Counted from the stretch's first letter, positions 1 through 64,000 are shown. The stretch: 64,000 nucleotides of DNA from an uncultured Rhizobiaceae group bacterium (GCA_947501445.1 CANMVS010000009.1:1-64000), one strand, 5' to 3'. The notes: generated by a model not told the origin, from the letters alone. Translations and numbers: made by a program.

Positions 1-73
1 AAATCCCCCGCCGTCAACCCGGTCGAACGAACGCGCGCTTCTCAATGTGCAATAACCCGATGAATAATTGGGG

Positions 74-1402
74 CTAAGTGTCTGCTGCAAGCGGTTTTGC
101 AGGGTCACGTCCGATGCTGACATAGGTGAATCCATGCCGCGTCGGTTCCTTGCGTCGGTGAATATTGCGAAAGTCAATCATGAGCGGCTGCGCCATAGCT
201 TCTCTTAAGCGGTCAAGTTCAAGCGCACGCAGCACATTCCATTCTGTCATGATTACAACGGCGTGCGCTCCAACAACTGCCTCATAGGGGTCTGTTGCCC
301 AAACAACACTTGGATATAACTCCGCGGCCGCATCCATTGCCTTGGGGTCAAATGCTCTGACCTCAACACCGTTTTCAACGAGCATATCAAGTACGGGCAG
401 TGCCGGCGATTCACGGATATCATCTGTTTCCGGTTTAAACGCAACACCAAGCACGGCAACTGTCTTTCCAGCAGGATCGCCAATTGTCGATAGGACACGT
501 GCCGCCATATTCTTCTTGCGTTCTTCATTGACCGAAATTGTTGCTTCGACAATTTCCTGAGGTGCGCCGACCTTGCGTGCAAACGCGGCCAATGCTCTTG
601 TGTCTTTGGGAAAGCAGGATCCGCCAAATCCGGGGCCAGCGCGCAGGAATTTTTCTCCGATACGGTCATCCAGGCCGATAATTTCCGACACTTCAATAAT
701 ATTGCCGTCAACTTTTTCGCAAAGGTCGGCGATTTCATTGATGAAACTGACCTTCATTGCCAGAAAAGCATTTGCGGCATATTTGCTGAGTTCTGCCCCC
801 ACAAGTGACGCAAATGAAATGGGCGTGTCCTGCAGACTCAATGGCCGATATAATTGCTCGGTGACTTCGCGTCCGCGGTCATCGTGAATGCCCACAACAA
901 CCCGGTCCGGCCGCATGAAATCCTGAATGGCGGACCCTTCACGCAGAAATTCCGGATTGCTGACAACCGAGAAATCAAGCCCGGGTCGCAATGCGCTTAT
1001 TCGATCCCTGACGCGTTGGCAGGTGCCTGGAACAACAGTACATTTGACGATAACCACAACACCGTCCGACAAATGCGGAGCAATGTCTTCAACCGCACCG
1101 AATACATAAGACAGATCCACATCTTCGCCATTGGCTCCAGATGGGGTGCCAACGGCCAGAAAAATGACATTGGCGTCAGGCACGCATTCAGACACATCGC
1201 TGCTGAAATGCAGCCGATCCTCCTGTGCATTGGCGCGAATCATTTGCTCGAGACCGGGCTCATATATCGGACTCACATTATTTTTCAGCAATGCGATCTT
1301 GTCAGTGTTGTTATCAACGCACGTTACATCAAACCCAAATTCCGATAGACAAACACCCGTAACAATGCCGACATAACCGGTTCCGATAATCGTGATAATC
1401 AA
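74..1402 (-). CDS. ugd: UDP-glucose 6-dehydrogenase (UDP-glucose/GDP-mannose dehydrogenase family)
   Basis: N-term MIITIIGTGYVGIVTGVCLSEFGFDVTCVD Rossmann motif; catalytic GPGFGGSCFPKDTRAL; 442 aa full length. Confidence 0.95.
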   Translation of the reverse strand: MIITIIGTGYVGIVTGVCLSEFGFDVTCVDNNTDKIALLKNNVSPIYEPGLEQMIRANAQEDRLHFSSDVSECVPDANVIFLAVGTPSGANGEDVDLSYVFGAVEDIAPHLSDGVVVIVKCTVVPGTCQRVRDRISALRPGLDFSVVSNPEFLREGSAIQDFMRPDRVVVGIHDDRGREVTEQLYRPLSLQDTPISFASLVGAELSKYAANAFLAMKVSFINEIADLCEKVDGNIIEVSEIIGLDDRIGEKFLRAGPGFGGSCFPKDTRALAAFARKVGAPQEIVEATISVNEERKKNMAARVLSTIGDPAGKTVAVLGVAFKPETDDIRESPALPVLDMLVENGVEVRAFDPKAMDAAAELYPSVVWATDPYEAVVGAHAVVIMTEWNVLRALELDRLREAMAQPLMIDFRNIHRRKEPTRHGFTYVSIGRDPAKPLAADT

Positions 1403-1562
1403 AGTAGCCTCGCAATTTTACCTGTCAGCCGTTGCCGGTCAGTATCGCATATGAGTAAATGCGGCGTTTCCAACCTGAGTGCGAGCGGGTATAAACGCTC
1501 CACAGATTAATGCCATAGCAATATGTGTGTTTTCGAGCAACGACAACAGCGAGTTTCCTTGA

Positions 1563-2579
1563 ATGGTGGATAAAGTTTCAACCCCGATTATTGTCACGGG
1601 GGCAGCCGGCTTCATTGGCTTTCATGTCGCCAAGCGTCTGCTGTCGCGCGGCTATGATGTTGTTGGTATTGATAATCTGAATGACTATTATGATGTGAGC
1701 CTCAAAGAGGCTCGGCTTGACCAGTTAAAAACACAAAAAGGTTTTGATTTTTTCCGCACGGATATTGCCGACAGGAACGCTGTTGCCGATATTTTTGATA
1801 GGGTAAAACCAACCCACATAGCCCATCTGGCTGCACAGCCGGGTGTGCGGTATTCACTGGAAAATCCCCATGCCTATGTCCAAAGCAATGTTGCGGGATT
1901 TCTAAATATCCTGGAGGGGTGTCGCCATTGCGATATAAAGCATCTGGCCTACGCAAGCTCCAGTTCCGTATATGGAAACAGCCCAAATGTTCCATACCAG
2001 ACAGATCAGCGTGTTGATAATCCAATCAGTCTTTATGCGGCAACCAAGAAGTCCAATGAGCTTATGGCCCATGCCTATAGTCACATTTGGTCCATGCCGG
2101 TAACGGGACTGCGTTTTTTTACGGTTTATGGTCCATGGGGGCGTCCTGACATGGCGGCATATCTGTTTACCAAGGCCATTCGCGAAGGCACCCCAATTCG
2201 CGTTTTCAACAATGGCGCGCTGCGGCGGGATTTCACCTATATTGATGATATTGCAGAGGGTGTCGTCAAAGTACTGCTGTCTGCGCCGCACATCAAAACT
2301 GGCGCGGCCGATGAATACCAGCAGGTGGCCTCCAACTATCGGCTCTATAATATTGGCAACTCTGAACCCGTCGAACTCATGAAAATGATCAACACCCTTG
2401 AGGAACTGCTCGGGAAAAAGGCGATCAAGGAGTATCTGCCAATGCAACCGGGTGATGTTTTGGAGACATTTTCCGATACAACGGCACTTGAACGCGATTT
2501 CGGCTTTCAAATACATACCCCATTGGAAAAGGGGTTGGCCGCTTTTGTAGACTGGTATGACACATATCATGCCACCTGA
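1563..2579 (+). CDS. NAD-dependent epimerase, UDP-glucuronate 4-epimerase-like
   Basis: GAAGFIGFHVAKRLL, SSSVYGNSPNVPYQ, YAATKKSNE SDR motifs; adjacent to ugd. Confidence 0.9.
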   Translation: MVDKVSTPIIVTGAAGFIGFHVAKRLLSRGYDVVGIDNLNDYYDVSLKEARLDQLKTQKGFDFFRTDIADRNAVADIFDRVKPTHIAHLAAQPGVRYSLENPHAYVQSNVAGFLNILEGCRHCDIKHLAYASSSSVYGNSPNVPYQTDQRVDNPISLYAATKKSNELMAHAYSHIWSMPVTGLRFFTVYGPWGRPDMAAYLFTKAIREGTPIRVFNNGALRRDFTYIDDIAEGVVKVLLSAPHIKTGAADEYQQVASNYRLYNIGNSEPVELMKMINTLEELLGKKAIKEYLPMQPGDVLETFSDTTALERDFGFQIHTPLEKGLAAFVDWYDTYHAT

Positions 2580-3192
2580 ATCTGATTTTGCCGGATACGA
2601 CGGACCGGATTTATTTCTGGTACGTCATGGCCAGACAGACTGGAACAAATTGGGATGGTTCCAGGGAAGCAGCGATATCCCGTTGAATGCAACCGGCCAG
2701 CAGCAGGCACGATATTTGTCAGGTAAGTTGGCGGAGGAAATTCGGACGGGCGGCTGCAGCATCGCCGATCTTGCTATTTGTTCATCCCCATTGTTGCGTG
2801 CCAGCCGCTCAGCATCAATTATTGCCGAGGGATTGGGTCTTGTGCCAACCGCAATATCTGTACACAGTGTGCTGACTGAGATTTCATTCGGGCGCTGGGA
2901 GGGCAAAACGACAATGGAAGTCAAGGCCGCTTTTCCGCAAGAGCGACGAATGCGGAAATTGGACCGCTGGAATTTTTGTCCAATTGGTGGAGAGAGCTAC
3001 GCGGCGCGAATTGATGAAGTCCAAAATTTTTTGACAACCCTCAACAGACCGACAGTCATTGTGTCACATACCGGCATTATTCGGATGCTGATGACGCTGT
3101 TGGGCACAATTGACCAAAAAAAAGCAATTCTTGAGCCAATTTCCCACGAATTGATCTACAAATGGTCGGATGGAGCATTGGCACGGGTTTGA
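2557..3192 (+). CDS. Histidine phosphatase family protein (phosphoglycerate mutase-like)
   Basis: LVRHGQTDWN motif, SSPLLRASRSA, VSHTGIIRML; overlaps preceding ORF by 23 bp. Confidence 0.88.
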   Translation: MTHIMPPESDFAGYDGPDLFLVRHGQTDWNKLGWFQGSSDIPLNATGQQQARYLSGKLAEEIRTGGCSIADLAICSSPLLRASRSASIIAEGLGLVPTAISVHSVLTEISFGRWEGKTTMEVKAAFPQERRMRKLDRWNFCPIGGESYAARIDEVQNFLTTLNRPTVIVSHTGIIRMLMTLLGTIDQKKAILEPISHELIYKWSDGALARV

Positions 3193-3296
3193 AAATGCAT
3201 ACAAACATGCTCAAAACAAAGGACTGCGGGTAAAATACGAAGCAAGGCTGGAAAAAGCCAACCCGAAAAACGTTTGATAGGGGAAGAAGCTGTTTA

Positions 3297-5198
3297 ATGA
3301 GTAAGAGTAGTTCGGATCTTTTGCGAGTGGAGGACTTGCGGGTCGCGATCGGTACCAGGGAGCACCAGGTTGACGTCGTCAAAGGTGTCAGTTTTCGAAT
3401 TCCCAAGGGCAAAACCGTTGCGCTTGTTGGCGAATCAGGCTCCGGCAAATCAATTATTGCACAAACCATAATGGGAATTTTACCCGATATTGCATCCGTA
3501 ACTGGTGGTTCGATCAATTTTTACGATCCACTGGATGATGGCAAGCCGGTTGATATTGTAAAACTGCAACGTGATGGAAAGGAAATGCGTCAGCTGCGTG
3601 GCGGTCGCATTTCAATTATTTTCCAGGAACCCATGACATCGCTTTCCCCCGTGCACACGGTGGGCAATCAGATCGACGAGGCGCTTTATCTGCACCGCGA
3701 AGTCAGCCGTCGTGAATGCCAAAAACTCACAGAACAGATGCTGGAGCTCGTTGGATTTCCCGATCCCACGCGGGCCTATCACATGTATTCGATGGAATTG
3801 TCGGGTGGTCTCAGGCAACGGGCCATGATTGCCATGGCGCTCGTGTGTAACCCGGCGTTGCTGATTGCTGATGAGCCTACAACTGCGCTTGATGTGACGG
3901 TTCAGGCTCAGGTTCTTGCTGTCTTGAAAGACGTGCAGCAAAAACTTGGCATGTCTTTGCTGCTGATTACCCATGATCTGGGTGTGGTTGCCAATATGGC
4001 CGATGAAATTCTCGTGCTTTATCATGGAGAATTGATGGAGGCTGGCACGCTTGAAGATATCTTTCACAAGCCTCAGCACCGGTATTTGAAGGCATTATTG
4101 GCCGCTGTACCCCGTTTGGAAATGGAGCCGGGCGAAAAACTTGTTGCACTCAGAGAAATTGAACATCCGCTGCCGGATTCGTTCAAGGAACGCGCGAAGC
4201 AGCGTTTGCATGAACCCGATGACACAATTCTCACAGTCAACAATTTGACCAAGAGCTTTTCGACGCGAAAGGGAAGCAGGCTCATATCATCAGAGGCGGA
4301 CAAGGTCATTGCTGTTGATAATGTAAGCTTTTCTGTACGCTACGGTGAATGTTTCGGACTTGTCGGGGAAAGCGGCTGCGGAAAAACCTCGCTCAGCAAG
4401 ATGATCATCCATGCTTTGACACCAACCAAAGGCGAGATTTGCTTTAATCAGGGTGACCGGGAAATCGATTTGGCAAAACTGCGCGGCCGGGAGCTTTTTG
4501 AAGCGCGCCGTAATATACAAATGGTTTTTCAAGACCCTTTCTCGTCACTGTCTCCACGTTCAACCGTCATGAATATCCTGGCTGAACCATTGGAAATTCA
4601 CGGTGACGGCAATGCGAAGTGGCGCAAGGAGCGCGCCCGCGAATTGATGACGATGGTTGGTCTTTCACCAACATTCCTTAACCGGTATCCGCATAGTTTC
4701 TCGGGCGGACAGCGCCAGCGAATTGGCATTGCCCGTGCACTTGCGCTTGATCCTGATCTCTTGATTTGCGATGAGCCTGTGTCTGCACTCGATGTATCCG
4801 TTCAGGCTCAGATTCTAAATCTGCTGATACGATTGCAGCGTGAATTGAATCTGACGACAATTTTCATCTCCCACAATCTTGCAGTCGTCAACTATGTTGC
4901 AGACCGCGTTGCGGTCATGCAAAGCGGGCGTATCGTAGAAATTGCGCCAGGCGATGTGCTGTTTCGTGAACCCATCCATCCCTATACGAAAAGCCTGCTT
5001 CATTCCATTCCAACAACTGATTTGAAGCACCCGTTGGAACTGAGCGAGACGGATATTTTAACAAGCAGCGGCAGCGAAAAATGGGACACACAATTTATTC
5101 CTGAAGGGCCGGGCGCACCCATGGAAATGTTGGAGGTAGGCAAAAATCATTTTGTTCTTGTCCGCCCGAACAGTGATACGACGAGGCTTGTGGCATGA
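3297..5198 (+). CDS. Oligopeptide/microcin C-type ABC transporter, fused dual ATPase (YejF-like)
   Basis: Two Walker A (GESGSGKS, GESGCGKT) and two signature motifs (LSGGLRQR, FSGGQRQR). Confidence 0.93.
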   Translation: MSKSSSDLLRVEDLRVAIGTREHQVDVVKGVSFRIPKGKTVALVGESGSGKSIIAQTIMGILPDIASVTGGSINFYDPLDDGKPVDIVKLQRDGKEMRQLRGGRISIIFQEPMTSLSPVHTVGNQIDEALYLHREVSRRECQKLTEQMLELVGFPDPTRAYHMYSMELSGGLRQRAMIAMALVCNPALLIADEPTTALDVTVQAQVLAVLKDVQQKLGMSLLLITHDLGVVANMADEILVLYHGELMEAGTLEDIFHKPQHRYLKALLAAVPRLEMEPGEKLVALREIEHPLPDSFKERAKQRLHEPDDTILTVNNLTKSFSTRKGSRLISSEADKVIAVDNVSFSVRYGECFGLVGESGCGKTSLSKMIIHALTPTKGEICFNQGDREIDLAKLRGRELFEARRNIQMVFQDPFSSLSPRSTVMNILAEPLEIHGDGNAKWRKERARELMTMVGLSPTFLNRYPHSFSGGQRQRIGIARALALDPDLLICDEPVSALDVSVQAQILNLLIRLQRELNLTTIFISHNLAVVNYVADRVAVMQSGRIVEIAPGDVLFREPIHPYTKSLLHSIPTTDLKHPLELSETDILTSSGSEKWDTQFIPEGPGAPMEMLEVGKNHFVLVRPNSDTTRLVA

Positions 5199-7105
5199 TA
5201 AAGACAGACAATTTCATCGCCGTATTGCTCGGGTTGGTTCTGCTGCCAATCATGGTACTTGCTGCAAATGCGGCTCCAATGAATGAGCCCCCGGACCTTG
5301 AGCCCCTGGTTCTATCCGGTGAACTTCCCCCGATGGCTGAACGGTTGCCCAAACAGCCTTTGATCGTGGATTTCAAAGCGGATGAAAAATCCATCGGCCG
5401 CTATGGTGGTTCGTTGCAGATGTTATTGGGCAAATCCAAAGACATCCGCATGATGACGGTCTATGGGTACGCGCGGCTGGTCGGGTTTGACCATAGTTTT
5501 GCGCTGAAACCAGACATTCTTGAGAGCTTTGAGGTTGAAGAAGGGCGGATTTTTACGCTGCGTTTGCGCGAAGGTCACAAATGGTCAGATGGTTATCCCT
5601 TTACATCGGAAGACTTCCGCTACTATTGGGACGATGTTGCAAATGACAAGGAACTCACTGGCAAGGGTGTGCCACGGGTGCTGCTGTCGAATGGCAAGCC
5701 ACCCAAATTCGAAGTGTTGGATGAGCTGACGGTGCGCTATAGTTGGGATGATCCCAATCCTGCATTCACACTGGGTCTGGCTGGTCCGAGCCCGGCATAT
5801 ATCTACAAGCCGGCCCACTATATGAAGCAATTTCACAAAAATTATGTGGATCAGGTCAAGCTTGAAAAAATGGTGAAAGATGGCGAGTACCGCAATTGGG
5901 CAGCCATGCATATACGTAAGGGACGTCAATACAGGCAGGAAAATCCGGACCTTCCAACTTTGCAGCCCTGGCGGAATATGACGGAGGGTCCTTCCAAACG
6001 GTTTGTATTCCAGCGCAATCCCTACTATCACCGCGTCGACCCAACCGGCCAGCAACTGCCCTATATTGATGAGGTTGTTCTGCTCATGGGGTCAACGGAC
6101 ATCGTGCCGACAAAAGCCGGTTCCGGAGAAAGCGATCTGCAGGCCAGATACCTGCGTTTTGACAATTACACATTCCTCAAGCAGGGCGAAAAGGATCAGA
6201 ATTATCGGGTTCTGCTTTGGCGCAGCGGTGTGGCATCACAAATTTCCCTCTATCCGAACCTGAATGTCAAGGATCCCGAGTGGCGCCGGGTATTTCAGGA
6301 CGTACGTTTTCGCCGGGCCCTTTCGCTGGGACTTAATCGACACGAACTGAACGAGCAGTTGTTTTTTGGCCTGGCACGGGAAGGTGGCGATACGGTCTTG
6401 AGCAAATCGCCGCTCTATCAGGAAAGGTTTGAAAAACACTGGACACAACATGATGTCCCCCAGGCAAACAAATTGCTTGATGAAATGGGGCTGGACAAGC
6501 GTGATGATAATGGCACGCGCCTGCTGCCCAATGGTGAGCCGATGGAGATCATCGTTGAAAGCGCCGGGGAAAGCACGGAGCAGACAGATGCCCTTGAGCT
6601 GATCCGGTATCACTGGAGCGATCTGGGTATCCGTGTTTTCACGCGTACCCTGCAACGCGATATCCATCGCCGCAGGTTTTTGACCGGCGAAACAATGATG
6701 ACCATTTCCAAGGGCATGAATATCGGTCTGGCCACACCGGATTCAAATCCTGAAGAACTCGCACCCGTATCGTCGGCGCAGCCAAACTGGCCGGTGTGGG
6801 GACAATATACCGAGACTGCGGGGAAGGCGGGTGAGCCACCCAGTTTGCCCGCAGCAAAACGTTTGCTTGACCTGTATTTCCTTTGGCGAAAATCCACCAA
6901 TACGCCGGAACGCGTGGCCATCTGGTCAGAAATGCTGGAGATTTATTCTGAGGAAATTTTCTCGATCGGCATAGCGCGCGAGGCAATTCAGCCCGTCGTG
7001 GTCAATAGGAAATTACGTAACCTTCCGGAAACTGGCATCTATTCCTGGTCGCCGTCCGCATTTTTCGGCATCTACCGCCCGGATACATTCTGGTTTGAGG
7101 AATAG
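5195..7105 (+). CDS. Extracellular solute-binding protein family 5 (peptide ABC transporter)
   Basis: Signal peptide then GGSLQMLLG...KWSDGYPFTSEDFRYYWDDV; overlaps ATPase stop by ATGA. Confidence 0.92.
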   Translation: MIKTDNFIAVLLGLVLLPIMVLAANAAPMNEPPDLEPLVLSGELPPMAERLPKQPLIVDFKADEKSIGRYGGSLQMLLGKSKDIRMMTVYGYARLVGFDHSFALKPDILESFEVEEGRIFTLRLREGHKWSDGYPFTSEDFRYYWDDVANDKELTGKGVPRVLLSNGKPPKFEVLDELTVRYSWDDPNPAFTLGLAGPSPAYIYKPAHYMKQFHKNYVDQVKLEKMVKDGEYRNWAAMHIRKGRQYRQENPDLPTLQPWRNMTEGPSKRFVFQRNPYYHRVDPTGQQLPYIDEVVLLMGSTDIVPTKAGSGESDLQARYLRFDNYTFLKQGEKDQNYRVLLWRSGVASQISLYPNLNVKDPEWRRVFQDVRFRRALSLGLNRHELNEQLFFGLAREGGDTVLSKSPLYQERFEKHWTQHDVPQANKLLDEMGLDKRDDNGTRLLPNGEPMEIIVESAGESTEQTDALELIRYHWSDLGIRVFTRTLQRDIHRRRFLTGETMMTISKGMNIGLATPDSNPEELAPVSSAQPNWPVWGQYTETAGKAGEPPSLPAAKRLLDLYFLWRKSTNTPERVAIWSEMLEIYSEEIFSIGIAREAIQPVVVNRKLRNLPETGIYSWSPSAFFGIYRPDTFWFEE

Positions 7106-7113
7106 GCTTTAAC

Positions 7114-8112
7114 ATGTTGAAATATATATTTTTCCGGTTCATGGCGATGATTCCGACACTGGCAATAGCCAGCGTGTTGATCTTCACAATAGTGGAATTG
7201 CCGCCAGGAGATTACTTTGAAAGCTATGTGGCAGAATTGCAGGCTTCCGGCGAAACTGTTGACCCGGAGAAGATTGAATATCTCAGAGTAGAATATGGAT
7301 TTGATAAACCCGCATGGCAGCGATATTTCGGCTGGGTTTGGGGCATGTTCCACGGTGATTTTGGATATTCATTTGAGTATGAACGACCCGTTTCCGAGTT
7401 GATCGGCAGTCGGATATTTTTGACGATGTTGCTTTCGACCGTGACAATCATTTTCACCTGGCTGATTGCGTTTCCAATCGGCATTTACTCCGCGACCCAT
7501 AAATACTCAATGGGCGACTATGGTTTCACCTTTATCGGTTTGCTGGGATTGGCCATCCCCAATTTTCTTCTTGCACTCGTTATGATGTATTTCGCCAAAG
7601 TCTGGTTTGGCACCTCTATTGGCGGTCTGATGGACCCGGAATATATCAACGAACCCATGAGTTTGGCAAAGTTTGGTTCGATCATGGAACATATGGCGAT
7701 TCCCGTCATCGTCATTGGCACTTCGGGTACAGCCGCCATGATCCGCCGCATCCGGGCCAATCTTCTGGACGAATTGAAGAAACAATATGTGACGACCGCA
7801 AGGGCCAAGGGGGTGCCGCCCGTGCGTGCGGTCCTTAAATATCCTTTCAGAATGTCATTGAATTTCTTCATTGCCGACATAGGCAACATATTGCCCGCAG
7901 TGGTTTCCGGTGCAGAAGTTGTGGCGATTGTCCTCTCGCTGGAAACAACCGGGCCCTTGCTCATATCAGCTTTGCAAAGTCAGGATATGTACCTTGCCGG
8001 AACGTTCCTCATGTTCCTTGCCGTATTAACCGTGATTGGCGTTCTGGTTTCAGACATTTTGCTGGCCATTCTTGATCCGCGAATTCGCTTGCAGGGAAAG
8101 GCGCAAAAATGA
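7114..8112 (+). CDS. ABC transporter permease (YejB/DppB-like)
   Basis: MLKYIFFRFMAMIPTLAIASVLIFTIVELPPGDY; RANLLDELKKQYVTTARAKG EAA loop. Confidence 0.92.
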   Translation: MLKYIFFRFMAMIPTLAIASVLIFTIVELPPGDYFESYVAELQASGETVDPEKIEYLRVEYGFDKPAWQRYFGWVWGMFHGDFGYSFEYERPVSELIGSRIFLTMLLSTVTIIFTWLIAFPIGIYSATHKYSMGDYGFTFIGLLGLAIPNFLLALVMMYFAKVWFGTSIGGLMDPEYINEPMSLAKFGSIMEHMAIPVIVIGTSGTAAMIRRIRANLLDELKKQYVTTARAKGVPPVRAVLKYPFRMSLNFFIADIGNILPAVVSGAEVVAIVLSLETTGPLLISALQSQDMYLAGTFLMFLAVLTVIGVLVSDILLAILDPRIRLQGKAQK

Positions 8113-9287
8113 GTAACTCGTCACTTCCCGAGGCGGGCAAGCCGCTTGGGCACTTTGTGTCCACCGCAGAATTCGATCCACAGTCAACTGAAAAGCTGAC
8201 GCCGGCGCAGGAAAAATACTACTTCGCATCCCAAAGGCAGCTTATCTGGTGGAAGTTCAAGAAACACCGCCTGGCATATTATTCAGGCCTGTTCCTCCTG
8301 TTTTGCTATTTTGTAATCGCTTTTGCCGAATTCATAGCGCCCTATGATCTCTCGCATCGCCATATCGACGACATCTATGCACCACCTCAGGGAATACACT
8401 TTTTTGAAGACGGAAAATTTGTCGGTCCACGCGTTTATCAGCGCATCAAGACACTTGATATGGAGATTTTAAAACGCGAATACTCCGACAATATGACCAA
8501 GAGCTATCCGATCCGGTTCCTTTGTGAGGGCGACCCCTACCGCTTCTGGGGTCTGATAGAGGGCAATACACACCTGTTCTGTGTTGAGGGGAAAGGGGAT
8601 CTGTTCCTGCTTGGAACGGACAGGCTTGGCAGAGACATGTTCTCGCGCATTATTTACGGTGCGCGTATCTCACTGACGATCGGATTGATCGGCATTACCG
8701 TCAGTTTTGTGCTCGGTATTACCATTGGCGGACTGGCTGGCTATTACGGCGGCTGGGTCGATGTTGTGGTCCAGCGCATTATTGAGGTATTGCAGTCAAT
8801 TCCGAGCATACCATTATGGATGGCACTGGCGGCAATATTACCGGTGACGTGGAGCCCAATTCTGATCTATTTCGGCATAACCGTGATACTGGGTTTGCTT
8901 GATTGGACAGGGCTTGCACGCGCCGTGCGCTCCAAACTGCTGTCATTGCGAGAAGAAGACTACGTGCTTGCTGCGCAATTGATGGGGGCCAAGCCGCCAC
9001 GCATCATTGTGCGGCACCTTATCCCCGGTTTCATGAGCCATCTGATTGCGTCAGCAACGATAACCATACCAGCGATGATCCTTGGCGAAACTTCGCTGAG
9101 CTTCCTGGGACTTGGCTTGCGGCCGCCTGTAACCAGCTGGGGTGTATTGCTCAATGAAGCGCAGAACATCAACGTCGTGGTGCTTTACCCGTGGCTGATC
9201 TTACCGGTGGTGCCAGTCATTCTGGTCATTCTGGCCTTCAATTTCATGGGTGATGGACTGCGTGACGCTGCTGATCCCTATCACTAG
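8109..9287 (+). CDS. ABC transporter permease (YejE/DppC-like) with large extracytoplasmic insert
   Basis: FLLGTDRLGRDMFSRIIYGARISLTIG, EEDYVLAAQLMGAKPPRIIVRHLIPG; ATGA overlap with upstream permease. Confidence 0.92.
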   Translation: MSNSSLPEAGKPLGHFVSTAEFDPQSTEKLTPAQEKYYFASQRQLIWWKFKKHRLAYYSGLFLLFCYFVIAFAEFIAPYDLSHRHIDDIYAPPQGIHFFEDGKFVGPRVYQRIKTLDMEILKREYSDNMTKSYPIRFLCEGDPYRFWGLIEGNTHLFCVEGKGDLFLLGTDRLGRDMFSRIIYGARISLTIGLIGITVSFVLGITIGGLAGYYGGWVDVVVQRIIEVLQSIPSIPLWMALAAILPVTWSPILIYFGITVILGLLDWTGLARAVRSKLLSLREEDYVLAAQLMGAKPPRIIVRHLIPGFMSHLIASATITIPAMILGETSLSFLGLGLRPPVTSWGVLLNEAQNINVVVLYPWLILPVVPVILVILAFNFMGDGLRDAADPYH

Positions 9288-9356
9288 GGATTAAGGCATC
9301 ACACAGCTGAGACCAGACACCAATATCGTTCCCAGCTGGAAACGCGGATCGTAGAC

Positions 9357-9447
9357 CAGGTTTTGACGGAAACGGCAAAACCTGAATGCGTCAACAAAAT
9401 CAACGGCCGACACCGTTGTCCCGTTTCTGACAAAACGTGAAACGGTC
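9357..9447 (+). repeat. Dispersed two-hairpin repeat, copy A
   Basis: CAGGTTTTGACGGAAACGGCAAAACCTG hairpin plus CCGTTTC...GAAACGG hairpin; matches copies at 38030 and 56951. Confidence 0.85.
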
Positions 9448-9475
9448 TAAGGTGCAAAACCGTTGTGAATGGTGA

Positions 9476-10609
9476 CTACCGCGATATTATCGGCAATGTC
9501 TCGATAACCTGTTTGAAAACCGCCGCAACGGCTGGAATATCGTGATCTTTCAGGACCTGCCTGCGTCCATCTGTTCCAAGTCTGTTGCGCAGGGCAGTGT
9601 TCTCGATAAGGGATTTTATGGACGCTGCATAGGCTGACAGATCGCCTGCCGGTGACAACAGGCCACCGATGCCCTGTGATACGACCAGCGAAACCCCCGC
9701 CGTATCAAGGGCTGCAACCGGTAGACCACGCGACTGGGCCTCCAGATAAACCAGACCGAAAGCTTCGCCAATTCCGGGCCACACAAATATGTTGCTTTGG
9801 TCCATTATTGCGAACATGTGTTCGTGGGCGACACTGCCAAGCATCTGCAAGCGGTCCTCAGCAACAAAATTAAATAATTGTGCGACCTGTTGGCGCTCCG
9901 GGCCTTCGCCAGCAATGATCAAATTCCATTGCAAATGCTGAATGCGTTTGAGCGTATTGGCAAGACATTCATAGCTTTGCATTTTTGCGCCAGGCCGCAT
10001 CATTCCAGCAGCAAACAAAACCGGGAACTGATTGTCGAAAAGAGAGGTTCCCGGGGGCGTGGGGGCTGGCTGGCCGGCAGAATTCAAAAAGGGCTTCATG
10101 CGAATGGCCGTGCGCATGTCCGGAATGATTTCCTGCAGGTAATGCCAGTCGGTATCCTTGAGTACAAAATTGCAGTCAGCCTGTATCACGGCGTCACGAA
10201 CGGAGCGACGGCCAGCGAGCCAATCTGTCGGTAATCCCTGGCGTGTCCTGCAGGCCTCGGCGGTGACATATGGAATGCCAAAGTCTTTGGTCAATGTGGG
10301 ACCCAACCAGTCGGGCGATTTACAGTAGGGATGATAGGTAAACCAGACATGTGGAATTTGATCCCGGTCCTGCGACCATAAAGTACGCAGCCTCTTTTCC
10401 TCCGCCAATACATCCTTTCGACGTCGATCGAACAACTCCTGTTGCGGTCTTTTTTGATAGGAAATGACCTCTGATATGAGGTCCACCTTAAAACCTGCAA
10501 GCTTCAAAGCCTGCATCATCATTCTTGCAATTTCCCGGTCACCGGACGGAATGGGGTGAAACGGTGATTTCAATGGCGCATAAAACGCTATTTTCTTTTG
10601 CGCTACCAT
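9476..10609 (-). CDS. Glycosyltransferase family 4-like protein
   Basis: WPGIGEAFGLVYLEAQSRGLPVAALDTAGV GT-B C-terminal E-x7-E type motif. Confidence 0.85.
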   Translation of the reverse strand: MVAQKKIAFYAPLKSPFHPIPSGDREIARMMMQALKLAGFKVDLISEVISYQKRPQQELFDRRRKDVLAEEKRLRTLWSQDRDQIPHVWFTYHPYCKSPDWLGPTLTKDFGIPYVTAEACRTRQGLPTDWLAGRRSVRDAVIQADCNFVLKDTDWHYLQEIIPDMRTAIRMKPFLNSAGQPAPTPPGTSLFDNQFPVLFAAGMMRPGAKMQSYECLANTLKRIQHLQWNLIIAGEGPERQQVAQLFNFVAEDRLQMLGSVAHEHMFAIMDQSNIFVWPGIGEAFGLVYLEAQSRGLPVAALDTAGVSLVVSQGIGGLLSPAGDLSAYAASIKSLIENTALRNRLGTDGRRQVLKDHDIPAVAAVFKQVIETLPIISR

Positions 10610-10612
10610 TCA

Positions 10613-11776
10613 TCAGCGCCCTTGCTTCTGTCTGCTCGTCAGATAGGCTTTTTCCAGAATATCGGCAGATTTGTGCGCGCCGCATGTATCAATGCTTTGC
10701 CAGTCTGGTGGAGGGGCTTGCATGATACGTCTGATTGCTTCGCGTATGTTTTCCGGGTTCTTCTGTTCATGAGACAACATTTCCACCAGATTGCGTTCAG
10801 CCAGAAGCTGCGTGCGTCGCAATTGCTCGGTTTCCTTGTCATTCCATTGCGGAGCAATAATGGCGCGGCATCCCGCCGCCATAATATCGGCTACTGTATT
10901 ATATCCGGCGAGTGAAATTGATAATTTCGCTCCAGCCAAAACCTGTGGAAGGTCAGGCAGGAATTCACGAACGACGATATCTGAGTTAAACAGTTGTCTG
11001 CTGAAATCAGCATCCATAAATGGGCCCGTCAGGACACACCAGCGCGCATCCTGCATCGTCGAACCACTTTTGGCTTCAACGGCGGCGCTTACGAGTTCGC
11101 GGCCTAGCATTCCTCCACCGACAGATACGACCACATCGAATTCAGGCACCACGCCGGACAGGTTGGGTATAATATCCGGCGCTACGATCCCTGTATAATT
11201 TATCAAGGTGGCGATCTCTTCGGTTAAAGGAAAGGTCGCATCAAGAGCGATCAGGTTCGGGTCGGCGTGAACCAATATGCCATCAAAATACGTCTTAAGG
11301 AGCGCAACTGTTTGCTGGTCCTTAGACGGCTTGTTGCCCTCCTGGAGAATATCCCGAACGGAGGCAAAAATGAGCGGTCGTTTCTGCATTGCGGCTGCCG
11401 CCTCCATGAAGGGCAGGAGCTCAAAATGCATTTGTCGACGCCCGAAGGGAAATGCTTCCGTAACGATGATATCCGGCTTTGCCTGGGCAAGAATGGTGAG
11501 CAGCCTGTCGCGCCTGTCACATTTATACTGGTCGTCAGCAAGGACACCCTGGGCCGTCAAAAGGTGTGAAAAATCACCTTTGGCAGTGACCAGTGATGGC
11601 AGGAAATGAACCTTTGCGCCGTAATCGTCAAATTGTGGCAGTTTTTCGCCGCCATAAATCAATTCAACGTCAAAGCCGCGCTGAACCAGGATTTTGACAA
11701 TTCTCATCGTACGAAAGACATGACCAACACCCAGGAGATGCTGGACGTAATAGAGAATTTTTGGTGTGCGTTTCAT
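10613..11776 (-). CDS. MurG-like GT-B glycosyltransferase (family 28 C-term-like)
   Basis: LYYVQHLLGVGHVFRTMRIVKIL; VSVGGGMLGRELV; LAGYNTVADIMAAGCRAIIAP. Confidence 0.83.
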   Translation of the reverse strand: MKRTPKILYYVQHLLGVGHVFRTMRIVKILVQRGFDVELIYGGEKLPQFDDYGAKVHFLPSLVTAKGDFSHLLTAQGVLADDQYKCDRRDRLLTILAQAKPDIIVTEAFPFGRRQMHFELLPFMEAAAAMQKRPLIFASVRDILQEGNKPSKDQQTVALLKTYFDGILVHADPNLIALDATFPLTEEIATLINYTGIVAPDIIPNLSGVVPEFDVVVSVGGGMLGRELVSAAVEAKSGSTMQDARWCVLTGPFMDADFSRQLFNSDIVVREFLPDLPQVLAGAKLSISLAGYNTVADIMAAGCRAIIAPQWNDKETEQLRRTQLLAERNLVEMLSHEQKNPENIREAIRRIMQAPPPDWQSIDTCGAHKSADILEKAYLTSRQKQGR

Positions 11777-13032
11777 TCTGCTGCAGCTTGAAACTTGCGG
11801 TCTATTCCCGAATGTTCCAGCAAATTGACCAATGTTGTGATTTCCTGGCGGTGATCGAACTGTCTTTCAACCTTGTCTGCACCGGCAGCACCCATTTTGC
11901 CTCTATTTTGCGGGTCTTTGATCAAAGTTTCCAGCGCCTTGGCAAGAGCTGTGGCATCATTTGGCGGGATCAGCAAGCCATTCTTGCCGTCTTCTATCAG
12001 CTCTACAATGCCCGAAATGGGAGTGGAAACACAGGCAAGGTTTTGGCTTTGTGCTTCCACCAGAACATTGGGAAGGCCATCACGATCGCCGTCGTCGGCG
12101 ATCCGGCACGGCAGCACAAACAGATCACTGTTTCGGTAGGTTTCGAGCACAAATTCCTGAGGTCTTGATCCAAGCAATTCGGTTTTTTCAATTAATCCGA
12201 GACGCTTGATCTGTTCAGCTATGTTATCTGACAGGACGCCACCTCCAATGTGGGTCCATTTCCAGTTAAGTGTCGCAGGCAAGAGAGCCAGTGCGTCGAT
12301 CAGCGTGTCCAGGCCCTTCTTCTCCACCGCACGACCGACAGTGATCAGGCGAACAGGATCATTGATATCGCTCCCGTCCCGTGGCGGCCTTAGATCGGCT
12401 GTGCGCTGAAAACGACTGAGGTCCAAACCATGGTGGACCAGTTCAACGGTATTCTGGTCTTGCGCCAATGTTCTCAGATGATGGTATCCGCTTTCAGTGC
12501 AGGTCACGGTCCATGACGCATCGTCCAGCTTTTCAGATAATTCCCAATCAGGCGACGTCCAGATATCCTTTGCGTGCGCTGAGCAGCTCCATTGGGTATC
12601 CACCATCATGTGTGTGTAATAGGCCACTGAGGCAGGTGTGTGGATAAAATGTGCATAAATCCAGGCCGTATTCTGCGGCAACTCATTTGCCATCACCAGT
12701 GCCTGACCAAAGCGCCGCAGCCTGTTGCGGCTGATATCGCGTCGAAAGTCCTTTAGCAAAGTATGAAACGCTTTGCGGTATCCGCTTCTTCTGCGGCTCG
12801 CAAACCACCCTTTCAGAACGCGCATGGGTTCTTCATGCAGATATTCAGGCAGATATATGACGGGCGCTTTGATTTCAGAATGTATTGGATGACGGGCTTT
12901 ATCTGTCGGTCGCCTCAAGGCAAAAATCACCAGTTCAAAGCCAGCGCGCTCAAGTTCCAGAAGCTCCTGCGCGATGAAAGTTTCGGAAAGACGGGGATAC
13001 CCTTTCAGGACAACCGCAATCTTCTTGTTCAT
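11773..13032 (-). CDS. Glycosyltransferase family 4 protein
   Basis: VLKGYPRLSETFIAQELLELERAG; VLPCRIADDGDRDGLPNVLVEAQS; ATGA overlap with next gene. Confidence 0.88.
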   Translation of the reverse strand: MNKKIAVVLKGYPRLSETFIAQELLELERAGFELVIFALRRPTDKARHPIHSEIKAPVIYLPEYLHEEPMRVLKGWFASRRRSGYRKAFHTLLKDFRRDISRNRLRRFGQALVMANELPQNTAWIYAHFIHTPASVAYYTHMMVDTQWSCSAHAKDIWTSPDWELSEKLDDASWTVTCTESGYHHLRTLAQDQNTVELVHHGLDLSRFQRTADLRPPRDGSDINDPVRLITVGRAVEKKGLDTLIDALALLPATLNWKWTHIGGGVLSDNIAEQIKRLGLIEKTELLGSRPQEFVLETYRNSDLFVLPCRIADDGDRDGLPNVLVEAQSQNLACVSTPISGIVELIEDGKNGLLIPPNDATALAKALETLIKDPQNRGKMGAAGADKVERQFDHRQEITTLVNLLEHSGIDRKFQAAAE

Positions 13033-14237
13033 CAGCCCACATGCTCCATATTTTTTGCGTGCCCCCTGCGCCCGCGCAGGATTGCACCGACACTATCGCA
13101 GATACGATCCAGCCCGCGAGCATCAAAATCATGTTCTGCCACGCCCGATTGCGCCCGAACAATAAGCTGCCGGATGGCCTTCAACATGCGTTTTGTGTTA
13201 CCGGCATCTTCCGTTAGAATTACGTCACAATATCCAAGATCTCGTGCACGTTCTGCCCGGATAAGCTGCTCAAGTCGCGGGGTTTGCCTAGGCACAAAAA
13301 GCGCTGCCTTTTTGCGGGCAATGACCTCACAAAAGGTATTGTACCCGCACATGCCTATGACGGCAGTGGCATTTTGTATCAACACCTCCGGATTGGCATC
13401 AAATCCGATAATATGAATACCCGCAGTTTGATTGGCACGCGCATGCGCTCGAGCCGCAAGATCGGGATCGGAATAGGGGCCCAGTAACAGCACAGCGGGT
13501 ACGGACAACTGTGGGTCGGCTTCATAGGCACTCAGAACGGCGTCCATCAATCGCGCCCCGTCACCACCGCCACCGGCCGTAACAAGCAGATAATTCGGCG
13601 GAAGACCCAGGGAGGGTTTGTTTTCGAACTGCGGGTAGTCCTGATACAAAAAGCCCGTGTAGCGGCATTTGTTCAGAACATTCTTAGACAGTCCGATGTC
13701 TGCAAGGGGATTATAAAATTTTTCCGAGCCATATATCCAGATTTGATCGTAAATACCGTCCAGAGAACCCAAAATGCCTTTGCGTTCCCACTCGCTGCGC
13801 AGCTTGGCAGGATCATCCAGCACATCTCTCAGACCCAGGATAAGCGTTGTTCCGGTGGATTTGAAATGGGCGATGGCATCGGTGAGTTCTCCACCAAGTC
13901 CCAGCGGTTCCTTGTCAGCAATGAACAGGTCAGCCGGATTGGCCATTACATATTTGTTGATGACCTCTTTTCGCGCTGTAATGACCTGGTCAAACGTCTG
14001 ATTAGACCCAACCGCTATATATTGGCCATCTGGCTGTTTATCCACCTGCGGAATTTCCACGTATTTGATACGTGGATGGGTCGAATATTCACCGGATATC
14101 TCGGACCCGGTGATAATGGTTGCATGAAGATCAGCAAACCGGTCAACCAGCGCTTTCGCAATTTTGCGGTTGCGCCGAATGTGTCCAAGGCCAAATGTAT
14201 CATGGCTATAGAGGATGAGGTGTGTTGCGTTGCTCAC
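13032..14237 (-). CDS. MurG-like GT-B glycosyltransferase
   Basis: LILYSHDTFGLGHIRRNRKIAKAL; LVTAGGGGDGARLMD; MCGYNTFCEVIARKKAALFVPR. Confidence 0.85.
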   Translation of the reverse strand: MSNATHLILYSHDTFGLGHIRRNRKIAKALVDRFADLHATIITGSEISGEYSTHPRIKYVEIPQVDKQPDGQYIAVGSNQTFDQVITARKEVINKYVMANPADLFIADKEPLGLGGELTDAIAHFKSTGTTLILGLRDVLDDPAKLRSEWERKGILGSLDGIYDQIWIYGSEKFYNPLADIGLSKNVLNKCRYTGFLYQDYPQFENKPSLGLPPNYLLVTAGGGGDGARLMDAVLSAYEADPQLSVPAVLLLGPYSDPDLAARAHARANQTAGIHIIGFDANPEVLIQNATAVIGMCGYNTFCEVIARKKAALFVPRQTPRLEQLIRAERARDLGYCDVILTEDAGNTKRMLKAIRQLIVRAQSGVAEHDFDARGLDRICDSVGAILRGRRGHAKNMEHVG

Positions 14238-14537
14238 GGGGTCAACTTGCCTTTAACATGGGCAATGGGTCATACCGCAGCGCCGCTTGGGCCCCGGAAA
14301 CACCGGGAAATCCCTTCAGTATGCTTCATTTTGTCCCCCAAAATTCTGTAGGCCACATTGTTTTAGCAGCTGATTTGTTTGCGTTGTAAATAAGCGTTTG
14401 TCTGACAGATGTCACGGTACTTTTGCGCGAAAGTGAAGCAAGGTGAGAATTGTGCGCGGGATAATTCTGCAAATTCGGGTTATAGATAATCAACCCAAGG
14501 GAATGTCCAGCTGTGGGCAGGGCATTCGCTAAGGGCA

Positions 14538-17003
14538 GTGCTATCTGCAGGTGGTGTTATGAAGTTGATTATTAAATGTGTCAAAATGGTTGCACTATTG
14601 CTGATCCTGAGTGTGGCAATCGGGGCGCCGGGAAGTCATGCACAGACTGCATTGCTGGATTCAATGTCTGGCTCCGGCAGCGAACAAACGGAAACCGATG
14701 CACTCAACACATTAATTAACAATGCCAAGGCCGATGGTTCAACGGTCATCGTCATTACGCCGCCATCAACCGGCGCCTCGGACAGCCAGTCCCTGTTGCC
14801 AATGCCAATGAACGGCGACCTGTTGCTGATGGCGCGTTCAAATGTGAAGCAAATGCTGGTGGGCGCGCTGGATTTTCACAACAGGTTGGTCGCTGCCATT
14901 GGCCGCGCAAGTTATGATGGTACGCCGTATTGGCTCGTTTGGGCCGTAGGAACGGCACTTTTCGGAATGACGCTTGGAGTGGGAATATACAAACTTGTGT
15001 CCCGCTGGATGCGAGATCAGATTGCTGCGCGTTATCGAACCGAAAATCTCACCCGCTCGGACAAATTATCGCTGCTGCTGATGCGTGGCGCGCTTATTTT
15101 GTTGTCGACTGCGATCATGTTTACAGTCACCATAATTGTGGCGGTGGCGCTTGATTTTGAGCACGAACCATCGCGCATGACGATTTTTACAATTGTCGCG
15201 ACCTATGCCTGTTACCGCATATTGCGTTATGTCATCCTGCTCAATTTCTTTGCCCCGGACATGCCGTCATATCGAATGGTCAATCTGGACGATGCCCGCG
15301 CGAGAAAACTCTACAATAACTGGGTTTATCTCAGCGTGTTCGGGGCATATATGCTTGGAATCATAGCGTGGGTTCATGGTCTTGGAATTGACAATGACAG
15401 CTACCGGCTAATGTCGATTATCGGCCTCGGCATCGTCTCGATTTTGATTGCGCTGCTGACGATCAAACACAAGGATGATACGCGCGATATTCTGTTGGGA
15501 AAGAGCAACAATGGTTTCGTCAGCCGCTACCGAAAATTTGCTGCACGTGTGACGACACCGGCCATGTTGCTCTATATTCTGGTTGCCTGGGTGGCGAGTT
15601 CCTTCCGGTTGTCGCTGGGTCTGCCAGGCGGCTATATAATTATCATGGCACCCGTCATTGTTTTTATCGTTGGTGCCATAGTCTACGCCTTGGCCATCAT
15701 CATCCTGGACAGGGTTTTTGAAAGACGCGCAAAGACATTTCGACATGGACAATTGATCAAACTCCGTCGCGCCCGCGCCGAGATTCGCCGCAAGGCGGAG
15801 GCACAAAGATTGGCTGAGCAGAATGAAGATCCCATGATGGAAATTGTGGGTGAGGGGGAGGAAATGGTGGTTCATCAGGTGGAATCGCCTGATGAGACCG
15901 ATATCAGTCTTGAGTACAAACCTTTGTTCAAGGGGCTGATTGAAAATGGAATTGTCACGGTCATATTGGTTTTTGCCATTGGCGAGTTGGCACGGTTGTG
16001 GGGACTGAATTATGAGCAACTGGGCGGGCATCCTTTGGCCAAAGCGCTCGATACCATTCTAATCGCCGTCTATACCTATCTTGCCTATCAGGCGGTCAAC
16101 ATATTCATCGACCGTAAAATTGTTGAGGAAGGTGGAACGCTAGACAATACGCCGGTCAACCCGGGCGAGGGTGATAGTGAGGGCGGTGTCGGTGAATCGC
16201 GTCTGGCCACCCTTTTACCCATCTTCAGAAATGTATTCATATCGCTCATGATAATAGTGGCCGGGGCCTTTATCCTATCCAGCTGGGGCGTCAATGTTGC
16301 ACCACTGTTTGCCGGTGCTGGTGTTGTTGGGCTGGCAATTGGTTTTGGCGCACAAACGCTTATCCGTGACATATTCTCAGGTGTATTCTTTTTGGTTGAT
16401 GATGCCTTCCGCAAGGGTGAATATATAGAGGTCGGCACGGTAAAAGGTGTCATTGAAAAGATATCAATGCGCTCGTTTCAATTGCGCCATCATTTAGGTG
16501 CCGTGCACACAATTCCATTTGGCGAAATAAAACAACTGACCAATTATTCGCGCGATTGGGTCATGATGAAGCTGCCTTTGCGTCTGACGTATGGCACCGA
16601 TGTTGAAAAAGTGCGCAAACTGATCAAGAAATTGGGTCAGGAGCTTTTGACCCATGAACAGATTGGGCATTTGTTTTTGCAGCCTCTCAAATCCCAGGGT
16701 GTCTATTCCATGGAAGATTCGGCAATGATCGTCCGTGTCAAATTCATGACCCGTCCTGGTGATCAATTTGTAACCCGTAAAGTCATTTACGGCGCCATAC
16801 GCGATTTATTCGAGGTCGAGGGCATTAAATTTGCCCATCGCGAAGTTACCGTCAGGCTGGCGGATGAGGGCGAAACCAAAAACCTCAGCCAGCAGCAAAA
16901 GGAAGCTATCACAGGTTCGGTGCGCAGCCTGATGGATGAAGAGGAGAAGCGTAAACAGGGCGGAATTCTGGATCCCGCCGCTGTGGCAACCGTTGAGCGA
17001 TAA
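14538..17003 (+). CDS. Mechanosensitive ion channel (MscS family, large multi-TM form)
   Basis: VAPLFAGAGVVGLAIGFGAQTLIRDIFSGVFFLVDDAFRKGEYIEVG MscS pore/beta domain. Confidence 0.93.
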   Translation: MLSAGGVMKLIIKCVKMVALLLILSVAIGAPGSHAQTALLDSMSGSGSEQTETDALNTLINNAKADGSTVIVITPPSTGASDSQSLLPMPMNGDLLLMARSNVKQMLVGALDFHNRLVAAIGRASYDGTPYWLVWAVGTALFGMTLGVGIYKLVSRWMRDQIAARYRTENLTRSDKLSLLLMRGALILLSTAIMFTVTIIVAVALDFEHEPSRMTIFTIVATYACYRILRYVILLNFFAPDMPSYRMVNLDDARARKLYNNWVYLSVFGAYMLGIIAWVHGLGIDNDSYRLMSIIGLGIVSILIALLTIKHKDDTRDILLGKSNNGFVSRYRKFAARVTTPAMLLYILVAWVASSFRLSLGLPGGYIIIMAPVIVFIVGAIVYALAIIILDRVFERRAKTFRHGQLIKLRRARAEIRRKAEAQRLAEQNEDPMMEIVGEGEEMVVHQVESPDETDISLEYKPLFKGLIENGIVTVILVFAIGELARLWGLNYEQLGGHPLAKALDTILIAVYTYLAYQAVNIFIDRKIVEEGGTLDNTPVNPGEGDSEGGVGESRLATLLPIFRNVFISLMIIVAGAFILSSWGVNVAPLFAGAGVVGLAIGFGAQTLIRDIFSGVFFLVDDAFRKGEYIEVGTVKGVIEKISMRSFQLRHHLGAVHTIPFGEIKQLTNYSRDWVMMKLPLRLTYGTDVEKVRKLIKKLGQELLTHEQIGHLFLQPLKSQGVYSMEDSAMIVRVKFMTRPGDQFVTRKVIYGAIRDLFEVEGIKFAHREVTVRLADEGETKNLSQQQKEAITGSVRSLMDEEEKRKQGGILDPAAVATVER

Positions 17004-17074
17004 CGACTTTCGCAAAATGTGCCTGGACTTAGGATAATCTGAACAATATTAGGCGAAATTGATCCTTTGCATGT

Positions 17075-17986
17075 GTGTGCCATCGCCTGCTAAAGAATAC
17101 GTGCAACGGGCAACCAGGAGTAGTACTTTTGATCAGAATGCAGGACCTGGATATGATTTCAGATTTTGGCAAGCGACGTATCGGGTCCATCGCGCAACTG
17201 ATGTGGACCCTGGCAACGCACAAAAAAATAGACCGTCAACGGCGAAAATTCATTCGAAAGAAACTTGCCCGCCGGTTTCCCGGTCCCTTTGACATAGAGA
17301 TTGAGAACATTCATCTGCGTGCCTATCCGCTCGAGAATTATTGTGACCGGACTGCTGTTGGCCGCAATCATCTGCCTGAAGTTCCCGAGCGTTCACTGAT
17401 TTTACCACTCGTGAAACCGGGCATGGTTTTTGTTGATATCGGTGCCAACATTGGTACCTATAGTCTTTTTGTTGCAAAGCAATGCAACGACCATGCGCGG
17501 ATATTGTCATTTGAACCCCACCCACGCACTTTCGGGAAATTGTCTTTCAACGTAAAAGCCAATGGCTTTAACGCCATTGAAGCCATCAACATGGGCGTGG
17601 GACCTGAACAGACACGCATGCGCCTTTATTCAAACGGTGGCACCAATATTGGTACGGCGTCAATTCTTCCGGAGGCAGCCAGCGACAAGCAATTTGTCGA
17701 TATCAAAATTGTTCCGCTTGCGGATTGTCTGAAAAGCCGTCTGATCAAGCGCGTTGATTTGTTGAAAATCGATATTGAGGGCTTTGAAGATCAGGCGCTG
17801 TTGCCGTTGATGACGCCGGAAAACAGTGCGTTATGGCCAAAAGCAATCCTCATTGAGACGGTTCTGCAAAAACACTGGCAACGCGATTGCGTTGAGGTGC
17901 TGACGTCACTTGGTTACACAATCGCTGGCAATACGTCAGAAAATCTTCTGCTGGTTCATCCAATGACCGAGAAACTGGAATCGTGA
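17075..17986 (+). CDS. FkbM family methyltransferase (start possibly 17138 or later)
   Basis: GMVFVDIGANIGTYSLFVAKQ SAM-binding motif; LKIDIEGFEDQAL FkbM signature. Confidence 0.88.
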   Translation: MCHRLLKNTCNGQPGVVLLIRMQDLDMISDFGKRRIGSIAQLMWTLATHKKIDRQRRKFIRKKLARRFPGPFDIEIENIHLRAYPLENYCDRTAVGRNHLPEVPERSLILPLVKPGMVFVDIGANIGTYSLFVAKQCNDHARILSFEPHPRTFGKLSFNVKANGFNAIEAINMGVGPEQTRMRLYSNGGTNIGTASILPEAASDKQFVDIKIVPLADCLKSRLIKRVDLLKIDIEGFEDQALLPLMTPENSALWPKAILIETVLQKHWQRDCVEVLTSLGYTIAGNTSENLLLVHPMTEKLES

Positions 17987-19269
17987 TTGATTTCCCGATT
18001 GCGTGAAAATCCACCCATGGAGATATTCATATCAAGATGATCCAGATGGAAGTTGATCGGCTCGCGATCATGGTCATGACCATTTTCGCAGGCCTCTATC
18101 AGTGACGTCATCATTTTGGCCGCGACCGGCGCATTTTTGAATTGATTGCCGCTGGTGCCAATGGCCATGTAATAGCCTGGCAAATCGCTGCAATCATAAA
18201 TTGGCATCCAATCATCTGTGACATCATAAAGTGCCACAACGCCACGCGTCTGCGATGGAATACCCAACTCGGGCAGCCTTTGAGCCATTCGCATGACAAG
18301 CACATTCCACTGTTCGGAAAAATTGCTGTCAAAATTGTCTGGATCATCAACCCATTGTTTTTGGTCGCAGGCAGGATCTTCAGAACCGATCAGAATATTG
18401 TTGCCGATCTCAGGCCTGCAATAGGTGTGAATATCACTATCGGAGTAGACGAGACCATTGTTTTCAAAATCAAAACCCTCTGGTGATGGCACATGGGCCA
18501 CTTCATGGCGCAATGCGCGTGTTTTTATATTCATGGATTGTTCAACACCGGCCATCTGGTTGATGCGAGCGGAATGGGGACCGGCGATGTTTATGACGAC
18601 CGGTGCCTGGATAGTTTGGCCGTCATTTAATACAACGCCGCTGACCCGGCCGTCACTTTGACTGATTTCAACAACTTCAGTATTGAAAGCAAATTCCGCT
18701 CCAAAAGCTTCCGCGCCGCGCTGTGCATTGTGCGCCGATAGTTTCGGATCATTCACATAGCCGCCATTTGGAAAGAATACCGCGCCAGCGACGCTTGGAC
18801 CGGTCGGCTCTCCGAAACCTGGGTCCTGCGGTCGTTTTGCAGGTTCGAATTGCCGTGTATCGGCACCTTTCAGATGATCGCCAATGGCTGTTGGTGCAAT
18901 GTCTTCATAGGGACAGCCAATGCGGTCCATCATCTGACATACTTTGGCTAAATTGTTGTTATGATCTGTTTTGATGACCAGGCAGCCGGTGTTGTGGTAC
19001 CTGATCAACCCGTATTCATCATCCACGCCAATGTAATCGGCCCAATTGCTCCAGTAGTGCCAACCTTCATAGGCGATCGCACAGGATTCCAACGCGGAAT
19101 AATAGGTGCGGATGATGGCGCATGACCCGGATGTCGATCCATAGCCGGATTCTGGAAGCTTATCGATTGAAAGCGTTTTCCAGCCTTTTTTGGCCATTTC
19201 AAATGCAGTGCATGCGCCAATAACACCAGCGCCTATTATAATTGCATCGTAGCTTTGTTTTTTTGGCAT
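17956..19269 (-). CDS. FAD-dependent oxidoreductase (DAO / sarcosine-oxidase-like)
   Basis: AIIIGAGVIGACTAFEMAKKGWKTLSIDK dinucleotide-binding motif; C-term AIGTSGNQFKNAPVAAKMM. Confidence 0.9.
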   Translation of the reverse strand: MPKKQSYDAIIIGAGVIGACTAFEMAKKGWKTLSIDKLPESGYGSTSGSCAIIRTYYSALESCAIAYEGWHYWSNWADYIGVDDEYGLIRYHNTGCLVIKTDHNNNLAKVCQMMDRIGCPYEDIAPTAIGDHLKGADTRQFEPAKRPQDPGFGEPTGPSVAGAVFFPNGGYVNDPKLSAHNAQRGAEAFGAEFAFNTEVVEISQSDGRVSGVVLNDGQTIQAPVVINIAGPHSARINQMAGVEQSMNIKTRALRHEVAHVPSPEGFDFENNGLVYSDSDIHTYCRPEIGNNILIGSEDPACDQKQWVDDPDNFDSNFSEQWNVLVMRMAQRLPELGIPSQTRGVVALYDVTDDWMPIYDCSDLPGYYMAIGTSGNQFKNAPVAAKMMTSLIEACENGHDHDREPINFHLDHLDMNISMGGFSRNREINHDSSFSVIG

Positions 19270-19298
19270 CTGATGTTCCTGATGGCTACCGGTGTGCT

Positions 19299-20093
19299 TT
19301 ACATGTGTACCGATTGTGCGATTTCAAAACGCTGCCCGATAATGGCGTAATCTTCAAGAGATGTTTGTGCAAATCCGGTCAGCAACAACATGTCCCGTGT
19401 CGTTTCGTCCAAGGTTGCCATGGCTTCCACGACGGCCATATGAAGCTGGTCTGTCGACCAGTCTTTATTCTTGGAGCAGATCATGGGTAATCCGGGCGTC
19501 GGCTCGGTTGTTGTCAACACACGTAATTCCTGCGCCGCTTTCTCGTGCCTTAATGCAATTTGCCATGTGACCGCATCAATGGCGGCAACGTCGGCAACGC
19601 CGGTAGCGACATTGCGAATGGATTGTCGATGGGAGCCGCTTTGCAGCCGGCACAGGAAATAGGGCTCAGAACCCGCCAGATCGCGTAGCGCGTAGGCAAG
19701 TGTGGCATAGCCGGATTGAGAATTATGGCCATTGAAGGTGAACCGGGAGCCCTGTAACGCACTCAGGTCGGCTGCCGGAAAATCCTTTCGCACGACGATG
19801 GTGCTATAATAACATCCGGCGCCACAGTCGATATCATAGGCAGGTGTTCCGATAACATTGACGCTGTCGGCCAGACTGCGGACGAGTGGCAATCCGCATG
19901 TTTGTGACAGCAGCAGGCCGCGCTGTTGCCACAGCTCAGCATCCGGTGTGCCTCGGTGCAATGCATCGGGTGCCGGCAGGCGGTAATTTCTCAGACTTTT
20001 TCGCAACGCCCGCCAGTACACGTCGTGAGCATCTTCCAGTTCCGGCCAATCGTACATTGGCAGCGCCGCGATGGCAGCTATGTTTTCGCTCAT
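19299..20093 (-). CDS. PhnD/SsuA-like phosphonate-type ligand-binding protein, apparently without signal peptide
   Basis: RFTFNGHNSQSGYATLAYALRDL and DVAAIDAVTWQI typical of PhnD-like folds; start MSENIAAIAALPMYDW overlaps desaturase stop as ATGA. Confidence 0.75.
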   Translation of the reverse strand: MSENIAAIAALPMYDWPELEDAHDVYWRALRKSLRNYRLPAPDALHRGTPDAELWQQRGLLLSQTCGLPLVRSLADSVNVIGTPAYDIDCGAGCYYSTIVVRKDFPAADLSALQGSRFTFNGHNSQSGYATLAYALRDLAGSEPYFLCRLQSGSHRQSIRNVATGVADVAAIDAVTWQIALRHEKAAQELRVLTTTEPTPGLPMICSKNKDWSTDQLHMAVVEAMATLDETTRDMLLLTGFAQTSLEDYAIIGQRFEIAQSVHM

Positions 20094-20992
20094 TTCAGGT
20101 GCCCAGGCTTTGACGGATATATGACCGGTTCCTTTTGCCGCAGAGCAAACAGACGAATGATCTGCCAATAATTGTCAAATCGATAGCCCTTGTTCATGGC
20201 AAGAAACCGTTTGCGGTTTGAACTGTATAGTTCCGGTAACTTATGCCAGGCAACAGCCGGGTAGGCGTGATGCACCGCGTGAAGGTTATTGTTGAGAAAC
20301 AGCAGACTGAATATCCCGCAATCTTCAATGATCACCGAGCGCGCGCGCACGCTTTCTTCAGCCTGATGTTCCAGATAGGTTCTGATCATCAGCAAAGACA
20401 GGCCGCCATAACAACAAACCAGATAATAACTCAAGTGCAGCGGGGACCACCATGTAACGACGCATAGCACAGGCACTGCCAGAACAATATGTGTTATCCA
20501 GGCGTTGCGCACTGAAGTGTGACCGGCAAAAATTGCCTGACAATCTGACACGATCAGCCGGACGAGTGCTATAGCAGGGCCAAGAACCAGCCGCCCTATC
20601 AATGTATTGTTCAACTGCAGCATCAGTTTGAAAAATACCGGCAGACGCTGCCAGAATGGCTGCGCAAGGTACCAGCTTTCCGGGTCGTCGTAGGGATCGC
20701 AAATTCGCGAGTTTAAATGATGTTTGAGATGGGAATCCTTAAATCGCAGATAGGGAATAAACAACCCAAGAGGAATTGATACGATCGCATCATTCAAAAG
20801 CTGTGAACGAAAAGGATGGCCGTGCAGACACTCATGCTGGAGAGAGGAATGGAGCGTAATGGTTGGCACCAGCAAAATTACGGTTACGAGCGTTGAAACC
20901 TCTGCCAGGCCAATCACCGCACCAATCCAGATTGCATAACATATCACGATCAGAAATATTGTGCGCCATTCCGATTTGTCCCTCAAAATCAT
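20090..20992 (-). CDS. Membrane fatty acid desaturase/hydroxylase family protein (upstream alternative start 21049)
   Basis: Three His boxes: HECLHGH, HLKHH, HAVHH; multiple TM segments. Confidence 0.85.
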   Translation of the reverse strand: MILRDKSEWRTIFLIVICYAIWIGAVIGLAEVSTLVTVILLVPTITLHSSLQHECLHGHPFRSQLLNDAIVSIPLGLFIPYLRFKDSHLKHHLNSRICDPYDDPESWYLAQPFWQRLPVFFKLMLQLNNTLIGRLVLGPAIALVRLIVSDCQAIFAGHTSVRNAWITHIVLAVPVLCVVTWWSPLHLSYYLVCCYGGLSLLMIRTYLEHQAEESVRARSVIIEDCGIFSLLFLNNNLHAVHHAYPAVAWHKLPELYSSNRKRFLAMNKGYRFDNYWQIIRLFALRQKEPVIYPSKPGHLK

Positions 20993-21070
20993 CTCCTTAC
21001 ATAGATTTTGTCTGCTCTTCTTATGTGTCGAGCAGGCTATGATGGACAATATGAGAGTATGCGCATATTA

Positions 21071-21087
21071 ATGAGAGAACGTCTCAT
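21071..21087. promoter_or_regulatory. Inverted repeat ATGAGA-gaacg-TCTCAT in divergent promoter (candidate XRE operator)
   Basis: Perfect 6-bp arms; additional direct ATGAGAG at 21051; lies between divergent desaturase operon and XRE gene. Confidence 0.5.
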
Positions 21088-21109
21088 AATATGTAGATTG
21101 TGACATTAA

Positions 21110-22003
21110 ATGAATATTGATGACAATACACAACAATTGCCGCTAAAACGCACCGATAAAAGGGATGTTGCGGAGATATTTCGCGATCGCATGGCTTTGC
21201 TCATTGCCCAGAAGGGGTTCAATCTGGCCCGATTCGCCAAGAGCATTGGTATTGATCGCTCTGCGCTGAGCCAGTTTCTGGCACCGGGTTCGACACGTTT
21301 GCCACGTGCAGAGACGCTGTGTGCGATAGCCCGCACATGTGGTGTTTCCCTGGATTGGTTGATGGGTCTGATCGCCACAGAAACCTATGATCACGATATT
21401 GCACCGATGATGGAAGTGGAACGGGTAACCGATGAGACCGGTAGTCGAATGATTGCCGACTGGCATCGACAGGCCATGGGCTACAAAATCCGTTATATTC
21501 CCAGCGCCCTGCCGGATCTGTTGAGAACGGACACAGTTCGCAGTTTTGAATTTGATGCGCACAACAGCGATGAACGTATCGCGCGTGAACAACAGGCAAG
21601 GGACCAGTTGACCTATTCCCGCAGACCCGAAACTGACATGGAGGTTTGCATGCCTATACAACGATTGCAGCAATTTGCCCGAGGGCAGGGAATATGGCGG
21701 GGTATTCCAGTCGATGTGCGCAGAGAACAACTTGAACATATGGCGCGGCTCATTGACGAATTGTACCCGACATTCCGCTTGTTCCTCTTTGATGGACGCG
21801 AGGCATATGCTGCGCCCTATACGCTTTTTGGGCCACTAAGGGCCGCAGTTTACATCGGGAACATGTATCTTGTGGTCAATTCCGTTGAACATATTCGCGC
21901 ACTTGCGGCTCATTTTGATCAGCTGATCCGAATAGCCCGATATGGACCGGACCGGGTTTCCGGTCTGATTGAGGAACAATTGGCAGAGCTTCCTGCAGTA
22001 TGA
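21110..22003 (+). CDS. XRE-family transcriptional regulator with C-terminal extension
   Basis: MALLIAQKGFNLARFAKSIGIDRSALSQFLAPGSTRLPRAETLCAIARTCGVSLDWLMG HTH_XRE. Confidence 0.85.
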   Translation: MNIDDNTQQLPLKRTDKRDVAEIFRDRMALLIAQKGFNLARFAKSIGIDRSALSQFLAPGSTRLPRAETLCAIARTCGVSLDWLMGLIATETYDHDIAPMMEVERVTDETGSRMIADWHRQAMGYKIRYIPSALPDLLRTDTVRSFEFDAHNSDERIAREQQARDQLTYSRRPETDMEVCMPIQRLQQFARGQGIWRGIPVDVRREQLEHMARLIDELYPTFRLFLFDGREAYAAPYTLFGPLRAAVYIGNMYLVVNSVEHIRALAAHFDQLIRIARYGPDRVSGLIEEQLAELPAV

Positions 22004-22413
22004 AAATATTTCTGGTTAGCACAGTTATTCAAATTCGAATTGTCAGATCGACAGGTAATTCTGCGGATTATCAGTAATGGGTACGCGCCGTGTATCAAGT
22101 TCTATCTATTGTTGAATAGAAACGCATTCAAGCATGTGTAGTTTGGGTTCCAGATGCTGAACCCGCATTCACTACATTCTCGAGACGACCGGGTTTCGCA
22201 CACGAAGAAGCTTGTTGTACCTCGCCCATTTCGGGATAGACGCCAAGCCAATTGCTGCAGACGTGCTTGAGGCGCAGGTCTCGTGGCTGCCACTTGCATT
22301 CAATGTGGCGATCACCGACATATTGGTTCATGAATATATCGGTATAATCCGTTTTCATTTCTATAATTATCTTAAGTGGAACCCACCGGCAGTTCGGGGA
22401 ACAAATGGCGAGT

Positions 22414-23145
22414 TTACACGCTCTCCTGACCAAGTAGCGGAGCAAGGCGGGAATAGGAGTCGTTAAGCGCGTTCCGATGAATCAGCCCAATGCCCATAGC
22501 GTCGTTGTTCAGCGCTGCAGAGTAGAGCATCTCAAAATACTTCAGATAGGCAGATACTTCATTTTCCCAGTTTTGATGCGGCAGGAAATGCGTCCAGAGT
22601 CGTGCCGTTTTGAAATACAGCTCATCGTACATTTTGAACAATGGCTCATTTTCTATGATCCGACATAATACCTTGTGGGCGCGAATATCCACGCGTGCAA
22701 ATGCAGCGCGGTCAACATCACCAAGAAGGCTCTGATAGACGGTTACAACGTTTCCCAGTTCTTGTGTGATGTCCTCATCAATAACGGGCTTTGCAAAGCC
22801 GCCAATCAGCGTCGCCAATTCGATCCTGAACAGGACAGCCTGTTTCATCTGAACAAAATCAAGCGGCGTTACGATCGTGCCAACGCCGTGACGGGTCATT
22901 ACCAGGCCATCTGTATCCAGCCGTTGAAGAACATTCCGAACCGGTGTGCGGCTGACGTCAAACTCTTCGCTGATTTCATCAACGTCCAGCCGTGACCCGG
23001 GCGGGTAGTCCATCAGGGTAATGCGTTCGCGCAGCGCCGAAAATATATATTCAAACCTTTGGCGCCAGGGACTGTTGTCAGTCACTGTGTGAACAGCGAT
23101 CCTAATTTTGCGTCCTTTGTTCATTATCCCGTTATTCTCGCACAA
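22414..23145 (-). CDS. GntR-family transcriptional regulator (FCD-type)
   Basis: YPPGSRLDVDEISEEFDVSRTPVRNVLQRLDTDGLV wHTH; paralogous to the next gene. Confidence 0.9.
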   Translation of the reverse strand: MCENNGIMNKGRKIRIAVHTVTDNSPWRQRFEYIFSALRERITLMDYPPGSRLDVDEISEEFDVSRTPVRNVLQRLDTDGLVMTRHGVGTIVTPLDFVQMKQAVLFRIELATLIGGFAKPVIDEDITQELGNVVTVYQSLLGDVDRAAFARVDIRAHKVLCRIIENEPLFKMYDELYFKTARLWTHFLPHQNWENEVSAYLKYFEMLYSAALNNDAMGIGLIHRNALNDSYSRLAPLLGQESV

Positions 23146-23304
23146 TGATTCAGTCTTGGAGTGCCGATAGGCGCATTACGACGTCAAAGCAAGTATTGAG
23201 GGGGATATATATAAATGAAAAAGGTCGCATGGACAATAGACGCGCGAAAATCAGCCAACGCGCGGCTTGGTATTGGTTGTTATTGTTGACAGTTGGCTGG
23301 CTGG

Positions 23305-24042
23305 CTATGATGTTTCAGGCGGTGCAAATATGGGTTCCAGTCGGACATAGGCGTTATACACCGCATTACGCGTGATAAACCCGACACCTTTTGCGTCATT
23401 GTTTTCCATTGCCGTCAGGGTGAGCTCTATATCTTTCATGAAAATCAATATTTCATCATCCCAATCCTGTTCCGGCAGGAAATAGAACCAAATACGCGCT
23501 GTACGAAAATACAATTCGTCGTAGATTTGAAATAGATTCTCATTGCCTATGATGCGACATATCGCTTTGTGGACACGAATATCCAAAAGCGCAAATGCCT
23601 CAAGATTGGCCCGGCCCAGCAGCTGTTGACAATCAACAACACATTGCCTCAATTCAGTAAGGTTTTCTTCACTGACGTTACGCGGTTCCAGGGTGCCTAT
23701 CATGGAGGCCAGTTCTATGCGGAAGAGCACAGCCTGACGTGCGGCCACAAGGTCAAGCGGCGCGACGATCGTGCCAACCCCGTGACGCATCTTGACCAAT
23801 CCTTCAGCGTCAAGCCTTTGAAGCACATTGCGCACCGGCGTTCGACTCACACCAAATTCCGCACTCAGCTCGTCAACATCCAGTCTTGAGCCCGGTTGGT
23901 ATTCCAACGTTGTAATGCGTCGGCGCAACATGGTGTGTATCTGGTCAAACCGTTGTTTCCACGGGCTCTTATCATCCAGTGTATTGTAGGTGTGGGGTAG
24001 ATTTGGTGTATCTTGCATGAGAGATGCACATCCATGTTTCAA
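23305..24042 (-). CDS. GntR-family transcriptional regulator (FCD-type), tandem paralog
   Basis: YQPGSRLDVDELSAEFGVSRTPVRNVLQRLDAEGLVKMRHGVGTIVAPLD. Confidence 0.9.
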   Translation of the reverse strand: MKHGCASLMQDTPNLPHTYNTLDDKSPWKQRFDQIHTMLRRRITTLEYQPGSRLDVDELSAEFGVSRTPVRNVLQRLDAEGLVKMRHGVGTIVAPLDLVAARQAVLFRIELASMIGTLEPRNVSEENLTELRQCVVDCQQLLGRANLEAFALLDIRVHKAICRIIGNENLFQIYDELYFRTARIWFYFLPEQDWDDEILIFMKDIELTLTAMENNDAKGVGFITRNAVYNAYVRLEPIFAPPETS

Positions 24043-24613
24043 TAGAATATTTATTTGGCGTCAAATCGTCTGATCGTATTGCTCGATCGGACGTCGTAAT
24101 TGAATCCCATATATATTAGGCATAAAACCGAACTAGGCAATAGCCTGTAATATCGGCCTTGAATACAATTGAAATCGCGTTGTGCATATTCCGTTCCAAT
24201 CAATATTTGGGTGGTTTACTAATTTAATTCACGCACCAATCGTATCCTTGGCCATCGATGCTTGATTAAACATTTACTCATGTCACGTATCAGCGTAGCC
24301 AGTGTGGTTACGCCATTGTCCAGTCTGACACCATGTCGACAGGTTCCGGAGCTTTGAGGGACCGGTGGCCAGAGCCGCCACAGGGGGGCTGGGCGCTCCG
24401 GCCTGACCATGCAAGGGGATAATGCTGCATGGGTGTGTAAATCTTACGCACAATCATGGCGGGTGTAAAGGTGTAGTTTTCGTCATCTCCCATGAGGACA
24501 AACCGAACAGTGGGGATTGTCGGGATAATCAGCAAAGTCACAGAATGCGGCAAAATTTGCTCTATACACCATAACCTTACTGCCCGTAATTTCACAATTC
24601 GGTGCGCCCTTCG

Positions 24614-24618
24614 TACAG
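24614..24618. repeat. Tn3-family target site duplication (TACAG), left copy
   Basis: TACAG immediately outside left IR; identical to 30721..30725. Confidence 0.9.
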
Positions 24619-24656
24619 GGGGTCTGCTCCGGCTGGGTGCAGAATAGGGCGGTAAG
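24619..24656 (+). repeat. Left terminal inverted repeat (38 bp) of Tn3-family element
   Basis: 33/38 identity by hand alignment with right IR. Confidence 0.93.
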
Positions 24657-24662
24657 GGTTGG

Positions 24663-25328
24663 CTATAGCCAGTTTGCGTAGTCTTTGATCCAATCCTGGC
24701 GCAATTTGTCTCCCTCACCAACGAATCCATTATTCAGTTCATCGTAGGCGTTGACCCGGTCAGGCCGGAAATGTCGCAGGTCTTGACGCAGTTCGCACCA
24801 GGCTGCAATCACGACGGCATCGGTGTGGTAGGCTATGGCAATCGGCCAGATCACCCGGTTTGAGGTGATGCCGTCTGCATTCCGATAGTCTATGCGTAAT
24901 TTACGTTCTTCGCGTATTGCCCGCCGGACCGCAGAAAGGTCAATGACCTCCGGTTCTTCGACGCCCCAGGTTGCCGCAAACACCGTCTGGCTGAGTTGCG
25001 TGGCTTCAGTCAATTTCTGCGCGGCACTGCGCGCGGCACGATTCAGTCCTTTGTCCCCAGTTCTGGCAATAAGGGTAAGCCCGACGGTTATTGCCTCCGC
25101 CTCTTCCACATTGAAGTTGACAGGAGGGAGGTCGAAACTTGGCCTCAGAATGTAACCGATGCCTGCTTCGCCCTCCACCGGTACACGCATCGCCTGCAAA
25201 GCGGCGATGTCCCGGTAGATCGTTCGCTTGGTGACTTCCAGTTCTTCGGCGATCTGTTGCGCCGTTCTCGGTTGCGTAGCATTTCGCAGGATCTGAATAA
25301 TCTCGAACATACGCGTTGACCTGCTCAT
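24663..25328 (-). CDS. HTH / WYL-domain (YafY-like) transcriptional regulator, transposon cargo
   Basis: RMFEIIQILRNATQPRTAQQIAEELEVTKRTIYRDIAALQAMRVPVEGEAGIGYIL; stop lies 7 bp inside the left IR. Confidence 0.88.
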   Translation of the reverse strand: MSRSTRMFEIIQILRNATQPRTAQQIAEELEVTKRTIYRDIAALQAMRVPVEGEAGIGYILRPSFDLPPVNFNVEEAEAITVGLTLIARTGDKGLNRAARSAAQKLTEATQLSQTVFAATWGVEEPEVIDLSAVRRAIREERKLRIDYRNADGITSNRVIWPIAIAYHTDAVVIAAWCELRQDLRHFRPDRVNAYDELNNGFVGEGDKLRQDWIKDYANWL

Positions 25329-25436
25329 AAAACCCCCTGCTCATCTTTCAGAATGCATATCAGATCACTGCTGACCATATGCTGTCAGCAGTGTCTTGTT
25401 ACCCCTTTTTTGAGAACTCAAGAGAAAGGCACAATC

Positions 25437-26480
25437 ATGCGACATATATCAGAAGCGGAGTTGCACCCCGTCTCTGCTGTCCCAGCAGCAAACCCCATCC
25501 AATATACGGGTGCCGCGCTCGTGATAATGTCAGCGGTGGCTTTCAGCACCGCAGGTATATTTACAAAAGCGGTTGCCGCAGATGCGTGGAGCGTGATCTT
25601 CTGGCGTGGGGTGAGCGCCGTCGCGTTCACGCTTGTCTTTCTCGTCACCAGATCGGGATTGCGGCGCGAGCTGCGCTGTTTTCGCACGCCTGCAGTGATT
25701 GCAACGCTTCTGATGGCCTCTGGTACTGCGGCGTTCATTCCGGCATTCAAGCTCACCAGCGTCGCGAACGTGTCAGTTATCTGGGCGACGTCCCCCTTTG
25801 TTGCGGCCTTTCTCGCATGGGTTTTCATCCGTGAGGTGCCTGCTGCACGCACGCTTGCATGCAGCGTTCTGGCCTTGATCGGTGTTCTGATCACGGTACG
25901 TGGCTCATTCGTCGCGGGAGGCGTGACCGGAGATCTGCTTGCCTTGTGGATGACGTTGATGATGGCCGGGACGATGGTGATCTACCGGGCTTATCCGGAC
26001 ACACCAACAAAACTACCTGCCGCGTTATCTGCGCTGATACTTCTTCCCGTCGCGATGACCTATGCAGCACCGACGCAAGTGGTGGGTCCTGAGATCGGAA
26101 TACTTGCAGCATTCGGTCTGGTTTTTGCAGCGGCCTCTGTCCTGCTGGCCAAAGGGTCAAGTCGCGTGCCTTCTGCCAAAGCGGCGTTGCTAAGTGTGAT
26201 CGAGACGCCGCTTGCACCCATCTGGGCGTTCTTGATCCTGGCGGAAATGCCATCGGTTCCGACGCTTGTCGGTGGAAGCACTGTCATGGTTGCAGTGATC
26301 TACGCACAGAAGAGCGCGAACAGAGTGCAACCGCCCAAACAAATCGCCTTAGGCACGTTGCCCTGCCTAAACACGCATCTGCGCAAAGATGTTGGATTTG
26401 ACGACGCACATGCCCTTGATCGCTCCACATGGCGTAACCCACTGACGATGGAAATCCGCAGATTGCACGATCGCCTTTAA
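25437..26480 (+). CDS. EamA/DMT-family transporter, transposon cargo (ORF extends up to 25353)
   Basis: ALVIMSAVAFSTAGIFTKAVAADAWSVIFWRG; multiple TMs; divergent from the regulator. Confidence 0.87.
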   Translation: MRHISEAELHPVSAVPAANPIQYTGAALVIMSAVAFSTAGIFTKAVAADAWSVIFWRGVSAVAFTLVFLVTRSGLRRELRCFRTPAVIATLLMASGTAAFIPAFKLTSVANVSVIWATSPFVAAFLAWVFIREVPAARTLACSVLALIGVLITVRGSFVAGGVTGDLLALWMTLMMAGTMVIYRAYPDTPTKLPAALSALILLPVAMTYAAPTQVVGPEIGILAAFGLVFAAASVLLAKGSSRVPSAKAALLSVIETPLAPIWAFLILAEMPSVPTLVGGSTVMVAVIYAQKSANRVQPPKQIALGTLPCLNTHLRKDVGFDDAHALDRSTWRNPLTMEIRRLHDRL

Positions 26481-26501
26481 TCCAACGAGAAAGGACAAAT
26501 C

Positions 26502-27053
26502 ATGGGTATAAAAACCAACAAGCTCAAACCATCGTTCAAAACTTTCATCGAAAATCAGATAATGTTCTTCGTCGCCACGGCGGCACCAGATGGCTGTGTT
26601 AACCTCTCGATCAAAGGGCTGGATACGTTGCGGGTGTTGTCGGATCAACGGATCGTCTGGCTTAGCCTCACCGGCAGTGGGAATGAAACAGCTGCACACA
26701 TTCTGCAGCACCCCCGTATGACCTTGATGTTTTGCGCCTTTACTGGCGACCCCTTCACATTGCGCACTTATGGCACGGCCCGCGTAGTTCATCCGCACGA
26801 TGATGAATGGGGGGAGCTTTACGAGCTGTTCCCCAATTTCGCCGGAGCACGTAACATCTTTGTCTTGGACATTGATCTGGTCACGACTTCTTGTGGCAGT
26901 GGCGTACCCGAGATGTCATTGGTTCGAAGCCGGGGCGAAACAGACCTCGACCCATGGTATGCTGAGATGGGGCATGAGGGGGTCAAAGAATTCTGGAAAA
27001 AGAAAAACCTGACCAGTCTGGATGGGTATCCAACCGGGATTTTCCAGAGTTGA
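26502..27053 (+). CDS. Pyridoxamine 5'-phosphate oxidase (PNPOx-like) family protein, transposon cargo
   Basis: FIENQIMFFVATAAPDGCVNLSIKGLDTLRVL split-barrel flavoprotein-like N-term. Confidence 0.82.
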   Translation: MGIKTNKLKPSFKTFIENQIMFFVATAAPDGCVNLSIKGLDTLRVLSDQRIVWLSLTGSGNETAAHILQHPRMTLMFCAFTGDPFTLRTYGTARVVHPHDDEWGELYELFPNFAGARNIFVLDIDLVTTSCGSGVPEMSLVRSRGETDLDPWYAEMGHEGVKEFWKKKNLTSLDGYPTGIFQS

Positions 27054-27078
27054 TTTGGGTAGGATGCGAAATCCCCCT

Positions 27079-29979
27079 TTAGATATTTTTCGCTTTCATC
27101 TTTCGCCACCGGTATTCGCCGGTCAGAATGATATGCGCCCAACCGAGGGGTGAGATGTGCGCGAGGAGATATTCTGGTGTTTCCATCCCGGCCTTTTTAC
27201 GCTGCGCCACCGCTATGCGAAGCTGCTTGGTATTCCAGTAAATTATGATGGCGGTGAGCAGGTTCAGCCCTGCTATGCGGAAATGCTGGCCTTCTGTGGT
27301 TCGATCCCTGATTTCTCCCTGTCGGCCGATCCGCAGGGCGCTCTTCAGGGCATGATGCGCTTCGCCCTTGTTGAGACCGATTTGGGCGCGGCGTTGCATG
27401 TCGGTATCGAGTAGCCATTCGATGATGAACAATGTGCGTTCGATGCGTCCGATTTCACGCAGCGCAATGGCCAGATCATGCTGCCTTGGCCGCGCTGCCA
27501 GTTTCTTCAGGAGCTGGCTGGGCTGCATTCTGCCTGAGAGCATCGTTGCGATGCAGCGCAGTACATCTGGCCAGTTGCTGATGATGGTGTTTTCGCGGAT
27601 TTTGTCGCCAACCAAACCTTTCAGCTCACTCGGGACGGTGCGCCTATCAAAGACATGCAGCCGCTTTGAGGGGAGGTCCCTGATGCGCGGAATAAACCGG
27701 TATCCGAGCAGCGAGGTGGCGGCGAACACAAGATCAGTGAAGCCCCCGGTGTCAGCATATTGCTCTTTGATCTGTTTGCCGGTCGGGTTCATCAGCAAGC
27801 CATCCAGAATATACGGTGCTTCGTTCACCGTGGCGGGGATGACCTGAGTGGCAAACGGGCCGTATTGATCTGACACATGGGTATATGCTTTCAGACCAGG
27901 TTCATGGCCGTATTTCGCATTGATCAGATTCATCGCTTCACCCTGCCTCGTGGTGGGAAAGAATTGCCCATCACTGGATGCCGTCTGGCCAGCACCCCAG
28001 TATATTGCCATTGGCAACTGCGCCTGTGCTTCGATCACCATGGCCAATGCCAGATTGATGGCCTCACTTTCCACATGCCAGTTTGAGAGCCGCGCCAACC
28101 GGGCAAAGCTATGCGTGCTGCTTGCTCCGGCCATCTTGCTCAGACCGAGATTCAGACCTTCCGCGAGGATGACATTCAAGAGGCCAAGCCTGTCTTTGCA
28201 CGGTGCTCCGGTACGCAGATGGGTGAAAGCATCGGTGAACCCCGTATCGTTGTCCACGTCCATAAGAATGTCCGTGATCCTGACTTCCGGCAGGCGGCGA
28301 TAGAGATCAAGGATCAGGCTGTCGGCTTCAGCGGGCACATCAGCTTCAAGCCGTTCTAGGCGCAACCGACCATCTTCGATGACACCGCCGGGAAGGGTGC
28401 CGTTCCTGACCGCCATCGCAAGCCTGTGCAACCCGTCTTCCAGACGCCGTTTGCGATCTGCAATCCAGATCTCCGGCTCCAAAGGCATCAAAAGCCCCAT
28501 GCCGTGGGCCGCTTCGACAGGCACCAGGGCCTGTTTCATATCGCTGTAACGGCGGGAATGAGCTAGCCAGACATCCCCGGACCTGAAGGCCTCGCGCAGA
28601 TGGAACAGCACCGCGACAGCCCAAAGCCGGTCACGGTTAGTTTCGGGGTCGCGGAGATGCCTTCGCCATTTTGATCGCGGTTGAAGAAACGGCGCTGAAG
28701 CGCTTGGGATATCCCGCCGATCCCGGATCACATCCGCCGCTGCGAGCAAGGGTTCCGCCACACTGGCGCAGGCAATGTCCAAGGCCGCCAGCATCCGTGG
28801 AGCATAGAGCTAGAACCGATGATAGCCTTTCCCGACGTAAGCCAACGCATCCGCCTAGACGGTTTTGCCGAGCGTTCCAGCCGTCGCAACGAGGTTTTCC
28901 AGAACGTCCCAGCCACAGGAAACATCCACGGCACTGGCGACAGCCACCTCATCACCTTTGGCGATCAACAATGTTGTCCCCAAAGTCTCGAACCCGGCCA
29001 GAGTTGCGGCGATCTCCGACTGCGCCTCAAAAACACGGGCATCGCAAATCCTCTTTGCCTCTCGCCAGATTGACCCCACAATTCGATCATGGGTTTCGAC
29101 CACGGTATCAGCGATGGCTGCTGACCATTCCACGACACAAGTGGCAAAAATGGCCAAACGACGGTCACTGGTGATGTCCCGAAGACCGTCCACAAAATAG
29201 CGCTCCCCCTGACGGCGCAGGCGTGCGACCCGATGCGCTGCAATATCTTCCAACACCGATGGCGACAGGCCCAGACCTTGCAGAAACTCCAGCCTATCAA
29301 GCTGACGATTGATGTCGGCAGAGTTCTTTCCCACCACGAACTGTCGCAACCAGATGAAGCGACTGATCCGGCCATCTACCTCTTCGGCCAGCAAGTTATC
29401 GAGCTGTGCGCGCATTTTCCTGTCGAGATGAGCCGCAATGCGCGCCTCCACCCTGCGTTCAGCTGCGACCAATGCATCAGCACATCGACGCTCTATTACC
29501 GAAATACCCGGCAGAATGATTTGCCGTCTGCGGCATTCTTCCACGAACCCGCGTACCAGCACCTCGCTGGATTGCGCCGCTTCAGCATTCTGTTCCAGCC
29601 ATTTCCGCATTTTCTTGGCGTGCTTGCCGGAGAACATCTTGTACCCATACATCCTGCGCATCGCGTCCAGATGTTCCCGGCGAGTTTTCTCCCGCGCGGC
29701 ATATGGCAGGAGATCATCCGGTTTCAGTCCGAGTTGCGCGGCTACAAAACGGGAAACGCGTTCAGGAATTACTTCACCAGCTTTCAGCAAGCGACCTGGA
29801 TACCGGAAGGCACAGAGTTGAAGCGCAAAGCCGATCTGGTTCTCGGGTCGTCGCCGCGTTCGAAAATTCTCGGTGTCTTCATCATCCAATGTGTAATGCC
29901 GAAGCAAAGCCATCTCGTCAGTTGGAAGATCAAATAGCGCTGCGCGTTGTCGCGCGGTCAGAACCGCTCGGTGTGCCAT
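27079..29979 (-). pseudogene. tnpA: Tn3-family transposase TnpA; single 966-codon frame interrupted by two in-frame TAG codons (28855-28857 and 28810-28812)
   Basis: ORFs 28855..29979 and 27079..28794 are in the same frame; reading through gives ...GKTV*ADALAYVGKGYHRF*LYAPRMLAALDIACASVAEPLLAAAD..., continuous with Tn3 TnpA. Confidence 0.9.
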
Positions 29980-30021
29980 CAGATTGCTCTTTCTTTATGG
30001 GATGGAGTCTTCGAAAGTAGA

Positions 30022-30069
30022 CATATTGAGACCGCACGCTTGCCATGTCTTTTTCAATGTCTCAATATG
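30022..30069. promoter_or_regulatory. Putative res-site subsite between divergent tnpA and tnpR
   Basis: Perfect 11-bp inverted repeat CATATTGAGAC (30022-30032) / GTCTCAATATG (30059-30069) in the tnpA-tnpR intergenic region. Confidence 0.7.
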
Positions 30070-30104
30070 GCTGTCGCAAAAACCCTTAATCTAAATGAGA
30101 CCCC

Positions 30105-30656
30105 ATGGCCAAAGTCGGATATGCCCGTGTCAGTTCAGTCGGACAATCTGTGGACGTCCAGCGGGAAAAGCTGAGTGATTGTGACAAACTCTTCGAAGAG
30201 AAGCGAAGCGGCGGCACCGACGCTCGCCCCCAGCTCAATCAGTGCCTGAATTACGTTCGTGACGGCGATCAGCTTATCGTCACCCGTATCGACAGGTTGG
30301 CGCGGTCTACACTTCATCTCTGCCAAATTGCTGAAACCTTGCGCGAGAAAGGGGTCGATCTCGTCGTCCACGATCAGAACATCGACACGTCCGATGCTAC
30401 GGGACGTCTGCTGTTCAACATGCTTGGGGCCATCGGTCAGTTCGAAACCGAAATTCGCGCCGAGCGGCAAATGGATGGGATCAAAAAGGCCAAGGATCGA
30501 GGCGTTCAGTTCGGAAAACGGCCTGCACTGACTAACGAACAGATTTCTGAACTCCGCGAAAAACGCCAACAAGGCACGCTCATCAAGGATCTGATGGCCC
30601 GCTACGGCCTCTCCAAGGCCACCATCTATCGATATCTCACCGAAAACGAAGCCTGA
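30105..30656 (+). CDS. tnpR: Serine recombinase / Tn3-type resolvase
   Basis: KVGYARVSSVGQSVDVQREKL; RIDRLARSTLHLCQIAETLREKGVDL; TGRLLFNMLGAIGQFETEIRAER; C-term HTH. Confidence 0.94.
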   Translation: MAKVGYARVSSVGQSVDVQREKLSDCDKLFEEKRSGGTDARPQLNQCLNYVRDGDQLIVTRIDRLARSTLHLCQIAETLREKGVDLVVHDQNIDTSDATGRLLFNMLGAIGQFETEIRAERQMDGIKKAKDRGVQFGKRPALTNEQISELREKRQQGTLIKDLMARYGLSKATIYRYLTENEA

Positions 30657-30682
30657 GCGCAATTACAGAAGCCCGATCCGGC

Positions 30683-30720
30683 CTTAACGCCCTATTCTGC
30701 ACTCAGCCGGAAACGACCCC
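30683..30720 (-). repeat. Right terminal inverted repeat (38 bp) of Tn3-family element
   Basis: CTTAACGCCCTATTCTGCACTCAGCCGGAAACGACCCC, reverse complement matches left IR. Confidence 0.93.
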
Positions 30721-30725
30721 TACAG
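30721..30725. repeat. Target site duplication (TACAG), right copy
   Basis: Identical to 24614..24618. Confidence 0.9.
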
Positions 30726-31167
30726 CGACATAGTCATTTGAGTAACGCCTACTGACAATCCTCTGCACGACGCCTTGGAAGTGTTTATATGTGCGTCAGG
30801 GTCCGATGATCCAAGGTCAACACAAAAAGGCAGCCCTGGCGTAGACCAACAATATGTGTCTTTGGATAATCACCATTTCCAATGCGGGTCCTGGCGTGCA
30901 TGTCAGGCTACGACTTCGATAAAGCGTTGGAATTCCGATACAAGGGGTTAGCAGTATTGTTTAAACGCCAATTTCTTCACGAATTCTCTGATCGTACAAC
31001 CGGACATGCGGCGTATCGCCATAGGGTGCTGAGATGAACAATTTGTAATGAAACGATCCCTTTATGCCCCGTTTGGAATCCCCAGATATTATTGGGCAGG
31101 TCGGTGAACAAGATCACGACAAAAAGGCGGATAATCAGCTGATTACGCTCAATGTGGAGTTAAAACA

Positions 31168-31320
31168 ATGTCAAAAAAATCAAAAATTGAAAACAGCCAA
31201 ACCCCTCCCGAAGATGGCGAGGATGACAAATTGGCCTTAGAGGACATGAAGAAAGTCTTTGGGGGTACAGAACCAACTAAAGGGTCAAAATTGAGAACAG
31301 GTGACTGGTATTGGGAATGA
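31168..31320 (+). CDS. Candidate 50-aa small protein with double-glycine leader-like segment
   Basis: MSKKSKIENSQTPPEDGEDDKLALEDMKKVFGGTEPTKGSKLRTGDWYWE; GGAG 8 nt upstream of ATG; below ORF-track length cutoff. Confidence 0.45.
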   Translation: MSKKSKIENSQTPPEDGEDDKLALEDMKKVFGGTEPTKGSKLRTGDWYWE

Positions 31321-31710
31321 CGTTTCTCAGCGGTTCATTTGTGGATTGCGTCGGTTGCTCAATGCAGAGGTGCGTTAGCGTTCCAATGTGCGTGCACGCG
31401 CTTGACTGGCAGAAATTGAAGTAAATTTGTAACCATCGAAGCGAATGATCAAAGGCACTTGTCCAAGCCTGGCAGTCACAACCTGGTGTTATTGGGTCTG
31501 AACTCAGGGTTTGCGCGATCAGCAATAATTGCCATCAAACATAGCACAGCCGAAGTGGACCCCAACAGGGCGTCTCTGCGAAAACTAATTGTGAATGGGT
31601 CTACCCACAGGACCTAGACGGTCGCAAACCCGAGCAGGAAAATCACGTCAAATTGACTAATACATAGGAATAACTGAAAGTCCTGGTGCGTTAGATACGT
31701 CCAGACCCTT

Positions 31711-31747
31711 CACCAACAAATTCGCCAGGCTGCTGAATTTGTTGGTG
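31711..31747 (-). repeat. 13-bp perfect inverted repeat overlapping the tRNA-Lys 3' CCA end
   Basis: CACCAACAAATTC (31711-31723) / GAATTTGTTGGTG (31735-31747), 11-nt loop. Confidence 0.85.
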
Positions 31748-31818
31748 AGCCGACAGGGGTTCGAACCCTGGACCTACTGATTAAAAGTCAGTTGCTCTAC
31801 CAGCTGAGCTATCGGCTC
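31743..31818 (-). tRNA. tRNA-Lys (anticodon TTT), CCA encoded
   Basis: GAGCCGATAGCTCAGCTGGTAGAGCAACTGACTTTTAATCAGTAGGTCCAGGGTTCGAACCCTGTCGGCTCACCA folds as cloverleaf with 7-bp acceptor stem. Confidence 0.97.
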
Positions 31819-31967
31819 CCAGGAGCGGCGAACCACCCTCAAGAATTGCGCGGAACATATGCATGCGGTTCGGGATGGTCAACCGGAAAATGACGCAATT
31901 TGCGTGGTTTTTGAATTTTATTTTCTGCGCGCAAAAAGGTGACTGGCGTGTGAACATTAACCCGCCT

Positions 31968-32744
31968 ATGACAGTTTCGACCGCAACATGGAAAAGACCC
32001 TTGAGCATCGCCGATATTTCAGTCTTTGCCGCCATCCTGGCTGGCGCACTTTCCTTTCTGTCTCCGTGTGTGTTGCCTCTGGTGCCACCCTACCTTTGTT
32101 ACATGGCGGGCATCAGCGTTGAGGACTTTCAGGCTGGGCGTCAATCGGACATCGCCACACGCCGTTCGGTCATGTTCGCGTCGCTGTTCTTTACGCTGGG
32201 TTTTTCGACGGTTTTTATTGCCCTTGGTGCAGGTGCATCCAGCATTGGTGGTGTGCTGCGTGCCCATATGGACCTGTTGGCGCAGATCGCCGGTATTGTC
32301 ATAATCATTATGGGTCTGCATTTTCTGGGTGTGTTCCGGTTGGGTTTTCTGGCACGCGAAGCCCGTTTCCAGGGCAGTGGAACACCCGCCACATTGACCG
32401 GCGCCTATATAATGGGGCTTGCATTTGCGTTTGGCTGGACGCCCTGTATCGGTCCTGTCCTGGGTGCGATCCTTGGAGTTGCTGGTGCACAGGATACTGT
32501 TGGCGCAGGTGCGTTATTGCTCGGGGCCTATTCGCTCGGGCTTGCTATTCCATTTTGGATCGCAGCCAGTTTCTCTGGCCTGTTCATGCGCTTTTTGACA
32601 CGCTTTCGCCGCCATCTCGGTCGTGTGGAAAAAATAATGGGCGGACTGCTCGTGCTGACCGGCGTGATGTTCCTGACCGGGGGTATGCAACGCATGGCGT
32701 ATTGGCTGCTTGAGACATTCCCGGCACTATCGACTATAGGATAG
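31968..32744 (+). CDS. Cytochrome c biogenesis protein CcdA family (ORF extends to 31863)
   Basis: AGALSFLSPCVLPLVPPYLCYMAG and FAFGWTPCIGPVLGAIL motifs. Confidence 0.92.
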   Translation: MTVSTATWKRPLSIADISVFAAILAGALSFLSPCVLPLVPPYLCYMAGISVEDFQAGRQSDIATRRSVMFASLFFTLGFSTVFIALGAGASSIGGVLRAHMDLLAQIAGIVIIIMGLHFLGVFRLGFLAREARFQGSGTPATLTGAYIMGLAFAFGWTPCIGPVLGAILGVAGAQDTVGAGALLLGAYSLGLAIPFWIAASFSGLFMRFLTRFRRHLGRVEKIMGGLLVLTGVMFLTGGMQRMAYWLLETFPALSTIG

Positions 32745-32805
32745 CAAAAGGCTGTTTGAGGCAGAGTGTCCTGCCTTGTCCCTTTTGGCTGATTGGTAGC
32801 GTTTT

Positions 32806-33744
32806 TCAGGCCTTAGCACGCCTGAACCCCGGAATAGTGGCAAAGCAAACACCGCCAAGAACCAGCATGATGCCCGCCAGATGATAGGCGTGGATTTGCT
32901 CACCAAGCAACAGGACTGCCAGGACAATGCCATAGGCGGGCATCAGATACATGAATATTCCGGTGATGGATGCTCCCAGTGCACGCAGACCATACTGAAA
33001 ACCGGAAAAAGCCAGCAGTGATGAGAAAATTACAATACCGGCAATGCCCTGCCAGGCACTTGTTGTTTGCGGCATGCGCCCGCCCGATAGCCATTCCCAT
33101 AACGCAAATGGAAACAGGAGTATTGTCCCGGAAGCGCAGATCAGACCGAAAAGGGCCATGATTGGCAGGCTGGCCAGGCGTTTGTTGCGAAACAGAATTG
33201 AGTATCCTGCCCACGATAATGCAGCGATCAGAAACCCGACATCGCCGATATTGACGCTTCCGGATAGAAGCACGGAAAGCCGTCCCTGAAATACGATTAT
33301 TGCAACGCCGCCAAAGGCAATCAGGATTCCGGCCATCTCCCGCCAGCGAATCAGGCGACCGAAAATCAGACGTTCAATGAGAATAATCATCAAAGGTGAC
33401 GTGGTGTATATCAGCGTTCCGTTGGTCGCCGTTGTATATTGCAGCGAATAATATGTTCCGGCGCCGGATATCCACATACCCAAAAACCCCAGGACCAGGA
33501 GCATGAATGGTCTCTGTCTGATCAGGTGCAGGGATTGTTCCAGCGCTTTGAAAATAAAGGGAGAAAGCACAACGGCACAGAATCCCCAACGCAGAAATGC
33601 CAGTGTGAATGGCGCGACTTCGGTAATGGTCATGCGGCCGAAAATTATGTTTGTCGAAAAAAACAGCGGTGCAAAGATCATTACCACATAAGCCAGTTTC
33701 AGATCATTTGTGGTTGTGGGGGACGGTGCGTGTGATGTCTTCAT
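32806..33744 (-). CDS. EamA/DMT-family transporter
   Basis: Ten-TM pattern; [36 protein letters not shown]. Confidence 0.88.
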
Positions 33745-33836
33745 GCGCCTTCATAGCGCCCAAGGGCTTTCGTAAAAAGAACGAATTCTTTAAACGTCCT
33801 GTAATATTGAATGCCAGAATCGAATTGGAGAAAAAT

Positions 33837-35225
33837 ATGGCGCGCTCGTGTCTTGCAGTGGTTCTGGCAGCCGGGGACAGTACCCGTATGAAATCGGACA
33901 CATCAAAAGTTTTGCATTGTGTCGGCAATCGACCCATGATCAGCCATGTTTTGGACGCTGCCCAATCGGCGAATGTTGATGCTGTTGCGCTTGTTGTTGG
34001 CCGTGATGCAGAGGCGGTTGCTGCGGTTGCCGGCGAATCAGGCTTGCCTGTTTCCACCTGGCATCAACGCGAAAGGTTGGGTACAGCGCATGCTGTCCTG
34101 GCCGCCCGTGAGGCCATTGGCCATGGTTATGACGATATATTGATCATTTTTGCCGACACCCCACTGGTAACGCCCCGTACGCTTGCGGCAGCGCGGGAGG
34201 CTCTTGCAAAGGGTGCGGACGTTGCGGTGATTGGGTTTCGTACCGACCGGCCCGATGGTTACGGTCGTCTGATAGAAAATGATGGCGCTCTGGAAGCGAT
34301 ACGCGAGCACCGTGACACGTCCGAGCAGGAACGAACGATCGGATTTTGCAACGGCGGGCTCATGGCCGTGAATGGTGCAAAGGCACTGGCGTTGCTCGAT
34401 CAGGTCGGGAATGACAATGCCAAATCAGAATTCTACCTGACTGATATTGTTCAGATAGCACGCGAAGCCGGCGGACGCGCTGTTGCAATAGAGGCCAGCG
34501 CTGAAGAATTGATTGGCATCAACACGCGGGTGGAACTTGCCGAAATCGAGCAGATCTGGCAATCGCGCAAGCGGCGTTCTCTGATGCTGGCCGGCGTGAC
34601 GATGAGAGCACCGGAAACTGTTTTTCTCAGTCATGACACGCTTATCGAGGCTGATGTGACGCTGGAACCGAATGTCATTATCGGGCCGGGCGTTACAATT
34701 CGATGTGGCGCGACTATTCATGCATTCAGCCATCTTGAGGCAACAATCGTAGGGGCAGGCTGTTCTGTTGGGCCGTTTGCCCGGCTGCGACCGGGTGCAA
34801 GGCTGCATGAGGGTGCCAAGGTTGGCAATTTTTGCGAAGTGAAAAATGCGGAGATCGGGCAGGGCGCCAAAGTCAATCACCTGTCTTATGTGGGGGATGC
34901 AAATGTTGGCGCAAAGGCAAATCTTGGGGCCGGAACCATTACTTGCAACTATGATGGTGTGAACAAGCATTTTACCAGCATTGGCGCGAACACATTCATC
35001 GGCTCCAATTCGTCACTGGTTGCACCTGTTACTGTTGGTGATAATGCCTATGTCGCTTCGGGCAGCGTCGTGACAATGGATGTTGAGGCAGACGCCCTGG
35101 CATTTGGGCGGTCGCGGCAGACCAACAAACCACAAATGGCAACCAGGTTGCGCCAGCGAAACCTTGCTGAAAAAGAGCGACGTCAAAAATCCGCCGAACA
35201 GAATGCGGGCGCGACCAAGGGTTGA
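33837..35225 (+). CDS. glmU: Bifunctional UDP-N-acetylglucosamine pyrophosphorylase / glucosamine-1-P N-acetyltransferase
   Basis: [22 protein letters not shown]; left-handed beta-helix hexapeptides; [20 protein letters not shown]. Confidence 0.96.
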
Positions 35226-35322
35226 TAAAGGCAAATTTTTGCCTGTTATCTAAAGTTACAAGAGCTTGATTGCAGCGCGCCGGAAATCGGCTAGACAGGC
35301 TGTGGTTCATGAGGGGATTGAT

Positions 35323-37149
35323 ATGTGCGGCATTGTTGGAATCGTTGGTAGAAATAGTGTTGCACCGCAGCTTGTTGATGCGCTGAAGCGCCTTGAATAC
35401 CGCGGATATGATTCGGCTGGTGTAGCGACGCTTGACAAGGGGAGGCTGAACCGCCGGCGGGCGGAAGGAAAACTGATCAATCTGGAAAATATGCTGCAAC
35501 AGGACCCCCTTGATGGCACCGTCGGCATCGGACACACCCGCTGGGCAACCCATGGCGCCCCGACGCAAAACAATGCCCATCCCCATTTCGGTGACGGCGT
35601 CGCTGTTGTTCATAATGGAATTATCGAGAATTTCTCAGAGATCAAAGAAACCTTGATCTCTGAAGGCGTGCATTTTACAACGCAGACCGATACCGAGGTC
35701 ATCGCACAATTGCTGGCAAGCCTTCTGCGCCAAGGGAAAACAACCCACCAGGCGATGCAACAGATTATGCAGCGGCTAAAGGGGGCCTATGCGCTTGCTG
35801 TGCTGTTCGCAAATGATGCCAATCAAATAATTTGTGCCCGAAATGGCCCACCTTTGGCGATAGGTCATGGTGATGGTGAGATGTATCTGGGGTCTGATGC
35901 GATTGCCCTGTCACCCTTTACGGATGATATCACCTATCTTGACGACGGAGACTGGGCCGTCATTACACGGGATTCAGCCGAGATCTTTGATGATCAGGGA
36001 AGGCGCGTAGAACGTCCGCGCAGCAAGGCATCGTCGGCCTATGCACAGGTCGAAAAAGGCAATCATCGCCATTTCATGGAAAAGGAAATCTACGAACAAC
36101 CGGAAGTGATTTCGCACACGCTTGCGCATTACGTGGATTTTTCCAATGGAACCATTCGCAAACTGCCCGATGAGATCGATTTTGCGTCTATTGAGTCGCT
36201 GAAAATTGCCGCCTGTGGATCAGCCTTTTATGCTGGGCAGATTGGAAAAGGCTGGCTGGAGAGATATGCCAGACTCCCGGTCGAAATCGATGTGGCATCA
36301 GAGTTTCGCTACCGCGAAATGCCATTGCCCGGAAACCAGGCAGCGCTGTTTGTATCGCAATCGGGTGAAACAGCCGATACATTGGCATCCCTGCGCTATT
36401 GCAAAGAAAACGGTTTACCGATTGGGACGATCGTCAATGTGCGTGAATCAACCATGGCGCGTGAATCAGATGTCGTTTTTCAAACGCTTGCAGGGCCGGA
36501 AATCGGGGTTGCATCAACAAAAGCACTGACCTGTCAGATGGCTGTTTTTGCTGCATTGAGTATCAGCGCTGGTATGGCACGCGGCGTATTGGACGCAAAT
36601 CAGGAAAAGGCAATGGTACGTGCGCTCTCTGAAGCACCGCGCATCGCCAATTCGGTCCTGAACCTCATTCAGCCTCAGATGGAGAGCCTGTCGCGCGAGC
36701 TGTCCAAATACAATCACGTTCTGTATCTGGGTAGAGGCAGCAACTATACACTGGCGCTTGAAGGCGCGCTCAAGCTGAAGGAAATATCGTATATTCATGC
36801 AGAGGGCTACGCAGCAGGCGAGCTCAAGCACGGCCCGATAGCGCTAATTGATGAAAACATGCCGGTGATCGTCATCGCGCCACATGATCGTTATTTTGAA
36901 AAAACCGTTTCCAATATGCAGGAAGTTTCTGCGCGTGGAGGGCGTATCATTTTCATAACTGACGAGGATGGTGCAAAAGCCTGTAAGCTTGAGACAATGG
37001 CGACCATCGTTTTGCCAAATGTCGATGAATTCATCATGCCGCTTATATTCATGTTACCAATTCAACTGCTGGCCTACCACACTGCAGTGTTTATGGGTAC
37101 AGATGTGGACCAACCCAGGAACCTTGCAAAATCCGTGACCGTAGAATAG
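35323..37149 (+). CDS. glmS: Glutamine--fructose-6-phosphate aminotransferase (isomerizing)
   Basis: MCGIVGIVGRNSVAPQLVDALKRLEYRGYDSAGVA; two SIS domains; C-term DQPRNLAKSVTVE. Confidence 0.97.
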   Translation: MCGIVGIVGRNSVAPQLVDALKRLEYRGYDSAGVATLDKGRLNRRRAEGKLINLENMLQQDPLDGTVGIGHTRWATHGAPTQNNAHPHFGDGVAVVHNGIIENFSEIKETLISEGVHFTTQTDTEVIAQLLASLLRQGKTTHQAMQQIMQRLKGAYALAVLFANDANQIICARNGPPLAIGHGDGEMYLGSDAIALSPFTDDITYLDDGDWAVITRDSAEIFDDQGRRVERPRSKASSAYAQVEKGNHRHFMEKEIYEQPEVISHTLAHYVDFSNGTIRKLPDEIDFASIESLKIAACGSAFYAGQIGKGWLERYARLPVEIDVASEFRYREMPLPGNQAALFVSQSGETADTLASLRYCKENGLPIGTIVNVRESTMARESDVVFQTLAGPEIGVASTKALTCQMAVFAALSISAGMARGVLDANQEKAMVRALSEAPRIANSVLNLIQPQMESLSRELSKYNHVLYLGRGSNYTLALEGALKLKEISYIHAEGYAAGELKHGPIALIDENMPVIVIAPHDRYFEKTVSNMQEVSARGGRIIFITDEDGAKACKLETMATIVLPNVDEFIMPLIFMLPIQLLAYHTAVFMGTDVDQPRNLAKSVTVE

Positions 37150-37320
37150 CTGGCTTTCGCGGTAATATTCATGGAATTGCATCGTGGTTCATGTCACCCA
37201 AATCGTTTTGGCAAACAAAGCGGTCTCCGCGTGCATTTATTGACCGTCCGCGCTTGCTGCTGCAGGTCAGCAGGCCTATATAGTTGGACAGAATAAATGT
37301 CCCCCAACGCGGCCCGGTGA

Positions 37321-38022
37321 ATGTCAGAAAAACAAATCCGTCTATCAGCGACGACCCGTTTGAGGAATTATTTCCTGACGGGACTGATTATCTGTGCGCC
37401 GCTGGCAATTACAGTTTATCTGACCTGGACATTTATCAAATGGGTCGACAGCTGGGTGAAACCATATCTTCCGGCCGTCTATAACCCTGATAATTATCTG
37501 CCATTCAGTATTCCAGGTTTTGGTCTGCTGACAGCACTTGTGTTCATAACGCTGGTGGGATTTTTGACGGCGAATCTGATCGGACGCACAATTATTGCTT
37601 ATGGCGAGTCGCTGCTCAATCGCATGCCGCTTATCAGGGGCATTTACAAAGGTCTCAAGCAGATATTTCAGACTGTTCTGGAAGAACGCAGCAACTCTTT
37701 TAACAAGGCCGCCCTGATTGAATATCCGCGCAAGGGAATATGGTCGATTGTATTTCTGGCAACAGAAACCAAAGGTGAAGTTGATACCCGATTGCGTAAC
37801 AGCGGTCAGGATACCTTGTCGGTATTTTTGCCAACAACACCCAACCCAACATCCGGATTTTTGCTGTTTGTGCCGCGCCAGGATGTGATTATTCTTGATA
37901 TGTCGGTCGAAGATGCCGCCAAAATGGTCATCTCTGCCGGATTAGTAGCGCCTGACTATCAGGAAAAACTCGGTGAACTGGCACAGGACGCAGTTGAAGA
38001 CTCCAAAACTGCCGCCCAATAG
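37321..38022 (+). CDS. DUF502 family membrane protein
   Basis: LRNYFLTGLIICAPLAITVYLTWTFIKWVDSWV; LTANLIGRTIIAYGESLLNRMPLIRGIYKGLKQI. Confidence 0.88.
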   Translation: MSEKQIRLSATTRLRNYFLTGLIICAPLAITVYLTWTFIKWVDSWVKPYLPAVYNPDNYLPFSIPGFGLLTALVFITLVGFLTANLIGRTIIAYGESLLNRMPLIRGIYKGLKQIFQTVLEERSNSFNKAALIEYPRKGIWSIVFLATETKGEVDTRLRNSGQDTLSVFLPTTPNPTSGFLLFVPRQDVIILDMSVEDAAKMVISAGLVAPDYQEKLGELAQDAVEDSKTAAQ

Positions 38023-38029
38023 AGCACAT

Positions 38030-38121
38030 CAGGTTTTGACGGAATCGGCAAAACCTGAATGCGTCAACAAAATTAGAGACCGACACCGTTGTTCCGTTTC
38101 TGGCAACAAGGTGAAACGGTC
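38030..38121 (+). repeat. Dispersed two-hairpin repeat, copy B
   Basis: CAGGTTTTGACGGAATCGGCAAAACCTGAATGCGTCAACAAAAT...CCGTTTCTGGCAACAAGGTGAAACGG. Confidence 0.87.
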
Positions 38122-38146
38122 CAAACAGCCGCATTTCGATACACGC

Positions 38147-38989
38147 TCAGCGTTTCATTAGTTTTTGAACCTTGCGTTTGGCCTTTGTCATCAGTGCCAT
38201 CCCAGCATTGTGTCGATGGTTGCCTCGGCCATTGATCAGTGTTGCATCAATGTAAAGCTTTGCACCTTTGTCGGTCAGGTCCTTGTGAAATGACACATGC
38301 TCGCAGATTTCCTCGCCCTTGTCGTCAATACCGACATAACGACAACCGTGCAGGGCTTGCAATTTATATATCCCAAATCCGCCAAAAGCACTTTGAACTT
38401 CAACGAAACCGCGCTCAGGTTCCAGCTTGATCCGGCGTTGTTTGAGGAACACATCTATTGCATCATCGCGGCTCATGTCTGTGGGGCGTTCACGCACCCG
38501 TTTCCAGCAATCATCCGGCGACCAGGTCGGGTGCCGCAGCGCCCAAATATCGTAATAGCGTTCACTTTGATTGGCAAAAACGGCTGTCCAGTCCGGGTTG
38601 GAAACATCAATCAGTTCCAGCACACGTTCGTCATCAATATTTTCATTAACCGCATCCAGATCCATGATGATCAAATAGTCAAATTCACTCAGTTGTGGTG
38701 AAACAAATATCTCTTCCAGGCAACGATTTCGCAAGGATGCCAGACGCTCGGTTCGCAGGTTGATTTCGGCGTCCAGTCGCGCAATGGAACGCACGACGCC
38801 ACGGCTGTGTTTGAGATCAAACTGCGTCAGGAGATTTCTCGTATTGTCAACAGAATCATTTTCGAGGAACACGTATCCCCAGTCATCAAATTGTGAACCC
38901 AGACCTGACATGGATTCCAGAATTCTGGGCAAGGTGTGCCCGCAGTCCCGTGCAAGTCCGGCAAATACGACCCGTGCTGGTATAGTCAC
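38147..38989 (-). CDS. Glycosyltransferase-like (GT-A-type) protein
   Basis: LPRILESMSGLGSQFDDWGYVFLENDSVDNT; DYLIIMDLDAVNENIDD DxD-like motif. Confidence 0.65.
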   Translation of the reverse strand: MTIPARVVFAGLARDCGHTLPRILESMSGLGSQFDDWGYVFLENDSVDNTRNLLTQFDLKHSRGVVRSIARLDAEINLRTERLASLRNRCLEEIFVSPQLSEFDYLIIMDLDAVNENIDDERVLELIDVSNPDWTAVFANQSERYYDIWALRHPTWSPDDCWKRVRERPTDMSRDDAIDVFLKQRRIKLEPERGFVEVQSAFGGFGIYKLQALHGCRYVGIDDKGEEICEHVSFHKDLTDKGAKLYIDATLINGRGNHRHNAGMALMTKAKRKVQKLMKR

Positions 38990-39107
38990 CCGTTTCTACC
39001 CCCCATACGACTATGTTCAAAACCTTATAGGCCAGCGCATTGTATAGTGCGATTCATATTGTAGTAGGGCGTGCGGTTTATTCACATCAGACCTGAGTTC
39101 CCACGTA

Positions 39108-39521
39108 TCAGCGGCTTTTCTTTTGATGATACGTCAACGCCAGTGCAAAACAGTGTTTTAGCTCCTCCACAGGCATCGGGTTATCTGTACCAAAGGAAAG
39201 GCAGCGGTTTCCCTCATAGACAAAAGTTTCAGGATAGACCTGTCTGCAATGAGCGATGAGCGTCGTTTGACAATGAAAAAATACGGCGCAGCTGCCCGGT
39301 GTGCCGGATTTCCAGTCGAGTCGTATCGTTGTGCCGCTTTTGGGCTTGGTGGTCAGGTAACTGGGGACGCCCCATTTCAGGGTTTCCTCCAGAATGCCCA
39401 CGCCCTCGTTCTCCAGCGCAGTTTCAAAAACCAGCTCCCGCAATTCAAGCATGGGTTGGTGCGCTGATTGCGGGTAAGCATTAAAAACATCCGCAACGCC
39501 CTGATGTGAAAATGGTGTCAT
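39108..39521 (-). CDS. DUF1801-like protein
   Basis: LKWGVPSYLTTKPKSGTTIRLDWK pattern typical of YdhG-like/DUF1801 proteins. Confidence 0.7.
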   Translation of the reverse strand: MTPFSHQGVADVFNAYPQSAHQPMLELRELVFETALENEGVGILEETLKWGVPSYLTTKPKSGTTIRLDWKSGTPGSCAVFFHCQTTLIAHCRQVYPETFVYEGNRCLSFGTDNPMPVEELKHCFALALTYHQKKSR

Positions 39522-41627
39522 TTATCCAGCCCTTAATAATCGAATGGCTTCATCCCGGCGCCAGACATAAAGCAGCATGCGAAGTGCCTGTCCGCGTTCA
39601 GTTACGAGGTTTCCATCCATTTCCAGTATATAGCGCGCATCATCACGCGCAGTTTCCAGCAAATCCCCATGTGCCTGCAAATCGACCAGACGAAATCCCG
39701 GTGTACCCGATTGCCTGGTACCAAGAAGTTCTCCTTCCCCTCGCAATTTCAAATCTTCTTCAGCGATCCTGAAGCCGTCTTCACTATCGCGCATGATCGA
39801 CAAACGTGCCTTTCCAACGTCACTGAGCGGACCTTTGTAGAGCAAAATGCAGCTGGAAGCTTCATCCCCGCGGCCAACACGGCCACGCAGCTGATGCAGT
39901 TGGGCAAGTCCGAACCGCTCCGCATGTTCAATCACGATGATTGACGCATCGGGTACATCCACGCCAACTTCGATTACAGTCGTTGCCACAAGTACGCGCG
40001 TTTTGCCGGATTTGAAATCCTGCATGGCAGCTTCCTTTTCCGCACTGTTCATGCGGCCGTGCACAAGTCCGGCCAGGGCACCAAACACCCGACCCAGGTG
40101 TTCATGTCTTTGTTCCGCGGACATCAGATCAGACACTTCCGAATCTTCAACAAGCGGGCAAATCCAATAGGCTTTTTTGCCCCTTGATACCGCATCCCTC
40201 AACCGTTCAACCACATCGTCAATCCGATCCAACTCGAGTGTTGCCGTTTTGATCGGCAATCGTCCAGATGGCTTTTCGGTCAGACGTGAGACATCCATAT
40301 CACCAAAGGCTGAAAGGACCAGGGTTCTCGGTATGGGTGTTGCCGTCATGACCAACATATGTGGTGCTGATCCCTTGGCAGTCAGTCGAAGACGTTGGTG
40401 TACACCAAACCTGTGCTGCTCATCCACCACGGCAAGGAGCAGATCACTATAAACGACCGTGTCCTGAAACAATGCATGGGTGCCAATGATCATCTTGGTT
40501 TTACCAGAGGCAATACGTTCAAGAATGGCTTTTCGGTCCTTTGCCTTTGTTCGCCCGGTCAAAAGGTCAACACCAACGCCGGTCGCGGTCGCCATGGGTT
40601 CAATGGTGGCATAATGCTGTTGTGCCAAAATCTCAGTCGGCGCCATCAAAACGGATTGTCCATCCACCTCCGCACATGCAGCCATGGCAAACAAAGCCAC
40701 AGCGGTCTTGCCGGAGCCGACATCACCTTGAAGCAGGCGCAGCATCCTGTCCGGGCTCTCCATATCTCCAATGATGTCGCGAACAGCATTTTGCTGGCCA
40801 TCAGTCAGTCGAAAGGGCAAAATTGAAAGCAGTTGCGTACGCAGTTTTCCATTGCCGCGTACCGGTTTTCCCTGAAGTTTTCTGACTTTTTGGCGCACTA
40901 ACGCCAGTGAGAGCTGCCCGGCCAATAGTTCGTCATAGGCGAGACGACGACGGGCTGGAGCGTTTGGTTCCATGTCGGTTTCATCGCGGGGGGCGTGCAA
41001 AGCGCGCACAGCGGCAGCAAAATCCGGCATGCTTTGACGTTTGACAAAGGTTAAATCCAACCACTCGGGAAATTCAGGCATCGATTGCAGTGCTGTATCT
41101 ATCGCACGCTGCAGCAATTTTGGTGAAAGGCCTGCTGTCAGTGGATAAACCGGCTCAATCATCGGAAAATCTTCCGGGTTTGCCGCCAGTGCCATCCGGT
41201 CCGGATGGACCATGGATGCACGTCCGTTGAACCACTCCACCTTGCCACTGACCAAAACTTTTTCGCCCACCGGCAGCGCCCGCTCAAGCCAGTTTTGTTT
41301 GGCATGAAAAAAGGTCAATGCAATCTCGCCTGTCTCATCATGAGCCAGAATTTTGTATGGCACGTTGCTGCGCCCCCTTGGTGACGGCAAATGCTGGTCA
41401 ACATGCAGGTTTAGGGTAACCAATGAACGCTCAAGCGCGTGAGCGACACCCGGTTGATTACGGCGATCAATCAACCGATGCGGGGGTAAGAGCAGGAGAT
41501 CAACCGCTTTTGTTTCTTCTGCATTTTCACGCCCAAGCGCCCGTGCAATCAGTGCCGCGATTTTTGGCCCTATTCCCGTAAAGGAAGTTATTGTGACAAA
41601 CAGCGGGTCAAGTGAACTGGGACGCAT
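39522..41627 (-). CDS. recG: ATP-dependent DNA helicase RecG
   Basis: LQGDVGSGKTAVALFAM, VVDEQHRFGVHQR, HGRMNSAEKEAAMQDFKSGKTRVLVATTVIEVGVDVP. Confidence 0.96.
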   Translation of the reverse strand: MRPSSLDPLFVTITSFTGIGPKIAALIARALGRENAEETKAVDLLLLPPHRLIDRRNQPGVAHALERSLVTLNLHVDQHLPSPRGRSNVPYKILAHDETGEIALTFFHAKQNWLERALPVGEKVLVSGKVEWFNGRASMVHPDRMALAANPEDFPMIEPVYPLTAGLSPKLLQRAIDTALQSMPEFPEWLDLTFVKRQSMPDFAAAVRALHAPRDETDMEPNAPARRRLAYDELLAGQLSLALVRQKVRKLQGKPVRGNGKLRTQLLSILPFRLTDGQQNAVRDIIGDMESPDRMLRLLQGDVGSGKTAVALFAMAACAEVDGQSVLMAPTEILAQQHYATIEPMATATGVGVDLLTGRTKAKDRKAILERIASGKTKMIIGTHALFQDTVVYSDLLLAVVDEQHRFGVHQRLRLTAKGSAPHMLVMTATPIPRTLVLSAFGDMDVSRLTEKPSGRLPIKTATLELDRIDDVVERLRDAVSRGKKAYWICPLVEDSEVSDLMSAEQRHEHLGRVFGALAGLVHGRMNSAEKEAAMQDFKSGKTRVLVATTVIEVGVDVPDASIIVIEHAERFGLAQLHQLRGRVGRGDEASSCILLYKGPLSDVGKARLSIMRDSEDGFRIAEEDLKLRGEGELLGTRQSGTPGFRLVDLQAHGDLLETARDDARYILEMDGNLVTERGQALRMLLYVWRRDEAIRLLRAG

Positions 41628-41792
41628 ATTGTGTGTGTTTCCGATTAAAGGCGATTTGTGGTCAGGTGATTCAGCCCCGGCAGCCACCGATTTAGTGAAT
41701 AGCCAAGTATGATCCGCGAATCTGGTGCAATGCAAGGCTGACAATTGAAATTGTCTTCGCTATAGAAGCGCATCACCATCAGGATTATCTCC

Positions 41793-42074
41793 ATGACCGG
41801 CACAAAACGAACAAGCGCTGACCTCGATCCCAGACAGCGGCGCACATTGTTCCGCGCATGGCATCGCGGGATCCGTGAAATGGATCTCATTTTGGGCCAG
41901 TTTGCTGATGAAAATATCCATCTGTTGAATGATGAAGAGCTTTCTTTATTCGAGTCTCTTCTCGACGTTGATGACCGCGATATGATTCAATGGGTCACGG
42001 GAGAAATTCCAACGCCTGAAGCCTTCAATACGCCGCTGTTCCGACGAATCCGTGCGTACAAACAAAGTGACTGA
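41793..42074 (+). CDS. sdhE: FAD assembly factor SdhE (succinate dehydrogenase assembly factor 2)
   Basis: RTLFRAWHRGIREMDLILGQFAD RGxxE motif; immediately upstream of mfd. Confidence 0.92.
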   Translation: MTGTKRTSADLDPRQRRTLFRAWHRGIREMDLILGQFADENIHLLNDEELSLFESLLDVDDRDMIQWVTGEIPTPEAFNTPLFRRIRAYKQSD

Positions 42075-42076
42075 CA

Positions 42077-45000
42077 ATGCTGAAGCAACTTCAAGCTGAA
42101 CAGATATACAATGCGCGAACACCCGTTACCTTGGCCAATGTGCCAGCGGGTGGCGAGTCGCTTGTTCTGGCTGAAGCTGCCCGCAAAGGTGCCGCTGTTG
42201 CCTATATCCTGTCCGATGGGCAACGGATGAACGATGTTGCCCAAAATCTCGAATTCGTAGCACCCGAAATCCCGGTACTGATGCTGCCCGGTTGGGATTG
42301 TCTTCCCTATGACCGGGTATCACCAAGCGCCGATACGGCCGCGCAGCGTTTGTCTACGCTCAGCGCACTCATTGCCCATCACAAAAAGCAGCACCCCGCA
42401 ATAGTACTGATTTCCGTCAATGCTCTGCTGCAAAAAGTACCGCCGCGTTCGGTCATGTCAACGCTCGGGTTTCATGCCAGCGCCGGTAACAGCATCCGCA
42501 TGGATGACATAGCAAAACGACTGTCTTCCAATGGGTTTGAACGCGTATCGACTGTCCGGGAAGTCGGTGAGTACGCAATTCGCGGCGGTATTCTGGATGT
42601 ATTCGTTCCCGGTCATGAGGAACCGGTTCGACTCGATTTTTTTGGCGATACGCTCGAAAGCATTCGCAGTTTTGATCCTGCAAGCCAACGAACAACCCGG
42701 CAGGAAAGATCGCTCGAACTCAATCCGATGAGCGAAGTGACACTCAACGAAGAGACCATCAGCCGTTTTCGCAAGAACTACCTGTCGCTGTTTGGTGCGG
42801 CCAAACGTGAAGACGCGCTTTATCAGGCCATCAGCGATGGTCGCCGCTATGCCGGGATGGAACATTGGCTTCCTCTGTTTTACGAAAATCTCGAAACTGT
42901 GCTGGATTATCTGCCCGATTTTTCATTCTTTGCTGATCGCAGTGTTGTCGACGCTGCAACTGAGCGATACGCGCAAATTGAAGATCATTTCGAAGCCCGT
43001 GGCAGGTTTGCAGGGTCCGATGGGGGAGACCAATCGACGCCCTATAATCCGGTTCCAACTGATGCGTTATATCTGCAGCCGAACGTCGTATCGAATTCCC
43101 TGGATGTCTTGAACACGGTGAGCCTGTCACCCTTCATGGAAGAGGAATTTGGTGAACGCCGCGTCGTCAATCTGCAGGCACACCTTGGACCCCGATGGGC
43201 AAGTGCTGCAGAAGCTGCAGGAAATACACCAAACCGGGCCAATGTTTTTGATCAGGTTGTTACTCATATTGGTCAGAAGCGTGCAGGAGACAACAAGGTT
43301 GTCCTGACCGCCTGGACTGAAGGCTCACTGGACCGACTGCTGCAGGTTCTGAGCGAACATGGTCTGGAGCGTTTTCAACAGGTCAAATCACTTGATGAAG
43401 TTCAGACCCTGCAAAAGGGCGTTGTGGCAACTGCCATTCTCAATCTTGAGGCTGGTTTCGATATTGGCACACTAACGTTGATTGGCGAACAGGATATCCT
43501 TGGTGATCGCCTTGTGCGCAGAAGCCGCCGGAAGAAAAAAGGTGCGGATTTCATTACCGAGGTGGCCGGTCTGGAGGAGGGCGATATTGTCGTCCACGCA
43601 GAGCACGGTATTGGTAAGTTTCTGGGGTTGAAGACAATTGAGGCAGCTGGATCGGCCCATGCGTGTGTGGAGTTGCGTTACGCTGAACAGGCAAAGCTCT
43701 TTCTGCCGGTTGAAAACATTGAACTGCTCTCGCGATATGGATCGGATGCATCGGGAGCCGTATTGGACAAGCTTGGCGGTGTCGCATGGCAATCGCGCAA
43801 GGCAAAACTAAAAAAGCGGCTGCTGGATATCGCAGAAGGACTGATCCGAATTGCTGCAGAACGCATGACGCGCAGCGCGCCGATGCTCAACGTCCCCGAG
43901 GGGCTTTACGATGAGTTCGCCGCCAAATTCCCTTATGATGAAACTGAGGATCAGGCGAGTGCTATTGATCGGGTGATCGGAGACCTGGCAGAGGGGGTTC
44001 CGATGGACCGTCTTGTGTGTGGTGATGTTGGATTTGGCAAAACAGAAGTGGCCCTTCGTGCTGCGTTCATTGCAGCGATGAACGGTGTGCAGGTCGCGAT
44101 CGTCGTTCCAACAACCTTGTTAGCGCGTCAGCATTACAAGACCTTTAGCGATCGATTGCGTGGTTATCCGGTTCGTGTTCAGCAGGCCTCCCGTCTGGTT
44201 GGACAAAAAGAACTGACCTTGACCAAACAGGAACTTGCTGACGGAAAAACCGATATTGTCGTCGGCACGCACGCTCTGCTGGGCAAGTCGATCAGCTTTG
44301 CCAATCTTGGATTGCTCATCATCGATGAAGAGCAGCATTTTGGTGTAAAACACAAGGAACGTCTCAAGGATCTGAAATCGGATATCCATGTGTTGACGCT
44401 GTCTGCAACGCCGATACCGCGCACGTTGCAACTGGCGATGACGGGTGTTCGGGAGCTTTCGCTCATTACAACGCCACCCGTGGATCGGTTGGCTGTTCGC
44501 ACCTTCATTTCTCCTTTTGATCCGCTGGTAATTCGGGAAACGCTGCTGCGGGAACATTTTCGTGGTGGTCAGAGTTTTTATGTCTGCCCGCGCGTTTCTG
44601 ATCTGGCTGATGTTCATGCCTTTTTGGAATCCGATGTGCCGGAACTCAAAGTGGCCATCGCTCACGGGCAAATGCCTGCCGGACAACTCGATGACATTAT
44701 GAATGCATTTTATGATGGTCAGTACGACGTTCTATTGTCGACAACCATTGTTGAATCCGGTCTGGATGTGCCTTCAGCCAACACGTTGATCGTTCATCGC
44801 GCCGATATGTTCGGGCTTGCACAACTGTATCAGTTACGTGGCCGGGTTGGGCGTTCGAAGGTACGCGCATTTGCGCTCTTCACGTTGCCGGTCAATCGGA
44901 TATTGACGACCACCGCCGATCGCCGGTTGAAAGTGCTTCAGTCGCTTGACACATTGGGTGCCGGTTTCCAACTGGCGAGCCATGATCTTGATATTCGTGG

Positions 45001-45580
45001 GGCCGGTAATCTATTGGGTGAAGAACAGTCCGGCCATATCAAGGAGGTGGGATTTGAGCTCTATCAGCATATGCTTGAGGAGGCCGTGGCCGAGCTCAAG
45101 GGTGAGGATGAAGTTCTGGACACCGGCTGGTCACCGCAGATTGCCGTTGGTACCTCGGTTATGATTCCGGATGCCTATGTACCCGATCTGCACCTGCGGC
45201 TTGGCCTGTACAGGCGCCTTGGGGACCTGACAACACCGGAAGAAATCGATGCGTTTGGTGCCGAGTTGATTGATCGTTTCGGCTCATTGCCGACAGAGGT
45301 CGAACACCTGTTGAAAATTGTCTATGTCAAATCACTGTGCCGTACGGCGAATGTGTCCAAACTCGATGCCGGACCAAAAGGCGTCGTGGTGCATTTCAGA
45401 AACGGAGAGTTTCCAAATCCGGCCGGGCTGGTAGCCCATCTTTCAACACAGGGTTCATTGTCGAAAATTCGGCCGGACCAAAGTATTTTGTTTATTCGCA
45501 ATCTGCCGGATGCCGAAAAGCGCCTGGGTGCTGCTGCAGTGATAATGAACCAATTGGCGCAGATCGCCACTGCCCATTAG
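42077..45580 (+). CDS. mfd: Transcription-repair coupling factor
   Basis: 1167 aa; LVCGDVGFGKTEVALRAAF; LLIIDEEQHFGVKHKERLK; GAGNLLGEEQSGHIKEVG. Confidence 0.97.
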   Translation: MLKQLQAEQIYNARTPVTLANVPAGGESLVLAEAARKGAAVAYILSDGQRMNDVAQNLEFVAPEIPVLMLPGWDCLPYDRVSPSADTAAQRLSTLSALIAHHKKQHPAIVLISVNALLQKVPPRSVMSTLGFHASAGNSIRMDDIAKRLSSNGFERVSTVREVGEYAIRGGILDVFVPGHEEPVRLDFFGDTLESIRSFDPASQRTTRQERSLELNPMSEVTLNEETISRFRKNYLSLFGAAKREDALYQAISDGRRYAGMEHWLPLFYENLETVLDYLPDFSFFADRSVVDAATERYAQIEDHFEARGRFAGSDGGDQSTPYNPVPTDALYLQPNVVSNSLDVLNTVSLSPFMEEEFGERRVVNLQAHLGPRWASAAEAAGNTPNRANVFDQVVTHIGQKRAGDNKVVLTAWTEGSLDRLLQVLSEHGLERFQQVKSLDEVQTLQKGVVATAILNLEAGFDIGTLTLIGEQDILGDRLVRRSRRKKKGADFITEVAGLEEGDIVVHAEHGIGKFLGLKTIEAAGSAHACVELRYAEQAKLFLPVENIELLSRYGSDASGAVLDKLGGVAWQSRKAKLKKRLLDIAEGLIRIAAERMTRSAPMLNVPEGLYDEFAAKFPYDETEDQASAIDRVIGDLAEGVPMDRLVCGDVGFGKTEVALRAAFIAAMNGVQVAIVVPTTLLARQHYKTFSDRLRGYPVRVQQASRLVGQKELTLTKQELADGKTDIVVGTHALLGKSISFANLGLLIIDEEQHFGVKHKERLKDLKSDIHVLTLSATPIPRTLQLAMTGVRELSLITTPPVDRLAVRTFISPFDPLVIRETLLREHFRGGQSFYVCPRVSDLADVHAFLESDVPELKVAIAHGQMPAGQLDDIMNAFYDGQYDVLLSTTIVESGLDVPSANTLIVHRADMFGLAQLYQLRGRVGRSKVRAFALFTLPVNRILTTTADRRLKVLQSLDTLGAGFQLASHDLDIRGAGNLLGEEQSGHIKEVGFELYQHMLEEAVAELKGEDEVLDTGWSPQIAVGTSVMIPDAYVPDLHLRLGLYRRLGDLTTPEEIDAFGAELIDRFGSLPTEVEHLLKIVYVKSLCRTANVSKLDAGPKGVVVHFRNGEFPNPAGLVAHLSTQGSLSKIRPDQSILFIRNLPDAEKRLGAAAVIMNQLAQIATAH

Positions 45581-45640
45581 ACCGGTCACGTTTTGTCAGA
45601 ATCGGGACCGCGGCGTCGGCCTTCGATTTTCTTGATTCAT
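45581..45640 (-). repeat. Dispersed repeat, degenerate/partial copy D
   Basis: ACCGGTCACGTTTTGTCAGAATCGGGACCGCGGCGTCGGCCTTCGATTTTCTTGATTCAT aligns with half of reverse-complemented copies A-C. Confidence 0.65.
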
Positions 45641-45681
45641 TTTCGCCAGCGATGCGATTTATTGGAAGCTATGCATAGCCA

Positions 45682-46353
45682 TCATGCCGGTGTGGCCGTC
45701 GCCGTTTCTTTTTCCTTGGCAAGATCACGGATCGCATTGGCCAGCACATCGGCAGATTGAGCTCCCATAACCGCATATTTGTTATCGAGAATGAAGCAGG
45801 GCACCCCGGTTACACCCATCGTCCGGGCGATCTCGATTTCCTGCTCTACCTCGCTGCGGTCCGCATCACCACACAACAAGGTTTCGGTGACAGCGCGGTC
45901 CATGCCAGCGCGTTCAGCTTCATCAAGCAAAACAGAATTATCGCCTATGTTTTTTCCTTCAACGAAGAACGCCTTGAACAGGCGTTCAACCAACCGGTCC
46001 TGAATGCCAGGCGCCTCGGATGCCGACCATCGGATAATCCGGTGTGCATCCAGCGTATTGGGTGATACGGCAATGGAATCAAAATCAAAGGGAATTTTTT
46101 CATCCAGACCAGCCTCTACGATGGCAGCGTAGGCGCGTTTGGCACCTTCCGAACCACCAAATTTTTCAGAGAGGTACAACTGGCGATCCTTGCCTTCTTT
46201 GGGAAGGGTTGAATCCAACTGGTAAGGGCGCCATCGAATATCAACCTGAAGGTCTTCGGGCAGGGCGCTCAAGGCATCCTCAAGCCGCCTTTTACCGATA
46301 TAGCACCACGGACACATAACATCAGAAACGATGTCAACATTAATGGCAGTCAT
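45682..46353 (-). CDS. DsbA-family / FrnE-like dithiol-disulfide oxidoreductase
   Basis: VDIVSDVMCPWCYIGKRRLEDAL; GVTGVPCFILDNKYAVMGAQ. Confidence 0.92.
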   Translation of the reverse strand: MTAINVDIVSDVMCPWCYIGKRRLEDALSALPEDLQVDIRWRPYQLDSTLPKEGKDRQLYLSEKFGGSEGAKRAYAAIVEAGLDEKIPFDFDSIAVSPNTLDAHRIIRWSASEAPGIQDRLVERLFKAFFVEGKNIGDNSVLLDEAERAGMDRAVTETLLCGDADRSEVEQEIEIARTMGVTGVPCFILDNKYAVMGAQSADVLANAIRDLAKEKETATATPA

Positions 46354-46414
46354 AATATTCTCCATGGATCTTTGTCACACGAACGGGTAGCGGACAATCA
46401 ACGCAAGTGGACTG

Positions 46415-48271
46415 TTATTGATTGAGGGACCCGTCCCACCAACTGGGTAAATCGTATCCATAAATGGGCGTCATGTCAGGATGTTCAAGGTTTGAGCGAT
46501 AGGCAACCCGCTGACCGGGTAAATAGTAGAGCGGGACGACGTATTGCCCGGATATCAGCACGCGATCAAAGGCACGCACCGCCGCATTGAAGTCCTCTTG
46601 TGATCGCGCGTCAAGCATTGCGGTTATCATCGCGTCTATGGCCGGCTCGGCTGTGCCTGCATAATTGAAGGTCCCCTCGACATCCCGTGATTGACTGCCC
46701 CACCGCCATAATTGTTCAGCACCAGGAGACAGGGATGCCGTATATCTTTTTATGATCAGGTCATAGTCATAAACATTGCTGCGCCTTTGATATTGAGCGT
46801 CATCGACGGTTCGAATGCTCATATCTATGCCAAGAGCTGCCAAATTGCGCTGATAGGCGAGCGCTATTTTTTCCTGTCCTTCATTTTGGGTCATCACCTC
46901 AAAGGTCAATGCCTGGCCAGAACGGTCCAAAAGCACACCGTCTTTTACGATATATCCTGCATCCTTCAGCAACAAAAAAGCAGCACGCTGCACCTTTCTG
47001 TCGCGACCACTGCCGTCTGTTTTGCTTGCATGATAAGTGCCATCCATGACCGCCGGGGAAACCGAATCCGGAAAATCCGCCAGTAGTTTTCTTTCCAGAT
47101 CATCAGCGGGTACGCCGATGGACGACAAAAATGAATTCTGAAAGTAACTCTCCGTGCGCTCATATGCGTCATCAAACAGGCTTCTGTTGACCCATTCAAA
47201 ATCGAATAGCATTGCCAGAGCCTGCCGCAATCTGACATCCTGAAATTTTTCCCGTCGGGTATTGAATACAAACCCGTACATGCCCGCAGGGGTCTTTTTC
47301 TCAAATAGAGCCTTGGTAATCGATCCATCCTGCACCGCCGGGAAATTGAAGGCCCGTTTCCAGCTCACCGGACTGCCTTCAGGATAGACATCAAATTCGC
47401 CCTTTTTGAACGCTTCAAATTGCGGGCCTGCCGACAGGAAATATTCAACACTGATTTCGTCAAAATTATCCATTCCGCGTTTGATAGGCAGATCTTTCGC
47501 CCAATAATCGTCGCGGCGAATAAAGGTGATTTTTTCACCGGGTTTCACACTGCCAATTCGATAGGGGCCAGATGTCACGGGTGGTGTGAAGGTTGTTTTA
47601 TCAAATTGGTCTACAGCAGTTGCATGTTTTGGAAGAACAGGGCTCAGACCAAGGATCAGCGGGATTTCACGTCCGGCGTCGGCGTCAAAGGTGAACCGAA
47701 CACTCAAGTCGCCGGTTTTCTTCATTTCCTTTACGTGATCCAGTCTGTTTGAGAATGGGGGACGACCTTTCTCTTTCAGCAGTTCGAATGTGAATATGAC
47801 GTCATCAGCCGTAACCGCCACGCCGTCAGACCAGCGCGCTTCGGGGTTGATGTTAAATTCTATAAAGCTGCGCTCTGCATCGGTCTTTATGGACTGTGCC
47901 AGCAGCCCATAAAGCGTAAATGCTTCATCACGTGAGCGCTGCATGAGGCTTTCGTAAGTCAGTCTTCCGTATTCCGTATCCCACATGCCACGCGCGGTTG
48001 TGCGCATGCTTTTGAGGATAAACGGATTGAGATTGTCAAAGGTGCCAACGACGCCATAGGCCATCTTGCCGCCTTTTGGTGCTTGCGGATTGGCATAGGG
48101 CAGATGGGTGAAATCTGCCGGAAGCGCCGGTTCACCATGCGATGCAATTGCATGCATAGGCATCTCTGCCAGGCCTGATGACATCCCAACTACGGTAAAA
48201 ATCGAGGCAACAATCAAACGATACAGGTGATGCATGACGGGCTTTCTCTTGATTCTGTTGAAAGGTAGCAT
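46415..48271 (-). CDS. Extracellular solute-binding protein family 5 (YejA-like), orphan (ORF extends to 48352)
   Basis: GTFDNLNPFILKSMRT; RWSDGVAVTADDVIFTFELLKEKG; RFTFD; no permease/ATPase adjacent. Confidence 0.92.
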   Translation of the reverse strand: MLPFNRIKRKPVMHHLYRLIVASIFTVVGMSSGLAEMPMHAIASHGEPALPADFTHLPYANPQAPKGGKMAYGVVGTFDNLNPFILKSMRTTARGMWDTEYGRLTYESLMQRSRDEAFTLYGLLAQSIKTDAERSFIEFNINPEARWSDGVAVTADDVIFTFELLKEKGRPPFSNRLDHVKEMKKTGDLSVRFTFDADAGREIPLILGLSPVLPKHATAVDQFDKTTFTPPVTSGPYRIGSVKPGEKITFIRRDDYWAKDLPIKRGMDNFDEISVEYFLSAGPQFEAFKKGEFDVYPEGSPVSWKRAFNFPAVQDGSITKALFEKKTPAGMYGFVFNTRREKFQDVRLRQALAMLFDFEWVNRSLFDDAYERTESYFQNSFLSSIGVPADDLERKLLADFPDSVSPAVMDGTYHASKTDGSGRDRKVQRAAFLLLKDAGYIVKDGVLLDRSGQALTFEVMTQNEGQEKIALAYQRNLAALGIDMSIRTVDDAQYQRRSNVYDYDLIIKRYTASLSPGAEQLWRWGSQSRDVEGTFNYAGTAEPAIDAMITAMLDARSQEDFNAAVRAFDRVLISGQYVVPLYYLPGQRVAYRSNLEHPDMTPIYGYDLPSWWDGSLNQ

Positions 48272-48564
48272 GATCACTGTCGTTTCCAACACACCGTGAT
48301 TGGGCTTTATATGTCCCATATTGCAGGAAATTTGGGCAAATTGAGGGTACAATTGTTCAAACAGGGTGACAGGAAGCTCGTTTGTGCTTAGACACTTTAA
48401 CAGCCTTGCAATGGCCGTAATTGCCGCACAGGGAATATGCGATTGTTTGCAGGTAATTGGAAATTCAAGGCCGCCTGTCGGTCTCGGTGCTCCGCATTCC
48501 AGTGGGGAATGTGTGATACCACAGCAACATGTGATCGTACGAAAGCCCAGGAGATAAAAGACGG

Positions 48565-49185
48565 ATGACTTTCAAGACTTCAAAAGTAGCAACAGTGGCG
48601 CTGGCAACATTGTTCGCTGGCACCGTATCTGTTTCGCTTACGGGCATGTCCCATGCGCAGGCACCGGGTCCGGGCTGGTACAAGGTTTGCACCAAACAGG
48701 AAGATAATGATGTTTGTGTCGTACAGAACATCACAACCGCTTCAACCGGGCAGCTACTGACTGCTGTCGGATTGATCGTTGTTGAAGGTAAGGTCAACAA
48801 TAAGATTTTGCAGGTATCTGTCCCCTCGGCCCGTACAATCCCACCGGGTGTGAATATGCAGATTGACGGTGGTAAAGCGCAGCGTGTCCCCTTTTCTGTG
48901 TGCATGCCTGACAAATGCGTGGCGCAGGTACCATTGACCGACGCCATCATTGATTCATTCAAACGCGGTGGGGAAGTGGTCTTCACGTCGGTAAATTTTC
49001 AGCGCGCACCAAATCCGATCAAGATATCACTCAGCGGCTTCACTGACGCTTTTGACGGCAAGCCGGTCGCACAGTCCGAGTTGCAGGAGCGTCAGCGGTT
49101 GCTCCAGGAAGAAATGCAGCGCAAGGCACAAAGCGCCCGCGAAAAGCTGGAAGCTGCTCAGAAAAAAGCAAAAGAAACGCAGTAA
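48565..49185 (+). CDS. Invasion-associated locus B (IalB) family protein
   Basis: Signal peptide; WYKVCTKQEDNDVCVVQN; VPFSVCMPDKCVAQVPL. Confidence 0.88.
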   Translation: MTFKTSKVATVALATLFAGTVSVSLTGMSHAQAPGPGWYKVCTKQEDNDVCVVQNITTASTGQLLTAVGLIVVEGKVNNKILQVSVPSARTIPPGVNMQIDGGKAQRVPFSVCMPDKCVAQVPLTDAIIDSFKRGGEVVFTSVNFQRAPNPIKISLSGFTDAFDGKPVAQSELQERQRLLQEEMQRKAQSAREKLEAAQKKAKETQ

Positions 49186-49192
49186 TACGAAC

Positions 49193-49220
49193 AAAAGGCG
49201 CGGTTTGATCCGCGCCTTTT
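49193..49220 (+). terminator. Strong stem-loop AAAAGGCGCGG-tttgat-CCGCGCCTTTT (bidirectional-looking)
   Basis: 11-bp perfect stem just after ialB stop, A/T tracts on both sides. Confidence 0.85.
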
Positions 49221-49254
49221 CTGAACGTTTATAAAGTTCTCTTCAAAAATCCAG

Positions 49255-49587
49255 TTAATGTCCGGCTGGGCCCCTCAGACGGTACATACCTTCTTTTTGC
49301 CCCTCAAATATCTCTGATATTTGCGGATGTTGAACCGGTTGACCGCTTTCATCAGGCACAAGGTTTTGTTCCGATACATAGGCGATATAGTCGGTGTCTT
49401 CATTCTCGGCAAACATATGATAAAATGGCTGCTCCTTGTGCGGACGCACGTCTTCTGGAATAGCCTCATACCATTCGTCGGTGTTGTTAAAAACCGGGTC
49501 AACATCGAATATAACACCGCGAAAAGGATACACGCGATGCTTAACCGTTTGCCCAATTTGAAATTTAGCGGTACGGGTTCTTAGCAT
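49255..49587 (-). CDS. hspQ: Heat shock protein HspQ
   Basis: AKFQIGQTVKHRVYPFRGVIFDVDPVFNNTDEWYEAIPEDVRPHKEQPFYHMFAENEDT. Confidence 0.92.
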   Translation of the reverse strand: MLRTRTAKFQIGQTVKHRVYPFRGVIFDVDPVFNNTDEWYEAIPEDVRPHKEQPFYHMFAENEDTDYIAYVSEQNLVPDESGQPVQHPQISEIFEGQKEGMYRLRGPAGH

Positions 49588-49776
49588 TTTCTATGCCTCC
49601 TGAATTGTATTAGTAGAAGGAAAATGGCACCAAAATCAATGATTTTCGATAAAAATCAGTAACAATTTTGGGAATTGTGACTTTGCGGGCACGCTCAATT
49701 CGAGGTTGAATCCATCTAGTGGATTGAAAAATAACAGGTTTTGAATACATCGTGTATTTTATAGACGTATATATCA

Positions 49777-50745
49777 ATGAATGACATTGCTGCACTGATC
49801 CTGCCACTCTTTGGCCTTATATTTCTCGGCTACATCGCGGCACGCATAAAAAGGCAGCCCGAAAGTGCATTGGGCTGGCTTAATATATTTGTCATTTATG
49901 TTGCGCTACCGGCACTTTTCTTCAAATTGGTTTCAAGAACACCGATTGAACAATTGGCGAGAATTGATTTCATCATAGCCAGTCTGCTGTCGACCTACGT
50001 AATATTTTCTGTCGTATTTACGCTTGCAATCATATTGCGCAGGGCAACCATAGCTGACAGCACCATACAGGGGCTCTCGGCTGCCTATGGCAATATCGGT
50101 TATATGGGACCAGGGTTGGCATTATTGGCTTTTGGTGAAGCTGCGGCCATACCAGTGGCGCTGATCGTATGTTTTGAAAATGCCATGCACTTTTTCATCG
50201 CACCATTGCTGATGGCTGTCGCTGGCGGTCAGAAAATGAGATTTCATTCCCAGATCCTGCTGATATTGCGCAGGGTCCTGTTGCATCCTTTCATCATGGC
50301 AACACTGGCTGGCATATTTGTCGCGGGTTTTGATGTGCCTGTGAATGCGGCTCTTGGGCGCCTGATTGACTATCTTGCGCAGGCTGCTGCGCCTTGCGCA
50401 TTATTTGCAATGGGGGTGACGCTGGCAATGCGGCCGCTGAACAGGGTACCCCCGGAATTGACCTATATCATTCCTGCGAAACTGATCCTGCATCCCCTGA
50501 TCATGTATTTTGCCATGGGGCTGGTTGGTGATTTTGACCCCATATGGATATATTCGGCTGTGCTGTTGGCGTCATTGCCTACGGCCACCAACGTATACGT
50601 GATAGCTCAGCAATATGGTGTGTGGATCGAACGGGCATCGACAGTTGTACTGGTAACCACAGGCCTGTCCGTGTTCACCGTCAGTGCGCTTTTATACGCA
50701 ATAACAACAGGATTGTTGCCCGCAGACATCTATGTGGGGCGTTGA
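49777..50745 (+). CDS. AEC (auxin efflux carrier) family transporter
   Basis: LILPLFGLIFLGYIAARIKRQPESALGWLNIFVIYVALPALFFKLV. Confidence 0.9.
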   Translation: MNDIAALILPLFGLIFLGYIAARIKRQPESALGWLNIFVIYVALPALFFKLVSRTPIEQLARIDFIIASLLSTYVIFSVVFTLAIILRRATIADSTIQGLSAAYGNIGYMGPGLALLAFGEAAAIPVALIVCFENAMHFFIAPLLMAVAGGQKMRFHSQILLILRRVLLHPFIMATLAGIFVAGFDVPVNAALGRLIDYLAQAAAPCALFAMGVTLAMRPLNRVPPELTYIIPAKLILHPLIMYFAMGLVGDFDPIWIYSAVLLASLPTATNVYVIAQQYGVWIERASTVVLVTTGLSVFTVSALLYAITTGLLPADIYVGR

Positions 50746-51926
50746 TTCCGCCGCAAAGCCTGAATGCCTGTGCCCGGTTTCATTCCTTCACGCATGGCAA
50801 AGTTGCGCAATGGTCCCATGCCTGAGAGGACAGCCAGACCGGCCGAACGGGCCAGTTGGACCGGCAGAAAATTGCTGAGCAATGTACGATTGAGAAGATC
50901 AACACTGGCTGTACGGGAAATGACATCGCTTCGCCGCGCTCTATTGTAGGCTGAAACCGCCTGCCGCACATGGTCAAGTCCGCTCAGCCGTGCAAGTTCA
51001 TTGGTTAAATCAACGACATCGCGCAGGCCAAGGTTGAGCCCCTGGGCACCAATGGGTGGGAAAACATGGCCGGCTTCACCCACCAGGACCATACGGCCTT
51101 CACCAAATGATCGCGCAATCATGCCGCTAAAGGGAAAGGATTGAACGCTGCCTTCAATTTGTACTTTCCCAAGCAGTGAATGCATCTTTGTTTCGACAGC
51201 AATGGACAATTCGTCAACCGATGCAGTAAGCATTGTTTCAGCTTCATTCGGGCTCAGCGCCCAAACCAGACTGGATCGCTTACCGGGCAGGGGAACCTGC
51301 GTGAAAGGGCCCGATTCTGTGTGAAACTCGTTTGATGTATCTGAATGATCATGGGTGTGAGAAAAATTCAATACGATGGCTGTCTGCGGATAACGCCAGT
51401 CTTTTGTTCTTATGTTTGCCGCTTCTCGCACCTTTGAGTTTCTGCCGTCTGCACCGACGACCAGAGAAGCCGACAACGCACGTCCGTCATCCAGCAATAA
51501 TTTGGCTTCATTCTCCGTATCAATCACCGAGCAGACGGATTGCTCAATATGCATAATGCCACTTGCTGCCGATGCGGATGAATTGAGCGCATCCAACAAT
51601 GGCGCATTCGGGATATTATATCCGAACGCATCCAGATCCAGTTCTCTTGAATGAAAGGTAACTGTGGGGGCTCGCACCAGTCTGGATGTGCCATCTATGA
51701 TCCGCATGTGGCGCAATGGTGCTGCACTGGCTGCCACCTGGCTCCATACTCCCAGCATTTCCAGTAAATCTATCGACGGCAACATTAATGCGGTCGTCCG
51801 GCCATCTTTGTGTTTCGGCCTGGGGCTGATCAAAGCGATTTTATATCCGCTTTGCGCAGCAGACAAAGCGGCAGCAACACCTGCAAGGCCGCCACCAACA
51901 ACTGCAATGTCAAAATTTTCAGCCAT
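50730..51926 (-). CDS. UbiH/UbiF-family FAD-dependent monooxygenase
   Basis: FDIAVVGGGLAGVAAALSAAQSGYKIALISP; LVGEAGHVFPPIGAQGLNLGLRDVVDL. Confidence 0.9.
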   Translation of the reverse strand: MAENFDIAVVGGGLAGVAAALSAAQSGYKIALISPRPKHKDGRTTALMLPSIDLLEMLGVWSQVAASAAPLRHMRIIDGTSRLVRAPTVTFHSRELDLDAFGYNIPNAPLLDALNSSASAASGIMHIEQSVCSVIDTENEAKLLLDDGRALSASLVVGADGRNSKVREAANIRTKDWRYPQTAIVLNFSHTHDHSDTSNEFHTESGPFTQVPLPGKRSSLVWALSPNEAETMLTASVDELSIAVETKMHSLLGKVQIEGSVQSFPFSGMIARSFGEGRMVLVGEAGHVFPPIGAQGLNLGLRDVVDLTNELARLSGLDHVRQAVSAYNRARRSDVISRTASVDLLNRTLLSNFLPVQLARSAGLAVLSGMGPLRNFAMREGMKPGTGIQALRRNQRPT

Positions 51927-52172
51927 AATGCCCGAACCCGTGATCGATGGATTTGCTGTTACAATTTCTGAAATTGACCAATACAATGCTTTGCCGGAAG
52001 ATGACACCACTGAATTCAGACCAAGTGCCGCAGCCCACAAAACAGGCATTTTCGTCCATTATTTGTGCAACGCAGTATAAGATGTGGACGAGGTACAGAC
52101 TGTCTTGAAGGCGGGGATGACAGTGCTGATCAGGCCTGCAATTATGTGTCAAAAATTTGAAGCTCTTTATTC

Positions 52173-53825
52173 TTGCACGATCTTTCTGGTTCGTACCATC
52201 TGCGCCTAGGATCAAAACTGAAGGATCCGCTTTATGCGGGGGAGGAAATTTTGACAAATCTGGAAACAGGGCAAGACCATTGTCTGCTGGAAGTGCGCGG
52301 CATCACCAAAGTATTTGGAGAGTTGCGTGCCAATGATGCAATCGATCTTGAAATCAATTCAAGTGAAATTCATGCATTACTCGGTGAAAATGGGGCCGGA
52401 AAATCGACCCTTGTGAAAATGCTGTTCGGTTCGTTGGAACCCACCTCCGGGCAGATACTGTGGAAAGGCAATCCTGTTACTATCGCCAGTCCCGGACAGG
52501 CACGGGCGCTCGGCATCGGGATGGTGTTTCAGCACTTTTCACTTTTTGAAGCGCTCACAGTTGCTGAGAACATCGCATTGTCGATGGATCAAAATGTCAG
52601 TATCGAGGGTATCGCCGAGCAGGCTGCAGTCCTGTCGCGCGAATATGGGTTGCCGCTTGATCCACATGCTCATGTGGCGGATTTGTCGGTTGGTGAGCGC
52701 CAGCGCATCGAGATTGTTCGCACCTTGCTGCAGAACCCGGAACTCATCATTCTGGATGAACCAACTTCGGTATTAACACCGCAGGAAGCAGACAAACTGT
52801 TTGAGACCCTGGAAAAGATTCGTGCCGAAGGCCGCTCCGTCCTTTATATCAGCCACCGCCTTGAAGAAGTTCAGCGGATTTGTGACAGGGCTACAGTTCT
52901 GCGTCATGGCAAGTTGACCGGTGCCTGCGACCCGCGTGCCGAAACGCCCGCTTCACTCGCACGTATGATGGTTGGCTCCGATGTTAAATCGGTATCCAAC
53001 AAGGGCGGCAAGATATCAGACAATATTCTGATTGAAGCGAATAAACTCAGTGCACCGGCAAGAACACCTTTTGCCGTGGAACTCAAAGATATTGATTTGA
53101 CCGTTCGTGCCGGAGAGATAATCGGCATAGCCGGTGTTGCCGGAAATGGTCAAAGTGAACTGTTTGACGTCCTTTCCGGTGAAGAAACGGTTGCCAGCGC
53201 CGATGACGTACGGATCTGCGGAAGTTCTGTCGGTCGCCTGGGTATATCGGCCAGACGACTATTGGGGGCAGGTTTTGTTCCTGAAGAACGTCACGGCCAT
53301 GCCGCGGTATCTTCCATGTCCCTGTCACAGAACATGGTTTTGGCACGGCATCGCTCGGACGCGGATACCTTCCTCACTGGCGGCCCATTGAAAATCATTC
53401 GCTACGCGGCGGTAAGGGAAGCATCTGAACGCATTATCAAGGAAATGGATGTGCGTATGTCAGGCGTTGATCCCGAAGCGGAATCACTGTCGGGCGGTAA
53501 TCTGCAGAAATACATCGTTGGACGGGAGCTGGATCGCCAACCATCCGTTCTGATCGTCAATCAGCCCACCTGGGGTGTTGATGCCGGCGCCGCAAGTCGT
53601 ATCAGACAGGCATTGATTGATCTGGCTGAATCAGGTTCAGCGGTAGTCGTCATAAGTCAGGATCTGGATGAAATCTTCGAGGTTGCCACGAGTATCGCGG
53701 TCATCAACGAAGGAACATTGTCAGCCGTAGAGCCAGCATCACAGATGACCCTTGAGAGAATAGGGCTCCTGATGGGTGGAATACACGGAGAGGATACGGA
53801 TATGGAGGCTTCCCATGCGCATTGA
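52173..53825 (+). CDS. ABC transporter dual ATPase, nucleoside/simple-sugar (BMP) type; true start probably ~52250
   Basis: LLGENGAGKSTLVKMLFG; LSVGERQRIEIVRTLLQNP; SLSGGNLQKYIVGRELDRQP. Confidence 0.93.
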   Translation: MHDLSGSYHLRLGSKLKDPLYAGEEILTNLETGQDHCLLEVRGITKVFGELRANDAIDLEINSSEIHALLGENGAGKSTLVKMLFGSLEPTSGQILWKGNPVTIASPGQARALGIGMVFQHFSLFEALTVAENIALSMDQNVSIEGIAEQAAVLSREYGLPLDPHAHVADLSVGERQRIEIVRTLLQNPELIILDEPTSVLTPQEADKLFETLEKIRAEGRSVLYISHRLEEVQRICDRATVLRHGKLTGACDPRAETPASLARMMVGSDVKSVSNKGGKISDNILIEANKLSAPARTPFAVELKDIDLTVRAGEIIGIAGVAGNGQSELFDVLSGEETVASADDVRICGSSVGRLGISARRLLGAGFVPEERHGHAAVSSMSLSQNMVLARHRSDADTFLTGGPLKIIRYAAVREASERIIKEMDVRMSGVDPEAESLSGGNLQKYIVGRELDRQPSVLIVNQPTWGVDAGAASRIRQALIDLAESGSAVVVISQDLDEIFEVATSIAVINEGTLSAVEPASQMTLERIGLLMGGIHGEDTDMEASHAH

Positions 53826-54909
53826 GCTCGAACGTCGGCCATCGCATTCGGCGCTGTTTTCAATACTCTCGCCGTTTATCGCGCTTGGCCTTACCATTAT
53901 CGCCGGTATAATTTTGTTCACCATCATGGACAAAAACCCCATTGATGCACTCTATAGTTTTTTCATCGAGCCATTGACCGAGGTCTGGTCTTTACATGAA
54001 TTGGCCATCAAAGCCTCACCGTTGATCCTCATCGCTGTTGGCTTATCTGTTTGCTTTCGTTCCAATAACTGGAATATCGGAGCCGAAGGCCAATTCATCA
54101 TGGGAGGTGTTGCCGGCTCTGCCATTCCAATTTTGTTTCATGAATGGAATTCCTTTCTGGTCCTTCCGATGATGCTCATTATGGGAATGATTGGCGGCGC
54201 TCTTTATGCATCAATACCCGCATTGTTGAAGACCCGTTTTAATACCAACGAAATCCTGTCCAGCCTGATGTTGGTCTATGTGGCACAATTGGCGCTGGAC
54301 TGGATTGTCCGGGGCCCGTGGCGCAACCCGGAGGGATATAATTTCCCCGAAAGCCGTTCATTCGAGCTTCAGGCGGTTCTGCCTGAGCTGCTGCCCGCAT
54401 CCGGGCGTGCCAACTTTGGCATTGTATTTGCCATTCTTGCCACAATTGTCGCCTGGTTCATGATGCGCCACATGCTCAAGGGCTTTGAGGTGTCGGTGCT
54501 GGGGCAATCTGCGAGAGCAGGGCGTTTCGCCGGATTTTCAGCCAATAAAATGGTGTTTTTTGCCTTTATATTTTCTGGTGCACTCGCTGGCCTGGCAGGC
54601 ATCTCGGAGGTCTCCGGATCCATAGGTCGCCTGCAGCCCGTCATTTCACCCGGATACGGATTTACTGCGATTATTGTCGCCTTTCTCGGTCGTCTCAATC
54701 CGTTGGGCATTTTTGCCGCGGGTATCATTTTGGCCCTGACCTATCTGGGGGGCGAGGCTGCTCAGATATCTATTGGACTGCCGGACAAGATTGCGCGGGT
54801 ATTCCAGGGTTTCCTGCTGTTTTTTGTATTGGCCTGCGACACGCTCATCCACTACCGGGTGCGTTTCAAATTCACTGACAGAACGTCATCAAGTGTGGAG
54901 GGCGCGTAA
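53815..54909 (+). CDS. ABC transporter permease (BMP/nucleoside type)
   Basis: ASPLILIAVGLSVCFRSNNWNIGAEGQFIMGG. Confidence 0.92.
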   Translation: MRIELERRPSHSALFSILSPFIALGLTIIAGIILFTIMDKNPIDALYSFFIEPLTEVWSLHELAIKASPLILIAVGLSVCFRSNNWNIGAEGQFIMGGVAGSAIPILFHEWNSFLVLPMMLIMGMIGGALYASIPALLKTRFNTNEILSSLMLVYVAQLALDWIVRGPWRNPEGYNFPESRSFELQAVLPELLPASGRANFGIVFAILATIVAWFMMRHMLKGFEVSVLGQSARAGRFAGFSANKMVFFAFIFSGALAGLAGISEVSGSIGRLQPVISPGYGFTAIIVAFLGRLNPLGIFAAGIILALTYLGGEAAQISIGLPDKIARVFQGFLLFFVLACDTLIHYRVRFKFTDRTSSSVEGA

Positions 54910-55848
54910 ATGTCGTTTCCTGAAATCATAGTACTCGTTACCGCAATTCTGCTGACAATTACAACGGCCGCCACGCCGCTGCTGCTGGCCGCGATTGGCG
55001 AACTTGTTGTGGAGCGTTCGGGTGTTCTCAATCTGGGTGTTGAAGGGATGATCGTAATCGGTGCGGTCGTGGCATTTGTCATGGCTCAGATCACCGGCAA
55101 CGCCTACCTGGGTGCGTTATTCGGCATGGCGGCAGGCTGCATCTTCTCTCTGCTGTTCGGATTCCTGACCCTCACGCTGGTCGCCAATCAGGTGGCAACG
55201 GGCCTGGCCCTTACAATACTTGGTCTTGGAATATCAAGCATGATTGGCGAAAACTACGTTGGCCAGGCCGGTGCAAAACTTGAACCGATTGCCATACCAC
55301 TGCTATCGTCCATTCCGCTTATCGGTCCATTGTTATTTGATCAAAATATACTGTTCTACCTGTCAATCTTTGCTGTTTTCGGTGTCAGCTGGTTTTTGTT
55401 TAAAACACGTCTTGGCCTGCAATTGCGTGCAATTGGCGATAGTCACGGCTCTGCCCACGCGCTGGGCATCTCGGTGATCAAGACCCGCTATCTGGCTGTG
55501 ATGTTTGGTGGTGCCTGTGCGGGGCTTGCCGGTGCACAATTGTCGCTGGTCTACACACCGCAGTGGATTGAAAATATGTCGGCCGGTCGTGGCTGGATTG
55601 CACTGGCATTGGTTGTCTTTGCCAGCTGGCGTCCACTGCGTGTACTGGCTGGCGCATATCTGTTTGGTGCTGTAACGATTGGACAGTTGCATGCGCAGGC
55701 ACTCGGGTTCGGAATCCCATCCCAATTGCTGTCCGCACTACCCTATCTGGCAACCATTGTTGTGCTTGTGATCATTTCACGCAACAAACGGTTGACGCTG
55801 ATGAATACACCGGCTTCACTTGGCCAATCCTTCGTCCCAGATCGCTAA
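54910..55848 (+). CDS. ABC transporter permease (BMP/nucleoside type)
   Basis: AATPLLLAAIGELVVERSGVLNLGVEGMIVIGA. Confidence 0.93.
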   Translation: MSFPEIIVLVTAILLTITTAATPLLLAAIGELVVERSGVLNLGVEGMIVIGAVVAFVMAQITGNAYLGALFGMAAGCIFSLLFGFLTLTLVANQVATGLALTILGLGISSMIGENYVGQAGAKLEPIAIPLLSSIPLIGPLLFDQNILFYLSIFAVFGVSWFLFKTRLGLQLRAIGDSHGSAHALGISVIKTRYLAVMFGGACAGLAGAQLSLVYTPQWIENMSAGRGWIALALVVFASWRPLRVLAGAYLFGAVTIGQLHAQALGFGIPSQLLSALPYLATIVVLVIISRNKRLTLMNTPASLGQSFVPDR

Positions 55849-55884
55849 AAAATACTGATCATAAAAAACTAGAGGTGAACCACG

Positions 55885-56949
55885 ATGAAAAAAATACTCC
55901 TAGCACTATCAACCGCTGCTGTTATCAGTCTGGCAGCATCAGCCGCTCAGGCTGCAACCAAGGTTTGTTTTGTCTATATTGGCTCCAAAACCGATGGCGG
56001 CTGGACCCAGGCACATGATATCGGACGCCAGGAACTGCAGAATCATTTCGGCGACAAGGTTGAGACTGTATTTCTTGAAAATGTTGCTGAAGGCCCCGAT
56101 TCCGAGCGGGCAATCGAGCGTTTTGCGCGCTCTGGCTGCGAATTGATTTTCACGACGTCCTTTGGCTATATGGATCCAACCTTGAAGGTTGCCAAGAAAT
56201 TTCCAAAAGTGAAATTTGAACATGCGACCGGCTACAAGACAGCTGACAATGTCACCAGCTATAATTCCCGGTTTTATGAGGGCCGCTATATTCAGGGTCA
56301 GATTGCCGGTGCTGTTTCCGAAAAAGGTGTTGCCGGATATATAGCATCATTTCCAATTCCTGAGGTTGTTCAGGGCATCAACGCCTTCCTTTTGGGTGCG
56401 CAGTCGGTCAATCCGGATTTCGAAATCAAGGTTGTCTGGGTCAATACATGGTTTGATGCCGGCAAGGAAGCTGATGCAGCCAAAGCCCTGATTGATCAGG
56501 GTGTCGATGTTCTCACACAGCATACCGATTCGACCGGTCCCATGCAGGTGGCCTCTGAACGCGGGGTCAAGGCATTTGGTCAGGCGTCAGATATGATCGC
56601 AGCCGGGCCTGACACTCAGTTGACCGCGATTGTCGACACCTGGGGAGCCTATTACATCAAGCGTGTGCAGGCACTCATGGACGGAACATGGGAATCACAG
56701 TCCACATGGGACGGACTTGTGGACGGCATCCTTACCATGGCGCCCTACACAAATATGCCTGATGATGTGAAGCAGGCGGCAATGGAAACCGAGGCCAAAA
56801 TTACCAATGGCGAACTGAAGCCTTTCACCGGTCCTGTTACCAAACAAGATGGTAGCGAATGGCTGAAAGCAGGCGAGAGCGCCGATGACGGCACGCTGCT
56901 TGGTATGAATTTTTACATCAAAGGTGTTGATGACAAATTGCCTAACTAA
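55885..56949 (+). CDS. BMP family ABC transporter substrate-binding protein
   Basis: Signal peptide; KVCFVYIGSKTDGGWTQAHDIGRQ; IFTTSFGYMDPTLKVAKKFPKVKFEHATG. Confidence 0.94.
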   Translation: MKKILLALSTAAVISLAASAAQAATKVCFVYIGSKTDGGWTQAHDIGRQELQNHFGDKVETVFLENVAEGPDSERAIERFARSGCELIFTTSFGYMDPTLKVAKKFPKVKFEHATGYKTADNVTSYNSRFYEGRYIQGQIAGAVSEKGVAGYIASFPIPEVVQGINAFLLGAQSVNPDFEIKVVWVNTWFDAGKEADAAKALIDQGVDVLTQHTDSTGPMQVASERGVKAFGQASDMIAAGPDTQLTAIVDTWGAYYIKRVQALMDGTWESQSTWDGLVDGILTMAPYTNMPDDVKQAAMETEAKITNGELKPFTGPVTKQDGSEWLKAGESADDGTLLGMNFYIKGVDDKLPN

Positions 56950-56950
56950 G

Positions 56951-57040
56951 CCGTTTCACGTTTCGTCAGAAACGGGACAACGGTGTTGGCCTTTGTTTTG
57001 GTTGATGCATTCAGGTTTTGTCGATTCCGTCAAAACCTGA
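56951..57040 (-). repeat. Dispersed two-hairpin repeat, copy C (inverted relative to A/B)
   Basis: Reverse complement CAGGTTTTGACGGAATCGACAAAACCTGAATGCATCAACC...CCGTTTCTGACGAAACGTGAAACGG. Confidence 0.87.
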
Positions 57041-57072
57041 ATTGCTCTAACAAGGCAGCTGCATACGCAATG

Positions 57073-57099
57073 AAAAGGCGCTTCAACAGCGCCTTTTTT
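57073..57099 (+). terminator. Rho-independent terminator AAAAGGCGCT-tcaac-AGCGCCTTTTTT
   Basis: 10-bp stem followed by T run, downstream of BMP operon. Confidence 0.88.
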
Positions 57100-57126
57100 G
57101 TTGAGCGGTCTTTGAGGTCCCGTAAA

Positions 57127-58680
57127 TCAGGGTTCGAATTGGGTAAGTTCGGGAAGTTTCAGGCGTTGGATCTTGCCTGAGGGACCTTTAGGCAATTCAC
57201 CCAGCATGAAAATCCGGTCAGGACTTTTGAATGTACCAAGTTTTTTGCCACACAATGCAATCAGTTCATCCTCGGTAACCTGGCTGCCCGCACGCAATCG
57301 AACGGCCGCCTCGACCTTTTGCCCGTAGCGCGGGCACGGGCGCGCAAACGCTGCAGCCTCAACTACATCACCATGTGCATAGAGTGCTTCGTCAACCTCA
57401 CGCGGGGCAATGTTTTCACCACCCTTGATGATCAATTCCTTCAATCTGCCGGTTACAAAGACGTAGCCGTCCGCATCCATATGACCCAGATCACCACTGC
57501 GTAACCAGCCACCCTTGGTGAAGGCGGCAGCGGTTGCATTACTGTCGTCAAGATATCCGATCATGGTATTTGGTCCCCGTATTGCCAGTTCACCAGAGAC
57601 GCCGGGATCCACAGGATCCAGAGACTCACTCAAAATGGCCACCTCATTGCCGAAGGCTATGCCCGGTGATCCGATTTTGCGCTTTGCCGGTGGCAGCGGA
57701 TTGGATAGTATTTGAGCAGCGGTTTCCGTCAAACCCATCGTTTCGATGATCGGTATGGCAAAACGTTTTTCAAACGATTCCTGAATGTCCGGAGCCAGAG
57801 CCGAGGATGCAGAGCGACCAAACCGCAGGATTTGACTGATCGATTTATCCGGACCCAAATCCGAGTGAAGAAGATGTGAAATGATCGTCGGAACAACCGA
57901 AAACCAGGTGACGCGATAGCGCTGACACTGGTTCCAGAAATTACGGTTGGAAAACCGGTCACAGACAACAACCGAGCCCCCTGACAACAGCGGCGCCATC
58001 AGCGTCACGCACAGCCCGTTGATATGAAAAAAAGGCAGGACACACAGGGCGCGATCACGTGAAGTGAGTGCGTGGGCGAAACAGCTGGTCCAGCCACCAG
58101 CAAGCAGGCTGGCATTTGAGTGGACAACGCCCTTTGGACGGCCCGTCGTACCCGAGGTATACATTAACAATGCATGATCCGATGCCGAGACCTGAGCAGG
58201 TTCAATCGTCTTACCAGGGGCCGGCCATTGGATGGTTTCAGCCACCGTGACAATACTTATTTCGCAAGGGTGTTCATTCAGTGCAGAGCGAAACAGGCCA
58301 AGCTGATCATTGCCAACCAGTGCCACTTTGGATTTGCTGTGTGATACCGCATAACCAAGAGCCTCCGGACCAGCAACGAGGTTCAGTGGTGTCGCACGAA
58401 AACCACCGTAAAGAACTCCAAACAGGCAGATGATGGCCTGGCGGCTGTTGGGCAGGCAAAGGGCGACACTCTCACCTGGTTTTGTACCAAGCCCCGCCAG
58501 TTGACCTGCGACAAAGCGAGCCTGTGCATGCAGATCACGCCATGTAAGCGCAGAGTTGTCCGTGGGGAACAAATGGCTGATACGGTCGGGCGTTTTCAAC
58601 GCACGCAACTCCAACCAGTCACGAACCGTGCCTTCTGGTGGTGATGTGGGGTTTAAGGTCACCTTGCACACGCGTCCCAA
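57127..58680 (-). CDS. AMP-dependent acyl-CoA synthetase/ligase (candidate sulfoacetate-CoA ligase, SauT-like)
   Basis: LMYTSGTTGRPKGVVHSN; GWLRSGDLGHMDADGYVFVTGRLKELIIKGGENIAPREVDEAL; overlaps upstream ALDH gene. Confidence 0.88.
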   Translation of the reverse strand: MGRVCKVTLNPTSPPEGTVRDWLELRALKTPDRISHLFPTDNSALTWRDLHAQARFVAGQLAGLGTKPGESVALCLPNSRQAIICLFGVLYGGFRATPLNLVAGPEALGYAVSHSKSKVALVGNDQLGLFRSALNEHPCEISIVTVAETIQWPAPGKTIEPAQVSASDHALLMYTSGTTGRPKGVVHSNASLLAGGWTSCFAHALTSRDRALCVLPFFHINGLCVTLMAPLLSGGSVVVCDRFSNRNFWNQCQRYRVTWFSVVPTIISHLLHSDLGPDKSISQILRFGRSASSALAPDIQESFEKRFAIPIIETMGLTETAAQILSNPLPPAKRKIGSPGIAFGNEVAILSESLDPVDPGVSGELAIRGPNTMIGYLDDSNATAAAFTKGGWLRSGDLGHMDADGYVFVTGRLKELIIKGGENIAPREVDEALYAHGDVVEAAAFARPCPRYGQKVEAAVRLRAGSQVTEDELIALCGKKLGTFKSPDRIFMLGELPKGPSGKIQRLKLPELTQFEP

Positions 58681-60068
58681 TAGTCACTGAAAATATCTTC
58701 CACGGTAGGTTCGTCGGCTTTGATTTCCGCCACGACTTTTGTGGTATTCATGAAGTGTTTCCAATGAAGGTTTTCATCGATCGAATTTCCGCCCCAACTG
58801 CCGCAACCCATCGACAGCGAGAATGGCAATCCATTATTGAATGCGCCACCAGTGGCGAAACAGTGTGCCTGATTGACGATCACACGGCACACAGGCAATT
58901 CCAGACCGGCCCTTATGGCGCGTTGCGGCTCACCGGTATGAATTCCGACAGAATGTCCGGCCCCCTGATACTCAAGAATCTGTGTGGCGATTTTTTTGGC
59001 GTGAGAAAAATCATCGGCCCGGTAGAGCGCTGCAACAAGTGACAGTTTTTCGCCTGATAGCGGATGATCTTTGCCAATGCCCTGTGTCGGCACGGCGATG
59101 AAACGTGTGGTGCTGTCCGTCACTGCCTGCAATTCAAGCGCATCAATCAGAACACCAATATCGCGGGCGAGGACATGCCTGTTCAGTTTACCGTCAGGCC
59201 AAAGCCTGGCAACAACGTCGGTTTCATATTGCTCTGGCAAACGGGTGCCACCGGCTTTGGCCAGTGCCTGCGTAAAGGCATCGTAAACAGCGTCAGCAAC
59301 AATGATTGCATTTTCAGACGAACAGGATGTCGCGTTGTCGAATGTTTTTGAAGCAGTTATTTTTGATGCGGCCTGATCAAGGTCGCAGGTTTCGTCGACA
59401 ATCACGGCTACATTGCCGGCGCCGACACCGATTGCCGGCGTGCCAGATGAATAGGCGCGCCTAACATTGTCCTGCGAACCCGTGACGATGACCAGATCCG
59501 ACAATTCCAGCATCCGTTGTGTCCGGGCCTTTGTTCCGGGCGGTGGAATCATCTGCACCAAATCATGGTTCAATCCGATTTTGTCAAATTCCGTGTGAAT
59601 GTAGTGCAATAGTCGGCTGCAGGCTTCGATTCCCTTGGGCGATGGTGACAATACAATCGCATTGCCACATTTTAGTGCATTGATAATGTTGTTGGCTGGC
59701 GTTGCCACCGGGTTTGTTGATGGCACAACTGCGCCAACGACACCAATCGGCCTGGCTATTTCTGTAATGCCTGTATCTGCATCTTCGCGGATGATACCGC
59801 AGGTCCTTGCCGTCGCAAGATCACGCATCAGCCCCAGCGTTTTACGGTGATTTTTGGTAATCTTGTCCGACACATTGCCAAGACCGGTTGTCTCGACGGC
59901 TAATTGTGCCAGTTCCCTGTTATGCTCAGGTTCCATCAGCGCCCATGCTGCTGCCTGTGCCGCATGATCATAGCGTGCCTGATCAGCATCTTTGGCAAAA
60001 TCTGCCTGCGCTATACGCGCGCGAGCCATCAAATTGTCGACGACGGCGGTTTCGTTTTGATCAGACAT
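58659..60068 (-). CDS. CoA-acylating aldehyde dehydrogenase (candidate sulfoacetaldehyde dehydrogenase, SauS-like)
   Basis: ARPIGVVGAVVPSTNPVATPANNIINALKCGNAIVLSPSPKG; FDNATSCSSENAIIV; SMGCGSWGGNSIDENLHWKHFMNTT. Confidence 0.85.
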   Translation of the reverse strand: MSDQNETAVVDNLMARARIAQADFAKDADQARYDHAAQAAAWALMEPEHNRELAQLAVETTGLGNVSDKITKNHRKTLGLMRDLATARTCGIIREDADTGITEIARPIGVVGAVVPSTNPVATPANNIINALKCGNAIVLSPSPKGIEACSRLLHYIHTEFDKIGLNHDLVQMIPPPGTKARTQRMLELSDLVIVTGSQDNVRRAYSSGTPAIGVGAGNVAVIVDETCDLDQAASKITASKTFDNATSCSSENAIIVADAVYDAFTQALAKAGGTRLPEQYETDVVARLWPDGKLNRHVLARDIGVLIDALELQAVTDSTTRFIAVPTQGIGKDHPLSGEKLSLVAALYRADDFSHAKKIATQILEYQGAGHSVGIHTGEPQRAIRAGLELPVCRVIVNQAHCFATGGAFNNGLPFSLSMGCGSWGGNSIDENLHWKHFMNTTKVVAEIKADEPTVEDIFSDYWDACAR

Positions 60069-60116
60069 TGCGTTTTCCTGAGTTGGATTTGTACCCGGCG
60101 TACTATCCGGCAATGA

Positions 60117-60139
60117 ACGCGGGGCAGTGTGCCCCGCGT
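60117..60139 (-). other. Strong intra-operon stem-loop ACGCGGGGCA/TGCCCCGCGT between tctC and ALDH genes
   Basis: 10-bp perfect GC-rich stem with 3-nt loop, no T tract. Confidence 0.75.
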
Positions 60140-60144
60140 CGCTG

Positions 60145-61107
60145 TTAGAGTCCTTGCAATAAATCATTGAGCGTTTCCTCACGCTCTTTCCACAATTTCT
60201 GCACCTGTTCACGGGTCATGATATGCATCGGTGATCCGCCGGCATTCATCTTGCCCGCGACACGTTTGTTTTTGAACATTTCCGGTACAGTGGTGGCCAG
60301 CTTGTCGATGATTTCAGGTGGCGTACCCTTGGGAACCATTATCCCACGGAAATTGACCGAGCTATTGTCCACATCCAGCCCCTGTTCCATCATGGTTGGT
60401 ACATCAGGCAGGAATTCCTCATTGCGGTTCAGATCAGCAACCCCAAGAATTTTGACATTGCCGGCCTCGCGCGCCCGATAGGCATCGGACAGATTATTGA
60501 TGCCGCCGAGAACATCTCCAGCGATAACCGATTTCATCGCCGCCGCACCGCCACCTTTTGTGGGAATATATTGCATTTTTACATCAGCGGCTTTTTCTAT
60601 CTGCAAGGCTGCGATGTGATGACCGACGAACAGCCCGGCACCGGAATAGGTCAGTTTCCCCGGATTGGCTTTTGCATAGGCCACGACATCGGCCATGGAG
60701 TTGAACGGACTGTCCTTGCCAACGATAAAGACGGCGGGATCGGCCCCCCAATTGGCGATTGGTTCAAAACTGTCCTTGTTGTATTGCACACCGCCTTTTA
60801 TGCTTTGCGCAATGAAATGAGGAATGTTGTAGGCACCCAGTGTGTAACCATCCGAATCAGCATCCTTGGCAAACCAGTTCCAGCCAACCCGTCCGCCCGC
60901 ACCCGGTTTGTTTATTATGGCAATGGGCATGCCCAGCGCGTCCTCGTTTCCAGCAGTCATGGTGACGATACGTGCCTGAAAATCTGTGGCACCACCGGCA
61001 CCATAAGAGACCATCAGCATGATGGGACGTTCAGGATAATCTGCCGCAAATGCGTTCCCTGTTAAGCCCACAAGGGTGATGGCCAGTCCGGCAAGTAAGT
61101 TCCTCAT
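60145..61107 (-). CDS. Tripartite tricarboxylate transporter substrate-binding protein (TctC/Bug family)
   Basis: Signal peptide; YPERPIMLMVSYGAGGATDFQAR; INKPGAGGRVGWNWFAK. Confidence 0.92.
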   Translation of the reverse strand: MRNLLAGLAITLVGLTGNAFAADYPERPIMLMVSYGAGGATDFQARIVTMTAGNEDALGMPIAIINKPGAGGRVGWNWFAKDADSDGYTLGAYNIPHFIAQSIKGGVQYNKDSFEPIANWGADPAVFIVGKDSPFNSMADVVAYAKANPGKLTYSGAGLFVGHHIAALQIEKAADVKMQYIPTKGGGAAAMKSVIAGDVLGGINNLSDAYRAREAGNVKILGVADLNRNEEFLPDVPTMMEQGLDVDNSSVNFRGIMVPKGTPPEIIDKLATTVPEMFKNKRVAGKMNAGGSPMHIMTREQVQKLWKEREETLNDLLQGL

Positions 61108-61152
61108 TGTCTTCCTCCTAGGTTTTAAATGTATCCACCTGTTCCCGGCGGT

Positions 61153-61608
61153 TCAGATTATGATCCCGCGCGGCGTATATACTTTCAGTACAAGCGCGAA
61201 GAGACCGTACATAACGGCGATATAGCCGATGGTGATGAGTAAGCGCCGGATCCACGTGCGGGCGCTATTGTTCGGTGCCGGATCATAGGCCGACAGCAAA
61301 GCGAAGAATGCCAAAGATGTTGCGGCATAAAATCCTAGTGTCTTTGCGGCCCAGAACACATAGATGCCAGCCACCAGCAGACCGGGAGCAAGATTGCTCA
61401 TCATTTGCATGGACAGACCAGCACCGGCTTTTGAAAGCCCCAGTACCGCCTTGCCAAAGGTCCACAGAGCCAGCAACAGGAATGCTGTCGATATCAGGCG
61501 CGGAAACAAAAAAGCGTCGGCGGGCTGTTGCGTATAGCTGATCCAGCACACCCATAGTGCGACCGCAGCCACAATGCCGGAAGGCACCATATGTTGGGTT
61601 CGGTTCAT
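61153..61608 (-). CDS. Tripartite tricarboxylate transporter small permease (TctB)
   Basis: ~150 aa four-TM protein between tctA and tctC; overlaps tctA stop. Confidence 0.85.
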   Translation of the reverse strand: MNRTQHMVPSGIVAAVALWVCWISYTQQPADAFLFPRLISTAFLLLALWTFGKAVLGLSKAGAGLSMQMMSNLAPGLLVAGIYVFWAAKTLGFYAATSLAFFALLSAYDPAPNNSARTWIRRLLITIGYIAVMYGLFALVLKVYTPRGIII

Positions 61609-63098
61609 GCCAGCGCCCTCCGACTACGCATTTCCACGAAGACGGAATAGCCGATTGAGAGCACCACAACGCCAATCAGCAGGAGATTGAGTGCGCCGCC
61701 AAAGAAATAGGCAAATTGTCCATCGGTTGCACCGGCAATCAGCGAGCCCTGAATGTAATTGGATTCTGCTATAGGGCCCAGGATCAGCCCAAGTACGAGC
61801 GGGGCCGCAGAAAAACCATATCGTTCGAGAAAGTACATCATCGTGCCAAGAGCCATCATCACATAAACATCGCCCATCGATTGTTGCACTGAAAACGATC
61901 CGAACACGGCAAGCCCAAGCACCGCTGCCGCCATTATTGATTGTGGTACCTGTGCGATTTTTGCCGCAAAGGAAGCGACATAAATGCCGAATGCACACAT
62001 GAGAATTTGGCCAATCAGCATTGAATTTATGAAAGGCCAGGCAACGTCGGGGTGATTGTCAAATAGGTCGGATCCGGGAAATATGCCGTGAATCAACAGA
62101 CCACCAAGCAGCACTGCAGCGGTCGGGCTGCCGGGAATCGATAGTGTAAGCAATGGCACGAGCGATGGGCCAACCATGGCATTATTGGCAGCTTCGGCTG
62201 CAATGACGCCCTCTGAGTGGCCTGTGCCGAACTTTTCCTTTTCAGATGAGAACTTCTTGGTTTGATCATAGGCAACCAGGCCGGCAATCTGACCACCAAC
62301 ACCCGGAATGAGGCCGATAAATGAGCCGGACAAGGTACCTATTATCAGCGCCTTGGATCGTTTGAATACCTCTCGGATTGCTTCACCTATCGGGTGCGTT
62401 TGCACCTTGATTGCTTCGATACTGTCGTCATGCCTGCCTTTAGCAAACATTGTGAGAACCTGAGGGATGGCAAACAAACCGATGAGCGCGGCAATGATAT
62501 TCACACCACCGCCAAGTGCATCATGAAATATGAACCGTTGAACGCCCTGCATGTCATCATAGCCTATTGTGGCCAGCCACATGCCAATGCAACCGGACAA
62601 CAGGCCCTTCACAACGGAACCCGAGTCCAGCGATCCAATCACCGTAACGCCCAAAATAGCCAGCCAGAAAAGGTGAGACGGACCGAAAGCCAGAGCCCAC
62701 TGGGCCAACAATGGCGTAAGAAAAATCAACAGCAGCACGCCAAATACACCGCCAACCAGGGAAGACAGAAAGGCCAGTTGCAGCGCTTTTGCGCCCTGAC
62801 CGCGTTTGGCCATTTCATGCCCATCCAGCGTCGTCGCGATATTGGCCGGCGCGCCTGGAATTTTCAGCAAAATGGCGCTGACCGCGCCACCTGCAACGGT
62901 AGATGTATAGGCGGCACCGAGCAGGATCAGACCATGCACCGGTTTCAAATGAAATGTGAATGGAATGAGCAAAGCGACAGCCATTGTCGGTGACAGTCCC
63001 GGCGTGGCGCCCAATATGAGCCCACCCACGGTACCGCCCACCAGCAAGAGCATGGAAACGGGCGTAAACACTTCACCGAAATAATACAGAAATTCCAT
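61605..63098 (-). CDS. Tripartite tricarboxylate transporter large permease (TctA); ORF extends to 63173
   Basis: GATPGLSPTMAVALLIPFTFHL; LIPGVGGQIAGLVAYDQTKKFS; LSIPGSPTAAVLLGGLLIHG. Confidence 0.95.
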   Translation of the reverse strand: MEFLYYFGEVFTPVSMLLLVGGTVGGLILGATPGLSPTMAVALLIPFTFHLKPVHGLILLGAAYTSTVAGGAVSAILLKIPGAPANIATTLDGHEMAKRGQGAKALQLAFLSSLVGGVFGVLLLIFLTPLLAQWALAFGPSHLFWLAILGVTVIGSLDSGSVVKGLLSGCIGMWLATIGYDDMQGVQRFIFHDALGGGVNIIAALIGLFAIPQVLTMFAKGRHDDSIEAIKVQTHPIGEAIREVFKRSKALIIGTLSGSFIGLIPGVGGQIAGLVAYDQTKKFSSEKEKFGTGHSEGVIAAEAANNAMVGPSLVPLLTLSIPGSPTAAVLLGGLLIHGIFPGSDLFDNHPDVAWPFINSMLIGQILMCAFGIYVASFAAKIAQVPQSIMAAAVLGLAVFGSFSVQQSMGDVYVMMALGTMMYFLERYGFSAAPLVLGLILGPIAESNYIQGSLIAGATDGQFAYFFGGALNLLLIGVVVLSIGYSVFVEMRSRRALA

Positions 63099-63165
63099 TG
63101 GCTCCAACACTCCTCCCAGAAGTCGAAACATCTTCTTGAATGTTGAGGCTAGACAATGAAAATAA

Positions 63166-63185
63166 AAATGCAAACGTTTTCATTT
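63166..63185. promoter_or_regulatory. LacI-type operator palindrome AAATGCAAACGTTTTCATTT
   Basis: 9 of 10 base pairs symmetric around central CG; sits between divergent tctA and lacI-family gene. Confidence 0.7.
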
Positions 63186-63201
63186 TGTGCTAAAAACCCT
63201 T

Positions 63202-64000
63202 ATGAACCGGGAAAAATTTGCAGATATTATTGATGTTGCCAATCACGCGGGTGTTTCGCCAGCGACCGTTTCGCGTTCTTTCAATCATCCGCAAAAAGTC
63301 AAATCGGCAACCCGAAAGAAGATCCAAAAAGCAATTGAAGATACCGGTTACATTCGTAATCGGGCAGCGCAGGCGATACACGGACGGCGCAGCGGAACGA
63401 TTGGTTTGATCGTGCCAACACTCGACAATGCTATCTTTTCCAATCTGATCCAGTCCTTCTCGGAAGGGTTGACTGAACTCAACTACACAATGCTGGTTGC
63501 AACCCATGGATATGACCTCAAGCGCGAGCACATGTTACTCAGATCCCTGTTGGAACATCGCATAGAAGCGATTGGTCTGATTGGGCTTGATCATCAGGAT
63601 GCGACCTACACACTTTTGGATCGGCGCGCCACGCCAGCAATCGCCATGTGGAATTTCCAATCGGATTCGCGCATCTCGTGCGTCGGATCGGATAATTACC
63701 TGGCTGGCAAACTGGCCGCGGAACATTTGTTGGGGCAGGGGCATCGCAAACTGGGGATCATATTTCCGCCAACCGAGGGCAATGACCGTGCGGCCTCGCG
63801 AATGCGGGGGGCGACAGATGCACTTAAGGCGGCAGGTGTATCCATACCCGGTGCATGGCGCATAACTGCACAATACAGCATCGCAAAGGCCAAACGGGCT
63901 TGCCTTGAACTGTTTTCCCACGACGAAAGACCGACAGCGCTGATTGCAGGCAACGATGTAATTGCGCAGGGCGCAATTTATGCGGCCCAGCAGATCAATC
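63202..64000 (+). CDS. LacI-family transcriptional regulator, truncated by window end
   Basis: MNREKFADIIDVANHAGVSPATVSRSFNHPQKVKSATRKKIQKAIEDTGYIRNRAAQAIHGRRSGTIGLIVPTLDNAIFSNLIQSFSEG; absent from ORF track because it runs off the end. Confidence 0.93.
   Translation, partial: MNREKFADIIDVANHAGVSPATVSRSFNHPQKVKSATRKKIQKAIEDTGYIRNRAAQAIHGRRSGTIGLIVPTLDNAIFSNLIQSFSEGLTELNYTMLVATHGYDLKREHMLLRSLLEHRIEAIGLIGLDHQDATYTLLDRRATPAIAMWNFQSDSRISCVGSDNYLAGKLAAEHLLGQGHRKLGIIFPPTEGNDRAASRMRGATDALKAAGVSIPGAWRITAQYSIAKAKRACLELFSHDERPTALIAGNDVIAQGAIYAAQQIN

Follow-up and report, generated by a model that had tools for sequence, protein, structure and literature searches.

A fragment of 64,000 nucleotides from an uncultured Rhizobiaceae group bacterium (GCA_947501445.1 CANMVS010000009.1:1-64000; hereafter, the window) encodes a putative membrane oxygenase (DES) and a cytosolic binding protein (PHND) that co-occur almost obligately, and the pairing of the two recurs across dozens of genomes. 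The conserved module is composed of DES and PHND, often with a regulator (XRE), and does not include the FAD-dependent oxidoreductase (DAO) encoded by the third gene of the operon. The explanation we favor, tentatively and with a probability of about 0.4, is that DES and PHND form a conserved two-protein oxygenase system, often accompanied by XRE, in quaternary-ammonium metabolism, and that DAO is a local add-on. All the parts of this system belong to known superfamilies. We found no paper on the DES/PHND pair or on a link between a desaturase, PhnD and betaine in a search that covered subscription journals thinly, so that an earlier description is possible.

Organization of the operon and its control region

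The DES, PHND and DAO genes form an operon on the minus strand of the window (20992-17956). DES (20090-20992) encodes 300 aa, PHND (19299-20093) 264 aa and DAO (17956-19269) 437 aa. The stop codon of DES and the start codon of PHND overlap in an ATGA, read as 'tcat' on the plus strand at 20090-20093, and 29 bp separate PHND from DAO. An earlier sequence-only reading of the window had described this three-gene operon, with the same open reading frames, gene order, ATGA coupling, 29-bp gap and DES His boxes, and the sequence confirms all of them. It had also given the operon an extent of 17956-21049. The DAO end stands, but the start of DES is more likely the ATG at 20992 than the TTG at 21049, which stays possible, because homologues align from residues 4-8 of the protein. 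None of the three proteins reaches any NCBIfam cut-off.

A divergent gene, absent from that earlier description of the operon, lies on the plus strand (21110-22003) and encodes XRE, a regulator with an HTH_3 domain (31.3 bits for a cut-off of 23) followed by a C-terminal domain of ~200 aa. XRE and DES share, divergently, an upstream region of 117 bp (20993-21109), which contains the palindrome ATGAGA-N5-TCTCAT (21071-21087). This palindrome was not seen conserved in other loci, and no palindrome common to 42 DES/XRE intergenic regions, as expected of a conserved XRE operator, was found. A weak excess of 6-mers was detected in these regions, the top 6-mer being present in 16 of the 42, with shuffled sequences giving up to 13.

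DES and PHND co-occur across genomes

The same set of 298 genomes from the order was searched with each protein, the threshold for PHND of the leaderless type being E <= 1e-19. PHND was detected in 75 genomes and DES in 83, both being present in 73 (Fisher p 1e-55, uncorrected for phylogeny). A profile search of the ten genomes with DES only showed that eight encode a leaderless PHND of divergent sequence, which in one case is truncated by the end of a contig; these divergent proteins carry MCGYP or MCGFP where the others have QTCGYP. The remaining two genomes are incomplete MAGs, 88% and 61% complete. PHND is found without DES in one complete genome (G187), and a scan of genome contigs with PHND returned one relative only. 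Among 299 genomes sampled from the phylum, PHND was present in 28, DES in 27 and both in 27, of which 17 fall outside the order.

At most of the loci fetched, DES and PHND are found together, often overlapping or less than 20 bp apart. In one family (f60), most genomes have DES and PHND on different contigs or separated by hundreds of kb, and their co-presence is therefore not mere linkage. XRE belongs to the conserved module as well: homologues sharing 37-58% identity are found beside DES, and 52 of 98 DES/PHND loci include XRE. An HTH gene adjacent to PHND in Ruegeria conchae was considered as an XRE homologue and rejected, since it encodes a different protein (21% identity) that is not of the XRE family.

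PHND is a cytosolic protein with an AioX-type pocket

PHND matches PF12974 (Phosphonate-bd) with 89 bits (cut-off 27), and its AF2 model has a pLDDT of 96.4. AioX is its best match both in a profile search against the PDB (E 4.5e-32) and with Foldseek (6esv, TM 0.78), and is followed among the solved relatives by ArrX, PtxB and PhnD. Judged by inspection, alignment and predicted fold, PHND is cytosolic and has no export signal. Neither the window protein nor any homologue examined has a signal-peptide-like leader. The homologues have a short N-terminus that opens, in nearly all cases, with a variant of the sequence M(x)nASLPMYDWP, and the initial residues of PHND already belong to the first strand of its predicted fold. 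A crude hydropathy score for PHND overlaps the range of exported proteins.

The possibility that PHND is a periplasmic importer was rejected because its homologues have no leader. The sequence-only reading had likewise proposed a protein without a signal peptide, without ABC permease or ATPase genes nearby and thus not part of an ABC importer, and we come to the same view. No cognate permease or ATPase gene adjoins PHND in the window. The closest ABC transporter genes there make up an Opp-type set (3297-9287), encoded on the opposite strand at ~8.7 kb from the trio, with glycosyltransferase and MscS-type genes lying in between. In other genomes, the transporters adjoining DES/PHND come with an OpuAC or SBP5 binding protein of their own.

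The ligand pocket of AioX consists of Tyr88, Cys106, Tyr131, Ser161, Ser163, His192 and Asp210 (PMC5908839). Cys106 carries arsenite, and this Cys is absent from PhnD (PMC5908839). All six alignable residues, from Cys106 to Asp210, are identical in PHND (C66, Y95, S125, S127, H155 and D173, respectively), while Tyr88 has no counterpart alignable by sequence. An alignment of 30 sequences shows two more invariant PHND residues, N121 and S158. PHND thus resembles the arsenic-oxyanion binding proteins AioX and ArrX (PMC5908839) by its best profile and fold match and by the retained arsenite-binding Cys, but it differs from them by the lack of a signal peptide, by its pairing with an oxygenase and by its N-terminal MYDWP motif, and no AioS/AioR partner was seen; a scan of the genes surrounding the operon found no pair of histidine kinase and response regulator. 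It has the fold and the family model (PF12974) in common with the periplasmic binding proteins of the PhnD/PtxB/SsuA types, from which it is distinguished by its cytosolic location and the absence of a dedicated ABC partner, as well as by the pocket Cys that PhnD lacks (PMC5908839).

The main rival to our explanation, which we hold to be rather doubtful, is that PHND is a cytosolic sensor that would bind a pathway signal and control XRE (or DES), as periplasmic AioX signals via AioS, DES being the regulated enzyme. Both AioX and ArrX, the closest solved relatives of PHND, are sensors, and in five loci (L046, L052, L056, L097 and L111) PHND is encoded 3' of XRE in the same orientation, away from DES. 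However, several beta- and gammaproteobacterial loci (L198-L202, L115 and L121) contain DES and PHND without an adjacent XRE homologue, which argues that PHND follows DES rather than XRE.

DES is a putative membrane di-iron oxygenase

DES matches PF00487 (FA_desaturase) with 119.7 bits (cut-off 29.7) and contains the three His boxes HECLHGH, HLKHH and HAVHH. The residues H53, E54, H57 and H59, H88, H91 and H92, E208 and H209, and H238, H241 and H242 are invariant in 42 homologues, and such His/Glu clusters are consistent with a di-iron site. The AF2 model of DES has a pLDDT of 92.3. Foldseek gave no match in the PDB with E < 0.001; the three matches at a probability of 1.00 are FtAlkB (8sbb, TMq 0.53) and two chains of chloroplast FtsHi motor complexes. 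By motif and predicted fold, DES can be read as an integral-membrane di-iron oxygenase of AlkB-like fold, whether hydroxylating or desaturating, in agreement with what had been proposed from the sequence. The His clusters and the transmembrane fold are common to DES and the AlkB-type and FA-desaturase-type membrane di-iron enzymes (PF00487; FtAlkB 8sbb). In contrast to these, DES displays motifs of its own (HExxHGHP, HLxHHxxxxLTDPxxDPES and NNLHxxHH), and no PDB chain was found by sequence. It also falls below the NCBIfam cut-offs for CrtR (34 vs 475 bits), DesA (22 vs 500), CrtW (21 vs 350) and GntB (21 vs 380).

Neighboring genes suggest a link to quaternary-ammonium compounds

The genes surrounding DES/PHND were examined for eight context families of quaternary-amine or sulfonium metabolism (DMGDH-, MTTB-, BHMT-, carnitine-DH-, OsmF-, ChoX-, BetA- and DddP-like), with 40 control windows drawn from 40 sampled genomes. 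At least one of these families occurs in 36 of 98 DES/PHND loci compared to 1 of 40 control windows (p 6e-6), an enrichment that is supportive and not a blind test, as the families were chosen after seeing the loci, and p-values are optimistic because of this post hoc choice and of the phylogenetic relatedness of the loci. The 36 positive loci span 14 of the 33 families of genomes. About 60% of the DES/PHND loci have no recognizable betaine-type gene within ~8 kb; some are located among housekeeping genes or beside GSTs, and for many loci the neighbors are uninformative.

Among the neighbors, betaine-homocysteine methyltransferase, carnitine 3-dehydrogenase, the choline-binding protein ChoX and OsmF pass their NCBIfam cut-offs, and an M24 protein is DddP-like, below cut-off. 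The closest PDB entry to a neighboring MTTB protein is 4yyc, followed by 2qne and the glycine betaine methyltransferase 9yce. DES adjoins carnitine genes in Phaeobacter, and in Klebsiella, in Erwinia and on a Ti plasmid DES-PHND adjoins an OpuAC-type transporter/binding protein and a luciferase-like (LLM) monooxygenase, so that independent lineages agree with a betaine-type link. Organosulfur hints were also noted, namely an LLM/aminoacylase cluster in Rhizobium NXC14 and soxC in Methylosinus.

MTTB, BHMT-type and DMGDH genes are absent from the window; the source genome contains 6 MTTB, ~10 DMGDH-like and 1 BHMT genes, all located outside it. Loci with MTTB, BHMT-type and DMGDH genes were found in other genomes (G248, G209, G105, G136 and others). 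MTTB, DMGDH and BHMT are also the genes of the MtgBCDE loci for glycine betaine demethylation (PMC12478193), and nine loci, found in family f28 and in the family of the window, have DES/PHND/XRE among them. The MtgBCDE route is of the cobalamin type and needs no oxygenase (PMC12478193), whereas the DES/PHND system includes a membrane oxygenase. The main text of the MtgBCDE paper mentions neither a desaturase nor PhnD (PMC12478193).

These surroundings also bear on another reading, in which DES, responding to nutrient or osmotic stress, would desaturate or hydroxylate membrane lipids, the betaine genes would reflect co-regulated osmoadaptation and PHND would report phosphate- or oxyanion-type status. 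We consider it unlikely. DES does belong to the FA_desaturase superfamily, and osmolyte transporters lie near some loci, but its score is far under the cut-off for DesA and the neighbors are catabolic genes (DMGDH, MTTB and carnitine DH) and not lipid genes.

DAO is a local partner of the operon

DAO matches PF01266 over its length (167 bits for a cut-off of 27.9). It shares the DAO superfamily with monomeric sarcosine oxidase and N-methyltryptophan oxidase but misses each family cut-off, its scores remaining far below those required by the nearest NCBIfam models, solA (76 vs 257 bits), soxA_mon (65 vs 480) and soxB (58 vs 529). Homologues with 45-60% identity were found in 26 of the 298 genomes of the order, 18 with DES and 8 without. 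In this sample, DAO is located beside DES-PHND only in the window and in two other genomes (G237 and G287), and the trio was therefore rejected as a conserved unit. As this adjacency is rare, DAO is a local joiner outside the core, a metabolic neighbor recruited to the operon here.

According to the sequence-only reading, the hydroxylase and the amine-oxidase-like enzyme could form a degradation pathway; here, DES would hydroxylate an N-methyl compound and DAO would oxidize the product amine, with PHND as an accessory and the trio as the functional unit. The operon structure in the window speaks for it, as do the trios of G237 and G287, both with DMGDH and MTTB genes nearby. The reading had named as refuting a trio conserved in no other genome, or a signal peptide or transporter partner of PHND; neither is the case, since the trio recurs in two other genomes and no signal peptide and no dedicated transporter were found for PHND. 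Away from these trios, DMGDH, MTTB, BHMT or DddP-like genes lie near 5 of 20 DAO loci. However, DAO accompanies DES-PHND in just three sampled genomes and is missing from most genomes that contain DES, which makes this pathway improbable as an account of the system. Since the conserved partners are DES and PHND, often with XRE, a hydroxylase followed by an amine oxidase is not generally maintained by selection. What holds of the proposal is N-methyl or quaternary-amine metabolism, a good guess in view of the neighboring genes.

Finally, it is very unlikely that the system is linked to arsenic, with DES oxidatively demethylating a betaine-like organoarsenical such as arsenobetaine and PHND capturing a trivalent arsenical via its Cys: the pocket, of the AioX type and complete with respect to the arsenite Cys and the other alignable residues, the betaine-type uptake genes nearby and the arsB/arsJ genes adjoining one PHND in Ruegeria conchae fit this idea, but that PHND is the only one with arsenic genes beside it among annotated regions, the adjacent HTH gene there is the one outside the XRE family, the system is widely spread in ordinary soil genomes, and in AioX phosphate, too, is bound by these pocket residues.

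A proposed two-protein oxygenase system

In the two-protein system that we favor, DES would oxidize, at the membrane, a small compound of the quaternary-ammonium or methylated-amine type. PHND would be its obligate cytosolic partner, a two-lobe protein of the AioX type whose Cys/His/Asp/Ser pocket may hold a ligand bearing an oxyanion or a carboxylate, and it would either present the substrate to DES or process the DES product. XRE, judged by its position, may control the operon. In this genome, DAO probably completes the oxidation by which an N-methyl or amino group is removed. More broadly, these data could reveal a widespread and undescribed oxygenase system of Pseudomonadota in which DES depends on a cytosolic protein of AioX fold, whose full thiol/oxyanion pocket presents the substrate or whose Cys/His/Asp site constitutes a second enzyme; we put this forward tentatively.

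In alpha-, beta- and gammaproteobacteria, rhizobia and Klebsiella among them, a binding-protein fold of transport and sensing is found in the cytosol as the near-obligate partner of a membrane oxygenase. Should the connection with quaternary ammonium compounds prove true, the system would represent an oxygen-dependent branch beside the cobalamin-type demethylation of glycine betaine, and it would provide a testable partner hypothesis for two protein families whose sole annotations are 'fatty acid desaturase' and, for the other, 'PhnD/SsuA/transferrin family'.

Regulatory and mobile genes around XRE

The region separating DES, the membrane di-iron oxygenase gene, from the divergent HTH_3 regulator gene XRE carries a palindrome, ATGAGA-N5-TCTCAT (21071-21087), for which an operator role is possible; none of the other DES/XRE loci in which it was looked for has it. 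XRE neighbours two tandem genes for GntR/FCD-type regulators on the reverse strand (22414-24042), one clearly akin to the other. The stretch at 27079-30656, 5-9 kb past XRE, holds a Tn3-type element: two ORFs carry fragments of Tn3-family transposase, matching DDE_Tnp_Tn3 and part of DUF4158, and there is a divergent resolvase. Towards the start of the window, Opp-type ABC genes on the forward strand (3297-9287; double ATPase, permeases) are followed by genes for glycosyltransferases and a large MscS-type channel.

Neighbours of DES and PHND in other genomes

PHND, encoding the cytosolic AioX-like binding protein, lies next to glutathione S-transferase genes in two separate genome families (L032-L037, L092-L097). 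In L062-L065 and L186, its neighbour within an MTTB/DMGDH/BHMT (betaine-type metabolism) locus encodes a DddP-like M24 protein, which scores 477 bits, below the cut-off of 600. In family f60 (L187-L195), DES is followed, at loci with PHND located elsewhere, by a gene for a multi-spanning protein of ~303 aa, annotated in Phaeobacter as 'DMT family transporter'.
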